From: Faecalibacter macacae
Lineage (GTDB): Bacteria > Bacteroidota > Bacteroidia > Flavobacteriales > Weeksellaceae
NCBI RefSeq assembly: GCF_003687725.1
Contig: NZ_RDOJ01000005.1
Span: 1-64,000 of the forward strand
DNA: 64,000 nucleotides
Direction of reading: 5' to 3'
A program made the position numbers and the translations under genes. A model generated the notes under the pieces. That model saw nothing but the letters and a program-made list of their open reading frames with translations, did not search any database and had not been told where the DNA came from. This document shows positions 1 through 64,000 of this stretch, piece by piece. The first letter of the stretch is position 1; every line of letters starts with the position of its first letter.

Positions 1-91
1 GAATAAAACTTAAACAATAAAACTTGTATTCAAGTATCTAATAATGTTGATAAAATACTAGGAAAGATCCTAGAAACAATATATAAGAAAT

Positions 92-201
<110 letters not shown>

Positions 202-206
202 TAAAA

Positions 207-245
207 AGAATCCTCAATCATTTATTTGATTGGGGATTTTTTGTT
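207..245 (+). terminator. rRNA operon terminator
   Basis: A stem of about 12 bp (AATCCTCAATCA paired with TGATTGGGGATT, including G-U pairs) is followed by a T-run. It stands just after the 5S gene and closes the rRNA operon. Confidence 0.85.
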
Positions 246-320
246 TTCGGATGTTATGTATTACGTTGTAAGTTATATGTTGTACGTTTTGTGAGGAGTT
301 GTATAATGTATTATTTATAT

Positions 321-348
321 GTCATTCCGAAGTGTTGAGGAATCTTAT
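321..348 (+). repeat. REP-like intergenic repeat (left of IS110)
   Basis: GTCATTCCGAAGTG followed by TTGAGGAATCTT resembles the short GTCATTCCGAN..GAATCT repeats scattered between genes of many Bacteroidota. A partner in inverse orientation lies at 1642-1679, on the other side of the insertion sequence. Family assignment rests on motif likeness only. Confidence 0.5.
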
Positions 349-424
349 ATGATTATGTGAAGCTGAAATAAATTCAGTTTAACAATGTTTTATCGTCTAA
401 CTTCTCGATAAATTTAAAATCAAT

Positions 425-607
425 CATTTTAATCACTCCTTTAGATTTGAAATTCTTAAATTGATACAAAAAGAGAATGTGTTTAAGTACACTATTATCA
501 CTCAAAGTTAAAAACTTATAGTTCGATTCAGACTTAAACACATCTTATCAAAAATTCAAATAGAAATTCGGGCTAACGACCCATTATAAAGGAGTTGAAT
601 TAATGAT
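425..607 (+). ncRNA. Candidate IS110 bridge RNA (left-end structured RNA)
   Basis: The non-coding left end folds into nested helices. The outer helix pairs ACTCCTTTA (435-443) with TAAAGGAGT (587-595), extended imperfectly outwards to about 425/605. A middle helix pairs GATTTGAAATT (444-454) with the AAATTCAAAT region (552-561). The inner helix is a perfect 12-bp inverted repeat, 477-488 with 532-543, enclosing a 43-nt loop that itself holds an AAGTT/AACTT hairpin (505-517). IS110 elements are known to express a bridge RNA from this position that guides the recombinase to donor and target DNA. That this region is transcribed is inference. Loop bases 522-528 (TTCGATT) are complementary to 1620-1626 in the right flank, which could be a target guide or chance. 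Confidence 0.6.
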
Positions 608-639
608 AATATTCTCTTGTAAATCCTAATAACGAATTT

Positions 640-1618
640 ATGAATAATACTTTTATTGGTATCGACATTAGTAAAGAAACTTTAGATTTTTATGTAAAAA
701 ATTCTGAATCTGAATCACATTATCAAATTGATAATGAAGTTAAATCGATTAAAAAATTCTTCAAAAAATTTAATAACAGTTCTGAAATTATTGTTGCCAT
801 GGAGAATACAGGACGTTATAATTTTTTGTTATACGAAGTTTTGAGTACTCTTGAATTATCCGTTTTTGTAATTAATTCACTCCATCTGAAAAGAAGTATT
901 GGTTTAACTAGAGGCAAGAATGATAAAATTGATAGCCAGAGAATATGCTTATATATTGAGAAGAATTATATGGATCTTCAAAAATGGAAACCTAGTTCAA
1001 CTATTATCTCAAAAATAAGTTATCTAAATACCGAGAGAAGATTTAGAATAAAAATAAAATCATCTTTACAAAAACAATTGAAAGATATCAAACATCTTAA
1101 AAATTGCCTTGATAAAGAAGTACTTGAATTAAATAAGAAGCTGATTAAAAACTTAGACAATCATATCAAAAAAAATTGAAGATAAAATAGTTAAACTAAT
1201 AAATTCTGATCAGAATTTAAATGATCAATATAAACGTATTCAGACTATTCCTGGAGTAGGAAAGGTATTGGCTACTTTAATGATAATTAAAACAAATGGT
1301 TTTACTGAAATTCTATCTGCACGAAAAATGGCTTGTTTTGCTGGTATAGCTCCTTTTGAACATCGCTCTGGAAGTTCCATTTACTATAGAGCTCGAGTTT
1401 CAACAATGGCTGATAAAGAACTTAAAAAGACCTTACATTTAGCTGCTTTAAGCACTATTAGATTAGAGAATGATTTAGCTATTTACTATCATCGAAAAGT
1501 AGAAGAAGGAAAAAATAAAATGTCAGTTTTAAATGCAGTAAGGAATAAATTTATACACAGAATTTATGCTTTAATAAAAAACGAAACTGTGTATAATTTT
1601 AATTTGGAAATGTCATAG
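640..1618 (+). pseudogene. IS110-family transposase, frameshifted at an A8 run
   Basis: DEDD-type recombinase that would cut and join DNA with the help of a bridge RNA. The first part (640-1179) has the RuvC-like domain with acidic residues D9 (GIDISKE), E55 (AMENTGRY), D95 and D98 (GKNDKIDS). The second part (frame +2, open to 1618) has the Transposase_20 domain: IPGVGKVLA, then MACFAGIAPFEHRSGSS with the serine region typical of IS110. The two frames join cleanly at the A8 run near 1166-1174: with one A fewer, translation continues IKKIEDKIVK without a gap, giving about 325 residues, the normal family size. So it is a recent one-base lesion, slippage-dependent expression, or a sequence error. 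No other damage is visible. Confidence 0.85.
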
Positions 1619-1679
1619 AAATCGAAATGACTAATAGGTTATGATTCTTCAGTTCGCTGTTGCTTTGTTTAGAATGACA
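1619..1679 (-). repeat. REP-like repeats (right of IS110)
   Basis: Read on the minus strand, 1642-1679 gives GTCATTCT..GAAGAATC, the inverse partner of the copy at 321-348. Bases 1622-1631 (TCGAAATGAC on the plus strand) form the end of a second unit that seems to have been split by the insertion sequence. Identification is by motif similarity. Confidence 0.45.
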
Positions 1680-1739
1680 GAATAATGAGCTAATTTGTTT
1701 TAAAAATATTCGAATCTAATACAGTAGTTTATAAAATAA

Positions 1740-1768
1740 ATAGACTTCTCGTCGAGCTCGAAGTGACA
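1740..1768 (+). repeat. REP-like repeat, intact-looking copy
   Basis: ATAGACTTCTCGTCGAGCTC continues to GAAGTGACA, the classic Bacteroidota intergenic form (ACTTCTCG..CTCGAAATGACA). It contains a TCGAGCTCGA palindrome. It serves as the reference for reconstructing the repeat interrupted by the IS110 element. Confidence 0.5.
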
Positions 1769-1783
1769 AGGCTTGTTATTTTT

Positions 1784-1853
1784 GCATAACGCATAACGCA
1801 TAACGCATAACGCATAACGCATAACGCATAACGCATAACGCATAACGCATAAC
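1784..1853 (+). repeat. Tandem array, ten copies of GCATAAC
   Basis: Ten perfect head-to-tail copies of the 7-mer GCATAAC fill 70 bp, followed by a partial GC. Translation across it on the minus strand gives a meaningless heptapeptide repeat, so no protein is called. Perfect identity of all units suggests recent expansion or ongoing slippage. Confidence 0.95.
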
Positions 1854-1869
1854 GCGAATTGCGTTAGGG

Positions 1870-2200
1870 ATAGCAGTGGATCTTTATAAAGAATAACTGA
1901 TAAGAGTATAGGAGAATAAATATTCAAATAGATATGATATATATTTAAATATATTATTCTATCTTTTTTACTATTTTATATTTTTCTCAATCGAGAAGAA
2001 AAATATTATATTAATATTTTTAGGACAAGAAAATTTGATTTTCGAATCCTAACACAGTTGTTTATTATCATCATGTTTTTTTATGGATTTTTAGTATTTA
2101 TTTGAATAAAGTGAAATTATAGCTAAGTCAGAACATGTCCGTATATGAGTCTTGCTTTTAATAATAAATGTAACAATAAAAAATATCTAATAATTAAATA
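1870..2200. other. AT-rich gene-free stretch
   Basis: About 330 bp with no plausible coding frame. Bases 1855-1890 hold a GCGTTAGGGATAGCAGTGG motif next to the heptamer array; beyond it the sequence is simple AT-rich DNA and I see nothing else. Confidence 0.5.
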
Positions 2201-2232
2201 AAAAAACGCTCTAAATATTAGAGCGTTTCATT
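2201..2232 (-). terminator. Terminator after the B12 uptake genes
   Basis: Perfect 9-bp stem ACGCTCTAA/TTAGAGCGT (2206-2214 and 2218-2226) with a 3-nt loop; on the minus strand it is followed by a T-run. It closes the transcript that begins at the cobalamin riboswitch. Confidence 0.85.
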
Positions 2233-2274
2233 TTTCTGATATATTTCTAACCACAGAATAAAATAACAGAATTA

Positions 2275-3411
2275 TTATTTATAAACAAAAGCAATATGTG
2301 CTGGTATATTACCTGCAGTAGTCTTCCATTTTAAAGTTCCTTCTTTAGCAAAACAATAGATAAATCCATCAGATACATAATTTGTAGCATCTGTTATATA
2401 AATATCACCATTAAATTTATTAACAGCAATTCCGTAAGGAGTTTCAACTTCATTTATAATAGGATTATTGATTAATTGATTACTAACTTGCTGTTCAGTT
2501 TTTGTGTTGATTATTCCATAACTTTTTACATATTCAAAAGTTTCATAACTAAATTCGTTTGAATAGTAGTACAAATAATCACCTACAATTGTAAAGTTTG
2601 AAACAGGAATATTAAATGTTTTTTTAATTTGATGAGTTTTCGAATCAATTACATATAAATTAGAAGCTACGTCATAATAATTTCCTCGAGTCGTTACATA
2701 CAAATCACCCTCTTCGTCTTTTTTAATACGATGTAAGTTTACCTCAACATCAATTTTCTCTGTTTCAGTAAATGTATTTAAATCAACTACAGAAACCGTG
2801 CGGTCGTATTCTGGATAACGATAACCGCCTGAATTGGCTACGTATAAATTATTGCCAACAATTTCTAATTCATCAGGTTGATACCCAACTGTAGTTTCTC
2901 TTGAAATATTGAAATTAATTGTATCAAATTCAATTACTTTACCTAATGGAGAGTTAGGGTCAGTTGCTATTGGTCCTGCATAAGAAGTTGCATATCCTTT
3001 TCCATCTTTAAAAGTAAGATATCGTCCATTTTCTAAAGGAATTGTTGCAATATGACGTGCTGTTTTAACATCCATAACTTCAATAAAATTTGAAGCATTA
3101 ATTACAGAATATAATTTACTACCATAAATTTTAATATCATTACCTACGTCACCTAAAGAACGAACAATATCAGGATTAGCTGTACTGTAAATATTACGAC
3201 TAAATACTCCTGATGTTAAATCCATAAAATCAATTGAAGCTTTATTTGATCCCATATTACCTTCATTCAACAAATAAAAACCTGTAATTTCTGTAGGCTC
3301 TGGATTACCAATTGTTTCCTGATCATTACCTATAATACGATCATCATCGTTACAGCTAAATATAGCTAAGGGTAGTGTAAGTAATAAACTTAGTTTGATA
3401 AATTTTCTCAT
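2275..3411 (-). CDS. BtuG-like beta-propeller surface lipoprotein (DUF5074/YncE type)
   Basis: 378-residue lipoprotein. A signal peptide ends at Cys20 (LAIFSC) and is followed at once by NDDD, an acidic stretch like the surface-export signal of Bacteroidota lipoproteins, so it is probably displayed on the outside of the outer membrane. The rest is repeated beta-propeller blades (for example GNNLYVANSGG near 188 and GDIYITDATNY near 340). In Bacteroides, BtuG is such a seven-bladed YncE-like lipoprotein that caps BtuB and captures cobalamin very tightly. Here the start codon overlaps the stop of the TonB-dependent receptor by 4 bp and both lie downstream of a cobalamin riboswitch, which strongly supports the same role. 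Family and context are seen; ligand is inferred. Confidence 0.8.
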   Translation of the reverse strand: MRKFIKLSLLLTLPLAIFSCNDDDRIIGNDQETIGNPEPTEITGFYLLNEGNMGSNKASIDFMDLTSGVFSRNIYSTANPDIVRSLGDVGNDIKIYGSKLYSVINASNFIEVMDVKTARHIATIPLENGRYLTFKDGKGYATSYAGPIATDPNSPLGKVIEFDTINFNISRETTVGYQPDELEIVGNNLYVANSGGYRYPEYDRTVSVVDLNTFTETEKIDVEVNLHRIKKDEEGDLYVTTRGNYYDVASNLYVIDSKTHQIKKTFNIPVSNFTIVGDYLYYYSNEFSYETFEYVKSYGIINTKTEQQVSNQLINNPIINEVETPYGIAVNKFNGDIYITDATNYVSDGFIYCFAKEGTLKWKTTAGNIPAHIAFVYK

Positions 3412-5411
3412 AAATATGTACTTATTATTATTTTAAACTGTCGGCCTGGCATTGGATAATTCAAGACGATATCATAATATTTATTCATAATATTATTGAC
3501 TTCAAATGATCCATTAAATCGAATTTTCTTTAATTCAAAAGATTTTTGAATCGAAAAATCATGTGTGAACCAAGGTTTTATATAATTGTATTTGTTATTA
3601 TTTTGATTGGCATCGTATCGTTCTCCTACATAAAGAAAACTATAATTTAACCCCCAAGTTTTATATGTAGAATTCAAGATAAATGATCCACTATGTACAG
3701 GAACATAAGGAATTTGATCTTTATAATAGCTTCTGCTTTGCGAGGTGTAATCTTGCGCTTTTTGATAAGTATAATTTAAGGTAGATTTAAAATCAAAGTC
3801 ACTTAAATTTAGATGTCCTTGTATTTTTACATCTGCTCCTTTAATTTGTACTTTACCTAAATTCATCATCATCCAACGAAACATACTACCATTAGGTGCA
3901 GCGATAATTTTGTCTTCAACTTCATTATAATACATATCAATTTTTGCGTTTAGATAATGTAGTTTACCTAAGTTTCTCCAGGTGTAATCTAAACCTATGT
4001 TATATTGATTTGTATATTCTGGTTTTAAGTTTGAATAACCAATATTAGTATAATACAAATCATTGAAAGTTGGCATCCTAAATACACGTTTATAAAAAGC
4101 ATTGATATAAAAATCTCTTGTAGTGAAAGGCTGAAAACTTCCAATCAAAGTAGGTGTCCAAACTGATTTATCAGGTGCACTTGTATTCATTTCAACTTGC
4201 TCACGTACAAAAGAACCTAATAAACTACCCTGAATTTTTAATCGTTGAAGTTGGTATGTACTTGCTATAGCTAATAATTGGGTGTATCGTTGGGGATAGG
4301 AAAAGTTTTTTAAAGTTGCATCTAGTTTATTATATTGAAAATCGAAAGCTATATTCATATCCCAATTGGAACGTATTTTAAAGTAATTCGCTGATGAAAA
4401 ATAGAATTCTTGCTGAGTGTATTTATTTTGAGTTTTAATGGATGAAACTGTATCAACAAAATGAGTAAAATCGTGTGCATATTTTAAGTTGATACGAGAT
4501 TCAAATTTTCCCCATTTCTTTTGTACACTTCCTTGGGTAAAATAATTCTTATCGGTTAAAGTTTGTCCTTTTGCTCCAAATCCATTACGAATAATAGCTG
4601 CAGGAATTCCACGATCAGATAAATAACTATATCCTTTTATATTCCAACTTAAAGTATTATGATTTCCATAAATACCAAGTTCAAATCGTCTTGCTTCAAT
4701 TTGCCCATCCTTACGAATTGCAGTAGTATCATTAGCAATACTATTATCTGCGTTACGTTTGATTACTCTAAATTTATACTCCCCATTACTCTTAAGATAT
4801 TCTGAACTTAAAGAAGTTGAAATTTGATCATTAATTTTATATTCAAAACGAGCAGATGGATTTATCAATTGGATTGAACCTGTTTTGTATCGTAATGTTA
4901 AATTATATTTTTTATTATTCTTGAATTGTGGTTTCTTCGATTGTAAATAAATTGATGAAGCAGAAGCATAATCTTTTGCAGACTGAAAAATATTACTTTT
5001 TTGGCCATTGTAAAGTGATATACTTACTAAATCATCTAAAGAGTATTTACCTAAATCAACAACACCATTTTGTGCATTTCCCAACTGTATACCATCATAA
5101 TAAACGCCTACGTGCTGACTTCCCATACTACGTACATCAACAGTTTTTAATCCACCAACACCACCATAATCTTTCAGTTGAATTCCCGAAAAATAGCGTA
5201 AAGCGTCTGCTACTGAATGGCTATTAAGTCGCGTTAAGATATCTCCATCTAATGTTTGTGGAGCGATTAAATCTATTGGTTTTTTGTTATTTAAATTTAC
5301 TTGTTGCAAATCATAAACAGAATCCTTACGCTCTTGTCCTAAAACAAAAGTTCCATGTCCTATCATCAAAAGGCAACAAAAGTAAAGCTGATAAAAATTT
5401 CTCATTAGCAT
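3408..5411 (-). CDS. btuB: BtuB-like TonB-dependent outer membrane receptor
   Basis: 667-residue outer membrane transporter. A signal peptide (to about residue 26, ending VLGQ) precedes a plug domain (about 45-150, with VDVRSMGSQHVGVYYDG) and a 22-strand-type barrel ending in an aromatic-rich strand, FKIIISTYL. It lacks the long carboxypeptidase-like N-domain of SusC proteins, and its short form fits vitamin and siderophore receptors. The cobalamin riboswitch directly upstream names the likely substrate as cobalamin or a related corrinoid. The start is either M1 or M3 (5405); both give the same signal peptide. Uptake would need TonB-ExbBD, not in the window. Confidence 0.88.
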   Translation of the reverse strand: MLMRNFYQLYFCCLLMIGHGTFVLGQERKDSVYDLQQVNLNNKKPIDLIAPQTLDGDILTRLNSHSVADALRYFSGIQLKDYGGVGGLKTVDVRSMGSQHVGVYYDGIQLGNAQNGVVDLGKYSLDDLVSISLYNGQKSNIFQSAKDYASASSIYLQSKKPQFKNNKKYNLTLRYKTGSIQLINPSARFEYKINDQISTSLSSEYLKSNGEYKFRVIKRNADNSIANDTTAIRKDGQIEARRFELGIYGNHNTLSWNIKGYSYLSDRGIPAAIIRNGFGAKGQTLTDKNYFTQGSVQKKWGKFESRINLKYAHDFTHFVDTVSSIKTQNKYTQQEFYFSSANYFKIRSNWDMNIAFDFQYNKLDATLKNFSYPQRYTQLLAIASTYQLQRLKIQGSLLGSFVREQVEMNTSAPDKSVWTPTLIGSFQPFTTRDFYINAFYKRVFRMPTFNDLYYTNIGYSNLKPEYTNQYNIGLDYTWRNLGKLHYLNAKIDMYYNEVEDKIIAAPNGSMFRWMMMNLGKVQIKGADVKIQGHLNLSDFDFKSTLNYTYQKAQDYTSQSRSYYKDQIPYVPVHSGSFILNSTYKTWGLNYSFLYVGERYDANQNNNKYNYIKPWFTHDFSIQKSFELKKIRFNGSFEVNNIMNKYYDIVLNYPMPGRQFKIIISTYL

Positions 5412-5530
5412 ATTACATTTGTTGCTAACGAGAGTTTAAAGAAGTATATTTAATCAACACCTAAAAAAGAGGTATTCACTAAAACTAATATTCTTCGCTT
5501 TATATCCCGAAAGCAAATAAATTTATATAC

Positions 5531-5695
5531 TCTTGGTAGGTCTTCTGACTTACTCCATTCTAAAAACCTTCCCATTCATTATTGAACAGTGGTATTTATT
5601 TTAGAACTTGTACGGAGATTACAGCAGCGGGTCTGTTCAGGATTTACACCTGATTCCCTGTTACCGAAATGTTACTTTCGCACCAATAGTTAAGC
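5531..5695 (-). promoter_or_regulatory. Cobalamin (AdoCbl-type) riboswitch
   Basis: On the minus strand the leader shows the standard order of conserved elements: GGTGCGAAAG.., GGTAACAGGGAATCAGGTGT, AATCCTGAACAGACCCGCTG, CTGTAA, then a B12-box-like ACCACTG and finally AGTCAGAAGACCTACC closing P1. It lies about 120 bp before the BtuB-like start, so high cobalamin should shut down synthesis of the uptake pair. No separate strong terminator is evident between it and the gene, which would fit translational control. Confidence 0.95.
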
Positions 5696-5920
5696 AAATA
5701 TAATAATTTTTATGAATAATCAACTTTTTCCTTTAACTGACTAGTTGAGAGTTTTTATGCCTATTTAAATTATCATTTCGAAATAAATTTGTAATGTATT
5801 TAATATGATATGCATCTAAGTTTTCTTTTCTTTAATAAAACTCAACTACCAATGAAATTATCCAATATTAAAAATAGATTAAAAATTAAACTCTACTTAA
5901 ACACTAATTTCAAAAAATAT

Positions 5921-5928
5921 TAATTTTG
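5921..5928 (+). promoter_or_regulatory. Promoter -7 box of the metal-response operon
   Basis: TAATTTTG matches the Bacteroidota -7 consensus TAnnTTTG and ends 14 bp before the response regulator start, so the leader would be very short. No good -33 TTG lies at the usual distance, which would fit a promoter needing an activator. Confidence 0.5.
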
Positions 5929-5942
5929 TAAAAAAAGAAAGG

Positions 5943-6623
5943 ATGCAAATTATTCTTATTGAAGACGATAAACGAATCAGCGATTTTATTTTAAAAGGAT
6001 TAGAAGAAAATGGACATTTTGTAACCTTATGCAAAACTGCTGAGGATTATATTGAACAATATCTTCAAACTATCTATGATTTGATTATTTGCGACATCAT
6101 GCTTCCTGGAATGGACGGAATACAATTGGTACAAACTATTCGTTACAAAAAAATATATACGCCAATTTTAATGTTAACGGCTTTAGGTTCGGTGCAAGAT
6201 AAAGTTTCTGCCTTAGATTTTGGGGCAGATGATTACATGACTAAACCGTTTCATTTTGATGAATTATTATCGAGAATTAATGCTTTAACCCGCCGTTTTC
6301 AATATGCGCAGCAAAACGAAAAATCAACTATTTTCTTTTTTGGAGATGTATCTGTCGATTTACAACAATACAAGGTAAATGTGTCTGGTGATGAAGTAGT
6401 TTTCTCTCCGAAAGAATTTAAATTATTGAATTATATGATTGAAAATGCCAATAAAGCCGTTTCTCGAATTCAGATTTTAAATGCCGTTTGGGGAATTACA
6501 TTCGAAAATCACACTAACGTAGTCGATGTTTATATTTCTTATTTAAGAAATAAAATCGAAAAAAATCAAAAGTATATTTTCACGATCAAAGGCGTTGGAT
6601 ATATGCTAAAAACCGAGGATTAG
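5943..6623 (+). CDS. OmpR/CusR-type response regulator
   Basis: 226-residue DNA-binding response regulator. The receiver domain has the acidic pocket E7-D8-D9, phosphoacceptor D51 (CDIMLPGMDG) and the conserved lysine in TKPF; the C-terminal half is a winged helix (FSPKEFKLLNYM.. to KGVGYMLKTED). The stop is separated by one base from the kinase start, so the two form a two-component pair. The metal efflux genes follow directly, so the pair most likely senses a metal ion such as Cu, Ag, Zn, Co or Cd and switches on its own operon. Confidence 0.92.
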   Translation: MQIILIEDDKRISDFILKGLEENGHFVTLCKTAEDYIEQYLQTIYDLIICDIMLPGMDGIQLVQTIRYKKIYTPILMLTALGSVQDKVSALDFGADDYMTKPFHFDELLSRINALTRRFQYAQQNEKSTIFFFGDVSVDLQQYKVNVSGDEVVFSPKEFKLLNYMIENANKAVSRIQILNAVWGITFENHTNVVDVYISYLRNKIEKNQKYIFTIKGVGYMLKTED

Positions 6624-6624
6624 T

Positions 6625-7962
6625 ATGAAATTAAGAAATCGTTTGTCGTTATATTCCGTTTTAATTTTCAGCATTTTAATTCTGACGATTTCTGCTATCG
6701 TCTATTTTACTTTTTATTCTACAATGGAAAAAAAGGAGATGAAAGCTTTGGAAAGTAAATCATTATTAGCAGCAATTTATTACCTAGAGCAAGACGAATT
6801 ATCCGCTACAGAACATGAAAATATTCAAAGTCAGTTATTAAAAACTATTTCTCGAAAAAATATTGCTATTTATAGTACTAACGATCAAAAGGTAAATGGT
6901 GAAATGCAGTATGATACCACTATTTCTGATCAATTTTTACAATTAGTGAGACAAGAAAAAGAAGCTTCTTTTCAAACTCAACTTTATTTTTATCACGGCC
7001 GTTTTTATACGGATAATCAAGGAGATTTTGTGGTGGTAGCACGCGAACCTAAAGCCGAATTTAGTGATCAAATGAAGTCTTTATTGCAAATTCTTTTTAT
7101 GGTTTCTGTGATAGGATTAATTATTGTTTTTATATTATCACAATACTTGGGTTATATTGCCTACCATCCCATCAATCATTTTATTGCACAAATTAAAAAC
7201 CGAAACGGGATTAATTTTAACGAACCTATTATTTTAAATAATTCGTATACAGAAGTTAAAGAATTATCTACCACTTACAATACTTTTATAAACCAAATAG
7301 CGCAGACTTTTAACGTACAAAAGAATTTTATAGACTATGTTTCTCACGAATTGAGAACGCCAATTACTGCATTATTAGGGACATTAGAAGTAACTAATAA
7401 CAAAACACGATCTACCGAAGAATACGAAATTGTTTTGCAACAATTAAAACAATATACCACTGATTTACAAGAAACCATTAATCATATGATGTTACTTTCG
7501 GGTGCTAAAACTAATTTCGAATTAGCTCCAATGCGTATTGACGAAGTGATTTGGGAAATTATCGAAAACCAAATTGTGTATCACCAAGCAGATATTAAGG
7601 TTCATTTGGATGTCAAAAATGATCAGTTACTTACCACTAATGGTAATAGTCAATTATTAAATTTAGCAATCGGAAATCTTATTTCTAATGCTGTTAAATA
7701 TTCAGATAATCAACAAATTCAAATTAAATTCTCAACTTTTGAAGATCGATTAGTCCTTCAAATCATTGATACTGGAATTGGGATAGATTCTACTGATTTA
7801 CCCAATATTCGTCAGAATTTCTTTCGTGGAAAAAACACATCTTCTTATCAAGGAAAAGGAATTGGCTTATCCATTGCCGATATTATTTTTAAAATCCATC
7901 ACATCGAATTGGAAATTTTACCGAATCATCCAAAAGGAACCGTTATGCGCTTAACGTTCTAG
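6625..7962 (+). CDS. Sensor histidine kinase (metal-responsive, CusS/CzcS-like)
   Basis: 445-residue membrane kinase. One transmembrane segment lies near residues 10-30 and a second near 152-174, enclosing a periplasmic sensor of about 120 residues. The transmitter has H241 (YVSHELRTP) as phosphorylation site, an N box (NLISNAVKYS), DTGIGI and GKGIGLS. There is a single base between it and the response regulator. The periplasmic part is not rich in His or Cys, so metal choice cannot be read from it. Role in control of the efflux genes is inferred from position. Confidence 0.9.
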   Translation: MKLRNRLSLYSVLIFSILILTISAIVYFTFYSTMEKKEMKALESKSLLAAIYYLEQDELSATEHENIQSQLLKTISRKNIAIYSTNDQKVNGEMQYDTTISDQFLQLVRQEKEASFQTQLYFYHGRFYTDNQGDFVVVAREPKAEFSDQMKSLLQILFMVSVIGLIIVFILSQYLGYIAYHPINHFIAQIKNRNGINFNEPIILNNSYTEVKELSTTYNTFINQIAQTFNVQKNFIDYVSHELRTPITALLGTLEVTNNKTRSTEEYEIVLQQLKQYTTDLQETINHMMLLSGAKTNFELAPMRIDEVIWEIIENQIVYHQADIKVHLDVKNDQLLTTNGNSQLLNLAIGNLISNAVKYSDNQQIQIKFSTFEDRLVLQIIDTGIGIDSTDLPNIRQNFFRGKNTSSYQGKGIGLSIADIIFKIHHIELEILPNHPKGTVMRLTF

Positions 7963-8044
7963 TAAGGCTCTAATCTATTTCTAATCTACTTCAAAGTTTG
8001 CCTTAATGTTTGATGTCTAGTTTTGATTCTTGAAAACTCTAGAC

Positions 8045-9298
8045 ATGAAAAATCTTTTATTTTCTGCTACTTTCATTTGTGCGGTATCTAGTATGCAGGC
8101 ACAAACGGTCTCCTTAGCAGATCTCGAACAACAATTTATACAAAATAACACCCAACTTCTTGCGGTGAAATTTAATATTGATAAAGCCCAATCCGAAATT
8201 ATTCAGGAAAAATTATGGCCAAATCCTACATTTTCTATTTCTGAAGTTAATCTTTGGAAAACATATAACGTAGAAACGCAACCCTATTTATTTGGTAAAT
8301 ACGGTCAAAATCAGCAAATCGCTGTTGAATTGGAACAATTAATTGAAACAGCAGGCAAGCGAAAAAAACGTGTAGCCTTAAAACAGTTGGAACAACAATC
8401 TGCCACTTTCGATTATGAAGAAACCTTACGCGAATTACGCAAAGACCTACGTTTGGCTTTTCATCAATTAATTCGTATTCAGCAAGAAGAAAAACAGCTG
8501 AAGGAAATCCTTGCATTGTACACGCAAATGAGCGAACAATACCAACGTCAGGCGCAATTGAAAAACATTGCAACTGCAGATTTCTATCGCGTACAAACCG
8601 AATTAATTGCCTTACAAAAAGAGCAAATCGAGTTGGAAAATGAACGTTTCGAAGCGTTGAATATACTTCGAATTTTAACGCATAATCCTGCCTTAGAAAT
8701 CGAGCACATTTCATTTCCTCAAAATGCTATTCAACTTTCTAAAACCCTACCGTTCAATTTTATAGAAATCGCGCAGCAACAAAACATTGGATTAAAACGT
8801 CAAGAAAACGAACAGGCAAAAGCCCAACAAGTATTGGCTTTAGAAAAAGCTCAAAAAACGCCGGATATGAGATTTCAAGTGAATTACGATCGTGGTGGAA
8901 ATATTATGAATGATTTTGTGGGTGTTGGAGTAAGTTTCGATTTACCCATTTTCAATCGCAACAAAGGAAATATCAAAGCCGCTGAAATTGGAATGTTACA
9001 GCAACAATCCAATAAACAAACGGTAGAAAATAATCTGACGCAATCCATTCAGCAACTGCAAAACCAATTGATTCGAATAGAACAGATGCTAGAAAATTGG
9101 CCGTATGCTCAACGAGAAAATCAGAAACAAATGTTGGAGAATTACAAAAAGCATTTGCAAAACAAACAGGTAACGTTGTTGGAATTTATTGATTTTACCC
9201 AAGCCTATCGTGAAGCCAATCAAGCTTACTTAGAATTACAACAAACCTATCAAAACACTTTCGAAGAATTACAATATATCGTAGGACAAGATTTTTAA
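8045..9298 (+). CDS. TolC/CzcC-like outer membrane efflux protein
   Basis: Outer membrane channel of the metal RND pump. I chose ATG 8045, not the upstream TTG at 8030, because it gives a clean signal peptide (MKNLLFSATFICAVSSMQAQ). About 417 residues, rich in Gln and Glu coiled-coil helices, typical of the periplasmic barrel of TolC-like factors; the second repeat begins near residue 240. Only 4 bp separate it from the adaptor gene. The outer-membrane-adaptor-pump order matches czcCBA. Confidence 0.88.
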   Translation: MKNLLFSATFICAVSSMQAQTVSLADLEQQFIQNNTQLLAVKFNIDKAQSEIIQEKLWPNPTFSISEVNLWKTYNVETQPYLFGKYGQNQQIAVELEQLIETAGKRKKRVALKQLEQQSATFDYEETLRELRKDLRLAFHQLIRIQQEEKQLKEILALYTQMSEQYQRQAQLKNIATADFYRVQTELIALQKEQIELENERFEALNILRILTHNPALEIEHISFPQNAIQLSKTLPFNFIEIAQQQNIGLKRQENEQAKAQQVLALEKAQKTPDMRFQVNYDRGGNIMNDFVGVGVSFDLPIFNRNKGNIKAAEIGMLQQQSNKQTVENNLTQSIQQLQNQLIRIEQMLENWPYAQRENQKQMLENYKKHLQNKQVTLLEFIDFTQAYREANQAYLELQQTYQNTFEELQYIVGQDF

Positions 9299-9302
9299 TC
9301 GT

Positions 9303-10400
9303 ATGAACAAATCCATATACATTTTAGCCGCAATGATTTTTATTTTAAATAGTTGCAAGCAAAAAGAAGAAGAAAAACCAGTTGAAACAGACAAAAAAGA
9401 ATCATTCTGTTTGAACGAACAATTAAAGAAATCAACGACCATTTCTACGATTTCAGAACAACCGATCCACGAACAACTGACACTTTCGGGAAAAGTGGAA
9501 TACAACGAAAATGATTTAGTGGCTTACAAAAGTTTACTACAAGGTGTAGTCAACAAAGTCAATTTCGAATTGGGAGATTATGTTCGTCAAGGTCAAGTGT
9601 TAGCAGTAGTCAAATCGACAGAAGTGCAATCAATGGCTCAAGAACGCCGTTATTACCAAAACCAGATCGACCTTTTGCGTAAGCAAATTCAATCCAAGAA
9701 AGAATTATTAAACGATGGAATGGCTTCGCAACCTGAAGTTTTAGCTTTAGAGCACGAATTGCGTTCCGCACAAATCGAGCTGGATAAAGTAAATGCAACC
9801 TTGAGTATGTACCGTGCCATTGGTGATGGACAATTCCAAATTCTTTCGCCTAAAAATGGCTACATCGTACAGAAAAACATCAGCTCGGGTCAGTCGATTT
9901 CCAATGACGCAGACGATGCGTTATTTGCTATTTCCAACCTAAAACAGGTTTGGGTAATGGTGAACATTTATGCAAGTAACCTAAAATATGTCAAACAAGG
10001 CGATCACGTAAAAGTGAAAACCGTTGCTTTTCCTGACCGAATTTATACCGGAAAAATTGACAAAATCTACAATGTTTTCGATGACAACGAACATGTGATC
10101 AAAGCACGCGTGGTTTTAGAAAATCAAGATTTAAACTTGATGCCAGGTTTAAGTGCCGATATCATTATTGATAAAGAAAATGTGATTGGGACTGCTTTTG
10201 CTATTCCAAATTCAGCCAAAGTATTTGAAAACAACAAAGAGTATGTAGTCGTGTACAAAGATGATTGTACGATGGAAGTGCGTAAAATTACGCCTATCGC
10301 TTCTAATGCTGAATTTACGTATGTGGAAGAAAAATTTGCAAAGAACGAAAAGATCATCAGTTCTAACGCTTTGCTTTTAGTGGAAGAATTAAACAAATAA
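9303..10400 (+). CDS. RND efflux periplasmic adaptor (CzcB/CusB-like lipoprotein)
   Basis: 365-residue membrane fusion protein. Lipoprotein signal ends at Cys18 (FILNSC), anchoring it to the inner membrane. The lipoyl-like domain shows GVVNKVNFELGDYVRQGQVL, followed by a helical hairpin (about 105-160), the matching lipoyl half (ILSPKNGYIVQKNISSGQ) and a beta-barrel domain. No His- or Met-rich N-terminal metal site is obvious. It links the outer membrane channel before it to the pump encoded after it, 4 bp on. Confidence 0.9.
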   Translation: MNKSIYILAAMIFILNSCKQKEEEKPVETDKKESFCLNEQLKKSTTISTISEQPIHEQLTLSGKVEYNENDLVAYKSLLQGVVNKVNFELGDYVRQGQVLAVVKSTEVQSMAQERRYYQNQIDLLRKQIQSKKELLNDGMASQPEVLALEHELRSAQIELDKVNATLSMYRAIGDGQFQILSPKNGYIVQKNISSGQSISNDADDALFAISNLKQVWVMVNIYASNLKYVKQGDHVKVKTVAFPDRIYTGKIDKIYNVFDDNEHVIKARVVLENQDLNLMPGLSADIIIDKENVIGTAFAIPNSAKVFENNKEYVVVYKDDCTMEVRKITPIASNAEFTYVEEKFAKNEKIISSNALLLVEELNK

Positions 10401-10404
10401 TCCG

Positions 10405-13400
10405 ATGCAGAAATTAGTACAAGCTGTCGTAACCTTCTCGTTACGTAATACGACATTTGTTTTGTTTGCTACACTAGCGCTGTTTTTTGGTGGAATTTAT
10501 GCCTTAAAACATACGCCGATTGAAGCCTTTCCAGATGTAACCAATACCAGAGCGCGTATCATTACGCAATGGCCGGGACGAAGTGCCGAAGAAATGGAAA
10601 AATTGGTGACCTTGCCAATTTCAAAAGTAATGAACAGCATTCCGCATAAATCCAATATTCGTTCGATTTCCTTGTTCGGATTATCGGTGGTAACCGTTCA
10701 ATTTGAAGATGGAGTCGATGATTTTTATGCGCAACAATATGTGTCCAATAAATTAAGTGGTGTCGATTTACCGCAAGGTGCTGATGCTTCTATCGAACCG
10801 CCATCGGGAGCGACAGGAGAAATTTTCCGTTATGTGATTAAATCCGATTTACCGATTAAAGAAGTAACAGCCATTCAAGATTGGGTCATCGAACGTGAAT
10901 TGCTTTCGGTACCCGGCGTGGCTGATGTGGTGAGTTTTGGTGGAGAAGAAAAAACGTATGAAATCAAAATCAATCCGACGGAATTAAAGAACTATGATTT
11001 ATCGCCTTTGGATGTGTACGAAGCGGTTTCAAAATCGAATATTAATGTCGGTGGCGATGTGATTCAGCAAGGCGATCAAGCGTATGTAGTTCGTGGAGTT
11101 GGTTTATTAGATAAAATTCAAGATATCGGAAATATTACGGTAAAATTGAATGGTTCTACACCAATTTTGATTAAAAACGTAGCGGAAGTTGTAGTTTCGA
11201 GTAAACCGCGTTTAGGTCAGGTGGGGTACAATGAACATGACGATTTGGTTGAAGGAATAGTAATTATGCTTCGAGGTGAAAATCCATCGGAAGTGATAGG
11301 AAATTTGAAATTAAAAATCGAAGAACTAAATGAGCGTACCTTACCAGATAATGTGAAAATCGAAACGGTAGTCGATCGTACCAAATTGGTGGATAATACG
11401 GTAAAAACCGTGGCAAAAAACATTGTAGAAGGGATTTTATTGGTTTCTTTAATTGTCTTTATCTTCTTGTACAATTGGAAATCAACGTTCATTGTAGCAT
11501 CCGTAATTCCATTAGCATTTTTGTTTGCCATCATTATGCTAAAAATTCAAGGATTACCCGCGAATTTAATCTCAATGGGTGCTTTAGATTTCGGATTGTT
11601 ATTAGAAGGAACATTAGTAATTGTGGAAACGGTATTTGTAGCATTAGCTACAATGCAACATAAAGTGGGTCCAGAACGTTTTGCGAAAATGAGTAAAATG
11701 GGCGTGATTAAGAAAAGTGCAGGAAGTGTAGCATCTTATATTTTCTTTGCTTTAATCATTTTAATTGTGGCGTTATTACCCATTTTCTCGTTCCAAAAAG
11801 TAGAAGGAAAAATGTTTACACCCCTAGCGTTTACGTTAGGTTATGCTTTATTAGGTTCCTTAATCTTGAGTTTGACCTACGTTCCGGCGATGTGTAAATT
11901 ATTGTTCACAAAAAACATGGAAGAAAAGGATAATGTGATTTCACGCTTTTGTTCCAATGTAATTTATAAACTTTTCACCGTTTCTTTCAAAGCCAAAACC
12001 ATTACAATAGCCGTATTTATTGGTTTGCTTTCGATTTGTGTCGTGAAATTTATGAACTATGGTTCCGAATTCTTACCACAACTGAACGAAGGTTCGATTT
12101 ATGTACGTGCGACGTTACCCAATAGCATCAATTTACAGGAATCGACTCGTTTAACCAAAGAAATGAAAACGCTGTTGATGAAAGATGCCGACGAGATTGA
12201 TTTCATTTTAACCCAAACGGGTAGACCAAATGATGGAACCGATCCTACAGGATTTTTTAATATCGAATTCAATATTCAATTAAAAGATGCATCCGAATGG
12301 ACAAGAGGATTATCTAAGGATGAAATCATTCAAGAAATGCGTCAAAAACTAGCAAATTATCCTGGAATTACCTTTGGATTTTCCCAACCGATTCAAGATA
12401 ACGTGGAAGAATATGTGGCCGGTGTAAAAAGTTCGTTGGTCATTAAAATCTTTGGTGATGATTTGTACGATTTAGAACGCTATGCCAATAAAGTAGCAAA
12501 GTCTATTGAAAAAGTAGAAGGAATTACCGATATCAATGTGTATAAAAACATCGGTTTACCAGAATTGAAAATTCAATTACACGACACTAAAATGGCACGT
12601 TACGGTATCAATACTGCCGATGTACAAGCGGTGATTGAAATGACCATTGGTGGACAAGCTGCAACAAAATTCTATGAAAACGACCGCCAATTTGATGTGG
12701 TGTTACGTTTTGAAAAAGACTATCGTGATACACCAGAAAAGATTGGAAATATTTTGATTCCTACCAGCAACGGACAAAATGTTCCTTTGCAAGAAATTGC
12801 AACTATAGGCTACAAAACCGGACCAGCATTTATTTATCGTGAAGGAAATAGCCGTTACATTGGTGTAGGATTCAGCATTGATGGACGAGATTTGGGTTCT
12901 ACTATTGCCGAAGCCAAAGAAGTCGTTGCCAAAGAAGTGCAATTGCCAAAAGAAAATTATATGGAATGGGCAGGAGAATTTGAAAGTAAGGAACGTGCCT
13001 CGAAACAATTAATGACCGTGATTCCAATTTCCTTGATCTTAATTCTGTTGCTTTTATATAGCAATTTTGGAAATGTGAAAGATACGGCTTTAGCTGCTAT
13101 TACAATTCCATTTGCGTTTATCGGCGGATTCTTATCCTTATGGATTACCAATACCATCTTCGGAATATCAGCCGGAATTGGATTAATCATCTTATTCGGG
13201 GTAAACACCATTAACGGAATCATCTTAATTGCAGTGATGAAAGAAAATCTGAAAGACTATCCATTAGTACAAGCGATTACCTTAGGTGTAAAAAGTCGAA
13301 TTCGTTCGATTTTAATGATTGCTTTAATGGGTTCTTTGGGATTATTACCTGCGGCTTTATCAACAGGAATGGGTTCTGAAATCCAAAAACCATTAGCGAT

Positions 13401-13503
13401 TATGATTGTAGGTGGATTGATGATTTGCTTGGTCTTATCGTTTACAGTCTTGCCAACGGTGTTTTATTACGCGTATCGTAAAGTCGAGAAACTAAATAAC
13501 TAA
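10405..13503 (+). CDS. Heavy-metal RND efflux pump (CzcA/CusA family)
   Basis: 1032-residue inner membrane proton antiporter that exports metal cations from periplasm or cytoplasm. Features: first transmembrane helix near 12-32, porter domain opening IEAFPDVTNTRARI, and a transmembrane-4 motif DFGLLLEGTLVIVE. In that motif D395, E401 and E408 stand where Ralstonia CzcA has D402, D408 and E415, so the middle aspartate is glutamate. Six helices follow about residues 335-500 and six more about 870-1020. The gene ends the operon, followed by a strong terminator. Substrate (divalent Zn/Co/Cd or monovalent Cu/Ag) is not settled by sequence; the three acidic residues lean towards divalent ions. Confidence 0.92.
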   Translation: MQKLVQAVVTFSLRNTTFVLFATLALFFGGIYALKHTPIEAFPDVTNTRARIITQWPGRSAEEMEKLVTLPISKVMNSIPHKSNIRSISLFGLSVVTVQFEDGVDDFYAQQYVSNKLSGVDLPQGADASIEPPSGATGEIFRYVIKSDLPIKEVTAIQDWVIERELLSVPGVADVVSFGGEEKTYEIKINPTELKNYDLSPLDVYEAVSKSNINVGGDVIQQGDQAYVVRGVGLLDKIQDIGNITVKLNGSTPILIKNVAEVVVSSKPRLGQVGYNEHDDLVEGIVIMLRGENPSEVIGNLKLKIEELNERTLPDNVKIETVVDRTKLVDNTVKTVAKNIVEGILLVSLIVFIFLYNWKSTFIVASVIPLAFLFAIIMLKIQGLPANLISMGALDFGLLLEGTLVIVETVFVALATMQHKVGPERFAKMSKMGVIKKSAGSVASYIFFALIILIVALLPIFSFQKVEGKMFTPLAFTLGYALLGSLILSLTYVPAMCKLLFTKNMEEKDNVISRFCSNVIYKLFTVSFKAKTITIAVFIGLLSICVVKFMNYGSEFLPQLNEGSIYVRATLPNSINLQESTRLTKEMKTLLMKDADEIDFILTQTGRPNDGTDPTGFFNIEFNIQLKDASEWTRGLSKDEIIQEMRQKLANYPGITFGFSQPIQDNVEEYVAGVKSSLVIKIFGDDLYDLERYANKVAKSIEKVEGITDINVYKNIGLPELKIQLHDTKMARYGINTADVQAVIEMTIGGQAATKFYENDRQFDVVLRFEKDYRDTPEKIGNILIPTSNGQNVPLQEIATIGYKTGPAFIYREGNSRYIGVGFSIDGRDLGSTIAEAKEVVAKEVQLPKENYMEWAGEFESKERASKQLMTVIPISLILILLLLYSNFGNVKDTALAAITIPFAFIGGFLSLWITNTIFGISAGIGLIILFGVNTINGIILIAVMKENLKDYPLVQAITLGVKSRIRSILMIALMGSLGLLPAALSTGMGSEIQKPLAIMIVGGLMICLVLSFTVLPTVFYYAYRKVEKLNN

Positions 13504-13537
13504 TTATGTATAAAAGGCTTATTACAACTAATAAAAG

Positions 13538-13570
13538 AAAAATCCCCTGAAAAGGGGATTTCGTATTTTT
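13538..13570 (+). terminator. Terminator of the metal efflux operon
   Basis: Stem AATCCCC/GGGGATT (13541-13547 and 13554-13560) with a 6-nt loop, A-rich before and T-rich after, so it could also serve the minus-strand pseudogene that follows. Confidence 0.85.
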
Positions 13571-13606
13571 AATGAACACCTATTTGCCATGCTAAACGTC
13601 AATGAA

Positions 13607-16600
13607 TTATTTATATTTCAATGTGATATATCCTTCAATTCTGCTGTCATCCTTTAAAGTGATAATATACCAATATGATGCAGAAGGGAGAGGTTTACCT
13701 TTAATTTTCCATCCCAAACAATAGGTTGATTTGTATTAGAGCTTTCGAAAATTACTTTTCCAAATCGATTATAGATTACAATGTTTTTTAAATCTCGAAT
13801 GTAAGATAAATTCCAATTATCATTAATTCTGTCATTATTAGGTGAAATAAAAGTTGGAATATCTTTATATATATAAATCGTTTCTTGTGAAGTACATCCT
13901 TTATCTGTACGGAAATAAAAGGTGTGATATCAAGGTTCTAAAATAAAATTGTTTTGGATCCAATTTCTTTGATCAATACTAACTTTTGTATCGTTTATTA
14001 GTGTAAAAGTAATACGATTTCCATCATATAAATATGTGTAATTTATAGGTGAATAATCTTTAATTTCAAAAGTTTTAGTTGTGTAACATTCGTTATTTTT
14101 AACTGTAACCTCATAAGTACCTGGTTGCGTTAAGTTAGAAGTTAAACCACTATTGCCATTGCTCCAAATAATTTCGTCGTAATTATCATTTAAAGTAATT
14201 GTTAGTTCTGAATCTTTACATTTGTAATACACATCTTCTAAAATAATTGTAGGAATAATATTTTCTTGTAATGGAATTTCAATTAATGTTTTACATGCCG
14301 TATCTGTACTTGAGCTTGCATATATAATTGATAATCCGTCTTCATTTATATAATTTTCAGATAAAGGATTAACACCATTTTGTGCATCTCTTAAGGTTTT
14401 ATAAAAGTAAATATTTGATTGATTTGAATTTAGTAAACTTGCGATTTCTGCTTTTTTTGTAGCTAAATCAAATATCCCGAATGTATCTAATTCTTTACAA
14501 ATTGTGAATGTATTTGTAGTTAATACATTATAATTTGTTAGTTCGAATGTAATCGTTGATGAATTTTCACAACCATTTTGTTCAATAATTTTGTAATATA
14601 TTGTTTGATTATGTGTAATTCGTTGTGTTGATGTAATTTGATTTTGGAAGTATTGATCCAAATAAAATTTTATTATAGCAGACTGATCATCTGATATTTC
14701 GTTAGCTAAATTTGATAAATCAATATTGATAAAACCATCATTTTGAGTATCACATATAGTTTTTGTAATTGGTGTAATAAATGGTTTTGGATTTACCTCT
14801 AGTTTTATTTCTTGCGTAAAACGACATCCATTTGTTAATACGCCTTCAATTAGTATAAATTCATAATTTTCTGTATTGATAAAATTACTTGGATTTTGAA
14901 TTGAAATTTGATTTACTAAATCCATATAATCAGCATAAAACTTATAATCAGCATCAGGTAAATTAGGAAGAATTGAAGTTAAATTATAACCAATCTCGTT
15001 ATTCTCACAGATTGTTAAAACAATATTAGCAGGAATCAACTCAACTTCTGAGAGAATATTTACTTGCTGATTTTGAGAAAAAGTATTGCCAAAATTATCA
15101 GTATACAACCAAGTGATTTGATATGAACCTGGCGAATCAAGATGTGTTCTGGTTGTTGTTGCAATTATTTCTTCTCCACAAGCCGATATTGCCTTAGGAG
15201 CAATTAAATCTACAAAACAATAAGCTGTAATTTCAGGCAAAACTGTTATAACCGGGCTAGGAGGAGTATTTGGAGAAGTGATTCTTACATAATAATTTAT
15301 ATAGCCTTCATTTCCTTGATGTTCAAATTTACAAGTGTAATGTCCTTCAGCTGTTGGACGTAAAACGGCTGAATTACCTACAATATTCCAATTATTATCG
15401 TACCAAGTATAATTAGTAGCACCTTCTGCTGTAAGTACTATAGAAGTAATGTCACACTGTTCTCCAGAAAATTTAATATTAAATTCATTCTCAGTTTCGT
15501 TAAATAAAACCATTAATCCTTGATCTATATCTCGTTGAAATCCTACTGGTATAAACGGATAAGGTTGATATCCATTTGGAGTTGTATTAAAATAATTCGC
15601 ATTGGAGTATCCGCCAACAACTATATCTTTTGTTGTATTATCAATGGCGATAGAACTGAAAGCTTGTTGTCCAATTTCATCCCCATACATCATTCCCCAA
15701 ATAGGCTGTCCATTTTCTGAAAACTTTAATAAAGTCGCAAAATTATCAGTAAAATTGGAACTTCTTTCACGACTTGTTCCCATAAAATGTCTTGTGTTTC
15801 CGTACAAAATTTTATTTTCTGAACTTGCATTACCTACAAGATAGATTTCGTTATTCAGACCAATTTCAATAGCACTTACATCAGTGAAACCTTCAGCACC
15901 AATATAAGTCCCAAAAATTTCACTTCCATTTTGATCGTATTTTTTTAAGAATGATGAATATTTATCTAATTCAAATTGATAAGTTGGAGAATAGGCATTT
16001 TCTGTCGCAATTTCAGTTCTCGAATATGTAATTCCACCAACGATAATATTATTATTATTATTATTATTATCAAGTTTTAATTTATGACCGCCATTACCTT
16101 CGCCTAAAAATCCACGAGTCCAATTTAAGTTAAAGTCTTTTGAATAAGATGATAATCGAAAAAATCCAGTTGTAGATTCAAATTGTGGCGAATTTTGGGT
16201 TGCATTGTTATTAGCTCCAGCTAAAACTAAATCACCATTATTAGAAAGTGCAAAACTAGTAAGTGGCATTAATGTATAAGAGCTCCAAATATAATTTCCC
16301 TCTGTATCAAATTTAATAAGTAATCCTGCTGATTCTCTAACTATTACATCTTCTGTAGGATCAATAGTATTTGAAGGATGGATTAAATCTTTACTTTTAG
16401 TATTTCCTATTATGTATAAAACATCATTTAGTTTATCTAAGTGTAAACCCATATTATTTTCATTGTGATTTCCACCGTAATATGTTGCCCAAATACGACT
16501 TCCTTGGTTATTTATTTTCGTAATAAGTAAGTCTCTACTGAAGTAATTAGAGTATTCATCGGGAGCTAATTGTTCTTGATAAGCACCTGGAGTTGCAGCG

Positions 16601-17643
16601 TTTAATTGATCTGTATCATAACTGATATAAGTATTCCCTTCATCATCAACATCAAATCCTTTTGGAAACGAATGACTGCGTTCTGATAAAAAATATGTAA
16701 ACCATTTTAAACTGCCATCTTTATTCATTTTTAATATAAATGGACAATCTGCGTTTATTGTATGAGTGGATTGAAAAACACCATTTGTACCCAAATTTCG
16801 CATATTTGTATATCCAGATGCATAAATATCATTACCTAATAATTTAACAAAAAGAAATATCAATCGTTGTTTATTATAACCTATGTATGATCTAGAATAA
16901 TCACCGAAATATGTACCCCATTTTCGTATAGGAACAGGATCAATAACTACTTTTTTATTGGTAAGATCTTGATGAGATTGTAATCCAATGGAACCATTAG
17001 AATTTGTACAATATTCGACTTTAATGTCTTAATTGTTGTTAGGGTTCACTATCCAACTTTTAGGTAAAGTTTCGATAAGAGTTCCAAATCTTAATTTGAA
17101 TTCGATTTCGTTTGATTTAACAAATTTATTAGCTCCTTTGATATCAAATTGAATTGAAGAAATATCTGCTCCTGGATGTAAGATAAAATTATATTCAAAA
17201 GGTTTTTGTGGATTTTCAGTGATATAAAATTCTAAATCAATATTTGGGTAGAAATCTTTATATGTTATTTTTTGATAAAATGATATAAGTAATTCTCCTT
17301 TGTTGCTGATTATATTTTCATAATATTCGATTTTATCAGATTTAATAACTTCAAAATCTTTATTATGATTTCTAAAGATAAATTCTAAGCGATGAGTAGT
17401 GATTTTGTCATTATTATATTTATAAAAATCATAATTAAATCCTTTTTTTGTAAGATTTACATTAAAATTTTCTAAACGTAATGTATGTGTAATCGCAAAA
17501 TTTGATTTTTGATATTGATTAATAATTTGTCCTTTATTTTCTTGAAAACCTATAGTTTTAGCAAATGATAATAGTGGCAAAAAAAGTAGTAGTAGATTGA
17601 GTAAAGTTTTTATTAATGTATATTGTGTTTCAAATTTAGTCAT
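13607..17643 (-). pseudogene. SBBP-repeat protein with T9SS type B C-terminal domain, decayed
   Basis: A single large secreted-protein gene of about 1,345 codons broken by three lesions. The 5' part (17029-17643) encodes a signal peptide and the FQENKGQIINQYQ domain usual at the start of SBBP beta-propeller proteins. An in-frame TAA at 17029-17031 interrupts it; the same frame continues (WGTYFGDYS..) into SBBP-like repeats (ATYYGGNHNENN, GTYIGAEGF) and Ig-like and PKD-like parts to 13930, where an in-frame TGA stands. Beyond that the frame reads on into the gliding-motility C-terminal sorting domain (FISPNNDRINDNWNLSYI, IVIYNRFGKVIF), which loses frame at about 13700 by one missing A and finishes GKPLPSASYWYIITL..GYITLKYK. 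Two stops plus a frameshift argue for true decay. Confidence 0.85.
16046..16070 (+). repeat. ATT trinucleotide microsatellite
   Basis: About eight ATT units in a row (AAT on the minus strand), read as a run of asparagines inside the decayed SBBP gene. It keeps the frame and may vary in length between strains. Confidence 0.9.
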
Positions 17644-17689
17644 TTTTAATTATTTACTAAAAGGCTACTTTTTTATTAAATTATATTCA

Positions 17690-17722
17690 ATAAAAAAGCT
17701 CAACTAAAAGTTGAGCTTGAAA
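17690..17722 (-). terminator. Bidirectional hairpin terminator
   Basis: Perfect 10-bp stem AAGCTCAACT/AGTTGAGCTT (17696-17705, 17709-17718), loop AAA. On the minus strand it is in the leader of the decayed SBBP gene and just downstream of the polyprenyl synthase gene, and it is followed by a T-run. Confidence 0.85.
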
Positions 17723-17738
17723 TTTATGATTAAAGGAT

Positions 17739-18716
17739 TTATTTTTCTCTTGTCATCACATAATTGACTAACAATTCTAATGATTTGCGATATTCGTTGT
17801 CTGGCATTTCTTTCAAGATATCCAATGCATCATTTGCATATTTCTGCATCATATTTCTCGTATATTCAATACCACCATTTTGTTTAACAAATTCTATCAC
17901 TTCACGTACACGCTTTTTATCGTTATTGTAACGTTTAACAGAATTGATTAACCATTTTCTATCTTTATCATTTACCTTATTTAAAGTATAAATAAGAGGC
18001 AATGTCATTTTTTGTTCTTTGATATCGATACCAACAGGTTTTCCGATTAAATTAGAAGTTGTATAATCGAAAAGATCATCTTTGATTTGAAATGCAATAC
18101 CAATTAATTCACCAAAACGGTGCATTTTATTTGCTGTTTCTTCATCTACACCAACCGATAATGCACCTGCTTTACAACAAGCAGCGATTAAAGTTGCAGT
18201 TTTCATACGAATAATTTCGTAGTAAACCTCTTCGGTAATATCTAATTTTCTGGCTTTTTCTAATTGTAAAAGTTCACCTTCTGATAATTCTTGTATCGCA
18301 ATAGAAACAACTTCTAATAAATCAAAATCTTTATTTTTAGTTGAAATAATTAAGGTTTTAGAAAGTAAATAATCACCAACTAAAACAGCAACTTTATTTT
18401 TCCAAATTGCATTAAGAGAGAAAAATCCGCGGCGTAATTGGCTATCATCAACCACATCATCGTGTACCAATGTTGCAGTATGAATTAGCTCGATAAAAGA
18501 AGCTGCACGATATGTTTTTTCTTGCATTTCTCCCAACATTTTGGCAGATAAGAAAACGAACATAGGTCGCATTTGCTTTCCTTTGCGTCTTACGATATAA
18601 TGTGTGATACGATCGAGAAGCGAGACGTTACTCTTCATGGATTCGAAGAACTTGTTTTCAAACAACTTCATCTCCTCAGCAATAGGAGCTTTGATTAAGT
18701 CTACTGTGTTACCCAA
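17739..18716 (-). CDS. Polyprenyl diphosphate synthase (trans-isoprenyl chain elongation)
   Basis: 325-residue enzyme that adds isopentenyl units to make the long polyprenyl tail of menaquinone. The first aspartate-rich motif is HDDVVDD (85-91), the second KDDLFDY near residue 217, with GKQMRP at 46-51 binding IPP. Length and the small residues before the first motif fit the octaprenyl/heptaprenyl synthase group (IspB-like); product length cannot be read with certainty. Downstream of, and co-directional with, the lipoprotein, rlmN and queA genes with short gaps. Confidence 0.92.
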   Translation of the reverse strand: MGNTVDLIKAPIAEEMKLFENKFFESMKSNVSLLDRITHYIVRRKGKQMRPMFVFLSAKMLGEMQEKTYRAASFIELIHTATLVHDDVVDDSQLRRGFFSLNAIWKNKVAVLVGDYLLSKTLIISTKNKDFDLLEVVSIAIQELSEGELLQLEKARKLDITEEVYYEIIRMKTATLIAACCKAGALSVGVDEETANKMHRFGELIGIAFQIKDDLFDYTTSNLIGKPVGIDIKEQKMTLPLIYTLNKVNDKDRKWLINSVKRYNNDKKRVREVIEFVKQNGGIEYTRNMMQKYANDALDILKEMPDNEYRKSLELLVNYVMTREK

Positions 18717-18728
18717 TGTAATTTAATT

Positions 18729-19679
18729 TTAGTTTGTGAAATTCTTAAAACAATGTAGAGTTTGTTTGGCATGATAGCCCTTAAACTTAAACTCTTCACC
18801 GCTTATACATATTTGATTTTGCTCGGGTGAAGATAAGGAAATTCCTTCTAATTGTCCTAATTGAGTAGTAAATCCTAAAGGTAAAATAATAGTCTTTTTG
18901 CTTTCTGTCAAGATTAGATCAGTATTGGATTTTGGTAAATCAAACCATTGAATTAAGCCAATAGTTTCCAATGTATAACCAATTAAATAAAGACCTTTGT
19001 TGTCTTTATTTGTGCTGATATGCGCACCTGTTACCATAAAATCTGTTGGATAAGATTCTATTTTATTTGCTGCATGTTTTTTAGAAGAATCAATCGGAAT
19101 TGTATAATGAGTTGTTGCCTTATTTGACCATTCTTTAGTCAAAATATGAATCTTGTCATTATAGATAAAAAAAGCTTCAGCGTCCCAATTGGTTGTTAAA
19201 TTTTTGTATCCAAATGTGGTTTGTTCTGGATAGAAAAATTCAATCTTTTCAGCTTTTAATGTTTGTTTGGATTGATTTAAATTGATGTCTTTACGATAGA
19301 TAAAGTAAATTGAAAGATCTTGTCTTTTCCCTAAATTATTTCCAAAATCTGCGAAGAATAAACGAGTATCGTCCATTGCAATTTCTTCCCAATCGATGTT
19401 TGGAGCATTCTCAATAGTTATAGTTTGGATAATATTTCCGTTTTGATCAAAACGAATTAAATCCGAGGCATTTCCGCTATCATTTAGTCCCCAAAATGAA
19501 ACTACACTCTTATCTCGATCTTCGTATGCTAATGCTGAAATTTCGTCTAATTGCTTAGGTAATTCAACAGAATTAAGTTTTACATCTTCAATAGAAATGG
19601 TATCTTTTACCATTGTTTGTTGTGCGCAACTTAATTGAAAGAATATTAAAATAGATAGGAGTGTAGGTATAAATTTCAT
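18729..19679 (-). CDS. Predicted beta-propeller lipoprotein, function unknown
   Basis: 316 residues. The signal peptide ends at Cys18 (FFQLSC), so it is a lipoprotein, without an acidic surface-export stretch. Repeats such as ALAYEDRDKSVVSFWGLNDSG and IAMDDTRLFFADFGNN look like propeller blades, and the GLNDSG..WEEIA pattern resembles SdiA-regulated or esterase-like phytase-family propellers. I do not recognise a specific function. 12 bp separate it from each neighbour gene, so it is carried in the rlmN operon. Confidence 0.75.
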   Translation of the reverse strand: MKFIPTLLSILIFFQLSCAQQTMVKDTISIEDVKLNSVELPKQLDEISALAYEDRDKSVVSFWGLNDSGNASDLIRFDQNGNIIQTITIENAPNIDWEEIAMDDTRLFFADFGNNLGKRQDLSIYFIYRKDINLNQSKQTLKAEKIEFFYPEQTTFGYKNLTTNWDAEAFFIYNDKIHILTKEWSNKATTHYTIPIDSSKKHAANKIESYPTDFMVTGAHISTNKDNKGLYLIGYTLETIGLIQWFDLPKSNTDLILTESKKTIILPLGFTTQLGQLEGISLSSPEQNQICISGEEFKFKGYHAKQTLHCFKNFTN

Positions 19680-19691
19680 TTTGTATTTTGA

Positions 19692-20738
19692 TTAATTATC
19701 GCCTGTTTTATTGGCTAATTGTCCACAAGCAGCGTCAATATCTTTTCCGCGGCTACGACGTACATTAACTACAATATTATTAGACTCTAATGCTTTGATG
19801 TAATCATCAACTGCTTTTTCTGATGCTTGTTTATACATTCCGTCATCGATAGAATTATACTCGATGATATTTACTTTTGAAGGTACTTTTTTACAGAATC
19901 TTACCAATGCATCAATGTCCTCTTTTTTATCATTAACACCACCCCAAACAATGTATTCGAATGTGATTCGTAAACCTGTTTGTTGGTACCAATATTGTAA
20001 AGATTCCATTAAATCTGTTAAAGGAAATTTAGTAGAGAAAGGCATAATTACATTACGAACCTCTTCACGAGCCGAGTGTAATGAAACTGCAAGATTTACT
20101 CTTAATTCTTCGTCTGCTAATTTTTCAATCATTTTAGGAATTCCAGATGTAGAAACTGTAATTCTACGGGGTGCCATTCCTAATCCTTCAGGTAACGTAA
20201 TTTTTTTGATGGCAGAAATCACTTCATTGTAGTTTAATAAAGGTTCTCCCATTCCCATAAATACGATATTACTTAAAGGACGATTAAAGTAACGTTTACT
20301 TTCTTCATCAATAATAACGACTTGATCTACAATTTCGGCAGCAGTTAAATTACGCATACGTTTTAATTGTGCAGTAGCACAAAACGTACAGTCTAAACTA
20401 CAACCTACTTGCGAAGAAACACAAGCTGTAGTACGAGAATCAGTAGGAATTAAAACAGATTCAACAACGTTACCATCATGCAGTTTAACTGCATTTTTGA
20501 TGGTACCGTCATTAGATTTTTGTAGAAGATCAACCTCAACTGGTTGGATTTGGAAAGAATTTCCTAATTGCTCACGTAAAGCTTTAGAAATATTTGTCAT
20601 GTCATCAAACTGATGCGCATTCTTTTTCCATAACCATTCGTACACTTGTTTAGCACGGAATGATTTTTCTCCAATCGATTTGAAGTATTCTTCAATTTCA
20701 GATTGTGATAATCTTCTTATGTCTTTTTTTGTATCCAA
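19692..20738 (-). CDS. rlmN: 23S rRNA (adenine2503-C2)/tRNA methyltransferase RlmN
   Basis: 348-residue radical-SAM enzyme that methylates C2 of A2503 in 23S rRNA and of A37 in some tRNAs. The iron-sulfur triad is C113-x3-C117-x2-C120 (CSLDCTFC). The family signature FMGMGEPLLNYNEV follows, and the C-terminal catalytic cysteine lies in IDAACGQL. 348 residues is the usual size. It starts 8 bp after the queA stop, so both RNA-modification genes share a transcript. Confidence 0.97.
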   Translation of the reverse strand: MDTKKDIRRLSQSEIEEYFKSIGEKSFRAKQVYEWLWKKNAHQFDDMTNISKALREQLGNSFQIQPVEVDLLQKSNDGTIKNAVKLHDGNVVESVLIPTDSRTTACVSSQVGCSLDCTFCATAQLKRMRNLTAAEIVDQVVIIDEESKRYFNRPLSNIVFMGMGEPLLNYNEVISAIKKITLPEGLGMAPRRITVSTSGIPKMIEKLADEELRVNLAVSLHSAREEVRNVIMPFSTKFPLTDLMESLQYWYQQTGLRITFEYIVWGGVNDKKEDIDALVRFCKKVPSKVNIIEYNSIDDGMYKQASEKAVDDYIKALESNNIVVNVRRSRGKDIDAACGQLANKTGDN

Positions 20739-20746
20739 ATCTCAGA

Positions 20747-21802
20747 TTATAAGATTAACATTGCATCACCGTATGAGTAGAATTTATATCCTTCTTTTAC
20801 AGCTTCGTTGTACGCTTTCATCGTTAAATCGTGACCTGCGAAAGCAGAAATCATCATGATTAATGTAGATTTTGGCGTGTGGAAGTTTGTAATCATACAG
20901 TTTGCAATAGAGAAATCGTATGGTGGGTGGATAAATTTGTTCGTCCATCCATCGTATGCATTTAAGTGCCCATCAGCAGAAACTGAAGATTCAATAGAAC
21001 GCATAGTTGTTGTACCAATAGCACAAACTTTCTTTTTATTGTCAATTGCATTATTAACTAAATCAACAGATTCTTGAGGAATAATAACTTGCTCAGATTC
21101 CATTTTGTGTTTAGATAAATCTTCAACCTCAACTGGGATAAAAGTACCTAAACCTATGTGTAAAGTTAATTCAGCAAAATCAACACCTTTAATCTCTAAA
21201 CGTTTTAATAAGTGTTTAGAAAAATGTAAACCAGCTGTAGGAGCAGCAACGGCACCTTCATGTTTTGCGTAGATTGTTTGGTAACGCTCAGCATCCTCTG
21301 GCTCAACCTCACGTAAAATATATTTTGGTAAAGGAGTTTCTCCTAATTCTTTTAATTTTGCACGGAATTCTTCGTAAGATCCATCAAATAAGAAACGTAA
21401 TGTACGTCCACGAGAAGTAGTATTATCTACAACTTCAGCAACTAATGTATCATCATTATCGAAGAATAATTTGTTTCCGATACGGATTTTACGTGCAGGA
21501 TCAACTAAAACGTCCCATAAACGAGTTTCAGCGTCTAATTCTCTTAATAAGAAAACTTCGATGTTAGCACCTGTTTTCTCTTTATTACCCATTAAACGAG
21601 CAGGGAAAACTTTTGTGTTGTTACGAATCATAACATCACCTTCGTCAAAGTATTCGATTACGTCTTTGAATAATCTATGTTCAATTTCTCCGGTATCACG
21701 GTGAACAACCATTAAGCGAGATTCATCTCTGTTTTCTGCAGGGTGTTCCGCTAATAATTCTTCAGGTAAATTAAAATCGAAATCGGAGGTTTTCATTTTC
21801 AT
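20747..21802 (-). CDS. queA: S-adenosylmethionine:tRNA ribosyltransferase-isomerase
   Basis: 351-residue enzyme that transfers the ribosyl part of SAM to preQ1 in tRNA to form epoxyqueuosine. Recognised by [20 protein letters not shown] near the start, [27 protein letters not shown] and the conserved [12 protein letters not shown]1 or M3 could be the start; both lie right behind the promoter at 21820-21851. First gene of a four-gene minus-strand run with rlmN, the lipoprotein and polyprenyl synthase. Confidence 0.97.
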
Positions 21803-21819
21803 AATCGCAAATTTTTTTA

Positions 21820-21851
21820 CAAATATACAATCTCAGATACCCCTTTGTCAA
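21820..21851 (-). promoter_or_regulatory. Promoter of queA operon
   Basis: On the minus strand TTG (21849-21851), a 21-bp spacer and TATATTTG (21820-21827) match the Bacteroidota -33/-7 promoter; the predicted transcript starts about 10 bp before the queA start. Confidence 0.65.
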
Positions 21852-21903
21852 GTTTTGAGGCGTTAATTATATGATAATGCTAGATTAGGACTATATTTGA
21901 GTT

Positions 21904-22500
21904 ATGAATAATTTACTTTTAGGAGGTATTATGTTTATATTTTTTATAGGTTGTAATACTAAAGATGCGAAAGATGAAACGGATAAAAATATTGAAAATG
22001 TTGATTCAGAATTTGTAGAAAACGATACTAAAGTAGAAGATACGGTTTTGGATAAAGCACCTGATTTTAACTTGCCTGATATTGATGGTAATATAAAATC
22101 GTTAAAAGATTATAAAGGAAAATTAATCTACTTAGATATTTGGGCAACATGGTGTGGACCATGTCGTATACAAATACCAGCAATGAAAGAATTAGAAAAA
22201 AAATATGGTGATAAAGGAATTGTTTTTCTGAGTGTATCTGTAGATCCTGAAAAAGATAAAGACAAATGGATGCAGATGATAAAGGAAGAACAAATGTCTG
22301 GTGAACAATTGTATGCTGGTGTTACTAGCAGTAGTTTTGGATTAAATTATAAAGTTGAATTTATTCCTCGTTTTATCATCATTTCACCAAATGGTGAAAT
22401 TATTATGAATAATGCGCCACAACCAATGGATTTTGCAACAAGAAGCGTAAATTCAGAAATAGTGCATATCTTTGATCTATACATTAAAACAAATCAATAA
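21904..22500 (+). CDS. TlpA/ResA-like thioredoxin lipoprotein
   Basis: 198 residues. A lipoprotein signal ends at Cys17 (FFIGC), then an Asp/Glu-rich linker and a thioredoxin fold with redox pair C84-G-P-C87 (WATWCGPCRIQ) and the cis-proline region EFIPRFIII. It would act as an extracytoplasmic thiol-disulfide reductase, as TlpA and ResA do. A TATATTTG box ends 5 bp before ATG 21904, so transcription might start at or within the first codons; an alternative ATG at 21931 has an AGGAGG 7 bp before it, but would leave only six residues before the lipobox cysteine. I keep 21904. Confidence 0.85.
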   Translation: MNNLLLGGIMFIFFIGCNTKDAKDETDKNIENVDSEFVENDTKVEDTVLDKAPDFNLPDIDGNIKSLKDYKGKLIYLDIWATWCGPCRIQIPAMKELEKKYGDKGIVFLSVSVDPEKDKDKWMQMIKEEQMSGEQLYAGVTSSSFGLNYKVEFIPRFIIISPNGEIIMNNAPQPMDFATRSVNSEIVHIFDLYIKTNQ

Positions 22501-22513
22501 ATAACTAAAATAT

Positions 22514-23701
22514 ATGAATAAAATTACTCTTCTACTTTCATTGATTTCATTACCATTATTAGCGCAAACAAAACTTGAGAAAGGCTATATAATTGACTTA
22601 AATAATCAAACTATTCCAGTTGAAATTTATTATCAAGATTGGGCAAAAAATCCAAATGAAATTGAAGCAAAAATTAATGGAGAATTAAAGAAATATACTC
22701 CAAAAACAATTAAAGAATTTGGATTAGAAAACGGAATTAATTACGTTAGTTACAATGGTAAAATAGACAATTCAAGTCAGTTTTATAATAGAATTTCTGA
22801 AACAAAACAACCAGAATGGGTAGAAACCTCTACTTTTCTTAAAACTACTGTAAATGGGCCTTCCAAATTATATGTTCACGACAATAACACAACTATTACA
22901 TATTTCTTTAGTAAAGAGGATGGAGAGATAAAACCATTAATTTATAAAATATATAAAGAAACACAAACTACAACGAGTAAAAATGAACAATTTAAGAATC
23001 AATTAAGATCTAATGTTTATTGTGGCGATGTAAATGTGAACAAAGTAAACTACACTAAAAATTCGTTAGAAAAATATTTTATTGATTATAATTCTTGTAT
23101 TACAAATGGCGCTTTTAAACATAATAAAGATGTTAGTACAAAAAATATAATTGAATTTGGTGTTCAGGCCGGGATAAGATCTGAGAAAAATTATGTTCAT
23201 TATACTTCATATGATGTAGAAAATAAATTTAATGGTACTTCGCCAACCTTTGGAGTTAATGCTGAATATCAATTACCTTTTTTAAAAAATAAATATGCAA
23301 TTGCATTAGAAGCAAACTATTTTCATTTTAAAAGACAAGATGTTCAAGCAAGTCCAAGATTTGGATTAGCAATTGAACGAAAGATTATTGAAATTCCTAT
23401 TGGAATTAAATACTACATTAAAAATGATAATGAGCATAAAGTTTTTTTAGATGCTTTTTACAATGCTAAAATCAATCTGTCGGATGCAAATTATACAGAA
23501 GTTGTATATTCTGAAAGTGCTAAAACAGAAATTGCAAATATGTCATCGTTTAGTATTGGAGCAGGATATCAATGGAAAAATTTAGGTTTGAAAGCTAGAT
23601 ATAACTTAAAATCTAGTTTTGATGTTGGTACTTACATGTCTGGAGATACATCTTCTTTTAGTTTAAATTTATTCTACAAATTTGCTCGAATTGAATTCTA
23701 G
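22514..23701 (+). CDS. Outer membrane beta-barrel protein, function unknown
   Basis: 395 residues with a signal peptide (ends LLAQTK). Residues 20-190 form a soluble part (EKGYIIDLNNQTIPVEIYY..) seen in a family common in Flavobacteriia; residues 205-395 alternate as beta strands (FGVQAGIRSEKNY, IEIPIGIKYYI, SFSIGAGYQWKN) and end in NLFYKFARIEF, as an outer membrane barrel does. Begins 13 bp after the thioredoxin gene, so probably co-transcribed. Function is not known to me; such proteins sometimes carry misleading names in databases. Confidence 0.75.
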   Translation: MNKITLLLSLISLPLLAQTKLEKGYIIDLNNQTIPVEIYYQDWAKNPNEIEAKINGELKKYTPKTIKEFGLENGINYVSYNGKIDNSSQFYNRISETKQPEWVETSTFLKTTVNGPSKLYVHDNNTTITYFFSKEDGEIKPLIYKIYKETQTTTSKNEQFKNQLRSNVYCGDVNVNKVNYTKNSLEKYFIDYNSCITNGAFKHNKDVSTKNIIEFGVQAGIRSEKNYVHYTSYDVENKFNGTSPTFGVNAEYQLPFLKNKYAIALEANYFHFKRQDVQASPRFGLAIERKIIEIPIGIKYYIKNDNEHKVFLDAFYNAKINLSDANYTEVVYSESAKTEIANMSSFSIGAGYQWKNLGLKARYNLKSSFDVGTYMSGDTSSFSLNLFYKFARIEF

Positions 23702-23715
23702 TAATCGATATAAAA

Positions 23716-23746
23716 GGAAAAAGCATCTCATAAGAGATGCTTTTTT
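23716..23746 (+). terminator. Bidirectional terminator
   Basis: AAAGCATCTC/GAGATGCTTT stem with ATAA loop and T-run between two convergent genes (beta-barrel protein and purB). Confidence 0.85.
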
Positions 23747-23774
23747 GTGTTCCTCACGTAGTTTGTTGTTAATT

Positions 23775-25202
23775 TTAAACCTTTAGGTCTGTGTTAGTAC
23801 CTAAAAACTCTTTATATTTTTCGACAATAGGGTCTACTAAATCTTTTAAGAAATCTTCAGTTTGCTCTTCAGCAAAACCAATAAAGTTTTTCGGATCAAG
23901 TAATTCTACTAATTTATCCTTGTCAATTTTAACTTCATCATCAGCAATAATACGCTCGATTAAGTCATTATGTTTACCCTCCATTTTTACTTGTCTAGCA
24001 GCTTCCATAGAATGTGTACGAATAATTTCGTGTAATTCTTGACGGTCACCACCATTTTTCACACCTTCCATAATAATGTATTCAGTAGCCATAAATGGTA
24101 ACTCTTCCATAATATGCTTTTCGATGATTTTTGGGTAAACCACTAATCCATCTAAGATGTTATTCCAAATAATTAAGATTGCATCAATTGCTAAAAAAGC
24201 TTGAGGAATCGCTAAACGTTTGTTAGCAGAATCATCTAAAGTTCTTTCAAACCATTGAGTTGACGCAACCATTGCAGGAGATGCAGCTAAAGATATAACA
24301 AATTTAGCTAAAGAAGAAATTCTTTCTGAACGCATTGGGTTACGTTTGTATGCCATTGCAGAAGAACCGATTTGGTTTTTCTCGAATGGTTCTTCAATTT
24401 CTTTTAAATTTTGTAATAATCTTAAATCATTCGTGAATTTATGTGCAGATTGTGCAATGTTGCTTAAAATATTTAAAGCTTGAGCATCAATTTTACGATC
24501 GTATGTTTGTCCAGATACAGCAAATACGTTATTGAATCCGAAACGTTCAGATAAACGACGATCTAATTCTTTAACTTTGTTGTAATCACCATCAAATAAT
24601 TCGCTGAATGATGCTGCTGTACCAGTTGTTCCTTTTACTCCACGGAAACGTAAAGTTTCTATTCTGAATTCTAATTCTTCTAAATCTAATAATACAGATT
24701 GTAACCATAAAGTTGCACGTTTACCAACTGTTGTTAACTGAGCAGGTTGGAAGTGAGTGAAACCTAATGTAGGTAAGCTTTTGTATTCTTTTGCAAATTT
24801 ACCTAATCCATTGATTACGTTAATAATTTGTTTTTTGATTAATTCGAATCCATCACGAATCTGAATTAAATCTGTATTATCACCAACAAAGGCAGAAGTT
24901 GCTCCTAAGTGGATAATCGCTTTAGCGCTTGGTGCAACATCTCCGTACGCGTGTACGTGAGCCATTACATCGTGGCGGAATTTCTTTTCGTACTCTGCAG
25001 CTTTAACGTAATCGATATTGTTTACATTATCTTTTAAATCTTGGATTTGTTCATCTGTAATGTCAAGACCTAAATCTTTTTCAATTTCAGCTAATGCAAT
25101 CCATAATTGACGCCAAGTTGTGAACTTTTTCTCTGGAGAAAAGTTAAATAACATTTCGTCACTACAGTATCTAGACTCTAAAGGATTTTGATATTTGTTC
25201 AT
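23775..25202 (-). CDS. purB: Adenylosuccinate lyase
   Basis: 475-residue enzyme of the fumarase/aspartase superfamily that releases fumarate in two steps of purine synthesis (SAICAR to AICAR and adenylosuccinate to AMP). Signature GSSAMAYKRNPMRSE with the catalytic serine loop is present, and HLGATSAFVGDNTD carries the active-site histidine region. Length matches the eukaryote-like PurB class of Bacteroidota. It lies in a run with fructosamine kinase and purA, so both AMP-forming enzymes are close neighbours. Confidence 0.96.
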   Translation of the reverse strand: MNKYQNPLESRYCSDEMLFNFSPEKKFTTWRQLWIALAEIEKDLGLDITDEQIQDLKDNVNNIDYVKAAEYEKKFRHDVMAHVHAYGDVAPSAKAIIHLGATSAFVGDNTDLIQIRDGFELIKKQIINVINGLGKFAKEYKSLPTLGFTHFQPAQLTTVGKRATLWLQSVLLDLEELEFRIETLRFRGVKGTTGTAASFSELFDGDYNKVKELDRRLSERFGFNNVFAVSGQTYDRKIDAQALNILSNIAQSAHKFTNDLRLLQNLKEIEEPFEKNQIGSSAMAYKRNPMRSERISSLAKFVISLAASPAMVASTQWFERTLDDSANKRLAIPQAFLAIDAILIIWNNILDGLVVYPKIIEKHIMEELPFMATEYIIMEGVKNGGDRQELHEIIRTHSMEAARQVKMEGKHNDLIERIIADDEVKIDKDKLVELLDPKNFIGFAEEQTEDFLKDLVDPIVEKYKEFLGTNTDLKV

Positions 25203-25228
25203 TTTGAATGTTTGTTTTGTTAAGGAAT

Positions 25229-26089
25229 TTAAAATTGAAATTTTTTAAGAATAGATTGTACATCTTTGATGTAATAACCTTCAAATAGGAGAGCGTGTAC
25301 TAATAAAGGGAATAATTGAGCAATTTGTTTACGTTCTTCAAAATTTTCTTGCAATGGATAAACTTCATTGTAAGCATTAAAGAAAGTATCGTCAAAACCT
25401 CCGAATAAATCTGCTAAAGCAATATCCATTTCACGGTGTCCATAATAAATTGCAGGATCAATCAATGTAATATCGCCATTTTCTCTTGTTAAGATATTTC
25501 CATTCCATAAATCACCATGGATTAAAGATGGTTTTTCTTCAGGAAAAATATTGATTAATTCAGAACATAAACGATTAGCAGCTTTCACTTCTTTTGATTT
25601 TAATAACTTTTTATCTGCTAATAATTTTACCATCGGTAAAATTCTATTATTAGAATAAAAATCTACCCAAGTTGATTTGTAGGAGTTTGGTTGAATGATA
25701 ATTGCAATATAATTATCCTCAGACCAACCAAATTGATCATTTGTATTCTGATGAAATTTAGCCATATTATGACCAAATTTTTCCCAGTTTTCAATCGTAG
25801 CTTCACCTTTTTCAACCCAATCCAATATTAAAAATTGGAAATCATTATCTGTAATTCCTTTCGTTATAATCTTAGGAATATCAAATAGTTTGGTTTCTGC
25901 AAGTGCTTCTAATCCACTTGATTCTTTTACAAAAAGATTTGGGAAATTCTGAGCGGTATTTAACTTTAAAAAATATTTTTTATTAAATGACTCTATTCTG
26001 TATGTATCATTTAAATTACCACCTTTTACAGGGTAAACATTTTCGATTGCTAAGTTTAAGGTTTTAAGTCGCTCTAAAATTTCATTCAT
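25229..26089 (-). CDS. Fructosamine-3-kinase family protein
   Basis: 286-residue kinase of the FN3K/aminoglycoside-phosphotransferase fold. Catalytic loop LIHGDLWNGNIL (near residue 190) and metal-binding LIDPAIYYGHREMDIAL are typical of ketoamine kinases, which phosphorylate sugar-amine adducts so that they fall off proteins. An N-terminal GGNLNDTYRI replaces the usual GGSIN loop. Between purA (72 bp upstream, with a terminator hairpin in the gap) and purB (26 bp downstream). Confidence 0.88.
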   Translation of the reverse strand: MNEILERLKTLNLAIENVYPVKGGNLNDTYRIESFNKKYFLKLNTAQNFPNLFVKESSGLEALAETKLFDIPKIITKGITDNDFQFLILDWVEKGEATIENWEKFGHNMAKFHQNTNDQFGWSEDNYIAIIIQPNSYKSTWVDFYSNNRILPMVKLLADKKLLKSKEVKAANRLCSELINIFPEEKPSLIHGDLWNGNILTRENGDITLIDPAIYYGHREMDIALADLFGGFDDTFFNAYNEVYPLQENFEERKQIAQLFPLLVHALLFEGYYIKDVQSILKKFQF

Positions 26090-26124
26090 AAAAATGATTT
26101 CAATGTAATAAAAATAGGAATTAA

Positions 26125-26150
26125 AAATAGCCCAACAAAGTTGGGCTAAG
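26125..26150 (-). terminator. Terminator after purA
   Basis: Perfect stem TAGCCCAAC/GTTGGGCTA with AAA loop, followed on the minus strand by ATTTTTAA. It lies between purA and the kinase gene, so the kinase and purB either rely on read-through or a promoter in the short gap. Confidence 0.75.
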
Positions 26151-26161
26151 TTATATAGCTA

Positions 26162-27451
26162 TTAAAATAAATTTGTTCTAATAATGTTCTGAGATCTTTC
26201 TGGTCCTACAGAAACTAAATATACTTCGATGCCTAAGTATTTTTCGATGAAGTGAATGTAATCTTGAGCAGCTTGAGGTAATTCATCAAAAGATTTTGCA
26301 GATGTAATATCCTCAGACCAACCTGGCATTTCTTCGTAAATCGCTTCGTAAGAATCTAATTTATTTGTAGAAGAAGTGAAGTAGTTGATTATTTTACCAT
26401 CTTCAGTTTTGTAACCTGTACAAGCTTTGATGTTTCCTAAGCCTGATAATACATCTAATTTAGTAATTACTAAATGTGTAATACCATTGATCATACAAGC
26501 GTGTTTTAAAGCTACTAAGTCTAACCATCCAGTACGACGTGGACGACCAGTAGAAGCTCCAAATTCATGTCCTACTTGGCGGATGTGTTCTCCTAATTCG
26601 TTATCTAACTCTGTTGGGAATGGTCCGTTACCAACACGTGTACAATACGCTTTAGAAACTCCGATTAAATTTTGTAATTTAGTTGGAGGAACTCCAGCAC
26701 CAACACAAACTCCACCTGTTGTTGGAGAAGAAGAAGTAACGAACGGGTAAGTACCAAAATCAATGTCTAACATTAATGCTTGTGCACCTTCAAATAATAC
26801 ATTTTTACCTTGATCGATAGCCTCATTAATTTCTAATTCAGTATCAATAATACGGTCTTTTAAACGCTCACCGTAAGCAACATATTTATCGTAGATTTCT
26901 TCTAAAGTTAAAGGATTTTTTTCGAATAATTTTTCGAATAAAGCATTTTTAACAATTAAGTTTTCTTTGATTTTTTCTTTTAAAATCTCAGGATTTAATA
27001 AATCGATAGCACGGATACCAACACGAGCAACTTTATCCTCGTAACATGGGCCAATACCACGTTTTGTTGTTCCGATTTGAGAATCTTTACCTGCAAACTC
27101 TTCACGATATTCATCTAATAAAACGTGGTAAGGCATAATGATATGCGCTCTTCTACTGATAAAAACGTGATCTGTAGATAAACCTCTTGCTTCTAATTTT
27201 TCGATTTCGTTAAAGAAAGCTTCAGGATTTACAACAACTCCGTTAGCAATAATACATTTTCCTTTGCATTGTAATACACCAGAAGGTAACAAATGTAAAA
27301 CGAATTTGTCGTCTCCTACATATACTGTGTGTCCAGCATTATTACCACCTTGATAACGTACTACGTAATCTGATTTTTCTGCTAAAACATCAGTAATTTT
27401 ACCTTTTCCTTCGTCGCCCCATTGAAGACCGACAACTACGTGTGTTGACAT
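26162..27451 (-). CDS. purA: Adenylosuccinate synthetase
   Basis: 429-residue GTP-dependent enzyme that joins IMP and aspartate. The N-terminal P-loop VGLQWGDEGKGKI, QGGNNAGHTVYV, IGTTKRGIGPCYEDK and the GASTGRPRRTGWLD IMP/GTP site are all intact. Usual length. Transcribed from a well-formed promoter at 27526-27556; followed by a hairpin terminator. Confidence 0.98.
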   Translation of the reverse strand: MSTHVVVGLQWGDEGKGKITDVLAEKSDYVVRYQGGNNAGHTVYVGDDKFVLHLLPSGVLQCKGKCIIANGVVVNPEAFFNEIEKLEARGLSTDHVFISRRAHIIMPYHVLLDEYREEFAGKDSQIGTTKRGIGPCYEDKVARVGIRAIDLLNPEILKEKIKENLIVKNALFEKLFEKNPLTLEEIYDKYVAYGERLKDRIIDTELEINEAIDQGKNVLFEGAQALMLDIDFGTYPFVTSSSPTTGGVCVGAGVPPTKLQNLIGVSKAYCTRVGNGPFPTELDNELGEHIRQVGHEFGASTGRPRRTGWLDLVALKHACMINGITHLVITKLDVLSGLGNIKACTGYKTEDGKIINYFTSSTNKLDSYEAIYEEMPGWSEDITSAKSFDELPQAAQDYIHFIEKYLGIEVYLVSVGPERSQNIIRTNLF

Positions 27452-27525
27452 ATTTGTTTGTATTGTTTGTTAAATTTGAATTTTAGGAAATTAAAAATGT
27501 TTATTCCTTAATTTTTGGTTCGATA

Positions 27526-27556
27526 CAAAGGTAACTCAAACCTAATTTTAAACAAA
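27526..27556 (-). promoter_or_regulatory. Promoter of purA
   Basis: Minus strand TTTG (27553-27556), 19-bp spacer, TACCTTTG (27526-27533): a full match to the Bacteroidota consensus, about 75 bp before the purA start. Confidence 0.75.
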
Positions 27557-27714
27557 TTTTAAATCCTTTTTTCACGAAAAACTTTTCAAATTTTGTTGAT
27601 AAATTTTTAGTTGTTTGAGATTCAAAATTTAAAGTTTAAAAAGACGAAAAATAACCGTGTTAGGTTAAAATAAAAGCTTAATTTTACAAACTTTTACACC
27701 TAAAATTTTTCAAT

Positions 27715-28401
27715 ATGAAAATAGAAATATGGTCAGATGTAATGTGTCCATTTTGTTACATCGGAAAAAAAAACTTCGAAACAGCATTAGAGCAAATTCC
27801 ATATAAAGACAAAATCCAAGTGATTTGGAAAAGCTATCAGTTAGATTCTGATCTAAGTAAAACTGAACCAGCTGATGCAAAAGAATATTTTGATAAAAAA
27901 GGATATAGCTTAGAGCAAGTAGCAGCTTCTAAAGTTCGTTTAAATGAAATGGGAGCACCATATGGTGTTACTTTTAATGAAGGTAACATTATGATTAACA
28001 CAGGAGATGCACATCGTGTAATTCAATTTGCACAAACTAAAGGATTAGCTTCTGTAGCAGAGGAGGCATTGTTTAAAGCATATTTTACAGATAATAAAAA
28101 TGTAGCTGATCACGATACTTTAGCAGAAATAGCGGTAGAAATAGGATTAAATAAAACTGAAACTTTAGAAATGTTAAATTCTGATTCATTTGTGTTTGAT
28201 GTAGCTTCTGATGTTTTAGATGCTCGTAATATTGGAGTAACTGGAGTTCCTTTCTTTGTAGTTGATAGAAAATATGCATTATCTGGTGCACAACCAGTTG
28301 AATATTTTGTGTCTGCGCTAACACAAGCTTACGAAAAAGATCATTTAGATGCTTCTTCTAATGATGGTGCAACTTGTGACGTTGACGGAAATAATTGTTA
28401 A
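27715..28401 (+). CDS. DsbA-family (FrnE-like) dithiol oxidoreductase
   Basis: 228-residue thioredoxin-fold protein without a signal peptide, so cytoplasmic. The redox motif is C11-P-F-C14 (SDVMCPFCYIGK), the helical insert follows, and the cis-proline loop is TGVPFFVVD. It belongs to the FrnE/2-hydroxychromene-2-carboxylate isomerase-like branch of DsbA. Two further cysteines near the C-terminus (TCDVDGNNC) resemble the extra pair seen in FrnE of Deinococcus. Single-gene transcript closed by a terminator. Confidence 0.88.
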   Translation: MKIEIWSDVMCPFCYIGKKNFETALEQIPYKDKIQVIWKSYQLDSDLSKTEPADAKEYFDKKGYSLEQVAASKVRLNEMGAPYGVTFNEGNIMINTGDAHRVIQFAQTKGLASVAEEALFKAYFTDNKNVADHDTLAEIAVEIGLNKTETLEMLNSDSFVFDVASDVLDARNIGVTGVPFFVVDRKYALSGAQPVEYFVSALTQAYEKDHLDASSNDGATCDVDGNNC

Positions 28402-28416
28402 GAAATTATATAATAG

Positions 28417-28448
28417 AAGAAAAGCGAACCAATAGGTTCGCTTTTTTA
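28417..28448. terminator. Bidirectional terminator
   Basis: AAAGCGAACC/GGTTCGCTTT stem (28421-28430, 28435-28444), loop AATA, T-run on the plus strand and A-run before; serves the convergent FrnE-like and amidase genes. Confidence 0.88.
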
Positions 28449-28450
28449 TT

Positions 28451-29047
28451 TTATTCTAATGCCTCTAATATTTTATCAGCAATTATAGTATAATTTTTTT
28501 CGTTTGTTACGATAGCTTTATCTTCTTCATTTGTTAAATGCCCAATGTGTAACATTACAGTTGGTGCTTGCGGATCTCTTAGAATTTTGGTGTTATTTTC
28601 TTTAATTCCTATATTTTCAAAGCCTAAATCCATTAATTTATGGTTGATTTTCTCGGCATATTTTTTAGAATCATCATAACAATTATTCATTGGTGAGATA
28701 TGAGCCTCTAATCCTTTTACTGTTGATTTAACATTAGAATGTACATGAAGTGATAGAACTAAATCAGGATTAAAATTACTGATTAATTTCGCTCTATTTT
28801 CATTACTCATTTGTTCGTCTTCTGTTCTAAGAATAATGAATTCAGTGTCCTGAAATTTATTACGAGCTTTAATTAATTTCGCAATTTCTAAAACAATTTC
28901 TTTCTCTTGGAAATCTTCACTTTTCACTCCGGTATCTACACCGCCGTGGCCAGGATCTAAAACAATTACTCTTTTTCCATCATTATTATCAGTTGCGAAA
29001 AGAGTTGACGCTAAAAATAGCGTAAACAAAAAAACAATCTTTCTCAT
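28451..29047 (-). CDS. N-acetylmuramoyl-L-alanine amidase-like protein lacking a key glutamate
   Basis: 198-residue exported Amidase_3 protein (signal peptide ends TLFATD). Zinc ligands are present: H34 in LDPGHGG, a glutamate in EKEIVLE (about 50) and H101 in LSLHVHSN. The C-terminal motif that normally reads VxxExGFxSN has become VMLHIGHLTNEED, so the catalytic glutamate is replaced by H167. The paralogue next door keeps IYEIGFISN. It may be a catalytically dead or altered cell-wall protein. Both genes are co-directional, 49 bp apart. Confidence 0.82.
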   Translation of the reverse strand: MRKIVFLFTLFLASTLFATDNNDGKRVIVLDPGHGGVDTGVKSEDFQEKEIVLEIAKLIKARNKFQDTEFIILRTEDEQMSNENRAKLISNFNPDLVLSLHVHSNVKSTVKGLEAHISPMNNCYDDSKKYAEKINHKLMDLGFENIGIKENNTKILRDPQAPTVMLHIGHLTNEEDKAIVTNEKNYTIIADKILEALE

Positions 29048-29096
29048 TTTATATTCAAGGGATATTATGTACGAATAATAAAATGCAATAATCGTT

Positions 29097-29693
29097 CTAT
29101 TTTTGAATAAATTTTAAAATTTCGGAAATTATTTTTTCTTTTCCATCTTCGCTAGTTAAATATGCAGCGTCGTTTTCATTTGAAATAAATCCAATTTCAT
29201 AAATAAAACCTGGCGCTTTAGATTCTCTAAGAATATGAAAATTAGCTGATTTAACACCTCTATTTTCAATTGGGAAATTTACATTTTGGATAAAATTTTC
29301 AGCTAATATCTTAGCTTCATTATTTTTTGGATAATGATAAACTTCAAAGCCATTTTTTGTTTTGTCCATCGCACTGTTCAGATGAACTGAAATAAAATAA
29401 GTTGGATTTACTTTATTTATTAATGCTGAACGCTCAATTAATTCTAAAAACTGATCTGAATCTCTTGTTAAAACGATTTCTATATTCGTGTTTTGATTTC
29501 TTTCTTTTACAGCTTTTACAATTTCAAGCGTATAATCTTTTTCGTTGTATAAAGAATTTTTTGTACCAAAATCATGCCCTCCATGACCAGCATCTAAAAC
29601 AATTGTAATCTTTTTAGGATCATCATTTGCAAAAGATAACGAAGAGAAAATGAAACAGAAAAATACTGTTAATAAACTTACTTTTAATCTCAT
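29097..29693 (-). CDS. N-acetylmuramoyl-L-alanine amidase (Amidase_3)
   Basis: Zinc amidase that cuts the bond between muramic acid and the peptide stem of peptidoglycan. I use ATG 29693 rather than the longer frame from 29720, since it gives a typical signal peptide (MRLKVSLLTVFFCF..SLSFAND). Zinc ligands lie in LDAGHGGHDFG, EKDYTLEIV and FISVHLNS, and the catalytic glutamate in IYEIGFISN. About 198 residues, a bare catalytic domain. It is the intact member of a tandem pair. Confidence 0.9.
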   Translation of the reverse strand: MRLKVSLLTVFFCFIFSSLSFANDDPKKITIVLDAGHGGHDFGTKNSLYNEKDYTLEIVKAVKERNQNTNIEIVLTRDSDQFLELIERSALINKVNPTYFISVHLNSAMDKTKNGFEVYHYPKNNEAKILAENFIQNVNFPIENRGVKSANFHILRESKAPGFIYEIGFISNENDAAYLTSEDGKEKIISEILKFIQK

Positions 29694-29773
29694 ATGTGTT
29701 TTGTTTAAATAGATAACCATGAGATTAAATGTAATCGTATATTTCTAATGAATAGATTAACAAACGTTTAACG

Positions 29774-31102
29774 TTAGAATAATCCTCTTGCTTTAAGTTC
29801 TAAATATTTGTTAATAGAATTAACTGTCAATTCATTTGGTTCAGTATAAATAGTATGAATTCCGTAACGATGAAGTTTATTAATAATTAATTCTTTCTCA
29901 TAGTTGATTTTTTCAGCGATAGTTTGTCGGTAAATATCCATTACATTATCTGGTTTGTTTTGGATATATGCATTAAGCTCAGTGTTTTTAAACATAATAA
30001 TGACTAAAACATGACTCTTTTTAATCAATTTAATAAATTGTATTTGTCTTTCTAATGCATCTAAAGATTCAAAATTTGTATACACAAAAAGTAACGATCT
30101 TTGAGGTAATTTTTTCTTAGCGTAACTATATAATCTTCCAAAATCAGTCTCTTTGAAATCTGTTTTTGTTGCATATAAAGCTTCTAAAATCACTTGCATT
30201 TGATGATTTTTCTTATCCGCAACAATGTGATTTTCTACTTTTTTATTAAACGTGATTAAACCTGCTTTTTCTTCTTTAATTAACGTTACATTTGAGAGAA
30301 CTAAACTAGAGTTTATTGCATAATCCAATAAAGTTAACTCGTTAAATGGCATTCGCATCGAACGTCCTAAATCAATTATATTATATACTGGCTGCGATTT
30401 TTCTTCTTGGTATTGATTCACCATCAATTTATGCGCTTTACCAGTAGCTTTCCAGTTAATAGAACGGTATTCGTCTCCACGAGAATAAGGTTTGATGTTT
30501 TCAAATTCTGTGGTAGCTCCAATTCTTCTGATACGTTTAACACCCATTTGATGCAACTGATTTGTTGTCGCCAAAAGTGTATATTGACGCATTTGTAAAT
30601 ACGATGGGTAAGTTTTAATATTGAATTGTTCTTGTTGAATAATTCGTCTTTCAAAAAATCCTAAAAATGATACAAATACATTGATATTCCCAAAAGTATA
30701 TTCACCACGTTGAGTAGGGCGTAAGCGATAGTTGATAGTTTGGTCTTCACCTTTTTTTAATCGTAAATGCTTTTCAAAATCTCTTTTTTGAAACTGAATA
30801 GGAAGTTCTTCAATCAATCTAAAATTCAAACTTAAACCATATTGATTCTGTATTTTTATTTTTAAATCATTAAAATCTCCGTTTGAAAATCGTTCAGGAT
30901 AGATACGTTCTGTGTAGACCGTTTTATTTGTAATGAAAAGAACGATAAAATCTATAATAATGATTAATATAAACAGAATCAATCCAAATTTAACGATTGG
31001 AAATAAACTCTTAAAAAAGAAAGACACGACAAATACCGCAGCAATTGCTAAAAGTGCGTAAAAGAATTGATTTTTTAGATATATGTTTTTAATCCATTTC
31101 AT
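29774..31102 (-). CDS. DUF58 domain membrane protein
   Basis: 442 residues with two membrane segments near the N-terminus (about 13-62), then the DUF58 core (ATTEFENIKPYSRGDEYRSI, NWKATGKAHKLMVNQY) and a von Willebrand-A-like domain (VYNIIDLGRSM). Partner of MoxR ATPases; the pair is thought to act in folding or metal insertion of envelope proteins. Its start shares one base with the MoxR stop, so translation is coupled. Last gene of the operon. Confidence 0.9.
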   Translation of the reverse strand: MKWIKNIYLKNQFFYALLAIAAVFVVSFFFKSLFPIVKFGLILFILIIIIDFIVLFITNKTVYTERIYPERFSNGDFNDLKIKIQNQYGLSLNFRLIEELPIQFQKRDFEKHLRLKKGEDQTINYRLRPTQRGEYTFGNINVFVSFLGFFERRIIQQEQFNIKTYPSYLQMRQYTLLATTNQLHQMGVKRIRRIGATTEFENIKPYSRGDEYRSINWKATGKAHKLMVNQYQEEKSQPVYNIIDLGRSMRMPFNELTLLDYAINSSLVLSNVTLIKEEKAGLITFNKKVENHIVADKKNHQMQVILEALYATKTDFKETDFGRLYSYAKKKLPQRSLLFVYTNFESLDALERQIQFIKLIKKSHVLVIIMFKNTELNAYIQNKPDNVMDIYRQTIAEKINYEKELIINKLHRYGIHTIYTEPNELTVNSINKYLELKARGLF

Positions 31103-32091
31103 TAGCGTGGAATTTCAACACGATCTATAATTTGTTGGATAATATTTTCAGTTGAATATCCTTCCATCTCTTTTTCTGGCATCAATACGACACGATGCCC
31201 TAAGATTGCATAAGCAACATTTTTAACGTCTTCTGGAATTACGAAATCACGTCCATCAATTGCAGCCGCTGTTTTTGCAGCATCTAATAACGCGATACTT
31301 GCACGAGGTGATGCACCTATATAAAGATTTTGATCTGTTCTTGTTTGGAAAACTAAAGTTGCGATAAATTTGATGATATCTGAATGAACAAAAATAGATT
31401 TGATTCGGTCTTGGAATTCAGTGATCATTTGACCTGAAATAACTACTTCAATCAAAGATTCTTTATTGATATTCTTACGTTCTTGCTGTTCAGTTAAAAG
31501 TGTAATTTCATCTTCTAATTCAGGATAATCGACATTAATCTTGAACATGAAACGGTCCAATTGTGCTTCAGGTAAACGATAAGTTCCTTCTTGTTCAATC
31601 GGATTTTGTGTTGCAAAAACTAAAAAAGGTGGGCTTAATTTGTATGTAGTTCCGTCCACAGTAACTTGATTTTCAGACATACATTCAAATAATGCAGCTT
31701 GTGTTTTTGCAGGCGAACGGTTTATCTCATCAATTAAAATAATATTGGAGAAAATTGGTCCTTTTTTGAACTCAAATTCATTCGTTTGCATATTTAAAAC
31801 CGATGATCCAGTAACGTCTGAAGGCATTAAGTCTGGTGTGAATTGAATTCTTGAAAAATCTGATTGAATTGTTTTAGCAAGTAATTTAGCCATCATTGTT
31901 TTGGCAACACCTGGTAAACCTTCTATTAATGAATGTCCGTTTGAAAGTAAAGCAATAACTAATTGATTAATTACATCTTCTTGTCCAACGATTACTTTTC
32001 TTAATTCTCTTTTAATTTCGACAACTTTTGTTTGAATATCAGAAACATCTATTCTGTTCTCAAATGGCATAAATTTATCTGGTGTACTCAT
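31102..32091 (-). CDS. MoxR-family AAA+ ATPase
   Basis: 329-residue AAA+ chaperone-like ATPase. Walker A is GLPGVAKTMMAK, Walker B IILIDEINRSPAKTQ, sensor 1 FATQNPIEQEGTYRLPEAQLD, and an arginine-finger region follows. Overlaps the DUF4350 gene upstream by 4 bp and the DUF58 gene by one base. In this Bacteroidota cluster it presumably remodels the DUF58/DUF4129/DUF4350 membrane proteins; the client is unknown. Confidence 0.95.
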   Translation of the reverse strand: MSTPDKFMPFENRIDVSDIQTKVVEIKRELRKVIVGQEDVINQLVIALLSNGHSLIEGLPGVAKTMMAKLLAKTIQSDFSRIQFTPDLMPSDVTGSSVLNMQTNEFEFKKGPIFSNIILIDEINRSPAKTQAALFECMSENQVTVDGTTYKLSPPFLVFATQNPIEQEGTYRLPEAQLDRFMFKINVDYPELEDEITLLTEQQERKNINKESLIEVVISGQMITEFQDRIKSIFVHSDIIKFIATLVFQTRTDQNLYIGASPRASIALLDAAKTAAAIDGRDFVIPEDVKNVAYAILGHRVVLMPEKEMEGYSTENIIQQIIDRVEIPR

Positions 32092-33233
32092 ATGATATGG
32101 GCTTTCTTTTTATAATTTTCTATAATGTGATACGTTCGGTTAACGTCTTTTAATAGTGTCTTTGGATTTTGGTATAAATCGTCTAATTCTGTTATAAATT
32201 CCTTTACTTCAGCTTCAGAAATCTGTGCTTTTTGAGCCAAAACATAAATGAAATGATCATCAAAAACATTTTCTGTAGCAATATTAAATTGTTTGCGAAG
32301 TGTATAATAAAAATAGTCAATTTTCTTTTTGATAATATCTTGTGGTTTACCACTTTCGTAATACATCGATGCAATTACATTGGCATATTCTAATGATAAA
32401 TTCTTTTCAGGATTTACAATCGGAATTATCTTTTGTTCTCTTTTTGATTTAAAAATCATATATAAAAACATAGCAGCCAATATTACAAACCATGCAGCTT
32501 TTAATTCTGGTTGCGATAAGATAAAAGAGAGAGGTGATGAATTATTTTCATTAGTCGCATAAGTTCTATCTGGATTAATCCAATATACATTTTTACCATT
32601 AAAAGGTTTAAATGATTCTTTGGCGTAAGCGTAACCGTCTGGTTTTAGTAAGTAAAAATTAGAAAATAAAATAGGATCTGCGTGTGTATATTCAGCCATT
32701 TTATTATTCTTTTCGATGATATAATTAGCATAAATAGAATCGCGAATAATAACGGTTCCGACTGTTTCTACATTCTTTAAATTTTTAAAATATTTAGCTT
32801 CGTTTGTATAACGGTTTTGATATACTTCTAATTCAGATGTATTGATTTTAGTTTTTGTCGATTCTTCAATATTTTTAGATGTATAATTTTGAATATCAGC
32901 ATAAAAAATCTTGAATTCATTTTTATTTAAATTATTGATTTGGTCAATTACAGTGTATGAAGACGAATTATTTGTATTGATATAAAATATTGCATCAGTT
33001 TTAGGATTTAATTTTCCTAATTCATCTAAATCTTTAATTTCAATAACTTTTTTGGCGCCAGTAAGCTCTTGTAATTCTTGATAAAGAATATAAAATCCGA
33101 AAGGTGTTTTAGATTCTTTCTTGAATTTAGAATCCCAATTTGTTTTTGGTGTTGATAAAAATGCTAATAGTATTAAACTACCTATTAGAATGACAAATAT
33201 TCCAATAAAAATTTTGACTAATTTTCCATTCAT
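32088..33233 (-). CDS. DUF4350 domain membrane protein
   Basis: 381 residues. A membrane segment near 9-29, an outside domain (about 30-245) with the DUF4350 ThuA-like fold (TPFGFYILYQEL), a second membrane segment (AAWFVILAAMFLYMIF, about 248-265) and a cytoplasmic tail. Overlaps both neighbours by 4 bp. Function unknown; a constant companion of MoxR-DUF58 genes in Bacteroidota. Confidence 0.82.
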   Translation of the reverse strand: MNGKLVKIFIGIFVILIGSLILLAFLSTPKTNWDSKFKKESKTPFGFYILYQELQELTGAKKVIEIKDLDELGKLNPKTDAIFYINTNNSSSYTVIDQINNLNKNEFKIFYADIQNYTSKNIEESTKTKINTSELEVYQNRYTNEAKYFKNLKNVETVGTVIIRDSIYANYIIEKNNKMAEYTHADPILFSNFYLLKPDGYAYAKESFKPFNGKNVYWINPDRTYATNENNSSPLSFILSQPELKAAWFVILAAMFLYMIFKSKREQKIIPIVNPEKNLSLEYANVIASMYYESGKPQDIIKKKIDYFYYTLRKQFNIATENVFDDHFIYVLAQKAQISEAEVKEFITELDDLYQNPKTLLKDVNRTYHIIENYKKKAHII

Positions 33234-33895
33234 ACAATTTGATTTAGATAGTTATAATTAGCCTCAAAAGTTGTAAAATTCTCCTCGTTTAACTCGAAAT
33301 TACCAAACCAAACTTGATTAAAAATTTGCGTGTTATTTTCAAATAAATTTCTAATATCTTCTTTTTTAATTTGATTGATTAATTGTTGATTTGTCTTTTT
33401 CGGATCCCAAACAAAATATTCTTTTTGAGCTAAATTTTGAGCGTTTTGATAGTGATAATAACGAATTGCTAAACGGTAATCTTTATCGTTTTTTGCTTTG
33501 TTAATTAAATCAACAAGATTAATTGTTAAAAGATTGTTTTCGATATAATCAAAATGTTCATCGTATTCGCCAATTTTATTTTCCGTTTTGAATTGGAAAA
33601 TCATACCATTTCGGTATAATTTATATAAGACTAACAAAAGTGATAATCCAAGAAATGTGTATAAAACATAGGTCCATTCGATATTCTGAAGAAATTTAAA
33701 AAAAGAATCTAACCAATCCAGATTTTGTGGTTCAACTTCTTTTTTTGGTTTTTCTACAATATAATCAAATTCTTTCGTGTTGTATTTTTCCTTAAAATTT
33801 TCAAATTCTTTTAAGGAATCTTGTGCGTTGGCAAAAACAGTAGTGAGTAAAAATACAACTACATAAATTAACTTATATTTCATCTTCTTCCTCAT
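33230..33895 (-). CDS. DUF4129-type membrane protein
   Basis: 221 residues. A signal peptide (ends VFANAQ), one membrane segment around 76-92 and a C-terminal helical domain (DYRLAIRYYHYQNAQNLAQK..) that resembles DUF4129. The start overlaps the upstream membrane protein gene by 23 bp (11 bp if M5 is used), showing coupling. Part of the MoxR operon; function unknown. Confidence 0.78.
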   Translation of the reverse strand: MRKKMKYKLIYVVVFLLTTVFANAQDSLKEFENFKEKYNTKEFDYIVEKPKKEVEPQNLDWLDSFFKFLQNIEWTYVLYTFLGLSLLLVLYKLYRNGMIFQFKTENKIGEYDEHFDYIENNLLTINLVDLINKAKNDKDYRLAIRYYHYQNAQNLAQKEYFVWDPKKTNQQLINQIKKEDIRNLFENNTQIFNQVWFGNFELNEENFTTFEANYNYLNQIV

Positions 33896-34703
33896 CTGTT
33901 CCTAAATTGATTTCGTTGATTTCATTTAATATATAAGTGTTTTTAACCTCTGCAGTAAAACAGTAATAAATGAAAATAAATATGGTGAAAACTGCTATTG
34001 TATTGATATATTCTACGACGATTGTTCCGTAATGAAATAGAAAATCTCCAGTCGATTCTCCTAATAATTCACCGAAAAGGTTCACAATTATCACAAAAAC
34101 ATTAAAAGATATTCTATATATGAAGATAGAAATCAACATTAAAATGAATAGAGTAAGAAGGTATTTAATCAACTTATAGTTAAAATAATTAGAAATTTTA
34201 CTCTTGTATGGATTTAATTGATAGATGATCAATATTGCTATAAAATAGATAATTGCATTGACGAATTCTATGAAAAAGAAAATAAAAGCATTGTAATATT
34301 GATAGAAAAGTAAAGTCGATTTAATCGAAAAATTAAGAAGAAATACGACTAATGTTAAGATTGCATTTGCAATTAATAATTTTGAATAATGATTTAAAAA
34401 TACATCTATAATATTTCTGAATGTAGGTTTCCTATTTTCTAATAAAGTCAGATAAAATGTAGATATAAAACTTACAGGTAATGTAAAAAACAACACATAA
34501 TAGAATGATTTGGTGATAAAGTTGTAAATATAATTGTCTGAAAATGTTTCGCTTTCTACTTTTCCTATTATAAAGTAAAAACCAAGTAAAACAATGATAT
34601 TAAATGGAATTAATAGTTTATAATTTTGAAAAAATAGGATAAAATACGTTTTGATTAATTTCGATAAATTCTTCGGTTCAATTAAAATGCTCTTGTAGTC
34701 CAT
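33873..34703 (-). CDS. Polytopic membrane protein of the MoxR cluster, unknown
   Basis: 276 residues with about six hydrophobic helices (first near 23-50, last near 225-250) and an acidic tail (LGTDEEEDEI). I recognise no motif. Overlaps both SpoIIM (22 bp) and the DUF4129-type gene (23 bp), so it is a firm member of the operon. Likely an assembly or transport partner of the MoxR system, by position only. Confidence 0.75.
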   Translation of the reverse strand: MDYKSILIEPKNLSKLIKTYFILFFQNYKLLIPFNIIVLLGFYFIIGKVESETFSDNYIYNFITKSFYYVLFFTLPVSFISTFYLTLLENRKPTFRNIIDVFLNHYSKLLIANAILTLVVFLLNFSIKSTLLFYQYYNAFIFFFIEFVNAIIYFIAILIIYQLNPYKSKISNYFNYKLIKYLLTLFILMLISIFIYRISFNVFVIIVNLFGELLGESTGDFLFHYGTIVVEYINTIAVFTIFIFIYYCFTAEVKNTYILNEINEINLGTDEEEDEI

Positions 34704-35656
34704 TGGTGTTTTTTGGCTTGTAAGTATGGGAAAATAATGTAATAAAATACGATAATGAATAATGAAATCAGAATAATTGAAAGACTGAAAAAGATATTTA
34801 AATCGTATAAACGAGAAACGTAACCTTCTAAAAATCCAGCCACAATAAACAGTGGGATTGTTGTGATAAGAATTGTAATCGCTTCTTTTGTTTTGATTTT
34901 TAAATTTTCAACACGTTTAAGTGTTCCAGGAAACATAAAACTATTTCCTAACATCAAACCACAAGCTCCAGCTATTATAATAACCGAAATTTCGATTGTT
35001 CCATGAATCCAAATTCCACTCATCGCTTTTCCTAAAACTCCTTCTTGATAAAACATGTAGTGAAAAGCGCCTAACATTATTCCGTTTTGCATCAGAATAT
35101 ATCCCGTTCCTATACTGAAGAAAATACCTAAAGCAAAAGCTAAAAATGAAACACGAATATTATTAATCGTAATTCCGATTGATGAACCAATATCGCTTCC
35201 GCCTTTATATACTGCGGCAGGATCGCCTTTAGCTATATTCTTCATACTCATATCAACGTATTCGTTTCCTAATATCTGTCGAATAAAGTTTACGTCATAA
35301 GCAGAAGATAAAGCTCCGATTACAGTGAAAAAGCAAAAAATCAAGAAAGAAAATAACAACATTTTTCTATTATGATAAATAGCTTTTGGTGCTTTATTCA
35401 AGAAGAAATCAATCAACTGATTTTGATCTAATTTTTTATCTCTGTATAACGTTTGATGAGCAAAAAGTGCTAACTCATTCAAATAATCCTTCGTTTTACT
35501 TTTTGGGTAATAAGTTTGGGCATAAGCTAAATCGTTAGTAATTTCGATATAATTATTAGAAAGTACATCAGGATGAATATCGCTCTTATTTTTCAAATTC
35601 TGTTCGATATTCACCCATTTCGATTTATTTTTATCAATAAAATGAGCTTCACGCAT
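34682..35656 (-). CDS. SpoIIM-family membrane protein
   Basis: 324 residues; the stage II sporulation M fold is a five- to seven-helix membrane protein (about 100-310). The motif GIWIHGTIEISVIIIAGACGL is typical. Non-sporulating Bacteroidota carry it next to RDD and MoxR genes. First gene of the minus-strand operon; starts only 34 bp from the divergent RDD gene, with a TATATTTG -7 box (35684-35691) partly inside the RDD start. Confidence 0.88.
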   Translation of the reverse strand: MREAHFIDKNKSKWVNIEQNLKNKSDIHPDVLSNNYIEITNDLAYAQTYYPKSKTKDYLNELALFAHQTLYRDKKLDQNQLIDFFLNKAPKAIYHNRKMLLFSFLIFCFFTVIGALSSAYDVNFIRQILGNEYVDMSMKNIAKGDPAAVYKGGSDIGSSIGITINNIRVSFLAFALGIFFSIGTGYILMQNGIMLGAFHYMFYQEGVLGKAMSGIWIHGTIEISVIIIAGACGLMLGNSFMFPGTLKRVENLKIKTKEAITILITTIPLFIVAGFLEGYVSRLYDLNIFFSLSIILISLFIIVFYYIIFPYLQAKKHQWTTRAF

Positions 35657-35683
35657 AATATTTAGTAGATAGTTCAGTTAATC

Positions 35684-35691
35684 CAAATATA
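35684..35691 (-). promoter_or_regulatory. -7 box for the SpoIIM-MoxR operon
   Basis: TATATTTG on the minus strand, overlapping the A of the RDD start codon; the -33 part would fall within the RDD coding sequence. Predicted leader about 20 nt. Confidence 0.45.
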
Positions 35692-36413
35692 TGAATAAAC
35701 TTTTAGTCAATACACCTCAAAACGTACAAATAGAGTATAATATTGCAGTATTAGGACCTCGAATCCTTGCTTTTATTATAGATACGGTAATTCGGTTTAC
35801 ATATGTTTACTTTATTTTTGAGATGTTATCAAAAGTAAATTTTGATGATGATTGGTTAGAAATTGGTACATATAGCTTATTATTTTTACCTTCTTTAATT
35901 TATCCCGTTTTGTTGGAAACGATAATGAATGGACAAACTATAGGGAAGTGGGTTACTCAAATTCGTGTAGTACAAATGGACGGACAGGCGGCTTCGTTTT
36001 ATAATTATTTTACACGTTGGTTAATAGGTATTTTCGAAATTTCGATGTCATTTTGTTCGGTTGCCTTTTTAACTATTATTATCAATAAAAAAGGTCAACG
36101 TTTAGGTGACATTGCAGCGAATACTGTTTTAATCAGTCTAAAATCTAAATTAGATTTACATCAAACTATTTTTAAAGAATTGGATGAGAAGTATGTGATT
36201 CGATTTCCAGAAGTTTCAAAATTATCTGATCGTGATATTAATATTGTAAATGATAATTTTCAGCGTGCTTTAAAATCAGATAATTACGAGGTTTTAGAAG
36301 CTTTGACTCGAAAATTAGAAGGAATTATGGATGTAAAATCGGATGGATTGGGATTTATAGATTTTATAAAAACTGTAATTCAGGACCATTATCATTTTCA
36401 TCGAAATAAGTAA
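35691..36413 (+). CDS. RDD-family membrane protein
   Basis: 240 residues; RDD domain in the first 150 (LGPRILAFIIDTVIRF, TIGKWVTQIRVV, QRLGDIAANTVLI), with about four helices. The remaining 90 residues are a cytoplasmic tail. RDD proteins are linked with transport or ion stress; here it is divergent from SpoIIM and belongs functionally to the MoxR cluster. Confidence 0.88.
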   Translation: MNKLLVNTPQNVQIEYNIAVLGPRILAFIIDTVIRFTYVYFIFEMLSKVNFDDDWLEIGTYSLLFLPSLIYPVLLETIMNGQTIGKWVTQIRVVQMDGQAASFYNYFTRWLIGIFEISMSFCSVAFLTIIINKKGQRLGDIAANTVLISLKSKLDLHQTIFKELDEKYVIRFPEVSKLSDRDINIVNDNFQRALKSDNYEVLEALTRKLEGIMDVKSDGLGFIDFIKTVIQDHYHFHRNK

Positions 36414-36442
36414 TTCATACCTTTGATAAATATAAAATTAAG

Positions 36443-36820
36443 ATGATGGATTGTCCTTGTTGTTCAGGAAAAGAATATAAATATTGTTGCGAACCTTTTC
36501 ATAAAGATGAGGTTTTGCCTCAAACACCAGAATTGTTAATGCGTTCTCGTTATACAGCATTCGCAATGAATTTGACAGATTATTTGGTCGAAACAACGCA
36601 TCCAAGTAAAAGACCATTTCATTCTAAAAAAGAAATTGACGATTGGTCAAAACAAAACGTTTGGTTGAAATTAGAAGTTGTAAAGGCGTGGGATAGTTAT
36701 GTTCATTTTAAAGCGTATTACCAAGATAATTTTGGCGATTTTTATGAACATGAAGAACTTTCTGGTTTCCAAAAAGAAGGAGGAAAGTGGTACTACGTTG
36801 ACGGAAAATTTGATTTGTAA
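36443..36820 (+). CDS. YchJ-family (UPF0225) SEC-C zinc-motif protein
   Basis: 125 residues. An N-terminal SEC-C-like zinc site CPCCSGKEYKYCC precedes the YchJ core (LMRSRYTAFAMNLTDYLVETTHP). Single-domain small protein of unknown function, 29 bp after the RDD gene. Confidence 0.88.
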   Translation: MMDCPCCSGKEYKYCCEPFHKDEVLPQTPELLMRSRYTAFAMNLTDYLVETTHPSKRPFHSKKEIDDWSKQNVWLKLEVVKAWDSYVHFKAYYQDNFGDFYEHEELSGFQKEGGKWYYVDGKFDL

Positions 36821-36822
36821 AC

Positions 36823-36856
36823 AAAAAATTCCAAAACTTAATTTTGGAATTTTTTA
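36823..36856. terminator. Bidirectional terminator
   Basis: AATTCCAAAA/TTTTGGAATT stem (36827-36836, 36842-36851) between convergent genes, with A and T runs on each side. Confidence 0.8.
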
Positions 36857-37692
36857 TTTAGATTATTTAACTTTTCTTCGATTTCAGTTTTATAGATTTC
36901 CAGAAATTTTTCATTATAAGGATCACGATCTTTATAATTTCTATTAACTAAATCTAAACTTTTTAAGTAGTTTAGTTTTGCAGAATCAAGCTGATTAATT
37001 TTTACTAAAGTTTCAGCTTTATAATAATAAGCTTCTCCAATATTTTTATCAGTTGATATTGTCTTATTGAAAAGAATTAAAGCTTCATTGTAATTTTTCT
37101 GATTCGATTTATTAACTCCTTGAAATGTATATGCTCTTGGATAAATATTTACAGATTTTTTTTCAGATAAATAATATTTCTCATAATAGAAATTAGCAGA
37201 ATCATAATTATTTAAACCTTGATGAGCAGTTGCCATTAAATAATATACGTTTTCGCCCCAAGGATATTCTACAACTTTGGATAATTTATTTAAATGATGA
37301 TAATCTTTTAAAGCATTTTCATAATCCTTTAACCTCGTTTGTTTAATCCAACCCTAATATCCTAATTTTTCTATAGGAGCAAGAGATGTTGCTATATTCA
37401 AACGTTTCATTCCTTCTTCATGTTCGCCACGTTTATTAAATGCGACAGAAGATTCCCAGACAATTTTATAATCATCTAGATTATTTTTGAATAAATGATC
37501 TAGCATAAATATCGAAAAATAGCTTCCTTGAGGATCTGAATATAAATTTAATCTTTGATCAGTAGTTGAAAAGAAGTAAAAATAAAACAGTAAGATTATA
37601 ACTATAAATAAAGGAATAGAAACGATTAATTTTACAGTTCCTGAAATATATTTAAAGATTTTTGAATTAAAAAATATCATCAACTTTTCCAT
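36838..37692 (-). pseudogene. TPR-repeat membrane protein interrupted by a TAG codon
   Basis: One frame of 285 codons broken only by TAG at 37354-37356. The 5' part (37354-37692) holds a membrane segment (about 17-40) and the beginning of a TPR region (AFNKRGEHEEGMKRLNIATSLAP). After the stop the same frame reads GWIKQTRLKDYENALKDYHH.. and into further TPRs (ALILFNKTISTDKNIGEAYYYKAETL). Reading on past the stop restores a normal TPR helix pair, so the gene was whole recently. A restart at ATG 37236 could make the C-terminal half. Function unknown. The start overlaps the previous gene by 26 bp. Confidence 0.8.
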
Positions 37693-38149
37693 TTCTTATT
37701 TTGATATAAATTTGATAATAAGAGTTTTCATTTTTTCCGTTCCAATCAGTTAATTGTTTTAGGATTTTAACTATTTCATACTCCAATTCATTTCCAATTT
37801 GTACACTTTTGTATTCTTGATTTGTGGTTTTAATTCTAAAATATCCGATTTCGTTTTTACAATTTATTACAAAACGCACATTTATTAAACCTGAAAAGTT
37901 AGGAAAGTTTAGATTCTTAATAGGATTTTCTATGATTTTTCGAAAACCAAAACGTTCAGTTTTATAACCATATCCATCATTATAATATTCATAAATTACA
38001 GAAGGACAAGGTTCGAAAGAAGTGTTTTTGTCTATTATATCACTTTTGTCAATTTTACCAACCATTTTATGAAAACTAAAAAATAGTATAGTTCCAATAA
38101 TGAAACTGAGAGATATGGTAGTGTAAAAAAAGTAATTAATGTATTTCAT
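37667..38149 (-). CDS. Small anchored protein with TonB C-terminal-like domain, unknown
   Basis: 160 residues: one membrane helix (about 7-27), then a globular part whose GLINVRFVINCKNEIGYFRI..EIVKILKQLTDW pattern resembles the TonB C-terminal fold (a strand-turn-strand followed by a helix). It is too short for a full TonB. Co-directional with, and overlapping, the TPR gene; the two may work together. Role unknown. Confidence 0.65.
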   Translation of the reverse strand: MKYINYFFYTTISLSFIIGTILFFSFHKMVGKIDKSDIIDKNTSFEPCPSVIYEYYNDGYGYKTERFGFRKIIENPIKNLNFPNFSGLINVRFVINCKNEIGYFRIKTTNQEYKSVQIGNELEYEIVKILKQLTDWNGKNENSYYQIYIKIRNGKVDDIF

Positions 38150-38179
38150 TAAGGTTAGTTATAAATTAAAAGTACAAAA

Positions 38180-38212
38180 AAATAGCTCAATTCACGAGAA
38201 TTGAGCTTTATA
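38180..38212 (-). terminator. Terminator of the amino-sugar kinase operon
   Basis: AGCTCAATTC/GAATTGAGCT stem (38184-38193, 38198-38207), loop ACGA, followed by a T-run on the minus strand. Confidence 0.85.
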
Positions 38213-38216
38213 ACTA

Positions 38217-38930
38217 TTATTTAAAAACTTCTTCAGCTTCCAAAACACTTGATGGTCGACCAACGTCGATTAAAATTCCACCCGAATGATCGAAACCTAA
38301 AATAGTTTCAGATTTCATTAATTCCATATAAACTTTCATAATAGAAAATTTTCCAGTTTCTGTAATAAAATCAAATAATTCAGGTTTGATTAAATGAATT
38401 CCACTAAAAGCTAATTCTTTACAATTATCCAAAGAATCAATCGCTTTAATTTCTTCATTTGTATTTAAGTTTTTCCATCCTTTTAAAGCATTTGCTTCGT
38501 TGAAAAATAACTTTCTTGATGATGTTCTATCAGATACAGCTAAAGTAACCAAGGCGTTATTTTCTTGATGTGCTTTTATAAAATCGGTAATGTTTAAATC
38601 AGTTAAAATATCAACATTCATCACTAAAAAATCTTCATCAAAAAAGTGTTTAGCATTAACTAAACCGCCACCAGTTTCTAAAACCTCTGGACGTTCATCA
38701 GAAATATGAATTGTGATTCCGAAATTGTCATTTTCATTTAAAAAATCAATTATTTGATCCGCAAAATGAAAAACATTAACTACGATTTCTGTAATTCCAA
38801 AGCTTTTTAAATATTCAATATTACGTTGTAACAAAGGTTTTCCGTTAACCGGAGCCAAAGCTTTTGGATGATTTTCTGTAAATGGTTTTAGACGCGTACC
38901 TAATCCGGCAGCAAAGAGCATTGCTTTCAT
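38217..38930 (-). CDS. Sugar-phosphate nucleotidyltransferase (MurU-like)
   Basis: 237 residues. The nucleotide-binding signature is AAGLGTRLKPFTENHPKAL, with a metal-binding VMNVDILTD near residue 103. Resembles MurU, which makes UDP-MurNAc from MurNAc-1-phosphate and UTP, though related glucose or mannose enzymes share the motifs. The context with an AmgK-like kinase supports MurU: together they salvage cell-wall amino sugars and bypass the fosfomycin-sensitive MurA step in Pseudomonas. Stands 3 bp after the RapZ-C gene. Confidence 0.82.
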   Translation of the reverse strand: MKAMLFAAGLGTRLKPFTENHPKALAPVNGKPLLQRNIEYLKSFGITEIVVNVFHFADQIIDFLNENDNFGITIHISDERPEVLETGGGLVNAKHFFDEDFLVMNVDILTDLNITDFIKAHQENNALVTLAVSDRTSSRKLFFNEANALKGWKNLNTNEEIKAIDSLDNCKELAFSGIHLIKPELFDFITETGKFSIMKVYMELMKSETILGFDHSGGILIDVGRPSSVLEAEEVFK

Positions 38931-38933
38931 TTC

Positions 38934-39359
38934 TTAATAAGCTTCGTTAATCCAGTTTTTCGCCTCTTGCACAACGTGCTGAACTGTAACTTGCGCATCA
39001 GGAAATTTTTCTGCGATGTGTTTTGCAGTCGCATCTGCCGAATAAACCGAACGATGTTGCCCGCCTGTACATCCAAAATTGATTTCTAAATTCTCGAATC
39101 CACGATTCAAATAATCTTCGATAGAAATATCAATTACTTGGAAAACGCCATTTAAGAAATCTTGAATTTTAGTTTCAGTTTCTAAGTAATTTTTCACACC
39201 TTCATCACGACCTGTTTGTGTTTTGTATTCTTGGATTCGACCTGGATTTAATATGCCACGACAATCAAATACAAATCCACCACCGTTACCAGTTGGATCA
39301 GTTGGGATTCCACCATTTTTATATGAAAAACTACGTACGTTAATGTTTAATTTAGCCAT
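38934..39359 (-). CDS. Stand-alone RapZ C-terminal domain protein
   Basis: 141 residues matching only the C-terminal half of RapZ, with the signature GCTGGQHRSVYSAD and the start pattern VRSFSYKNGGIP, DCRGILNPGR. The P-loop ATPase half is missing. In E. coli this half binds glucosamine-6-phosphate and the small RNAs that set GlmS synthesis. Overlaps the kinase by 8 bp and precedes the MurU-like gene by 3 bp, so it belongs to an amino-sugar operon. A sensor role is inference; see the findings. Confidence 0.88.
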   Translation of the reverse strand: MAKLNINVRSFSYKNGGIPTDPTGNGGGFVFDCRGILNPGRIQEYKTQTGRDEGVKNYLETETKIQDFLNGVFQVIDISIEDYLNRGFENLEINFGCTGGQHRSVYSADATAKHIAEKFPDAQVTVQHVVQEAKNWINEAY

Positions 39360-40368
39360 TTATTTTTTGATTTACTCGTTCTAACGTTTCTGGTTGAGTC
39401 AGAACTTTTATAATATGTTTTAATTCTGGGTAATTTTGTAAAATAGGGTAGTCGATAATAACTTTTAAATTATCTAAACCATATGAAATACTTTCGATAA
39501 AATGAGGTTTTCTTTCAATTAAACCTCTTAAACCATAAGCACCTAAAACTTGTAATAATCGAGCGACAACGCAATATTCGTACGAAGTTCTCGAATCTAT
39601 TGTAATTGCATTGGGATCTAATTTTTTAACTTGTTCAAAATAATGATTGTATAAATCTTTTTTGAAATCCATTGGTAAATTAGCTTTCGCTTGCCAAATT
39701 AATGAAACTAAATCATAGAAAATAGGACCGTATAATCCACCTTGATAATCGATAAAATACGGTTGATTGTCTTTGATCATGATGTTTCTTGATTGAAAAT
39801 CTCTAAAAACAAATCCTTTAGGAGCTAATTGATCAAATTGAGAAGCAAATAAATCAAAATCTTTAATTAATTTTCCTTGATTAAAATCGATTTCGATAGC
39901 ATTTAAAAAGTAAAATTTAAACTGAAATAAATCTCTTAAAATTAATGTTTTATCTAGTTTTGGATATGAGAAACTTTGCTTGAAATTGATTGCGTTTCTA
40001 CCTTTTATCTGAGCTTCAGCTAATTGATCAAGTACTGGATAAAAGTATTTTTTAGCTGATTCTAAATCATCTGAAATATAATTCATTAATGTTTTATCGC
40101 CTAAATCTGTTTGTGTATATAATGTAAAATCATCACTCACAAAATAGACTTCTGGAACAAATGGTGTAATTTGATTTAACTGATTTGTAAATGCTAAAAA
40201 CGTTTTATTTTCGTCAATATTACTACTTTCAGATAAAATATAGGATTGGTTTTGATCCCAAAAACGATAATACTTTCTTGCAGAACCTCCACCAGCTAAC
40301 AAAGTAACTGTGTTTATAGCTTCTTGAGAATAATGTAATTTTAAAAAATCGATGATTTTCGAATCCAT
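39352..40368 (-). CDS. Aminoglycoside-phosphotransferase-fold kinase (AmgK-like)
   Basis: Sugar kinase of the APH fold; AmgK phosphorylates MurNAc and GlcNAc at C1. ATG 40368 (MDSKIIDF) is preferred over the upstream 40404 start, which adds a basic stretch not typical of the family. Motifs: GGGSARKYYRF near the start, catalytic FRDFQSRNIMI (about residue 195) and FIDYQGGLYGP, giving about 338 residues. The D-x-x-x-x-N loop is intact. Overlaps the RapZ-C gene; its substrate in this organism is inferred from the MurU-like partner. Confidence 0.83.
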   Translation of the reverse strand: MDSKIIDFLKLHYSQEAINTVTLLAGGGSARKYYRFWDQNQSYILSESSNIDENKTFLAFTNQLNQITPFVPEVYFVSDDFTLYTQTDLGDKTLMNYISDDLESAKKYFYPVLDQLAEAQIKGRNAINFKQSFSYPKLDKTLILRDLFQFKFYFLNAIEIDFNQGKLIKDFDLFASQFDQLAPKGFVFRDFQSRNIMIKDNQPYFIDYQGGLYGPIFYDLVSLIWQAKANLPMDFKKDLYNHYFEQVKKLDPNAITIDSRTSYEYCVVARLLQVLGAYGLRGLIERKPHFIESISYGLDNLKVIIDYPILQNYPELKHIIKVLTQPETLERVNQKING

Positions 40369-40468
40369 TTTTACAATTTTCTGCAATTTACACCGAATCT
40401 TCAATTCTTAAAAATCAATTGTTGTAACCTTTTCAGAAAATTAGCATCTATAGTATAAAATAGATACT

Positions 40469-40930
40469 ATGAAAAGAATAATGTTATTATTAGTGATGCT
40501 GTCATTACAATCGTGTATTTCAGTAAAAATTAGTAACGATAAATTTGACAAGAAACAATATGAAAATGTTAGGAATACCAACTTAACAGCTTCTGGAACT
40601 TATTTTGAAAATGGAAATGTGGATAAAGATTGGTCAAATCAAAATTCAAATAATTCTACGCAGGCAAGTTTTAGAGATGCTTCTGGAATTTCCTTTATTA
40701 AATTAAAAGCTAATAAAAATGTTAGCGTGCAGTTTCATCACTTGGTTAAGTTAGAAGGGAAAATAAAATTTGAAGTTATAAATAGTAAAAATGAAGTTGT
40801 ATTTGAGCGAGATTTGAATAATTCGATTGAAGAAAATTTTAATTTAGAATTAAATTCAGGTGAATATGTCATTCGTTGGGAAGCTAAAAATGCGAATGGA
40901 TTTTATTTTTTAGAATGGAAACAGAAGTAA
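40469..40930 (+). CDS. Small lipoprotein, function unknown
   Basis: 153 residues; lipoprotein signal with Cys16 (LSLQSC). The rest looks like a beta sandwich (KIKFEVINSKNEVVFERDL, SGEYVIRWEAKNANG), as in adhesin or bacterial pre-peptidase folds. No specific family known to me. Followed by a strong terminator. Confidence 0.72.
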   Translation: MKRIMLLLVMLSLQSCISVKISNDKFDKKQYENVRNTNLTASGTYFENGNVDKDWSNQNSNNSTQASFRDASGISFIKLKANKNVSVQFHHLVKLEGKIKFEVINSKNEVVFERDLNNSIEENFNLELNSGEYVIRWEAKNANGFYFLEWKQK

Positions 40931-40933
40931 ATA

Positions 40934-40965
40934 ATAAAGCCAACTCTGCAAAGTTGGCTTTAACG
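40934..40965 (+). terminator. Terminator
   Basis: AAAGCCAACT/AGTTGGCTTT stem (40936-40945, 40952-40961) just past the lipoprotein gene. Confidence 0.8.
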
Positions 40966-41135
40966 TAATTTCAAACACCACATTTGAAATTTTAATAATT
41001 TGATCGAAATCAAACTGTTGTTTTATATATCTAAAATTTTTTATCTCTAGTTTTGAGCGTGCAAAAGTACTATATTTTATGGTTTTTGTTAGTTTAAATA
41101 TATTAAAATTATCCTAAATAATACCATTAACTCTA

Positions 41136-42494
41136 TTAAACAAATGCACTAAAGCCGGTAATTGATCGTCCAACGATTAAAGAATTGATTTCTTTTGTTC
41201 CTTCGTAAGAATAAATAGCTTCAGAATCAGCGACAAATCTTGCGACGTCATGTTCTAATAAAATTCCATTACCGCCCATAACTTCTCTTGCTCTCGATAC
41301 AATATCTCTTGTACGCATGGTACAGAATACTTTTGCTAACGAAGCGTGTTCATCTTTTAAAATTCCTTCGTCTTGCATTTCGGATAAGCGGAAAACCATA
41401 GTTTGCATAGCAGTTAAATTAGAAAGCATTTCGACCAAATGACCTTGAATCATCTGAAAACTTGCAATTGGTTTACCAAATTGTTTACGTGTTCTTGTAT
41501 AATCTAATGCACTTTCGTAGGCGCCTCTTGCACATCCAGTTGCCATCCATGCTACACCAGCTCTTGTCATTTGTAACACTTTGGCAGTATCTTTAAAAGA
41601 ATTAGCATTCTGTAATCTATTTTCTTCTGTAACAAAACAATCGGTTAAAGTGATTAATCCATTCTGAACAATACGAAGTGCCATTTTACCATGAATTTTT
41701 TCTACTGCAAATCCAGGATTATCTTTTTCTACAATAAATCCTTTTACTTCGTTATCGTCAAGATCTCTAGCCCATATAATAATTAAATCAGCAAAAGTTG
41801 CATTTCCAATCCATTTCTTTTGTCCGTTAAGAATCCATCCATCGTCCGTTTTTTTACAAGTTGTAGTTAATCCACCAGCAGCACCAGAGCCAACTTCAGG
41901 TTCTGTTAAACCAAAAGCTCCAATTTTTTCTAATTTTTGCATTTGTGGTAACCATTTTTGTTTTTGTTCTTCAGATCCACAGATGTAGATTGATCCCATA
42001 GATAGACCTGATTGAACGCCGAAGAATGTTGCAATTGAAGAATCTATTCTAGCCATTTCCATTGCTAAAACACCTTCCATTAAGAACGGTAAATTAGGGC
42101 ATCCGTAGCCATCATAAGTAACACCACAGATGTTTAATTCTCTAAATTTTGGAATAATTTGAAATGGAAATTCATCTTTTAGCCAATATTCATTTACGAT
42201 TGGTTTGATTTCAGTTTCCATGAAATGACGAACTTTTAGTTGAAGTTCTCGTTGTTCAGGAGTAAGAGTATGTGAAACATCGTAAAAATCGCCATCAATT
42301 TCTGGTAATTCACGATTTTTTGGTTTTGCGTTTAAGACTTTCATTAATCCAGCTAATTGTTGATCGTCCATTGAATTCAAATTTTTTATCACTTGAAGTA
42401 AATCAACTTTTTTAGAAAGCTCGACTAATTTTGATACATCAAATTGTTGAAGTAAAGCAGAAATTCCTTCTGAATTAAAAAATGCTCCCGACAT
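41136..42494 (-). CDS. Acyl-CoA dehydrogenase (glutaryl-CoA dehydrogenase-like)
   Basis: 452-residue FAD flavoenzyme that oxidises acyl-CoA. Conserved ASFGLTEPEVGSGA-like FGLTEPEVGSGAAGG, WILNGQKKWIGNA, and the catalytic YEGTKEINSLIVGRSITG near the C-terminus, which is close to the YEGTHDINALILGRAITG form of glutaryl-CoA dehydrogenases. An extra N-terminal part of about 60 residues (LLQQFDVSKLVELSKKVD) is present. Role in lysine/tryptophan breakdown is inferred from similarity; substrate uncertain. Confidence 0.87.
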   Translation of the reverse strand: MSGAFFNSEGISALLQQFDVSKLVELSKKVDLLQVIKNLNSMDDQQLAGLMKVLNAKPKNRELPEIDGDFYDVSHTLTPEQRELQLKVRHFMETEIKPIVNEYWLKDEFPFQIIPKFRELNICGVTYDGYGCPNLPFLMEGVLAMEMARIDSSIATFFGVQSGLSMGSIYICGSEEQKQKWLPQMQKLEKIGAFGLTEPEVGSGAAGGLTTTCKKTDDGWILNGQKKWIGNATFADLIIIWARDLDDNEVKGFIVEKDNPGFAVEKIHGKMALRIVQNGLITLTDCFVTEENRLQNANSFKDTAKVLQMTRAGVAWMATGCARGAYESALDYTRTRKQFGKPIASFQMIQGHLVEMLSNLTAMQTMVFRLSEMQDEGILKDEHASLAKVFCTMRTRDIVSRAREVMGGNGILLEHDVARFVADSEAIYSYEGTKEINSLIVGRSITGFSAFV

Positions 42495-42560
42495 ATTTTT
42501 TGGTTTTGGTTACCAAAACTAATCAAAGAGCATTCCTAAAATATTATATTGTAGTTAAAA

Positions 42561-43517
42561 TTAGGCGATTGCTAACTTAACACGTAAATTATCTAACATT
42601 GTTTCAGTCATTTTTTCTGTAGAAAATTTTGGAGCATAACCCCAATCAGCTTTCGCTACAGAATCATCAATTGATGATGGCCAAGAATCAGCAATTGCTT
42701 GACGGAAATCAGGTTCGTAAGAAATTTCAAAACTTGGAATATGCTTTTTAATCTCTTCAGCTAAATGTTCAGGAGCAAAACTTAAACCTCCTAAATTATA
42801 AGATTTAAATTCGCCTAACTTTTCACTATCAGTAGTCATTAATTGAACGATTGCATCAATTGCATCATCCATATATAACATAGGTAAGTAAGTTCCTTCT
42901 TTTAAGAAAGAAGTGTATTTACCTTCTTCAATGGCTTTGTAGTAAATATCTACAGCATAATCTGTAGTTCCGCCACCTGCAGGAGTTTTCCATGAAATTA
43001 AACCAGGAAAACGAACCGAACGAACATCAACTCCGTGATTTTGTTGATACCATTTACACCAATATTCTCCAGCTAATTTAGAGATTCCATAAACTGTAGA
43101 CGGGGTTTGAACTGTATTTTGAGGTGTGTTATCTTTTGGCGTGTCAGGACCAAAAACTCCGATAGAAGATGGCCAGAAAATTTTATCGATAACTTTATCT
43201 TTTGCTAATTCTAGAAAAGTTAATAATGTGTCCATATTAAGTTTCCAACCAAACATTGGATTTTTTTCAGCAGTTCCAGATAGTAAAGCAGCTAAATGAT
43301 AAACTGTTTTTACATTATGTTTTGCAATAACTTCTTTGATACGATTTGAGTCTAAAACATCAATTACTTCATAAATCCCATCATAGTCAACGTCTTTAGG
43401 ATCACGGATATCAGAGATAATAACATTCTCTTTTCCGTATATAGTTTTTAATTTCTCAGCTAATTCAGAACCAATTTGTCCTAATGCGCCTGTAATTAAA
43501 ATCGTTTCGGTTTCCAT
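42561..43517 (-). CDS. L-threonine 3-dehydrogenase (SDR/epimerase type)
   Basis: 318-residue NAD-dependent SDR enzyme. Rossmann motif LITGALGQIGSEL, and active-site YGISKLAGEYW (Tyr-x3-Lys). This is the short-chain-type threonine dehydrogenase of Bacteroidota and Thermoplasma rather than the MDR-type Tdh. It makes 2-amino-3-ketobutyrate, which Kbl splits; kbl lies at 60287-61486. A well-formed promoter stands at 43545-43572. Distinction from UDP-glucose epimerases rests on overall pattern (LLSGTAEKNP, FPGLISW). Confidence 0.9.
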   Translation of the reverse strand: METETILITGALGQIGSELAEKLKTIYGKENVIISDIRDPKDVDYDGIYEVIDVLDSNRIKEVIAKHNVKTVYHLAALLSGTAEKNPMFGWKLNMDTLLTFLELAKDKVIDKIFWPSSIGVFGPDTPKDNTPQNTVQTPSTVYGISKLAGEYWCKWYQQNHGVDVRSVRFPGLISWKTPAGGGTTDYAVDIYYKAIEEGKYTSFLKEGTYLPMLYMDDAIDAIVQLMTTDSEKLGEFKSYNLGGLSFAPEHLAEEIKKHIPSFEISYEPDFRQAIADSWPSSIDDSVAKADWGYAPKFSTEKMTETMLDNLRVKLAIA

Positions 43518-43544
43518 TCAAAAATTATTAATTTGTTTGCTATT

Positions 43545-43572
43545 CAAAGATACTAAGATTTTGTAGATTCAA
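43545..43572 (-). promoter_or_regulatory. Promoter of the threonine dehydrogenase gene
   Basis: TTG (43570-43572), 17-bp spacer and TATCTTTG (43545-43552) on the minus strand, 28 bp before the start codon. Confidence 0.65.
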
Positions 43573-43730
43573 TAATTATATCATCGTTTTATTATTAACA
43601 ATATTGTTTTGTATCACTTGCCTGTGGGGTGATTTGATAAATCTTCAATGTATTTTTTCAGAATTTTTTAATTATCAGTAGATAAAAGCTAATTTTTGAG
43701 GAAGTTTTAAGGCTAATTGAAATATCTCAT

Positions 43731-43738
43731 TAAATTTG
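43731..43738 (+). promoter_or_regulatory. -7 box of the M13 peptidase gene
   Basis: TAAATTTG matches TAnnTTTG and ends about 42 bp before the start; a -33 TTG is not at the ideal spacing. Confidence 0.45.
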
Positions 43739-43780
43739 TAAGACTACGAAAATTAAAAAAAAGAATTAAAGATATTTAAC

Positions 43781-45802
43781 ATGAAAAAACACTTACTTGT
43801 TGCTGCATTTGCATGTACATCAATGCTAGTTAATGCACAAGAAAAGTATCAAGCAATCAATTTAGATTACATGGATACTTCAGTTCGTCCACAAGATGAT
43901 TTTTATAGTTATGTGAATGGAAACTGGATGAAAACTGCTGTTATTCCTTCAGACCGTGCGCGTTGGGGAAGTTTTGATGAGTTGCGTGAAAATACGGATA
44001 AAGTTACTTTAGAATTAGTAAAAGGATTATTAAAAGAATACTACAAAGAAGGTTCTGATAATCAAAAAATCACTGATTTATATCGTTCATACGTAAACTA
44101 TGATGCGCGTAATGCAACAGGATTAGCTCCAATTCAGAAATACTTAACTCAAATCGATCAAATTCAGAATTTAAACGATTTACAAGCATATTTAGTTGAG
44201 GTTACACCTATTGGTCGTAATCCATTTTACTCTTTCTTTATCTCTTCAGATATGAAAGATTCTAATGCAAACGCTGTTTATTTAGGTGGAGGTTCTTTAG
44301 GATTAGGTCGTACTTACTACCAAGTAGATGACGAGAAAAATCGTAAAACATTAACTGAATATTCAGATTATGTTTCACAGGTTTCTGCTATTGCAGGACA
44401 AAGAACACGTGATTTAAAAGGACCAGGGGTTGTTGCTTTCGAGAAACAAATTGCTTCTTACTTAAAAAATAACGTAGAAAGCCGTGATCCTGAAAAACGT
44501 TACAATCCTGTAAAAGTTTCTGAATTAAATTCATTAGTTAAGAATGTAGATTTACAAGCATACCTAACTCAATTTAATGTTAATGTTGATCAAGTTATTA
44601 TTGGTGAGTTAAAATACTTCCAAAATTTAGATCAAATCTTAACTCAAGAGAATTTACCAATAATTAAAGATTACTTAAAATACCAATTTGTAAACAGTGT
44701 TGCTGGTTCTTCTACACGTGAATTAGAAGATGCTAATTTTGAATTTTTTGGTAAAAAATTAGGTGGACAACAAGTTCAACGTAGTTTAGATAAACGTGGA
44801 TTAGGTTTTGTAAATGGTGCAGTTGGTGAATTAGTTGGTAAAGAATATGTAAAAGATAACTTTCCGCCAGAAGCAAAGGCTAATGCAAAAGAATTAATCG
44901 ATTACTTATTCAAATCTTTTGATAAACACATCAACGAATTAGAGTGGATGTCTGCTGATACTAAAGTAAAAGCAATTGAAAAATTAAATAAATTCTCTGT
45001 TAAAATTGGTTACCCAGATCAATGGAAAGATTATTCTGAATTAATAGTTAAATCGCCAGTAAACGGAGGTTCTTTATTAGAAAATAGTTTAGAATTACGT
45101 AAATTCTCTTTCAACGAAATGATGAAAGATTTAGGTAAGCCAGTTGATAAATCTCGTTGGGGAATGTCTCCACAAACTGTAAATGCATATTTCCGTCCAT
45201 CTGCAAACGAAATTGTTTTCCCTGCAGCTATTTTACAAGCGCCTTTCTACGATTATCGTGCTGATGCAGCTGTAAACTTTGGTGGGATTGGAGCAGTTAT
45301 TGGACATGAAATTTCTCACGGTTTTGATGATTCTGGTGCGAAATATGATGGTGATGGTAACTTAGTAAACTGGTGGACTGCAGAAGATGAAGCTAAATTT
45401 AAAGCAGCTTCGCAAGCATTAGCATCTCAGTATGATAAGTACGAGCCAGTTCCAGGTATTTTTGTTAATGGTAAATTTACATTAGGAGAAAATATTGGAG
45501 ATTTAGGTGGAGCATCGGTCGCTTTTGATGGTTTACAAATGTATTTAAAAGATAAAGGAACTTACGGAAATATCGATGGATTTACGCCACAACAAAGATT
45601 CTTCTTATCTTGGGCCACAATTTGGAGAACTAAAGCAACGCCAGCTGCATTAGAGAATCAAGTAAAAACAGATCCTCACTCTCCAGGTTATTACCGTTCT
45701 TTTGGACCAATTATTAATATTGATGCATTTTACGAGGCATTTAGTGTAAAAGAAGGTGATAAGTTATTCGTTCCGAAAAAGGATCGTATTAAAATCTGGT
45801 AA
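43781..45802 (+). CDS. M13 (neprilysin/PepO-type) metallopeptidase
   Basis: 673-residue exported endopeptidase, signal peptide ending VNAQ. Zinc motif HEISH (509-513) followed by GFDDSGAKYD, and downstream GENIGDLGG with the third zinc ligand. Further landmarks: NAYFRPSANEIVFPAAILQ and the C-terminal RCPPGSP-equivalent region (PHSPGYYR). Degrades peptides in the periplasm or outside. The rhodanese gene follows after 6 bp. Confidence 0.94.
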   Translation: MKKHLLVAAFACTSMLVNAQEKYQAINLDYMDTSVRPQDDFYSYVNGNWMKTAVIPSDRARWGSFDELRENTDKVTLELVKGLLKEYYKEGSDNQKITDLYRSYVNYDARNATGLAPIQKYLTQIDQIQNLNDLQAYLVEVTPIGRNPFYSFFISSDMKDSNANAVYLGGGSLGLGRTYYQVDDEKNRKTLTEYSDYVSQVSAIAGQRTRDLKGPGVVAFEKQIASYLKNNVESRDPEKRYNPVKVSELNSLVKNVDLQAYLTQFNVNVDQVIIGELKYFQNLDQILTQENLPIIKDYLKYQFVNSVAGSSTRELEDANFEFFGKKLGGQQVQRSLDKRGLGFVNGAVGELVGKEYVKDNFPPEAKANAKELIDYLFKSFDKHINELEWMSADTKVKAIEKLNKFSVKIGYPDQWKDYSELIVKSPVNGGSLLENSLELRKFSFNEMMKDLGKPVDKSRWGMSPQTVNAYFRPSANEIVFPAAILQAPFYDYRADAAVNFGGIGAVIGHEISHGFDDSGAKYDGDGNLVNWWTAEDEAKFKAASQALASQYDKYEPVPGIFVNGKFTLGENIGDLGGASVAFDGLQMYLKDKGTYGNIDGFTPQQRFFLSWATIWRTKATPAALENQVKTDPHSPGYYRSFGPIINIDAFYEAFSVKEGDKLFVPKKDRIKIW

Positions 45803-45808
45803 TAGAAT

Positions 45809-46144
45809 ATGTTTAAGAAAATCAAAGCTTGGTTTTTAAATCGAAATAGAGTAATTAGTATGACAACAGTAGAAGCTATTAAAAGTGGAAACGGTACGTT
45901 AATCGATGTACGTGAACCACACGAATTAGATATGGAAGGATTTGTACCTAATGCAATTAATATTCCATTAGGTGACGTTCCACATAGAGTAGAAGAGATT
46001 AAAGCAATGGCACAACCAATCATTGTTTTTTGTAGAAGTGGAAATCGTTCAGGAAATGCTGCGATTTTCTTACAATCTCAAGGATTAGAAGATGTATATA
46101 ATGGAGGAGGTTTCCAAGACGTTTTAGATGTTTTAGGATCTTAA
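45809..46144 (+). CDS. Rhodanese-domain sulfurtransferase
   Basis: 111-residue single-domain rhodanese with active-site Cys75 in FCRSGNRSGNA. N-terminal basic and hydrophobic residues (MFKKIKAWFL) may touch the membrane. It may transfer sulfur or handle thiols; partner unknown. Likely co-transcribed with the peptidase upstream. Confidence 0.9.
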   Translation: MFKKIKAWFLNRNRVISMTTVEAIKSGNGTLIDVREPHELDMEGFVPNAINIPLGDVPHRVEEIKAMAQPIIVFCRSGNRSGNAAIFLQSQGLEDVYNGGGFQDVLDVLGS

Positions 46145-46165
46145 TCTAAATACAATCATAGAGAT

Positions 46166-46204
46166 AAAAGAGCGATCAGATTTTCTGGTCGCTCTTTTTT
46201 ATTT
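46166..46204 (+). terminator. Terminator after the rhodanese gene
   Basis: AAAGAGCGATCAGA/CTGGTCGCTCTTT stem with G-U pair and TTTT loop followed by a T-run. Confidence 0.85.
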
Positions 46205-46232
46205 AAAATAATAACAAAGTTTGTTTAAAGCG

Positions 46233-46262
46233 TTGTACAATCAGATAATTGTTGTAAATTTG
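46233..46262 (+). promoter_or_regulatory. Promoter of rpsO
   Basis: TTG (46233-46235), 19-bp spacer, TAAATTTG (46255-46262): a textbook Bacteroidota promoter, giving a leader of about 30 nt before rpsO. Confidence 0.8.
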
Positions 46263-46298
46263 CAATTCATTACATAATAATTATTAAATAATATTTGC

Positions 46299-46568
46299 AT
46301 GTACTTAACATCAGAAGTAAAAAGCGAATTATTCGCTAAGCACGGGAAATCAGCTCAAGATACAGGATCTGCTGAAGGACAAATCGCTTTATTCACTTAC
46401 CGTATCAACCATTTAACTGGTCACTTAAAAAAGAACAGAAAAGATTTTAACACAGAAAGATCTTTAGTACTTTTAGTAGGTAAGCGTAAGTCTTTATTAG
46501 ACTACTTAAAGAAAAAAGATATTACACGTTACCGTGCGATTATCGCTGAATTAGGATTACGTAAGTAA
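46299..46568 (+). CDS. rpsO: 30S ribosomal protein S15
   Basis: 89 residues, standard size; matches S15 throughout (DTGSAEGQIALFTYRINHLTGHL, RSLVLLVGKRKSLLDYLKKKD). Binds 16S rRNA in the central domain and helps S6/S18 join. Followed by an attenuator-like hairpin and then pnp, the gene order found in most bacteria. Confidence 0.98.
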   Translation: MYLTSEVKSELFAKHGKSAQDTGSAEGQIALFTYRINHLTGHLKKNRKDFNTERSLVLLVGKRKSLLDYLKKKDITRYRAIIAELGLRK

Positions 46569-46583
46569 TTTTAAATTATAAAA

Positions 46584-46620
46584 GAAAGGGCAATTGAAAA
46601 TAATTGCCTTTTTTTTTGCT
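46584..46620 (+). terminator. Hairpin between rpsO and pnp
   Basis: GGCAATT/AATTGCC stem with A-rich loop, followed by nine T. It should end most rpsO transcripts; in other bacteria the corresponding rpsO-pnp region also tunes read-through and RNA decay. Confidence 0.85.
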
Positions 46621-46704
46621 CAAATAGTTAGAAATAAACTACATTTATAAAATATTGGAGCAAACGGCTCCAATTATAGACGAATTTAATAGATAAGAAG
46701 ACGA

Positions 46705-48864
46705 ATGATTCCACAGGCGATCACAGAAAAAGTATCTCTTTCAGACGGAAGAGAGATTACAATCGAAACAGGGAAGTTAGCTAAACAAGCAAATGGATCA
46801 GTGGTTGTACGCATGGGTGATACCATGTTATTAGCTACAGTAGTAGCAAACAAAGATGCAAATCCAGGTGTAGATTTCTTACCATTAACGGTAGATTATA
46901 GAGAGAAATTCTACGCAGGAGGACGTATCCCAGGAAACTTCTTCAGAAGAGAAGCAAAACCATCAGACGACGAGGTATTAACAATGCGTTTAGTAGACCG
47001 TGTATTACGTCCGATGTTCCCAGAAGATTTCCATGCTGAGGTTCAAGTAATGATCTCATTAATTTCTTACGACAAAGAAGTAATGCCAGAAGCATTAGCT
47101 GGTTTAGCAGCTTCTGCAGCAATTGCTATCACAGATATTCCTTTTACATTAATTTCTGAAGCTAGAGTTATTCGTTTAGACGGAAAATTAATGGTTAACC
47201 CTTCAAAAGAGCAATTAGATAGAGCTGATATCGATATTATGGTAGGAGCTTCTAAAGATTCTGTTGTTATGGTTGAAGGTGAAATGAGTGAAATTTCTGA
47301 GCGCGAAATGTTAGACGCGATCATGTTTGCTCATGAAGAAATCAAAAAACAAATTGAAGCACAAGAGCGTTTAGCTGAGAAAGTTGGAAAATCTTTCCCT
47401 AAACGTGAATACTGCCACGAAACACACGACGAAGAAATTCGCGAAAAAGTTTGGGCATATGCTTACGATAAATACTACGATATTGCAAAAACTCCTTCTG
47501 ACAAAAATGAAAGAGGTGAAAAATTTGCAGCAGTAGAAGAAGAATTCTTAGCACAATACGCTGAGGATGAAGAAGAGTTAGCACGTGTTAAACCATTTGC
47601 TCACATTTACTTCCACGATGTTCAAAAAGAAGCTGTACGTCAATTAATCTTAAATGAAGGGATTCGTTTAGATGGTCGTGATCCAAAAACTATCCGTCCA
47701 ATTTGGTCAGAAGTTGATTACTTACCTTCTACACATGGTTCTGCAATCTTTACACGTGGGGAAACTCAAGCATTAGCTACTGTTACTTTAGGTTCTTCTA
47801 AAGATGCAAACATGGTTGATGGTGTAGTTACAAACTTCGACGAAAAATTCTTTTTACACTATAATTTCCCTCCATTCTCAACAGGTGAAGCTCGTCCATT
47901 AAGAGGAACTTCTCGTCGTGAAATTGGTCACGGAAACTTAGCACAACGTGCTTTAGCACAGGTTTTACCAGACGATTGTCCTTACACTGTACGTATCGTT
48001 TCTGAAGTTTTAGAATCTAACGGTTCTTCTTCTATGGCAACTGTTTGTGCGGGTACATTAGCATTAATGGATTCAGGTTTAGCAATCAAAAAACCAGTTT
48101 CTGGTATTGCAATGGGATTAATTACAGATCCTAAATCTGGAAAATTCACTGTATTATCTGATATTTTAGGAGACGAAGATCACTTAGGTGATATGGACTT
48201 TAAAGTTACAGGTACAGCAGATGGAATTACAGCTTGTCAAATGGACATCAAAGTTCAAGGTTTATCTATGGAAATCATGGAAACTGCCTTATTACAAGCA
48301 AAAGATGGACGTGAGCATATTTTAGGTAAATTATTAGAAACGTTACCAGCTACTCGTCCACAATTGAAACCAAATGCACCTAAAGTTGTTGTGATCGAAA
48401 TTCCTAAGGAATTCATCGGAGCAGTAATCGGTCCTGGAGGAAAAGTGATTCAAGAAATGCAAAAAGAAACTGAAACAGTTATTGCAATTACTGAAGAAGA
48501 TACAATTGGTCGTGTAGAAATCAATGGTGTTATCCAAGAAAACATCGATCGTGTCGTAGAGCGTATTAAGCAAATTGCTTTCGTTCCTACAGTTGGTGAA
48601 ACATACCACGCTGTTGTAAAATCGATTAAACCATTTGGAGCTTTTGTAGAAATCTCTAAAGGTGTTGAAGGATTAGTACACATTTCTGAAATTGAGCACA
48701 AACGTTTAGAGAAAGTTGAAGATGCATTAAACATTGGAGATCAAATCGACGTTAAATTCTTAGGGTACGATGATAAAAAGAAAATGAAATTATCTCGTAA
48801 GGCTTTATTGCCAAAACCTGAGAAAAAAGAAGCTCCTAAAAAAGAGGATAAACCAGAAGCTTAA
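46705..48864 (+). CDS. pnp: Polyribonucleotide nucleotidyltransferase
   Basis: 719-residue phosphorolytic 3'-5' exonuclease, a trimer that degrades mRNA and adds tails. Two RNase PH domains (about 5-135 and 310-530, with [17 protein letters not shown]), a KH domain ([20 protein letters not shown]) and a C-terminal S1 domain ([20 protein letters not shown]). The tail is Lys/Glu-rich ([12 protein letters not shown]). Complete. Confidence 0.98.
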
Positions 48865-48883
48865 TTTTAGCTTTTAAATAATC

Positions 48884-48919
48884 TCAAAAGTCCACGTGTA
48901 AACGTGGACTTTTTTTTGT
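48884..48919 (+). terminator. Terminator of pnp
   Basis: AAAAGTCCACGT/ACGTGGACTTTT stem followed by a T-run. Confidence 0.9.
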
Positions 48920-48972
48920 GGGTAATATTTCTTCATTATATTTATTGTAATTTACACTCAACATAAAAAAAA

Positions 48973-50400
48973 ATGAAATTATTACAATCTCTAGCATTTA
49001 CAGTTTTAGCCTATTCTTTTGGCTATTCACAAAATTGCAACTGTACCGAAAATTATAATTGGATAAAGAATACTTTTGAAGAAAATGATGCTGGATATCA
49101 ATATATCATTGATAAAAAAGGAAATAATGCTTATCAAACGCATAATCAATTAACAGCTAATAGAATTGCAAAAATTTCAGATTATAATCAATGTAAAATA
49201 GAATTAGAAAATTGGTTGAAATTCTTTCGACAAGATCATTTTTACATTGGATTAACTGATCAAGCAAAATCAAACCAAAAAAAGTTAGAAAACTTTCAAT
49301 CAGTAACTGCAAATCCGATTCAACTAGAAAAGTTTAAAAAAGAAATTTTATCTAAAAAAAGTTATTCGATTGAAGGGTTATGGAAAGCAAAAAATTTATT
49401 GATAGCTGTAAAGAAGATTAATAATGAATTTATCGGTTCTGTTGTTGAAACAAAATCGAAGTACAAATTAAATGATGTTATATTTAAGATATCAGCTGAT
49501 ATGTCTTCAGCAACATATTTTACGTCCAATTATAAACCAGAATCAATTCAACAAGTACAATATTTAGGGAATAATGTTTTACAAATAGGAAATCGATTCT
49601 TTGAAAGGGAATTCCCTGTATTAGCTTACGAGAATAAAATAAAGGAATACTTTCAAATCAAATCTTCAGAAAAACCTTTTGGTTATAAAAAAGATGAAAA
49701 TACCGTTTATATTTATATTCCTACGTTTGATGATAGTAAATCGGAAATCGATCAACTATTTAAAGTTCTACACTCAGAAATAATTAAAACTGAAAATTTA
49801 ATCATTGATATCAGAGATAATACAGGAGGACAAGATCAGAGCTATTCATCTGTTATTTCTTATTTATATACGAATCCAATTCAGTTGGTTTTACCTGAAT
49901 TTTATTCAACGGAATTGAATAATCAGCCTATGAAAGTAATTATTGAGAATCCTTCAGTAGATGAACAGACAAAAAAAATGTATAAAGAATTATATGATAA
50001 ATTAGAGCGTAATAGAGGCAAGTTTATCAATTTATCGTCTAATGAAAATGTTGCCCTAATAAAAAGGGAAAAGATGTTAGATTTCCCGAAGAATGTAGGG
50101 ATTATCATCAACGAAAATAATCTTAGTTCGGCTGAAGAATTTATTTTTATGGCAAAACAAAGTCGTAAGGTAAAATTATTTGGTCGTAAGACGGGTGGTG
50201 CTTTAGACGTGTCGAATATGGTTGATTTGGTATCACCAACTGGCGATTTTGAATTTTCTTATTGTGTTTCACGTTCTAAACGTATTCCTGATAATGCAGT
50301 TGACGACATGGGTATTCATCCAGATTATTATTTTGATTCGTCTATTCCTGAGGTAGATTGGATTGATAAAGTAAAAGAAATAATGAGTTTTTGGAAGTAA
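48973..50400 (+). CDS. S41-family (C-terminal processing) peptidase
   Basis: 475 residues with a signal peptide (ends GYSQNC). The tail-specific protease core begins near 225 (PFGYKKDENTVYIYIPTFDD, NLIIDIRDNTGGQ) and has the catalytic serine in ENNLSSAEEFIF, followed by GRKTGGALDVSN. There is no PDZ domain recognisable, so it is closer to the interphotoreceptor-type S41 group. Likely an envelope protease of unknown target. Confidence 0.85.
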   Translation: MKLLQSLAFTVLAYSFGYSQNCNCTENYNWIKNTFEENDAGYQYIIDKKGNNAYQTHNQLTANRIAKISDYNQCKIELENWLKFFRQDHFYIGLTDQAKSNQKKLENFQSVTANPIQLEKFKKEILSKKSYSIEGLWKAKNLLIAVKKINNEFIGSVVETKSKYKLNDVIFKISADMSSATYFTSNYKPESIQQVQYLGNNVLQIGNRFFEREFPVLAYENKIKEYFQIKSSEKPFGYKKDENTVYIYIPTFDDSKSEIDQLFKVLHSEIIKTENLIIDIRDNTGGQDQSYSSVISYLYTNPIQLVLPEFYSTELNNQPMKVIIENPSVDEQTKKMYKELYDKLERNRGKFINLSSNENVALIKREKMLDFPKNVGIIINENNLSSAEEFIFMAKQSRKVKLFGRKTGGALDVSNMVDLVSPTGDFEFSYCVSRSKRIPDNAVDDMGIHPDYYFDSSIPEVDWIDKVKEIMSFWK

Positions 50401-50421
50401 TTATTAAAAAATTATAAAAAT

Positions 50422-50455
50422 AAAAAAGCGACTTCTTTTGGAAGTCGCTTAACTT
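50422..50455. terminator. Bidirectional terminator
   Basis: AAGCGACTTC/GAAGTCGCTT stem with T-rich loop between the convergent S41 peptidase and alkaline phosphatase genes. Confidence 0.82.
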
Positions 50456-50485
50456 TTTCATACTATTTCACGATACAAAATCATA

Positions 50486-50510
50486 AAATGATTTCACTCG
50501 AAATGACAAA
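50486..50510 (+). repeat. REP-like repeat fragment
   Basis: ATGATTTCACTCGAAATGAC is the right half of the same repeat type as at 1740-1768, sitting between the terminator and the phosphatase stop. Confidence 0.4.
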
Positions 50511-51932
50511 TTAAAATTTATTCTCAATTTGAGCTGCTTGCAACATCAAATAATGTAAATCTGTATTTTTTACGAAAGGTTTTAATAACTCTTTACCAGG
50601 ACCAAAAGCAGCAACTTCTACATGATCAGATGAGTGATCCATAGAAATCCAACCGACAGAACTGTGTTTTTTCTGCATATTAGCAAAACCTTCGTAAGGT
50701 AAATGCTTATAATTATATAAACCTTGTTCCTCTTTTTGAATGTTGCTATAATAACCTAAAATATGATGCGCTTCGCCAGAAGTGATTGTAAAACCTAAAT
50801 ATTCATTCACTAAATCTCTCACTTTATTCGGAGAATAGCTGTTGTCAATTTGATTTAAAATCCACTCGTTTGTGTATTTGTATTTAGCAACCGTTTCAAA
50901 GTTCTTATCACATTCTTTACCGTAGATTAAACCAGGATTCGCGTTCCCATGATCGGTAGTGAAAATAACTAAAGTTTCACCATCTTTTTCAGCAAATTCT
51001 AACGCGACTTTTAAAGCTTCATCAAACTGAATTTGTTCAAATAATAAACCTCCTAAATCATTTGCGTGAGCCGCCCAATCCACTTTTCCAGATTCGATTT
51101 GTAAAGCAAAACCATTTTTAGAAGTGTTCAAATGTTCAATCGCTTTCTTTGTCATATCAGCCAAAGAAGGAATCTTCTTTTCTAATTCAGGATTATTTTT
51201 TCTATCCAATTGATATGGAAGTGCGCCTTCATTAAAAATACCTAAAATCGGTTTGTTTTTACCTGTTTGTTTTAACTCGTTTAAAGTTTTTACAACAGCA
51301 TATCCTTTATCTTCGTAATCTTCGTATAAATCTCGTTTATCTTCACGTTTATCTTCATTAAAGAATTCGTCACCACCGCCCATTACGATATCAACTCCAA
51401 GATTCAAATAATCTACAGCGATTTGTGGTTCTGCATAACGCGAATTATTGTTGACATTGAAACCAGCAGGCGTAGCATGTGTAGCCGTAACCGTAGTTAC
51501 CACTCCAATTTTCTTTCCTTTGCGTTTCATTTTTTGCCAAATCGGTAAATATTGTTCACCATTCGCTCCAACATTTAAAGATCCGTTCGGAACACGAACA
51601 CCACCTCCAAAAGCAGAACTTCCGGCCGAACTATCAGTAACAATAGAAGAAGCAGAAGAAGTTTCCATTAAACCTCTCGTTACTTTATTATCCATATAGG
51701 CGCTCATCCAAACTGAACGATGACCTAATATTCTATTTTGATAATGATCAGATAACGCTAAAGTTCCAGAACTCATTCCGTCCGAAACCATAAAAATGAT
51801 ATTATTTGCGCGTTTTCCTTTTACAGAAATATCGTAATCCATCGTTGTGGCTAATCCACTAATTGGATTACCAAATAAAGCTCCTCCAGCTGCTAATAAT
51901 GTTCCTTTTTTAAAGAACTTTCTTCTGTCCAT
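50511..51932 (-). CDS. Alkaline phosphatase (PhoA-type, Tat-exported)
   Basis: 473-residue zinc/magnesium phosphomonoesterase. The N-terminus MDRRKFFKKGTLLAAGGALF is a twin-arginine signal, so it is exported folded with metal. Metal and nucleophile motifs: IIFMVSDGMSSG, the serine in TDSSAGSSAFG, ESGKVDWAAHAND and FTTDHGNANP. Lies 24 bp after a COG0523 GTPase gene in the same direction. Releases phosphate from organic esters in the periplasm or outside. Confidence 0.92.
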   Translation of the reverse strand: MDRRKFFKKGTLLAAGGALFGNPISGLATTMDYDISVKGKRANNIIFMVSDGMSSGTLALSDHYQNRILGHRSVWMSAYMDNKVTRGLMETSSASSIVTDSSAGSSAFGGGVRVPNGSLNVGANGEQYLPIWQKMKRKGKKIGVVTTVTATHATPAGFNVNNNSRYAEPQIAVDYLNLGVDIVMGGGDEFFNEDKREDKRDLYEDYEDKGYAVVKTLNELKQTGKNKPILGIFNEGALPYQLDRKNNPELEKKIPSLADMTKKAIEHLNTSKNGFALQIESGKVDWAAHANDLGGLLFEQIQFDEALKVALEFAEKDGETLVIFTTDHGNANPGLIYGKECDKNFETVAKYKYTNEWILNQIDNSYSPNKVRDLVNEYLGFTITSGEAHHILGYYSNIQKEEQGLYNYKHLPYEGFANMQKKHSSVGWISMDHSSDHVEVAAFGPGKELLKPFVKNTDLHYLMLQAAQIENKF

Positions 51933-51956
51933 TTGTCTTTATGTTTTGTATGTATG

Positions 51957-53198
51957 TTATGAATTATGTTTGGCTTGCCATTCAATAATTTCTTGCTCAT
52001 TTAATAAACAAGCATTTAATTCTCTTGTAATTTGATCTTTATCTATTCCTTGGCCGATAAATACAATTTCTATCACACGATCTCCCCAAAATTTCGACCA
52101 TTTTGCATCAATAGTTTCTTTATTCATTTGGTAAGCCGCATACATTTCGCGTTCTTGTTTAGGAATTGCACACCACCAAGCTCCAGCAGGATCAATTCTG
52201 ATACTTCCACCAGCTTGACTTAAAAATATAGCATCGTCGGGACGATTAGCCATCCAAAATAAACCTTTAGAACGATAAACTGAAGGTGGGAAATCATCAT
52301 TTAAATACGATAAAAATCGCTCAGCGTGAAAAGGAATTTTTTGACGGTAAACAAAAGATGTCATTCCGTATTTTTCTTCCACGTGATGGTGATGATCGTG
52401 AGAACAATCTGGTCCACATGTGTGTCCGTGTTCGTGGTGATCGTGCGAATGTTCTTCTTCTTCCTCCAACATTTTTACCCAAGCATCCATATCTTGAACT
52501 TTTTCGAAATCGAATAAATTAGTGTTTAAGATTTCGTCTAAATCAACTTCAGAGAATGTTGTAGGAATAATCTTCGCAGTAGGGTTTAATTTATGAATAA
52601 ATGATGTGATATTTTTTTGTGTTTCATCATCAATCGCATCAATTTTATTTAAAAGAATAACGTTTGCAAATTCAATTTGATTGATTAATAAATCAACAAT
52701 TGGGCGATCGTCTTCGTTATTTTCTGTGTATCCACGTGTGAAAACATTTTCGTCTGTACCAAAATTTCTAAAGAAATTTAAAGCATCAACAACATTGACC
52801 AATGTATCTAAACGAGCGTGTTTTGGAATGTCAATTTTACCATCAGGAGAAACAAAATCTAATGTTTGAGCAATTGGTCCTGGATCTGAAATACCCGAAC
52901 TTTCAATCACTAAATAATCATACTTCCCTGATTGAGCTAACTCGTGAATGTTTTCAATTAAATCTTCACGAATTTCACAACAAACACATCCGTTGCTTAA
53001 TTCGACTAACTTTTCATCTGATTGTATAAAGTTATTATCGCGCGCAATCATTTGTGCATCGATGTTAACTTCGCCCATATCATTTACGATTACGGCTACT
53101 TTTAATCCTTTTTTATTGTGTAAAATATGGTTAAGTAACGTTGTTTTTCCACTTCCTAAAAATCCTGAAAGTACGGTTACTGGTAATTTAGTTTGCAT
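51957..53198 (-). CDS. COG0523/CobW-family GTPase (zinc metallochaperone-like)
   Basis: 413 residues. G1 is GFLGSGKTT (12-20), the metal-binding CxCC is C71-x-C73-C74 (NGCVCCEIRED), G4 is NKID. A His-rich linker near residue 250 (EEEHSHDHHEHGHTC, then CSHDHHHH) should bind zinc or another soft metal. The C-terminal CobW_C domain follows (FVYRQKIPFHAERF). Family members such as ZNG1 and YeiR pass metal to client enzymes when metal is scarce. The next gene, a zinc phosphatase, is a natural client. Confidence 0.92.
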   Translation of the reverse strand: MQTKLPVTVLSGFLGSGKTTLLNHILHNKKGLKVAVIVNDMGEVNIDAQMIARDNNFIQSDEKLVELSNGCVCCEIREDLIENIHELAQSGKYDYLVIESSGISDPGPIAQTLDFVSPDGKIDIPKHARLDTLVNVVDALNFFRNFGTDENVFTRGYTENNEDDRPIVDLLINQIEFANVILLNKIDAIDDETQKNITSFIHKLNPTAKIIPTTFSEVDLDEILNTNLFDFEKVQDMDAWVKMLEEEEEHSHDHHEHGHTCGPDCSHDHHHHVEEKYGMTSFVYRQKIPFHAERFLSYLNDDFPPSVYRSKGLFWMANRPDDAIFLSQAGGSIRIDPAGAWWCAIPKQEREMYAAYQMNKETIDAKWSKFWGDRVIEIVFIGQGIDKDQITRELNACLLNEQEIIEWQAKHNS

Positions 53199-53349
53199 AA
53201 TTTTATATGAAAATATCTTACAAATTTACTGAATATTGAGTCAAAATGAATTGATTTTAACTCTTAATTTTGCTAAATAACTGTTAAGTCTTACGTTATT
53301 GTTTGGTTGATTATTTAATTCAATTATTTTTGTTCAAAATCATTAAATT

Positions 53350-54582
53350 GTGTTTCAAGAAAGTTTGATCGGATTATTAATCCTAATGTTTTTTGTAGAG
53401 ATCTACTTGTACTTTTCTTTTAAATCTTTCATTAAAAATAAATTCATCTTATTTGGTTGTATTTTATCAACGGTTTTCGTGATGGCTTTTATGGCGTACA
53501 ACTTTTTATTTTTCGATAGAAATATTGGTCAAACGCCAATGTTTATGTGGAGTGTAGGTATGTTTATGTTAATAGCATTTCCGAGAGCAATATTTTTAGT
53601 TTTCTTCTTGTTTGATGATTTGATTCGATTTTTTGGTTGGATTAAAAATAGAATTTTAAAAACTCCAGTAAAAGAGCAACAATATTTACCTGCTCGACGT
53701 AAATTTATTTATATGACCGCTGCAGGAATTGCTACTGTATTATTTTCAAGTTTAGTCCACGGAATGACTTTTGGGAAATATAATTTTAAAGTGATTCGAG
53801 AAAAGTTAGGATTTAAGCGATTACCTAAAGCTTTTAATGGGTTTAAAATTTTACACATTACAGATATTCATTCAGGTAGTATAGATAATAAGGAAAAGAT
53901 TGAAGAAGCAATCCAAATGATTAATGAACAAGAGTTTGATATTTTGCTTTTTACGGGTGATATTGTCAATAATTTTCATTGGGAAATGGATAAATGGATT
54001 CCAGTTTTTTCTAAGATTAAGAAAGCACCATATGGAAATTTTGCAGTATTAGGAAATCATGATTATGGAGAATATTCAGATTGGAAATCCGAAGAAGCAA
54101 AACAAGAAAATTTTGAGAAAATCAAAGGAATTTTTCCTAAAATTGGATTTGAATTACTATTAAATGAAAATAGATTCATCGAAAAAGATGGAGAGAAAAT
54201 TGCTTTGATTGGCGTTGAAAATTGGGGCGCACGATTTAAAAAAGCTGGAGATTTAGATGTTGCCTCAGAAGGGTTAGATCAATCAATTTTTAAGATTTTA
54301 ATGTCGCATGATCCATCGCATTGGGATTTAGAAGTGAAGGATGATAAGCGTATGTTTGATTTAACTTTATCTGGACATACACACGGAATGCAATTAGGAA
54401 TTGAGGTTCCAAGTATTGGTTTAAAATGGAGCCCTTCGCAATATATTTATCCGCAGTGGGCAGGTTTTTACGAACACAAAGATAGAGTGATTAATGTGAA
54501 CCGTGGTTTTGGGTATCATTTTTATCCAGGTCGAGTAGGTGTTTGGCCAGAAATTACAGTAATCGAATTACAAAATTCGTAA
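53350..54582 (+). CDS. Membrane-anchored metallophosphoesterase
   Basis: 410 residues. Begins with GTG 53350, six bases after an in-frame TAA, so no earlier start exists. Three or four helices occupy residues 1-150, then a calcineurin-like domain with LHITDIHSG, LFTGDIVNN, VLGNHDYG, MSHDPSHW and LSGHTHG, which supply the dinuclear metal site. Such proteins (YkuE-like) act on phosphoesters, in some cases UDP-sugar lipids; the substrate here is unknown. Confidence 0.9.
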   Translation: MFQESLIGLLILMFFVEIYLYFSFKSFIKNKFILFGCILSTVFVMAFMAYNFLFFDRNIGQTPMFMWSVGMFMLIAFPRAIFLVFFLFDDLIRFFGWIKNRILKTPVKEQQYLPARRKFIYMTAAGIATVLFSSLVHGMTFGKYNFKVIREKLGFKRLPKAFNGFKILHITDIHSGSIDNKEKIEEAIQMINEQEFDILLFTGDIVNNFHWEMDKWIPVFSKIKKAPYGNFAVLGNHDYGEYSDWKSEEAKQENFEKIKGIFPKIGFELLLNENRFIEKDGEKIALIGVENWGARFKKAGDLDVASEGLDQSIFKILMSHDPSHWDLEVKDDKRMFDLTLSGHTHGMQLGIEVPSIGLKWSPSQYIYPQWAGFYEHKDRVINVNRGFGYHFYPGRVGVWPEITVIELQNS

Positions 54583-54585
54583 TAT

Positions 54586-54618
54586 TTTCAAGCAATCCTT
54601 TTGGGTTGCTTTTTTCTT
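54586..54618 (+). terminator. Terminator
   Basis: AAGCAATCC/GGGTTGCTT stem (G-U pair), TTTT loop, followed by a T-run after the phosphoesterase gene. Confidence 0.8.
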
Positions 54619-54676
54619 GATTTATGGTAATGAATTTGATTTATATTAAAATTAATTTTATGAAAAATATTAAACT

Positions 54677-54994
54677 ATGAATGAAGAATTAAAAAACCTT
54701 GAAGTTGTTAAAAATGACGCAACGAATCGTTTTGAATTAAATGTGGATGGATTTATTGCGTTTATTGATTTTAAACAAGTAGATCAATTAATTAAATTGA
54801 TTCATACCGAAGTTCCTGAAGAATTAGGAGGTCGTGGAGTTGCTGCAGCTTTAGTGGAGAAAACGTTGGTTTACTTAGAAACGAATAATTTTACACTTTA
54901 TCCATACTGTCCTTACGTTTATGCGTATATTAAAAAACATCCAGAATGGAAAAGAGTAGTGGATTCTACTTTTCCAAAATACGATGAGTTATAA
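54677..54994 (+). CDS. Small GNAT-like N-acetyltransferase (YjdJ type)
   Basis: 105 residues. The acetyl-CoA loop is ELGGRGVAAALVEKTL and the C-terminal NFTLYPYCPYVYAYIKKHPEW is the signature of the small GCN5-like CG group. Target unknown. Monocistronic. Confidence 0.87.
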   Translation: MNEELKNLEVVKNDATNRFELNVDGFIAFIDFKQVDQLIKLIHTEVPEELGGRGVAAALVEKTLVYLETNNFTLYPYCPYVYAYIKKHPEWKRVVDSTFPKYDEL

Positions 54995-54999
54995 GAAAT

Positions 55000-55034
55000 A
55001 AAAAAGCGAGTCAATCAAATGACTCGCTTTTATT
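55000..55034. terminator. Bidirectional terminator
   Basis: AAAGCGAGTCA/TGACTCGCTTT stem (55003-55013, 55020-55030) between convergent genes. Confidence 0.85.
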
Positions 55035-55049
55035 TTATATAGAAATTGA

Positions 55050-56315
55050 TTATGCTTTTAAATCATCATCATGAACAAATTCTTGTTCAACAGCAACGTG
55101 ACCTTCCCATTTGTCAACCGCTACAGTAGACAATGCATTTCCTAATACATTTGTCATAGAACGTGCCATATCACAGAAGTGGTCAATTGGTAAGATTAAT
55201 GCAATACCTTCTGGTGGAATTCCGAACATAGAACAAGTTGCAACTACAACAATTAAAGATGCACGTGGTACTCCGGCAACACCTTTAGAAGTCAGCATTA
55301 ATACTAATAACATTAACAATTGCTTTTCAATTGGCATGTCAATACCATAAACTTGAGCAATAAAGATAGATGCGAATGTCATATACATCATCGATCCATC
55401 TAAATTAAATGAATATCCAAGAGGTAAAGTAAATGAAATGATTTTCTTTTGTGCTCCAAATTTCTCTAATTCTTCTACTAATTTTGGGAATACAGCTTCC
55501 GATGAAGTTGTTGAAAATGCGATTAATAAAGGCTCTTTAATGTGACGTAATAAATCGAATAATCGTTTTCCTATAATTAAATATCCAACAGCTAATAAAA
55601 CTAACCATAATAGGATAATTCCTAATGAGAATGCAGCTAAATATTTTAGGTATAAAGCGAATATTCCAAATCCGTAATTAGCAACAGCAGCAGCAATAGT
55701 TCCTAATACTCCTAATGGAGCAGTCCACATCACATAACCAACCATGATTAACACGACATGAGAAATCTTGTCAAATGCTTTTACTAACGGTTCTCCTTCT
55801 TTTCCGAATGCAGCTAAAGCTACTCCAAAGAAGATAGAGAAAACTACGATTTGTAAAATTTCATTGGTAGAAAAAGCTTCGAAAACAGATTTAGGAATCA
55901 TATGCTCCACAAAATGTTGTAACGATAAATTTGATTTTGCTTTTAGTAAATCTTCTGCCGAACTACTGTCTGGCGTCAAATCTAATCCAACTCCAGGTTG
56001 TGTAACATTTACAACGACTAATCCAATCATCAATGAGACTAAAGATGCTGTGATAAACCAACCCATTGCACGACCACCAACACGACCAACCATTTTCATA
56101 TCACCCATTTTAGCAATTCCAACCACTAAAGTTGAGAATACTAATGGCGCAATAATCATCTGAATTAATCGAATAAAAATCGTTCCTAAGATTTTAATGT
56201 TCGTTGAAAACGAAGCAATAAATTCTGGCGATGTATTGTAGTGGACGAATCCCCCAAGAACAACACCTAATACAAGCGCAATAATAATTGCGATGAAAAG
56301 TTTATTGTTTTTCAT
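55050..56315 (-). CDS. Dicarboxylate/amino acid:cation symporter (DAACS, GltP/DctA-like)
   Basis: Inner membrane symporter for aspartate, glutamate or C4-dicarboxylates. I use ATG 56315 (MKNNKLFIAIIIAL) rather than the longer frame from 56399, whose first 28 residues are unlike the family. Family landmarks: the serine-rich AFSTTSSEAVFPKL, PLGYSFNLDGSMMYMTF, and the C-terminal IALILPIDHFCDMARSMTNVLGN carrying substrate and Na+/H+ sites. About 421 residues and eight helices. Substrate not settled. Confidence 0.93.
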   Translation of the reverse strand: MKNNKLFIAIIIALVLGVVLGGFVHYNTSPEFIASFSTNIKILGTIFIRLIQMIIAPLVFSTLVVGIAKMGDMKMVGRVGGRAMGWFITASLVSLMIGLVVVNVTQPGVGLDLTPDSSSAEDLLKAKSNLSLQHFVEHMIPKSVFEAFSTNEILQIVVFSIFFGVALAAFGKEGEPLVKAFDKISHVVLIMVGYVMWTAPLGVLGTIAAAVANYGFGIFALYLKYLAAFSLGIILLWLVLLAVGYLIIGKRLFDLLRHIKEPLLIAFSTTSSEAVFPKLVEELEKFGAQKKIISFTLPLGYSFNLDGSMMYMTFASIFIAQVYGIDMPIEKQLLMLLVLMLTSKGVAGVPRASLIVVVATCSMFGIPPEGIALILPIDHFCDMARSMTNVLGNALSTVAVDKWEGHVAVEQEFVHDDDLKA

Positions 56316-56457
56316 TATTAATTTTATTTGTACCAAAACTAATGTTTTTTTAGAAATTTTTAACGAAAAAACATGATTTATACAACGATTTCGTTGCATT
56401 TTATGATTAATCTAATGCCTTTCAGTAGCTTGTATAGATAAATATTTGGTGTATTAT

Positions 56458-59169
56458 TTACTTCTCCGAATTTTGGAATGGAATATTAGGATTTAAGATG
56501 TCTTCTATTAATAAACTTAATGGTTCTTTTGTTAATTCTATGATTGAATTATCTATAGTAGTTGATTTATCTAATTTCAATTTGAATAATTCCTTTTTAG
56601 GAAATTTGATTGGATAGATACAAAGTTCAATCGACTTATTTAGGTTTTCTGGATTTGAGAAAAACAAATGTGCATAAAATGCAAGTTGTAATTCTTTTGC
56701 TTTATCACTTTCTTCAAAAACCACATTAACTTTTTCAGAATCTATTTTTACATCTTTTGTAAAACCTGTTTTATAATCGATGATTCGGATTTGTCCATCG
56801 ACTTGGTCAATTCTATCAATAACACCTTGTAGTTTAACTAAACGACCATTAGATAATTCAAAATCAATACAGTGTTTTGACTCTAATTGTTTTATAATAA
56901 ATTCAGAAATTTCGGCAGTTTTGCAGTCTTTTTCAAGAACACCGTTTACAATTCTCTCCGCTATTTTATACACTAGATAGTTTGGACCTTGGTCAGTATG
57001 TCCATCTTTATATTCCTTTTTAAAGAATTTTTGTAAGGATTGATCTTTGATTTTATCAATCATTTTAAAATCCTCTTTAATCATTATTTTATTGATAAAA
57101 GGCGTGTATAGCTCTTCTAAAGTTTCGTGTACAATATTACCTAAAGTCTTTGCAGAAACCATTTCTTCAGCTTCTTCAACTTCTTGGACACCAAAAACAC
57201 GTTGCTCATAAAAATCTAATTGATTTCTTAAATAAGAGGATAGAGAAGAAGGCGAAATTCCTTTTTCATCGGCCCATTTATTTAATTTTTCCATGGTATG
57301 AGGCGTTTTTTCAATTACAATTTCTTTTAAAGGTTTTGTAATGAAACTTGGCGCTGCAAATGATTCGTTGATTTGATGATTACTTTCGAATTTAATTTGT
57401 GAAATGAAACGAGATTTTTCACCAGACCCCATTCCATCAGCTTCTGTATTATAAACTAAATGAATATTTTTCCCACGCTGAATTAAGCGATAAAAGTGAT
57501 ATGCATAAATTGCATCATTTTCTGTAAATGTATTTAATCCCATTTCTTTTCGGATATCGTAAGGAACAAATGTGTTGTTCTGACGACCTAATGGTAAAAT
57601 TTCATCATTTACAGAAGTCATGATGATGTTATCAAAATTAATTAAACGTGTTTCTAATAATCCCATTAGCTGTAAACCTTTTAAAGGCTCACCGATAAAT
57701 GCAACAGACTCGGATTGAACAATTTTGTTGTACAATAAGAATAAAGTTCTGTAGTCTTTAACATCTGTTACTTCTTTTAAATTATCAGCTAATTGAACAA
57801 AAACTTTCTTAAAATAGAAAAGGTATTCCTTTAATAATAAGAACTTAAAATCCGATCCGTCGTTAAAATAAGGATGTTGTATTAATTCTTCTGTCCAGTT
57901 TTTTAGTTGATTCACAAAATCAGGTAACGAATTTGGAATAAAGAATAATGAACTGAAAATGTTATCTTGTAAACTTCCTTGTAAAGTTTTTTCAGCATTA
58001 AAAATTCGATTGTTTTTTCGAATTGTGTTTGAAGTTTCACGTGATGATGCAGTTGAAAATTTAGATAAGGTTCTATTTTCTAAAATTTGTAAGACATTTT
58101 TAAAATAGAAGGTTTTTCCTTTTCCTAATTTTTCACGGTTCATTTGTAATTCGAAAACAGATTTGAAAAATTGAGCCAATGGAACTGATTTCAATGGAAT
58201 ACCCATCGAAATATTTAAGTATGAAATATTATCTGGTAATGAATTTAAAATGGCAGGTAAAATAGATTCATCCGCTAAAATTAAAGCTGTTTTTTTGATT
58301 TCATCTTCATCCATTTTTGCGATAATGTCAGCAATGTACTTTGCTTGTCCAACTTGCTTTGCAACGCCAGTTACGTAGATATTTTTCTCTTTTGAAAATT
58401 CGTCGAAAGTCCATTTCCAATTCTGAACTTTTTGTTTGTAACGGCGCATAAATGCACCAGCTTCTTGATTCGGATTTTCTAAATAGTATTTATCTGCATC
58501 CCAATAAATTTGAGCGATATGATGCTTTTCAAAATTGAATAATATCTTTTGTTCTGCCTCTGTTAATGCATTAAATCCAGCGAAAACAAACTTATCTTCT
58601 TGTGCAGCGATAATTTCTTCGACTTTGTCGGCTGCTAATCTAAATACTAAACCAGCATAACCTTGATTATTAGCAACCAAATCTTCTCTTAATTGGAAAT
58701 AGAATTTTGTAACAACTTGCCAAAACAAAATGTGTTTTTGCATGACTTCATTTTTATTTACAAAAATTTCATCTTTTCCCCATTTTTCGATTCGTTCAAT
58801 CGAAACTAAATAATCTAAAATTTTTCCAGGATCAACTAAAGAAGAATCGATATCATCAAAATCCTTTAAAATAGTTGGTCCCCATTTGATAAAGTCTTCA
58901 AATGTATCAGGCTTTTCGACCACTTTTTTATACGATTGATAAGCTTTAAACCAAAGATTAATTCCTGAAATGATTTCTAATTGAGCAATTTCGGCCATAA
59001 AATCTTCAACACTTATCATCTTTGGTAAAATCAAGGTATGCGCTTGTTTTTGAAACTCTTGTCTGAAGAATAACATAGGACGTTTACCAGGTAAAACCAA
59101 AGTTGTATTTAAGAAATCGTTTTTTTGGCTTAAAAGATCTGAAACTACGTTTTCGATAAATTGTGACAT
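56458..59169 (-). CDS. PD-(D/E)XK nuclease, AddB-like
   Basis: 903 residues. The N-terminal and middle parts look like a degenerate helicase (TLVLPGKRPMLFFRQEF, NIIMTSVNDEILPLG), and the C-terminal 230 residues hold the RecB-type nuclease: GNIVHETLEELY, GVIDRIDQVDGQIRIIDYKTG. This is the shape of AddB, the partner of AddA in double-strand-break processing, but addA is not beside it and the iron-sulfur cysteines of Gram-positive AddB are not evident. Cell role as a recombination nuclease is inferred. Confidence 0.82.
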   Translation of the reverse strand: MSQFIENVVSDLLSQKNDFLNTTLVLPGKRPMLFFRQEFQKQAHTLILPKMISVEDFMAEIAQLEIISGINLWFKAYQSYKKVVEKPDTFEDFIKWGPTILKDFDDIDSSLVDPGKILDYLVSIERIEKWGKDEIFVNKNEVMQKHILFWQVVTKFYFQLREDLVANNQGYAGLVFRLAADKVEEIIAAQEDKFVFAGFNALTEAEQKILFNFEKHHIAQIYWDADKYYLENPNQEAGAFMRRYKQKVQNWKWTFDEFSKEKNIYVTGVAKQVGQAKYIADIIAKMDEDEIKKTALILADESILPAILNSLPDNISYLNISMGIPLKSVPLAQFFKSVFELQMNREKLGKGKTFYFKNVLQILENRTLSKFSTASSRETSNTIRKNNRIFNAEKTLQGSLQDNIFSSLFFIPNSLPDFVNQLKNWTEELIQHPYFNDGSDFKFLLLKEYLFYFKKVFVQLADNLKEVTDVKDYRTLFLLYNKIVQSESVAFIGEPLKGLQLMGLLETRLINFDNIIMTSVNDEILPLGRQNNTFVPYDIRKEMGLNTFTENDAIYAYHFYRLIQRGKNIHLVYNTEADGMGSGEKSRFISQIKFESNHQINESFAAPSFITKPLKEIVIEKTPHTMEKLNKWADEKGISPSSLSSYLRNQLDFYEQRVFGVQEVEEAEEMVSAKTLGNIVHETLEELYTPFINKIMIKEDFKMIDKIKDQSLQKFFKKEYKDGHTDQGPNYLVYKIAERIVNGVLEKDCKTAEISEFIIKQLESKHCIDFELSNGRLVKLQGVIDRIDQVDGQIRIIDYKTGFTKDVKIDSEKVNVVFEESDKAKELQLAFYAHLFFSNPENLNKSIELCIYPIKFPKKELFKLKLDKSTTIDNSIIELTKEPLSLLIEDILNPNIPFQNSEK

Positions 59170-59228
59170 GATTGTAGGCTTGAAATTTATAGTGTAAAAA
59201 TAGTGTTTAAAATGACAAAAGATGTCGT

Positions 59229-59744
59229 TTAATTTATAATCTCAGATTTTATTAATTCACCATTTTTGAAATGATCTTTTTTTATCAAAACACCATTTTC
59301 AGAATAAATATATATTTCTCCGTTACCCATATTAAATGGTCCACAGTAGATATTATTCTTTTTTTTATCGTAACAATTCGCAATTTTGTTTGGTTTTCCA
59401 TTCACAAATAAAATGCGAGCTTTAGGATTACCATTTTTATAAAAATATTCAAAAACTCCTTCTTGTAAATTATTTACCATCATTCCTCTACTTTCTAATC
59501 TTGTATTGGGATGATATGATTCTAAAATTCCATTAATATCTCCATTGATGTAAGGAATTATACTTTGTATGGCACCGTTAGAATAGTAATTTGTAGTTTC
59601 ACCCTCTTTTATATTTTGTGAATTATACATAACGATGGATTTGATACGACCATTATTATAGCGTAGAATTTCTTCGTAATAATCTTGTGCTTTTATAAAA
59701 TTACTTATCAAAAATAGAAAGAGTAAAAAGATATTGTTTTTCAT
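59229..59744 (-). CDS. YwqK/MORN-repeat protein, exported
   Basis: 171 residues with a signal peptide (ends FIKAQD). Repeated units such as YYSNGAIQSIIPYINGDING and YFYKNGNPKARILFVNGK are MORN-like motifs of the YwqK family. Database names call these antitoxins, but this one is exported and no toxin is seen next to it. Overlaps the next gene by 4 bp (ATGA). Confidence 0.8.
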   Translation of the reverse strand: MKNNIFLLFLFLISNFIKAQDYYEEILRYNNGRIKSIVMYNSQNIKEGETTNYYSNGAIQSIIPYINGDINGILESYHPNTRLESRGMMVNNLQEGVFEYFYKNGNPKARILFVNGKPNKIANCYDKKKNNIYCGPFNMGNGEIYIYSENGVLIKKDHFKNGELIKSEIIN

Positions 59745-60220
59745 GGTTTGATTTCTTTGATTTTAGTTTGAAATAATTTCTCGAATGATTCCTTAATTTG
59801 ATTTTTAACTAAAAGTGGACCAATATACATTAACATTGAACCGAAAAATAACATGATTAGAGAAATTCCTATAGCAAAAAGATTGGTTAAAATTAATGAA
59901 CCGATTAAAAAAATACTTACAAAACTTAGCCAAAAAATACAAAATATAAAAGTGAATGAATTTTGTTTTAATTGGATTTTTATTAAAGTTTTATTAGAAG
60001 AAATTGGTTTGAAAGTTCCAATAATAGATGGATTAAAAGAATTTCTACTGTTTATAACTTTCTGAATTTCGAAATAATCATTATATATTTTACCTTGAAA
60101 TTCTTTTTTAGGGGTGAAAAATCTAATTTTCTTTTCAATCGTATTTTCGAATAATATTTTGAAAACTTCTTCTTGCGAATAGTTTGTTTCTAATTGATAA
60201 TATTTAGGTTTCAAAAGCAT
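59741..60220 (-). CDS. Small membrane protein, function unknown
   Basis: 159 residues. A soluble N-terminal half (about 1-90, with FEIQKVINSRNSFNPSIIGT) and two adjacent helices near 93-135. I know no family. Translationally coupled to the MORN protein by a 4-bp overlap, suggesting the two act together. Confidence 0.65.
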   Translation of the reverse strand: MLLKPKYYQLETNYSQEEVFKILFENTIEKKIRFFTPKKEFQGKIYNDYFEIQKVINSRNSFNPSIIGTFKPISSNKTLIKIQLKQNSFTFIFCIFWLSFVSIFLIGSLILTNLFAIGISLIMLFFGSMLMYIGPLLVKNQIKESFEKLFQTKIKEIKP

Positions 60221-60230
60221 TTAATAAATA

Positions 60231-60262
60231 TAAAAAAAAACGACTAATTTCTTAGTCGCTAA
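60231..60262 (-). terminator. Terminator of kbl
   Basis: CGACTAA/TTAGTCG stem with TTTC loop; nine T follow on the minus strand. Confidence 0.82.
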
Positions 60263-60286
60263 TATATACTATTGAAAAATAATTTC

Positions 60287-61486
60287 TTATTTAATCACAC
60301 CTAATTCTTTACCTACTTTAGTGAAAGCAGCAATAGTATGGTCTAATTGTTCTTTTGTGTGTGAAGCTGAAAGCTGAACACGAATACGTGCTTTATCACG
60401 AGGAACAACAGGGAAGAAGAATCCGATGACATAAACACCTTCATCAACTAATTTATTGGCCATTTCTTGCGATAATTTTGCATCATATAACATTACAGGA
60501 ATAATAGCAGCATCACCTTCTGGGATATCGAAACCAGCATCAACCATTCCTTTACGGAAATACTCTGCATTCCACATTACTTTATCGCGTAAAGTTGTGT
60601 CCTTTTCTAACATATCTAAAACTTGTAAAGCTGCACCAACAATACCTGGAGCTAACGAGTTAGAGAATAAATAAGGACGAGATTTTTGACGTAGCATTTC
60701 GATTACTTCTTTTTTACCAGATGTAAATCCACCCATTGCACCTCCTAAAGCTTTACCTAAAGTAGATGTAATGATATCTACGCGTCCCATAACTTCATTA
60801 TGTTCGTGTGTTCCACGACCAGTTTTACCAATAAAACCAGTTGCGTGAGAATCGTCAACCATAACTAACGCGTCGTATTTATCAGCTAAATCACAAACAC
60901 CTTTAAGATCAGCAACAATTCCGTCCATAGAAAAAACTCCATCAGTTACAATAATTTTGAAACGATGACCTTTTTCAGAAGCTGCGATTAATTGCGCTTC
61001 TAAATCTGCCATGTTATTATTTTTGTAACGGTAACGAGCCGCTTTACATAATCTAACACCGTCTATGATAGAAGCGTGGTTTAATTCGTCAGAAATAATT
61101 GCATCTTCTTCAGTAAATAAAGGTTCGAAAACACCACCATTCGCATCAAAAGCAGCTGCGTATAAAATAGTATCTTCCATTCCTAAGAAGTTCGCGATTT
61201 TTTGCTCTAATTCTTTATGAATATCTTGAGTTCCACAGATAAAACGTACAGATGACATTCCGTAACCACGGTTGTCTAACATTTTTTGAGAAGCTGCGAT
61301 AACTTCAGCATTATCAGATAAACCTAAATAATTGTTAGCACAAAAATTTAATAACGTTTTTCCGTTTTCTAATGTAATTTCTGCACTTTGTGGAGAAGCA
61401 ATGATTCTTTCTTTCTTGAACAATCCTTGTTCTTCTAAATCATTAAGTTGTGTTTGTAAGTAGTCTTGAAATTTATTGCTATACAT
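60287..61486 (-). CDS. kbl: Glycine C-acetyltransferase (2-amino-3-ketobutyrate CoA ligase)
   Basis: 399-residue PLP enzyme of the alpha-oxoamine synthase family, cleaving 2-amino-3-ketobutyrate with CoA to glycine and acetyl-CoA. [44 protein letters not shown] and the PLP lysine in [14 protein letters not shown] are present. Length is usual. Works with the threonine dehydrogenase at 42561-43517, though the genes lie 17 kb apart. A TATATTTG -7 box lies at 61509-61516 (minus). Confidence 0.95.
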
Positions 61487-61508
61487 AATAAATCACTTTT
61501 GTTTACTA

Positions 61509-61516
61509 CAAATATA
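61509..61516 (-). promoter_or_regulatory. -7 box of kbl
   Basis: TATATTTG on the minus strand, 22 bp before the kbl start; no clear -33 TTG. Confidence 0.4.
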
Positions 61517-61570
61517 ATAGTTTAGCTTAGTTTTTGCTTAACTTTGTAGTTCATAAAAATAAAAGAATTA

Positions 61571-62488
61571 GTGTTTTTAATAATAATATTTTCATTTCAG
61601 TATTTTTTCCTTGCAAAAGTTTTTAATAAAAATAAATTAAAAGCAATTTTAAGTGCTTTAGGATTGTATTTCTTAGGGAATTTTATTTTTGGAATTGGAT
61701 TATTTATTTTATTATCTTTTAATGTAATAAATGTAGGGTTTGATGTTACGAATCTAGATCCAAACAACATAAATGAATTTTCTAAAACTTTAAATCAATA
61801 TTTAGTTGAAAATAATGTGCCTATTATTACAGAAGTAATTTTGTTTGTATTAGTTGGTATGGTTTATTATAATTATGTAAAAAATAAATGGATGAAAGAA
61901 GTTATCGCAGATAATGAACCATTTATTAAAGAGATTAAAGAACAAGTGACTAAAATACAGCAATTAATTCCTGTGAAAACGAATTGTTATTTACATTTTC
62001 ATGATGTTAATGCTACAAATATTCATTTAGTTCCGCAATTGGCAACTGAAATTTGGAACCATTGTTACAAGGATATTATCTCGCAAGAGCAAATTGATTA
62101 TATGTTAAATATGATGTATAATCAAGAAAAAATTAACGAGAATTTAAATAATGGTGAACATTGGAAAATCTTAAAAGCTGATAATGTTCCGGTAGGATAT
62201 ATTCATTTTAAAGAAGAAGATGAAAAGTTATTCTTATCTAAAATCTATTTGTTACAAGATGAAAAATATAAAGGGTTAGGACAAGCTTTATTAAATGAAG
62301 TAATTAAATTTGCTTTAGATAATAAATTTAAATCTATTTATTTAACTGTAAATAAAAATAATTCAAAGGCAATTCGTTTTTACGAAAAGAATAATTTTAC
62401 AAACGTAAAATCAGAAACATTTGATATTGGTAATGGTTATGTAATGGACGATTTTATTTTTGAAAAGAAAATTGTTCAAGTAGTATAA
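61571..62488 (+). CDS. GNAT acetyltransferase with an N-terminal membrane domain
   Basis: 305 residues, probable GTG start. Residues 1-115 contain three hydrophobic helices (about 1-15, 28-50, 84-103), then a short charged linker and a complete GNAT domain (about 135-300) with YKGLGQALLNEVIKFAL as the acetyl-CoA loop and NSKAIRFYEKNNF near its end. Its opening (EIWNHCYKDIISQEQIDYML) is the usual beginning of soluble members of this family, so the membrane part looks like a fusion. Substrate unknown. Confidence 0.82.
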   Translation: MFLIIIFSFQYFFLAKVFNKNKLKAILSALGLYFLGNFIFGIGLFILLSFNVINVGFDVTNLDPNNINEFSKTLNQYLVENNVPIITEVILFVLVGMVYYNYVKNKWMKEVIADNEPFIKEIKEQVTKIQQLIPVKTNCYLHFHDVNATNIHLVPQLATEIWNHCYKDIISQEQIDYMLNMMYNQEKINENLNNGEHWKILKADNVPVGYIHFKEEDEKLFLSKIYLLQDEKYKGLGQALLNEVIKFALDNKFKSIYLTVNKNNSKAIRFYEKNNFTNVKSETFDIGNGYVMDDFIFEKKIVQVV

Positions 62489-62524
62489 AATCTAAAAGCG
62501 AATTAATTATTAATTCGCTTTTTT
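62488..62524. terminator. Bidirectional terminator
   Basis: AAAGCGAATTAA/TTAATTCGCTTT stem and T-run between convergent genes; it overlaps the last codons of the MerR-like gene. Confidence 0.8.
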
Positions 62525-63353
62525 TAGTTCTAATTCTTCGAAAAAGATATTGAATTCATCAATGTTGTAGAATTTTTGTTTTCGTGGAATTTTGTATTTT
62601 TCAATAGTAATTTGTCTTCCAATCAAATAAAACTTATCTATTTCTTCAGGAAAAGCTTCAAATATTTTTAAATAAGATTTATAGTTAGCGCTATTCGTAT
62701 CAAAAGATAAGATAATGTCTGGGTTAACGTCTTCTATAAATTGTTTAATTGATTTTACATTTTGATTGGCTCCTATATAAAATGTACGATATCCTCTTTC
62801 TTTTAATAATAAATTTGCGAATAGTAAGCCAATTTCATATAACTCATTTTCAGGTAAATACAATAATATTGTTTTATTTTTATCATAAACCGAGGCAGTA
62901 TTATGTATTAAATGATGTAATTTTCTTTCAAGTAAATTCATCATATAATAAAACTGTACAGGAAATTCTTTTATAAAATGAAAAGTTTCAAAAATTCTAA
63001 CTAAAAAAGGATAAATCACAAATTTGTAAAAGTCTTGTGTGGTAAGTTTTTTTAATGCAGAATCAATGATAAGATTAAATTTAATCCCATTGTATGTTAA
63101 AGTTGCAGCTAAAAGTTGGTTTATTATATCCTCGTTTAATTTATTTTTAATAAGATTGGATAACAACTCAATTTCAACCTTAATTTCTAATTGGTTACTT
63201 TCTAATAAACATATTTTCTCTATTGTATTTAAACCTTCTATCTTTTGTCGGAATAATATCTGGAAAGACATTGTATTTTTTGTGCCAAAATAAGATAGTA
63301 GTATCGGGGAGACCTGATAAATGACTAAGTTGATCTATTGTATATCTTTTCAT
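62510..63353 (-). pseudogene. MerR-type regulator with B12-binding-like domain, frameshifted
   Basis: The 5' end (63353 down to about 63230) encodes a MerR helix-turn-helix, MKRYTIDQLSHLSGLPDTTI then FWHKKYNVFP, but its frame stops at 63195. The main frame (253 codons from 63271) carries the rest: IEKICLLESN.., a helical linker and a Rossmann-like domain (KTILLYLPENELYEIGLLFA) as in CarH/LitR regulators. Removing one A from the AAA at 63228-63230 joins them as RRFNTIEKICLL. The usual B12 DxHxxG histidine is absent (ENELYEIG), so cobalamin is probably not bound even in the intact form. Regulatory target unknown. Confidence 0.8.
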
Positions 63354-63381
63354 GGTTTTTGTTTAGTTATTAAATATAATG

Positions 63382-63412
63382 AAAAAAGCCATCTAAAAAG
63401 ATGGCTTTCAAT
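63382..63412. terminator. Terminator after the LysM gene
   Basis: AAAGCCATCT/AGATGGCTTT stem (63385-63394, 63399-63408), loop AAAA, with a T-run on the minus strand. Confidence 0.85.
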
Positions 63413-63425
63413 AAATAAAATGATA

Positions 63426-64000
63426 TTAAGATTTTTTCTTAGTTTTTAAATATATATTTTGTCCTTCAGTCGGCTGATCGCCTGGATCCATTCTATTTAA
63501 TTTGTACAAGTTAGTCAACTTTACACCAAATTTTTGTGAAATAGAATACATATCGTCACCTTGTTTTACTTTGTAACTGTTTTGAGAACCTTTTGATTTT
63601 TTCATGTCAAAGAATACAATTTGACCTTCTTTAAGCTTAGTTCCTAATTTAATTTCATTGAACTTAGCTAAATCAGACGGAGTTTTTTTGTATAATTTTC
63701 CAATCGTACCTAAAGTTTCTCCAGCTTCTGCAACAACATAAGCTATATTGTTCGGATGTCGTTTAATTCTTGAAGTTGGATTCTTTTTACGCGTTTCAAT
63801 AGTAATTGATGGTCTAGTTTCGTCAGAAGTTTTTGCAATTGTAGTTGTTCTCGTTTCTACATAATCTTCGTTAGCTGTATGTTTAACAGAAGTATTGGTA
63901 ATAATTGTTTTATCTTTTGTACGTTCAATGGTTTTAGTTGATTTATTACTTGCTAAATATTTATCATCATTATTTCCATAAAGCGTATATAATTTAGCAT
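63426..64000 (-). CDS. LysM-domain cell-wall protein (C-terminal part, cut by window end)
   Basis: The last 190 codons of a protein running off the right edge. A Ser/Thr/Lys-rich linker (about 90 residues) is followed by a LysM-like region (IAYVVAEAGETLGTIGKLY, KTPSDLAKFN) and a second, clear LysM (SYKVKQGDDMYSISQKFGVK) ending in GQNIYLKTKKKS. LysM domains hold proteins to peptidoglycan; in Flavobacteriia they often follow a glucosaminidase domain, which would lie outside the window. Confidence 0.85.
   Translation of the reverse strand, partial: AKLYTLYGNNDDKYLASNKSTKTIERTKDKTIITNTSVKHTANEDYVETRTTTIAKTSDETRPSITIETRKKNPTSRIKRHPNNIAYVVAEAGETLGTIGKLYKKTPSDLAKFNEIKLGTKLKEGQIVFFDMKKSKGSQNSYKVKQGDDMYSISQKFGVKLTNLYKLNRMDPGDQPTEGQNIYLKTKKKS

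Follow-up and report, generated by a model that had tools for sequence, protein, structure and literature searches.

The question raised by this locus is whether the left end of an IS110 element, in which the initial annotation saw three nested inverted repeats within 425..607, encodes a bridge RNA that specifies both donor and target. Bridge RNAs were described in 2024 (texts of PMC11208160, PMC11208158 and PMC11187229), and one is to be expected here because the text of PMC11208160 gives a predicted bridge RNA for 85.7% of IS110-group elements. From sequence comparison we consider it very probable that the left end encodes a bridge RNA of ~165 nt guiding donor as well as target choice, which would be produced and used as in IS621, and we assign it to the known IS110 kind because its loops match the element's own ends and its own landing site.

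Borders of the element and its insertion site

The window, by which we mean the whole 64,000-nucleotide stretch of DNA analysed, starts with the end of an rRNA operon (5S rRNA at 92-199), followed by the IS110 element. At the same place in the same genome other rRNA operon ends are uninterrupted, as in C4 (...CATTTTAAACACTCGAAATGAC) and C7 (...CATTTTATACATTCGAAATGAC), and the occupied site in the window reads ...CATTTTAATCACTC|CTTTAGATTTG ... GTCATAGAAA|TCGAAATGAC. Comparison with these two uninterrupted paralogous sites sets the TC core at 437-438 and 1622-1623 and the size of the element at 1185 bp including one core, and reveals no target duplication beyond the 2-bp core.

430..436, + strand: left target (LT) TAATCAC, 6/7 bases as in the left target guide at 495-501
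437..438, + strand: left core dinucleotide TC, from the empty sites C4 and C7, with the same TC at 1622-1623
439..1621, + strand: IS110 element body, from the empty sites (left end, LE, 439-639; recombinase region 640-1618; right end, RE, 1619-1621)
640..1179, + strand: recombinase, N-terminal part (PF01548, DEDD), an ORF with profile match
1178..1618, + strand: recombinase, C-terminal part in another frame (PF02371), an ORF with profile match
1622..1623, + strand: right core dinucleotide TC, then the right target GAAATGAC, from the empty sites and guide match
1624..1629, + strand: right target (RT) GAAATG, pairing with the right target guide at 519-524 at 5/6 positions, one a wobble

The LE spans 201 bp and the RE closes at 1621, 3 bp past the stop codon at 1616-1618. 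A long LE, a short RE and no duplication beyond a 2-bp core characterize the IS110 group, as do the DEDD RuvC-like (PF01548) and Tnp (PF02371) domains of its recombinase, which were matched here at 69.3 and 68.4 bits by two pieces lying in different frames. The initial annotation was right in seeing an AT-rich Bacteroidota member of the IS110 family with a long left end and hardly any right end. Because the recombinase is split between two frames, a point absent from the initial annotation, the window copy is probably not autonomous and would probably need recombinase made by another copy.

Identity to the recombinases of unbroken relatives reaches 62%; most close full-length relatives have 324-331 codons unbroken, and some others are truncated (e.g. 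L035, L038, L040, L061). A profile of ten unbroken relatives matches the structurally solved recombinases of IS621 (E 3.4e-28) and ISCro4 (E 3.4e-30). No relative was confirmed when contigs were searched with the window's N-terminal recombinase piece; with the alignment of the ten unbroken relatives 156 of 181 stretches were confirmed and the best 80 kept, and a DNA search of plasmids returned a single 97-bp match, in Flammeovirga. The resulting table of relatives holds 62 records, entry requiring an LE pattern match at 195-256 bases. Dropped from it were duplicate ids of the same place or record (L029, L047, L049, L061, L081, L087, L088, L090 and L159) and, by hand, L015, L018 and L036 (a single partial copy on C12 of a second element, under three ids), L060, L069, L148 and L155. 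The termini CTTTAG...CATAGAAA are common to most listed relatives, and the same element also lies on a contig of a same-genus genome, G010.

The right half of the target, TCGA[AG][AG]TGAC, occurs at 25 places in the element's own genome versus 5 for a reversed control pattern, suggesting that the target belongs to a repeated sequence. Within the window, target-like sites (pattern ATCACTCGAA, up to 2 mismatches) numbered 74 versus 70.6 expected, which is no excess. A run of GCATAAC repeats at ~1784-1856 adjoins the element and was seen by eye in other contigs of the genome too.

Fold and conservation of the predicted RNA

The predicted RNA and its parts are as follows, all on the + strand.

454..622, +: predicted bridge RNA, from the fold and a covariance model (R1) match; ends approximate, the 5' end from promoter geometry
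471..478, +: closing stem P1, 5' arm (472-476 paired in the fold, complementarity extending over 471-478; 8-bp duplex, swap test)
477..488, +: target-binding loop stem, 5' arm ATGTGTTTAAGT (fold, swap test, covariation)
495..503, +: left target guide (LTG) TTATCAC plus core TC (match to LT, swap tests)
505..517, +: small hairpin within the target-binding loop (fold; the corresponding 3-bp helix pairs 100% across 33 elements)
519..526, +: right target guide (RTG) TAGTTC plus core GA (pairing with RT, swap tests)
532..543, +: target-binding loop stem, 3' arm ACTTAAACACAT (fold, swap test, covariation)
545..559, +: donor-binding loop stem, 5' side, 545-550 and 555-559 (fold, swap test, covariation)
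560..568, +: left donor guide (LDG) ATAGAAA plus core TT, same as donor 1615-1621 ATAGAAA
570..582, +: hairpin GGG..CCC within the donor-binding loop (fold, helix 6 of the covariation analysis)
587..593, +: right donor guide (RDG) TAAAG plus GA, complementing the element start 437-443 TCCTTTA
595..609, +: donor-binding loop stem, 3' side, 595-599 and 604-609 (fold, swap test, covariation)
611..618, +: closing stem P1, 3' arm (613-617 in the fold; swap test)

Folding of 410-640, which had been suggested beforehand and which includes DNA outside the element, gave -40.3 kcal/mol (z -3.35, 0/200 shuffles as good), and 456-622 alone gave -31.3 kcal/mol (z -3.09, again 0/200). The latter fold is three-way, comprising the closing stem P1, the target-binding loop and the donor-binding loop, with the donor stems formed by 545-550/604-609 and 555-559/595-599. 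P1 closes both loops in this fold, its bases 477-478 competing with the target-loop stem, and no separate 5' stem-loop appeared in the folds of 410-640 or 456-622, the 5' end being itself predicted. The RNA of a related element, L052, folds alike though less clearly (z -1.84, 9/200 shuffles as good).

The 12-bp helix 477-488/532-543 around a 43-nt loop consists of perfect complements, just as had been claimed. For a proposed outer helix the complementarity of 435-443 (ACTCCTTTA) and 587-595 (TAAAGGAGT) holds; its reading as a stem within the RNA does not, because 435-438 lie outside the element or in the core so that the helix crosses the insertion junction, and it corresponds to the RDG set against donor DNA. 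The third of the nested repeats had been given without coordinates and is probably the donor-loop stem 545-550/604-609 plus 555-559/595-599. Added here is P1, which lies partly outside 425..607.

Absence of covariation among homologous elements had been set beforehand as an argument against a bridge RNA, and covariation was found: across 33 distinct elements 28 of the 35 base pairs of the named structure changed on both sides, 90.2% of cells pair, and the covariation score was 0.430 versus 0.194 when shuffled (0/500 shuffles) and at most 0.162 when slid. RNAalifold predicted 20 pairs from the same 33 elements, 16 of them changed on both sides, with P1 and the donor stems absent from the prediction. 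P1 and the outer donor stem are poorly resolved in the MAFFT alignment (A2), so an alignment-free test was added in which arms were exchanged between elements; own versus swapped arms gave -15.1 versus -7.1 kcal/mol for the target stem, -10.7 versus -7.6 for the donor stem and -9.9 versus -6.8 for P1, each with 0/20,000 permutations; such counts, here and below, take no account of how the elements are related and should not be read as exact probabilities. In L106, L108 and L110 P1 is weak or missing. The LE is thus predicted to hold an RNA with two internal loops conserved by covariation, as expected of a bridge RNA.

The covariance model R1 matched the window at 465-622 with 140.5 bits, the window being in its training set. 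At E<=0.01 it found 35 of 43 non-training loci (a chosen set rather than all), each having a match just upstream of the recombinase, and missed 8 of the 43; at E<=1e-4 it found the RNA in 10 of 395 genomes sampled from the phylum, the element's own included. Rfam scans gave no bridge RNA family, either at the gathering threshold across the window or at E<=10 within 380-1700. Upstream of the recombinase of L034 and L055 a partial left end is directly followed by a full one, as if an element had inserted into, or recombined with, the bridge RNA gene of another copy.

Target and donor guides

The window LTG (TTATCAC-TC) and LT (TAATCAC-TC) share 6/7 non-core bases, and the RTG (TAGTTC-GA) has a single mismatch in its pairing with TC-GAAATG. 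The element's own insertion site scores 10.5/13 against these guides, a value reached by none of the 7,078 TC sites in the window on both strands; the uninterrupted sites C4 and C7 score 9.5 and 7.5.

Among the relatives, own guides fitted own targets better than swapped ones. The LTG-LT pairing averaged 5.16 versus 3.10 of 7 pairs (58 left insertion records, 35 LTGs) and the RTG-RT pairing 4.96 versus 3.43 of 6 pairs (54 right records, 26 RTGs), with 0/20,000 permutations in both cases, the guide registers having been set beforehand by visual inspection of the window and a few relatives. L102 and L104, identical to records L080 and L058, and flanks running off the contig were dropped; L118 is the record L063, so that the 58 left records represent 57 places with the 35 guides unaffected, and L097 and L098 share a right flank and may not be independent. 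The effect resides at shift 0, nearly disappearing once the register is displaced by 1-5 bases, and is confined to the predicted strand, swapped guides outperforming own ones on the other. Jointly, own guides scored 10.38 versus 6.99 of 13 (31 guide pairs, 52 insertions); the own pair was best or joint best for 15 of 31 targets, that of the window ranking third of 31. At the anchored register the left fit is poor in the G112 copies (L057, L067, L075-L078) and in L091 and L106, and weaker in L054, L066, L072 and L093; the right fit is poor in L097-L100.

Elements of the same genus illustrate the point. Those of G010 and G011 carry an RTG ...TTCT-GA and sit before TC-AGAATG, and the G008 copies L032, L038 and L040 carry ...AGCT-GA and sit before TC-AGCTTGAC; judged by these sequences, target guide and insertion site differ together within the genus. 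Guides complementary to the element's own target and covarying with it, as expected of a bridge RNA, were therefore found on both sides.

Complementarity extends to the donor. The LDG (ATAGAAA-TT) equals the LD (ATAGAAA-TC), with a U.G at the second core base, and both LDG and RDG are complementary to the element's own joined ends, the complementarity of the RDG being read off the sequence. Donor ends of 17 more distant elements take the forms ATAGAAA, ATAACAA, ATGGAAA, ATAGATA and ATAGCAA, a range limited by the right-end motif itself. A matching LDG was present at 9/9 in 16 of these 17, at offset 100-105 of the RNA match, and at 8/9 in L143, the best match being sought in the 3' part of the RNA without a swapped control; the 17 derive from 22 rows with the right-end motif, L068, L121, L131, L148 and L155 being left out.

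A candidate promoter across the joined ends

Joining of the element ends would bring together two further candidate features.

442..449, + strand: TAGATTTG, candidate -7 box (consensus from the text of PMC6847099) of a promoter complete only in circular form
1603..1606, + strand: TTTG, candidate -33 box with conserved TTG, 20 bp from 442-449 in the circle

In Bacteroidota the promoter consensus is TTTG at -33 and TANNTTTG at -7 (texts of PMC6847099, PMC7366714 and PMC2483708), and the candidate promoter here is likely of this type. The TTG of the candidate -33 box is the fourth-last codon of the recombinase and is kept in 32 of 33 elements; all 32 Leu codons at this place are TTG, versus 18% elsewhere in the genes. 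Of 15 distant elements in which it is non-coding, 14 retain it with unchanged spacing; these come from a set of 22 rows with the right-end motif (15 non-coding) and 31 loci without it, duplicates and loci with an early stop being skipped. The strict TANNTTTG is present in 20 of the 33 elements and lacking in 13, and the window -7 box has a G at a position that, according to the text of PMC6847099, is almost never G in Flavobacterium johnsoniae. The conserved TTG may act as the -33 box of a promoter that is assembled only on circularization, with an imperfect -7 box. We regard it as rather unlikely, at perhaps a chance in a few, that the TTG reflects a recombinase contact or a coding constraint and no promoter box. 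Its place in a Leu codon in 32/33 elements would suit that reading, as would the imperfect -7 box and the weakness of the -33 box in F. johnsoniae, where G at -10 is almost absent (text of PMC6847099); the exclusive use of TTG among Leu codons, the spacing kept where the sequence is non-coding and the 20 bp between TTTG and TAGATTTG in the circle speak against it, each being compatible with a protein contact nonetheless.

Alternative explanations and proposed mechanism

Structures that end ~20 nt before a start codon, as this one does, are in the usual place of leader structures, and the helices might be thought to act only in DNA or in an mRNA leader that regulates recombinase translation or binds the recombinase, with no guide function. 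We consider this highly improbable, since from one element to the next the loop sequences change with the target and donor DNA, in the strand and register predicted, which is unexpected of a leader. The bridge-RNA reading is instead supported by covariation, helix swaps and the pairing of guides with target and donor. A different matter is whether the RNA of the window copy is a relic, that is, a true bridge RNA by lineage in a copy left immobile by its split recombinase, to which we give about an even chance; this is compatible with the best explanation for the lineage. The ORFs 640-1179 and 1178-1618 lie in different frames, and the unbroken length of most close full-length relatives (324-331 codons) points the same way. 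On the other hand the window RNA retains its helices and its score of 140.5 bits, its guides continue to fit donor and target, and a second related IS110 with predicted bridge RNAs is found elsewhere in the genome, cross-use between the two being only conceivable.

On the bridge-RNA reading, and by analogy with IS621, the element would excise as a circle, and the junction of its ends would create the promoter from which the RNA is transcribed. Through target-loop guides complementary to both flanks of the insertion site and donor-loop guides complementary to the joined ends, recombinase and RNA would bring donor and target together, with strands exchanged at the core.

Relation to known bridge RNA systems

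IS621 from E. coli, as described in the texts of PMC11208160 and PMC11208158, shares with the window element the DEDD/Ser recombinase family, an RNA in the long left end, a target loop followed by a donor loop, inclusion of the core in each pairing, bottom-strand pairing by the left guides (5' side of a loop) and top-strand pairing by the right guides (3' side), insertion into repeated sequences, and a promoter across the joined ends (here a candidate). It differs in its core, described in these texts as CT versus TC in the window element, and in its RNA, that of the window having no separate 5' stem-loop in the fold (its 5' end being predicted) and a closing stem round both loops; the candidate promoter of the window element is of Bacteroidota type, and its recombinase is only distantly related to that of IS621. 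The ISCro4 recombinase (PDB 9t56), of the same family, is the best solved relative by sequence, compared by recombinase alone. In ISEc21 (IS110) and ISEc11 (IS1111) an RNA from the non-coding region, the seekRNA, likewise selects the target (text of PMC11187229); the 74-nt RNA named there for ISEc21 is shorter than the RNA predicted here, and the hosts differ.

The string 'Bacteroid' is absent from the main texts of PMC11208160 and PMC11187229, whose data sets and supplements may well hold such elements. We found no paper on a bridge RNA in Bacteroidota IS110 elements, and none on IS110 in Empedobacter, in a search covering published papers, few of them from subscription journals. The kind of RNA is already known; the closing stem, the TC core and the promoter type were not met in the published bridge RNA text covered. 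What is supplied here are sequence-tested bridge RNAs for an AT-rich Bacteroidota group, with promoters and composition unlike those of E. coli, together with natural guide-target pairs (58 left and 54 right insertion records), among them those of related elements within a single genus, where a different guide goes with a different insertion site, and a covariance model that finds such RNAs in more distant relatives. Natural reprogramming between related seekRNA elements is reported in the text of PMC11187229.

A second IS110 element and tandem modules

A second related IS110 is present in the same genome on C4, C5, C12, C13, C17, C21, C23 and C46 as several incomplete copies at contig ends or gaps, its recombinase being ~52% identical where present. 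The two left ends of this element on C12, at 712-873 and 421-570 on the minus strand, differ in right target guide (TATGCTGA versus TATTCTGA). In related IS110 elements of four genomes, two bridge-RNA modules were seen in tandem before one recombinase.

L134: tandem modules at 1990-2152 and 2273-2441
L136: tandem modules at 1990-2150 and 2272-2440
L166: tandem modules at 1980-2151 and 2275-2444
L207: tandem modules at 1491-1654 and 1253-1423, minus strand

Recombinases of the tandem-module elements are 72-92% identical to that of L136. In L134, L136 and L166 copy 2 matches the own left target at 9/9, 8/9 and 9/9 versus at best 7, 6 and 6 for copy 1; on the right, the guides give no clear distinction between the copies. 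The donor guide ATGGAAAT, corresponding to the end of the element itself, is retained in both, and copy 1 is 85-89% conserved among these three. The relative L185 has a single module, L205 gave one weak match, and L206, L208 and L209 gave none.

We tentatively raise, as one joint claim that we judge somewhat more doubtful than an even bet, that these RNAs represent a distinct Bacteroidota architecture with a closing-stem three-way junction, no 5' stem-loop and a circle-only promoter whose -33 box is written into the last codons of the recombinase, together with a tandem two-target sub-lineage in which L134, L136, L166 and L207 would each combine one recombinase with two target programmes. Tandem double bridge RNAs, if confirmed, would be an arrangement that we did not find described; the phrase 'two bridge RNAs' was found once in our literature search, in the text of PMC11208160.

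Elsewhere in the window a cobalamin riboswitch was detected at 5518-5702 on the minus strand (109.8 bits), upstream of a minus-strand ORF at 3408-5411 that by eye resembles a TonB-dependent receptor.
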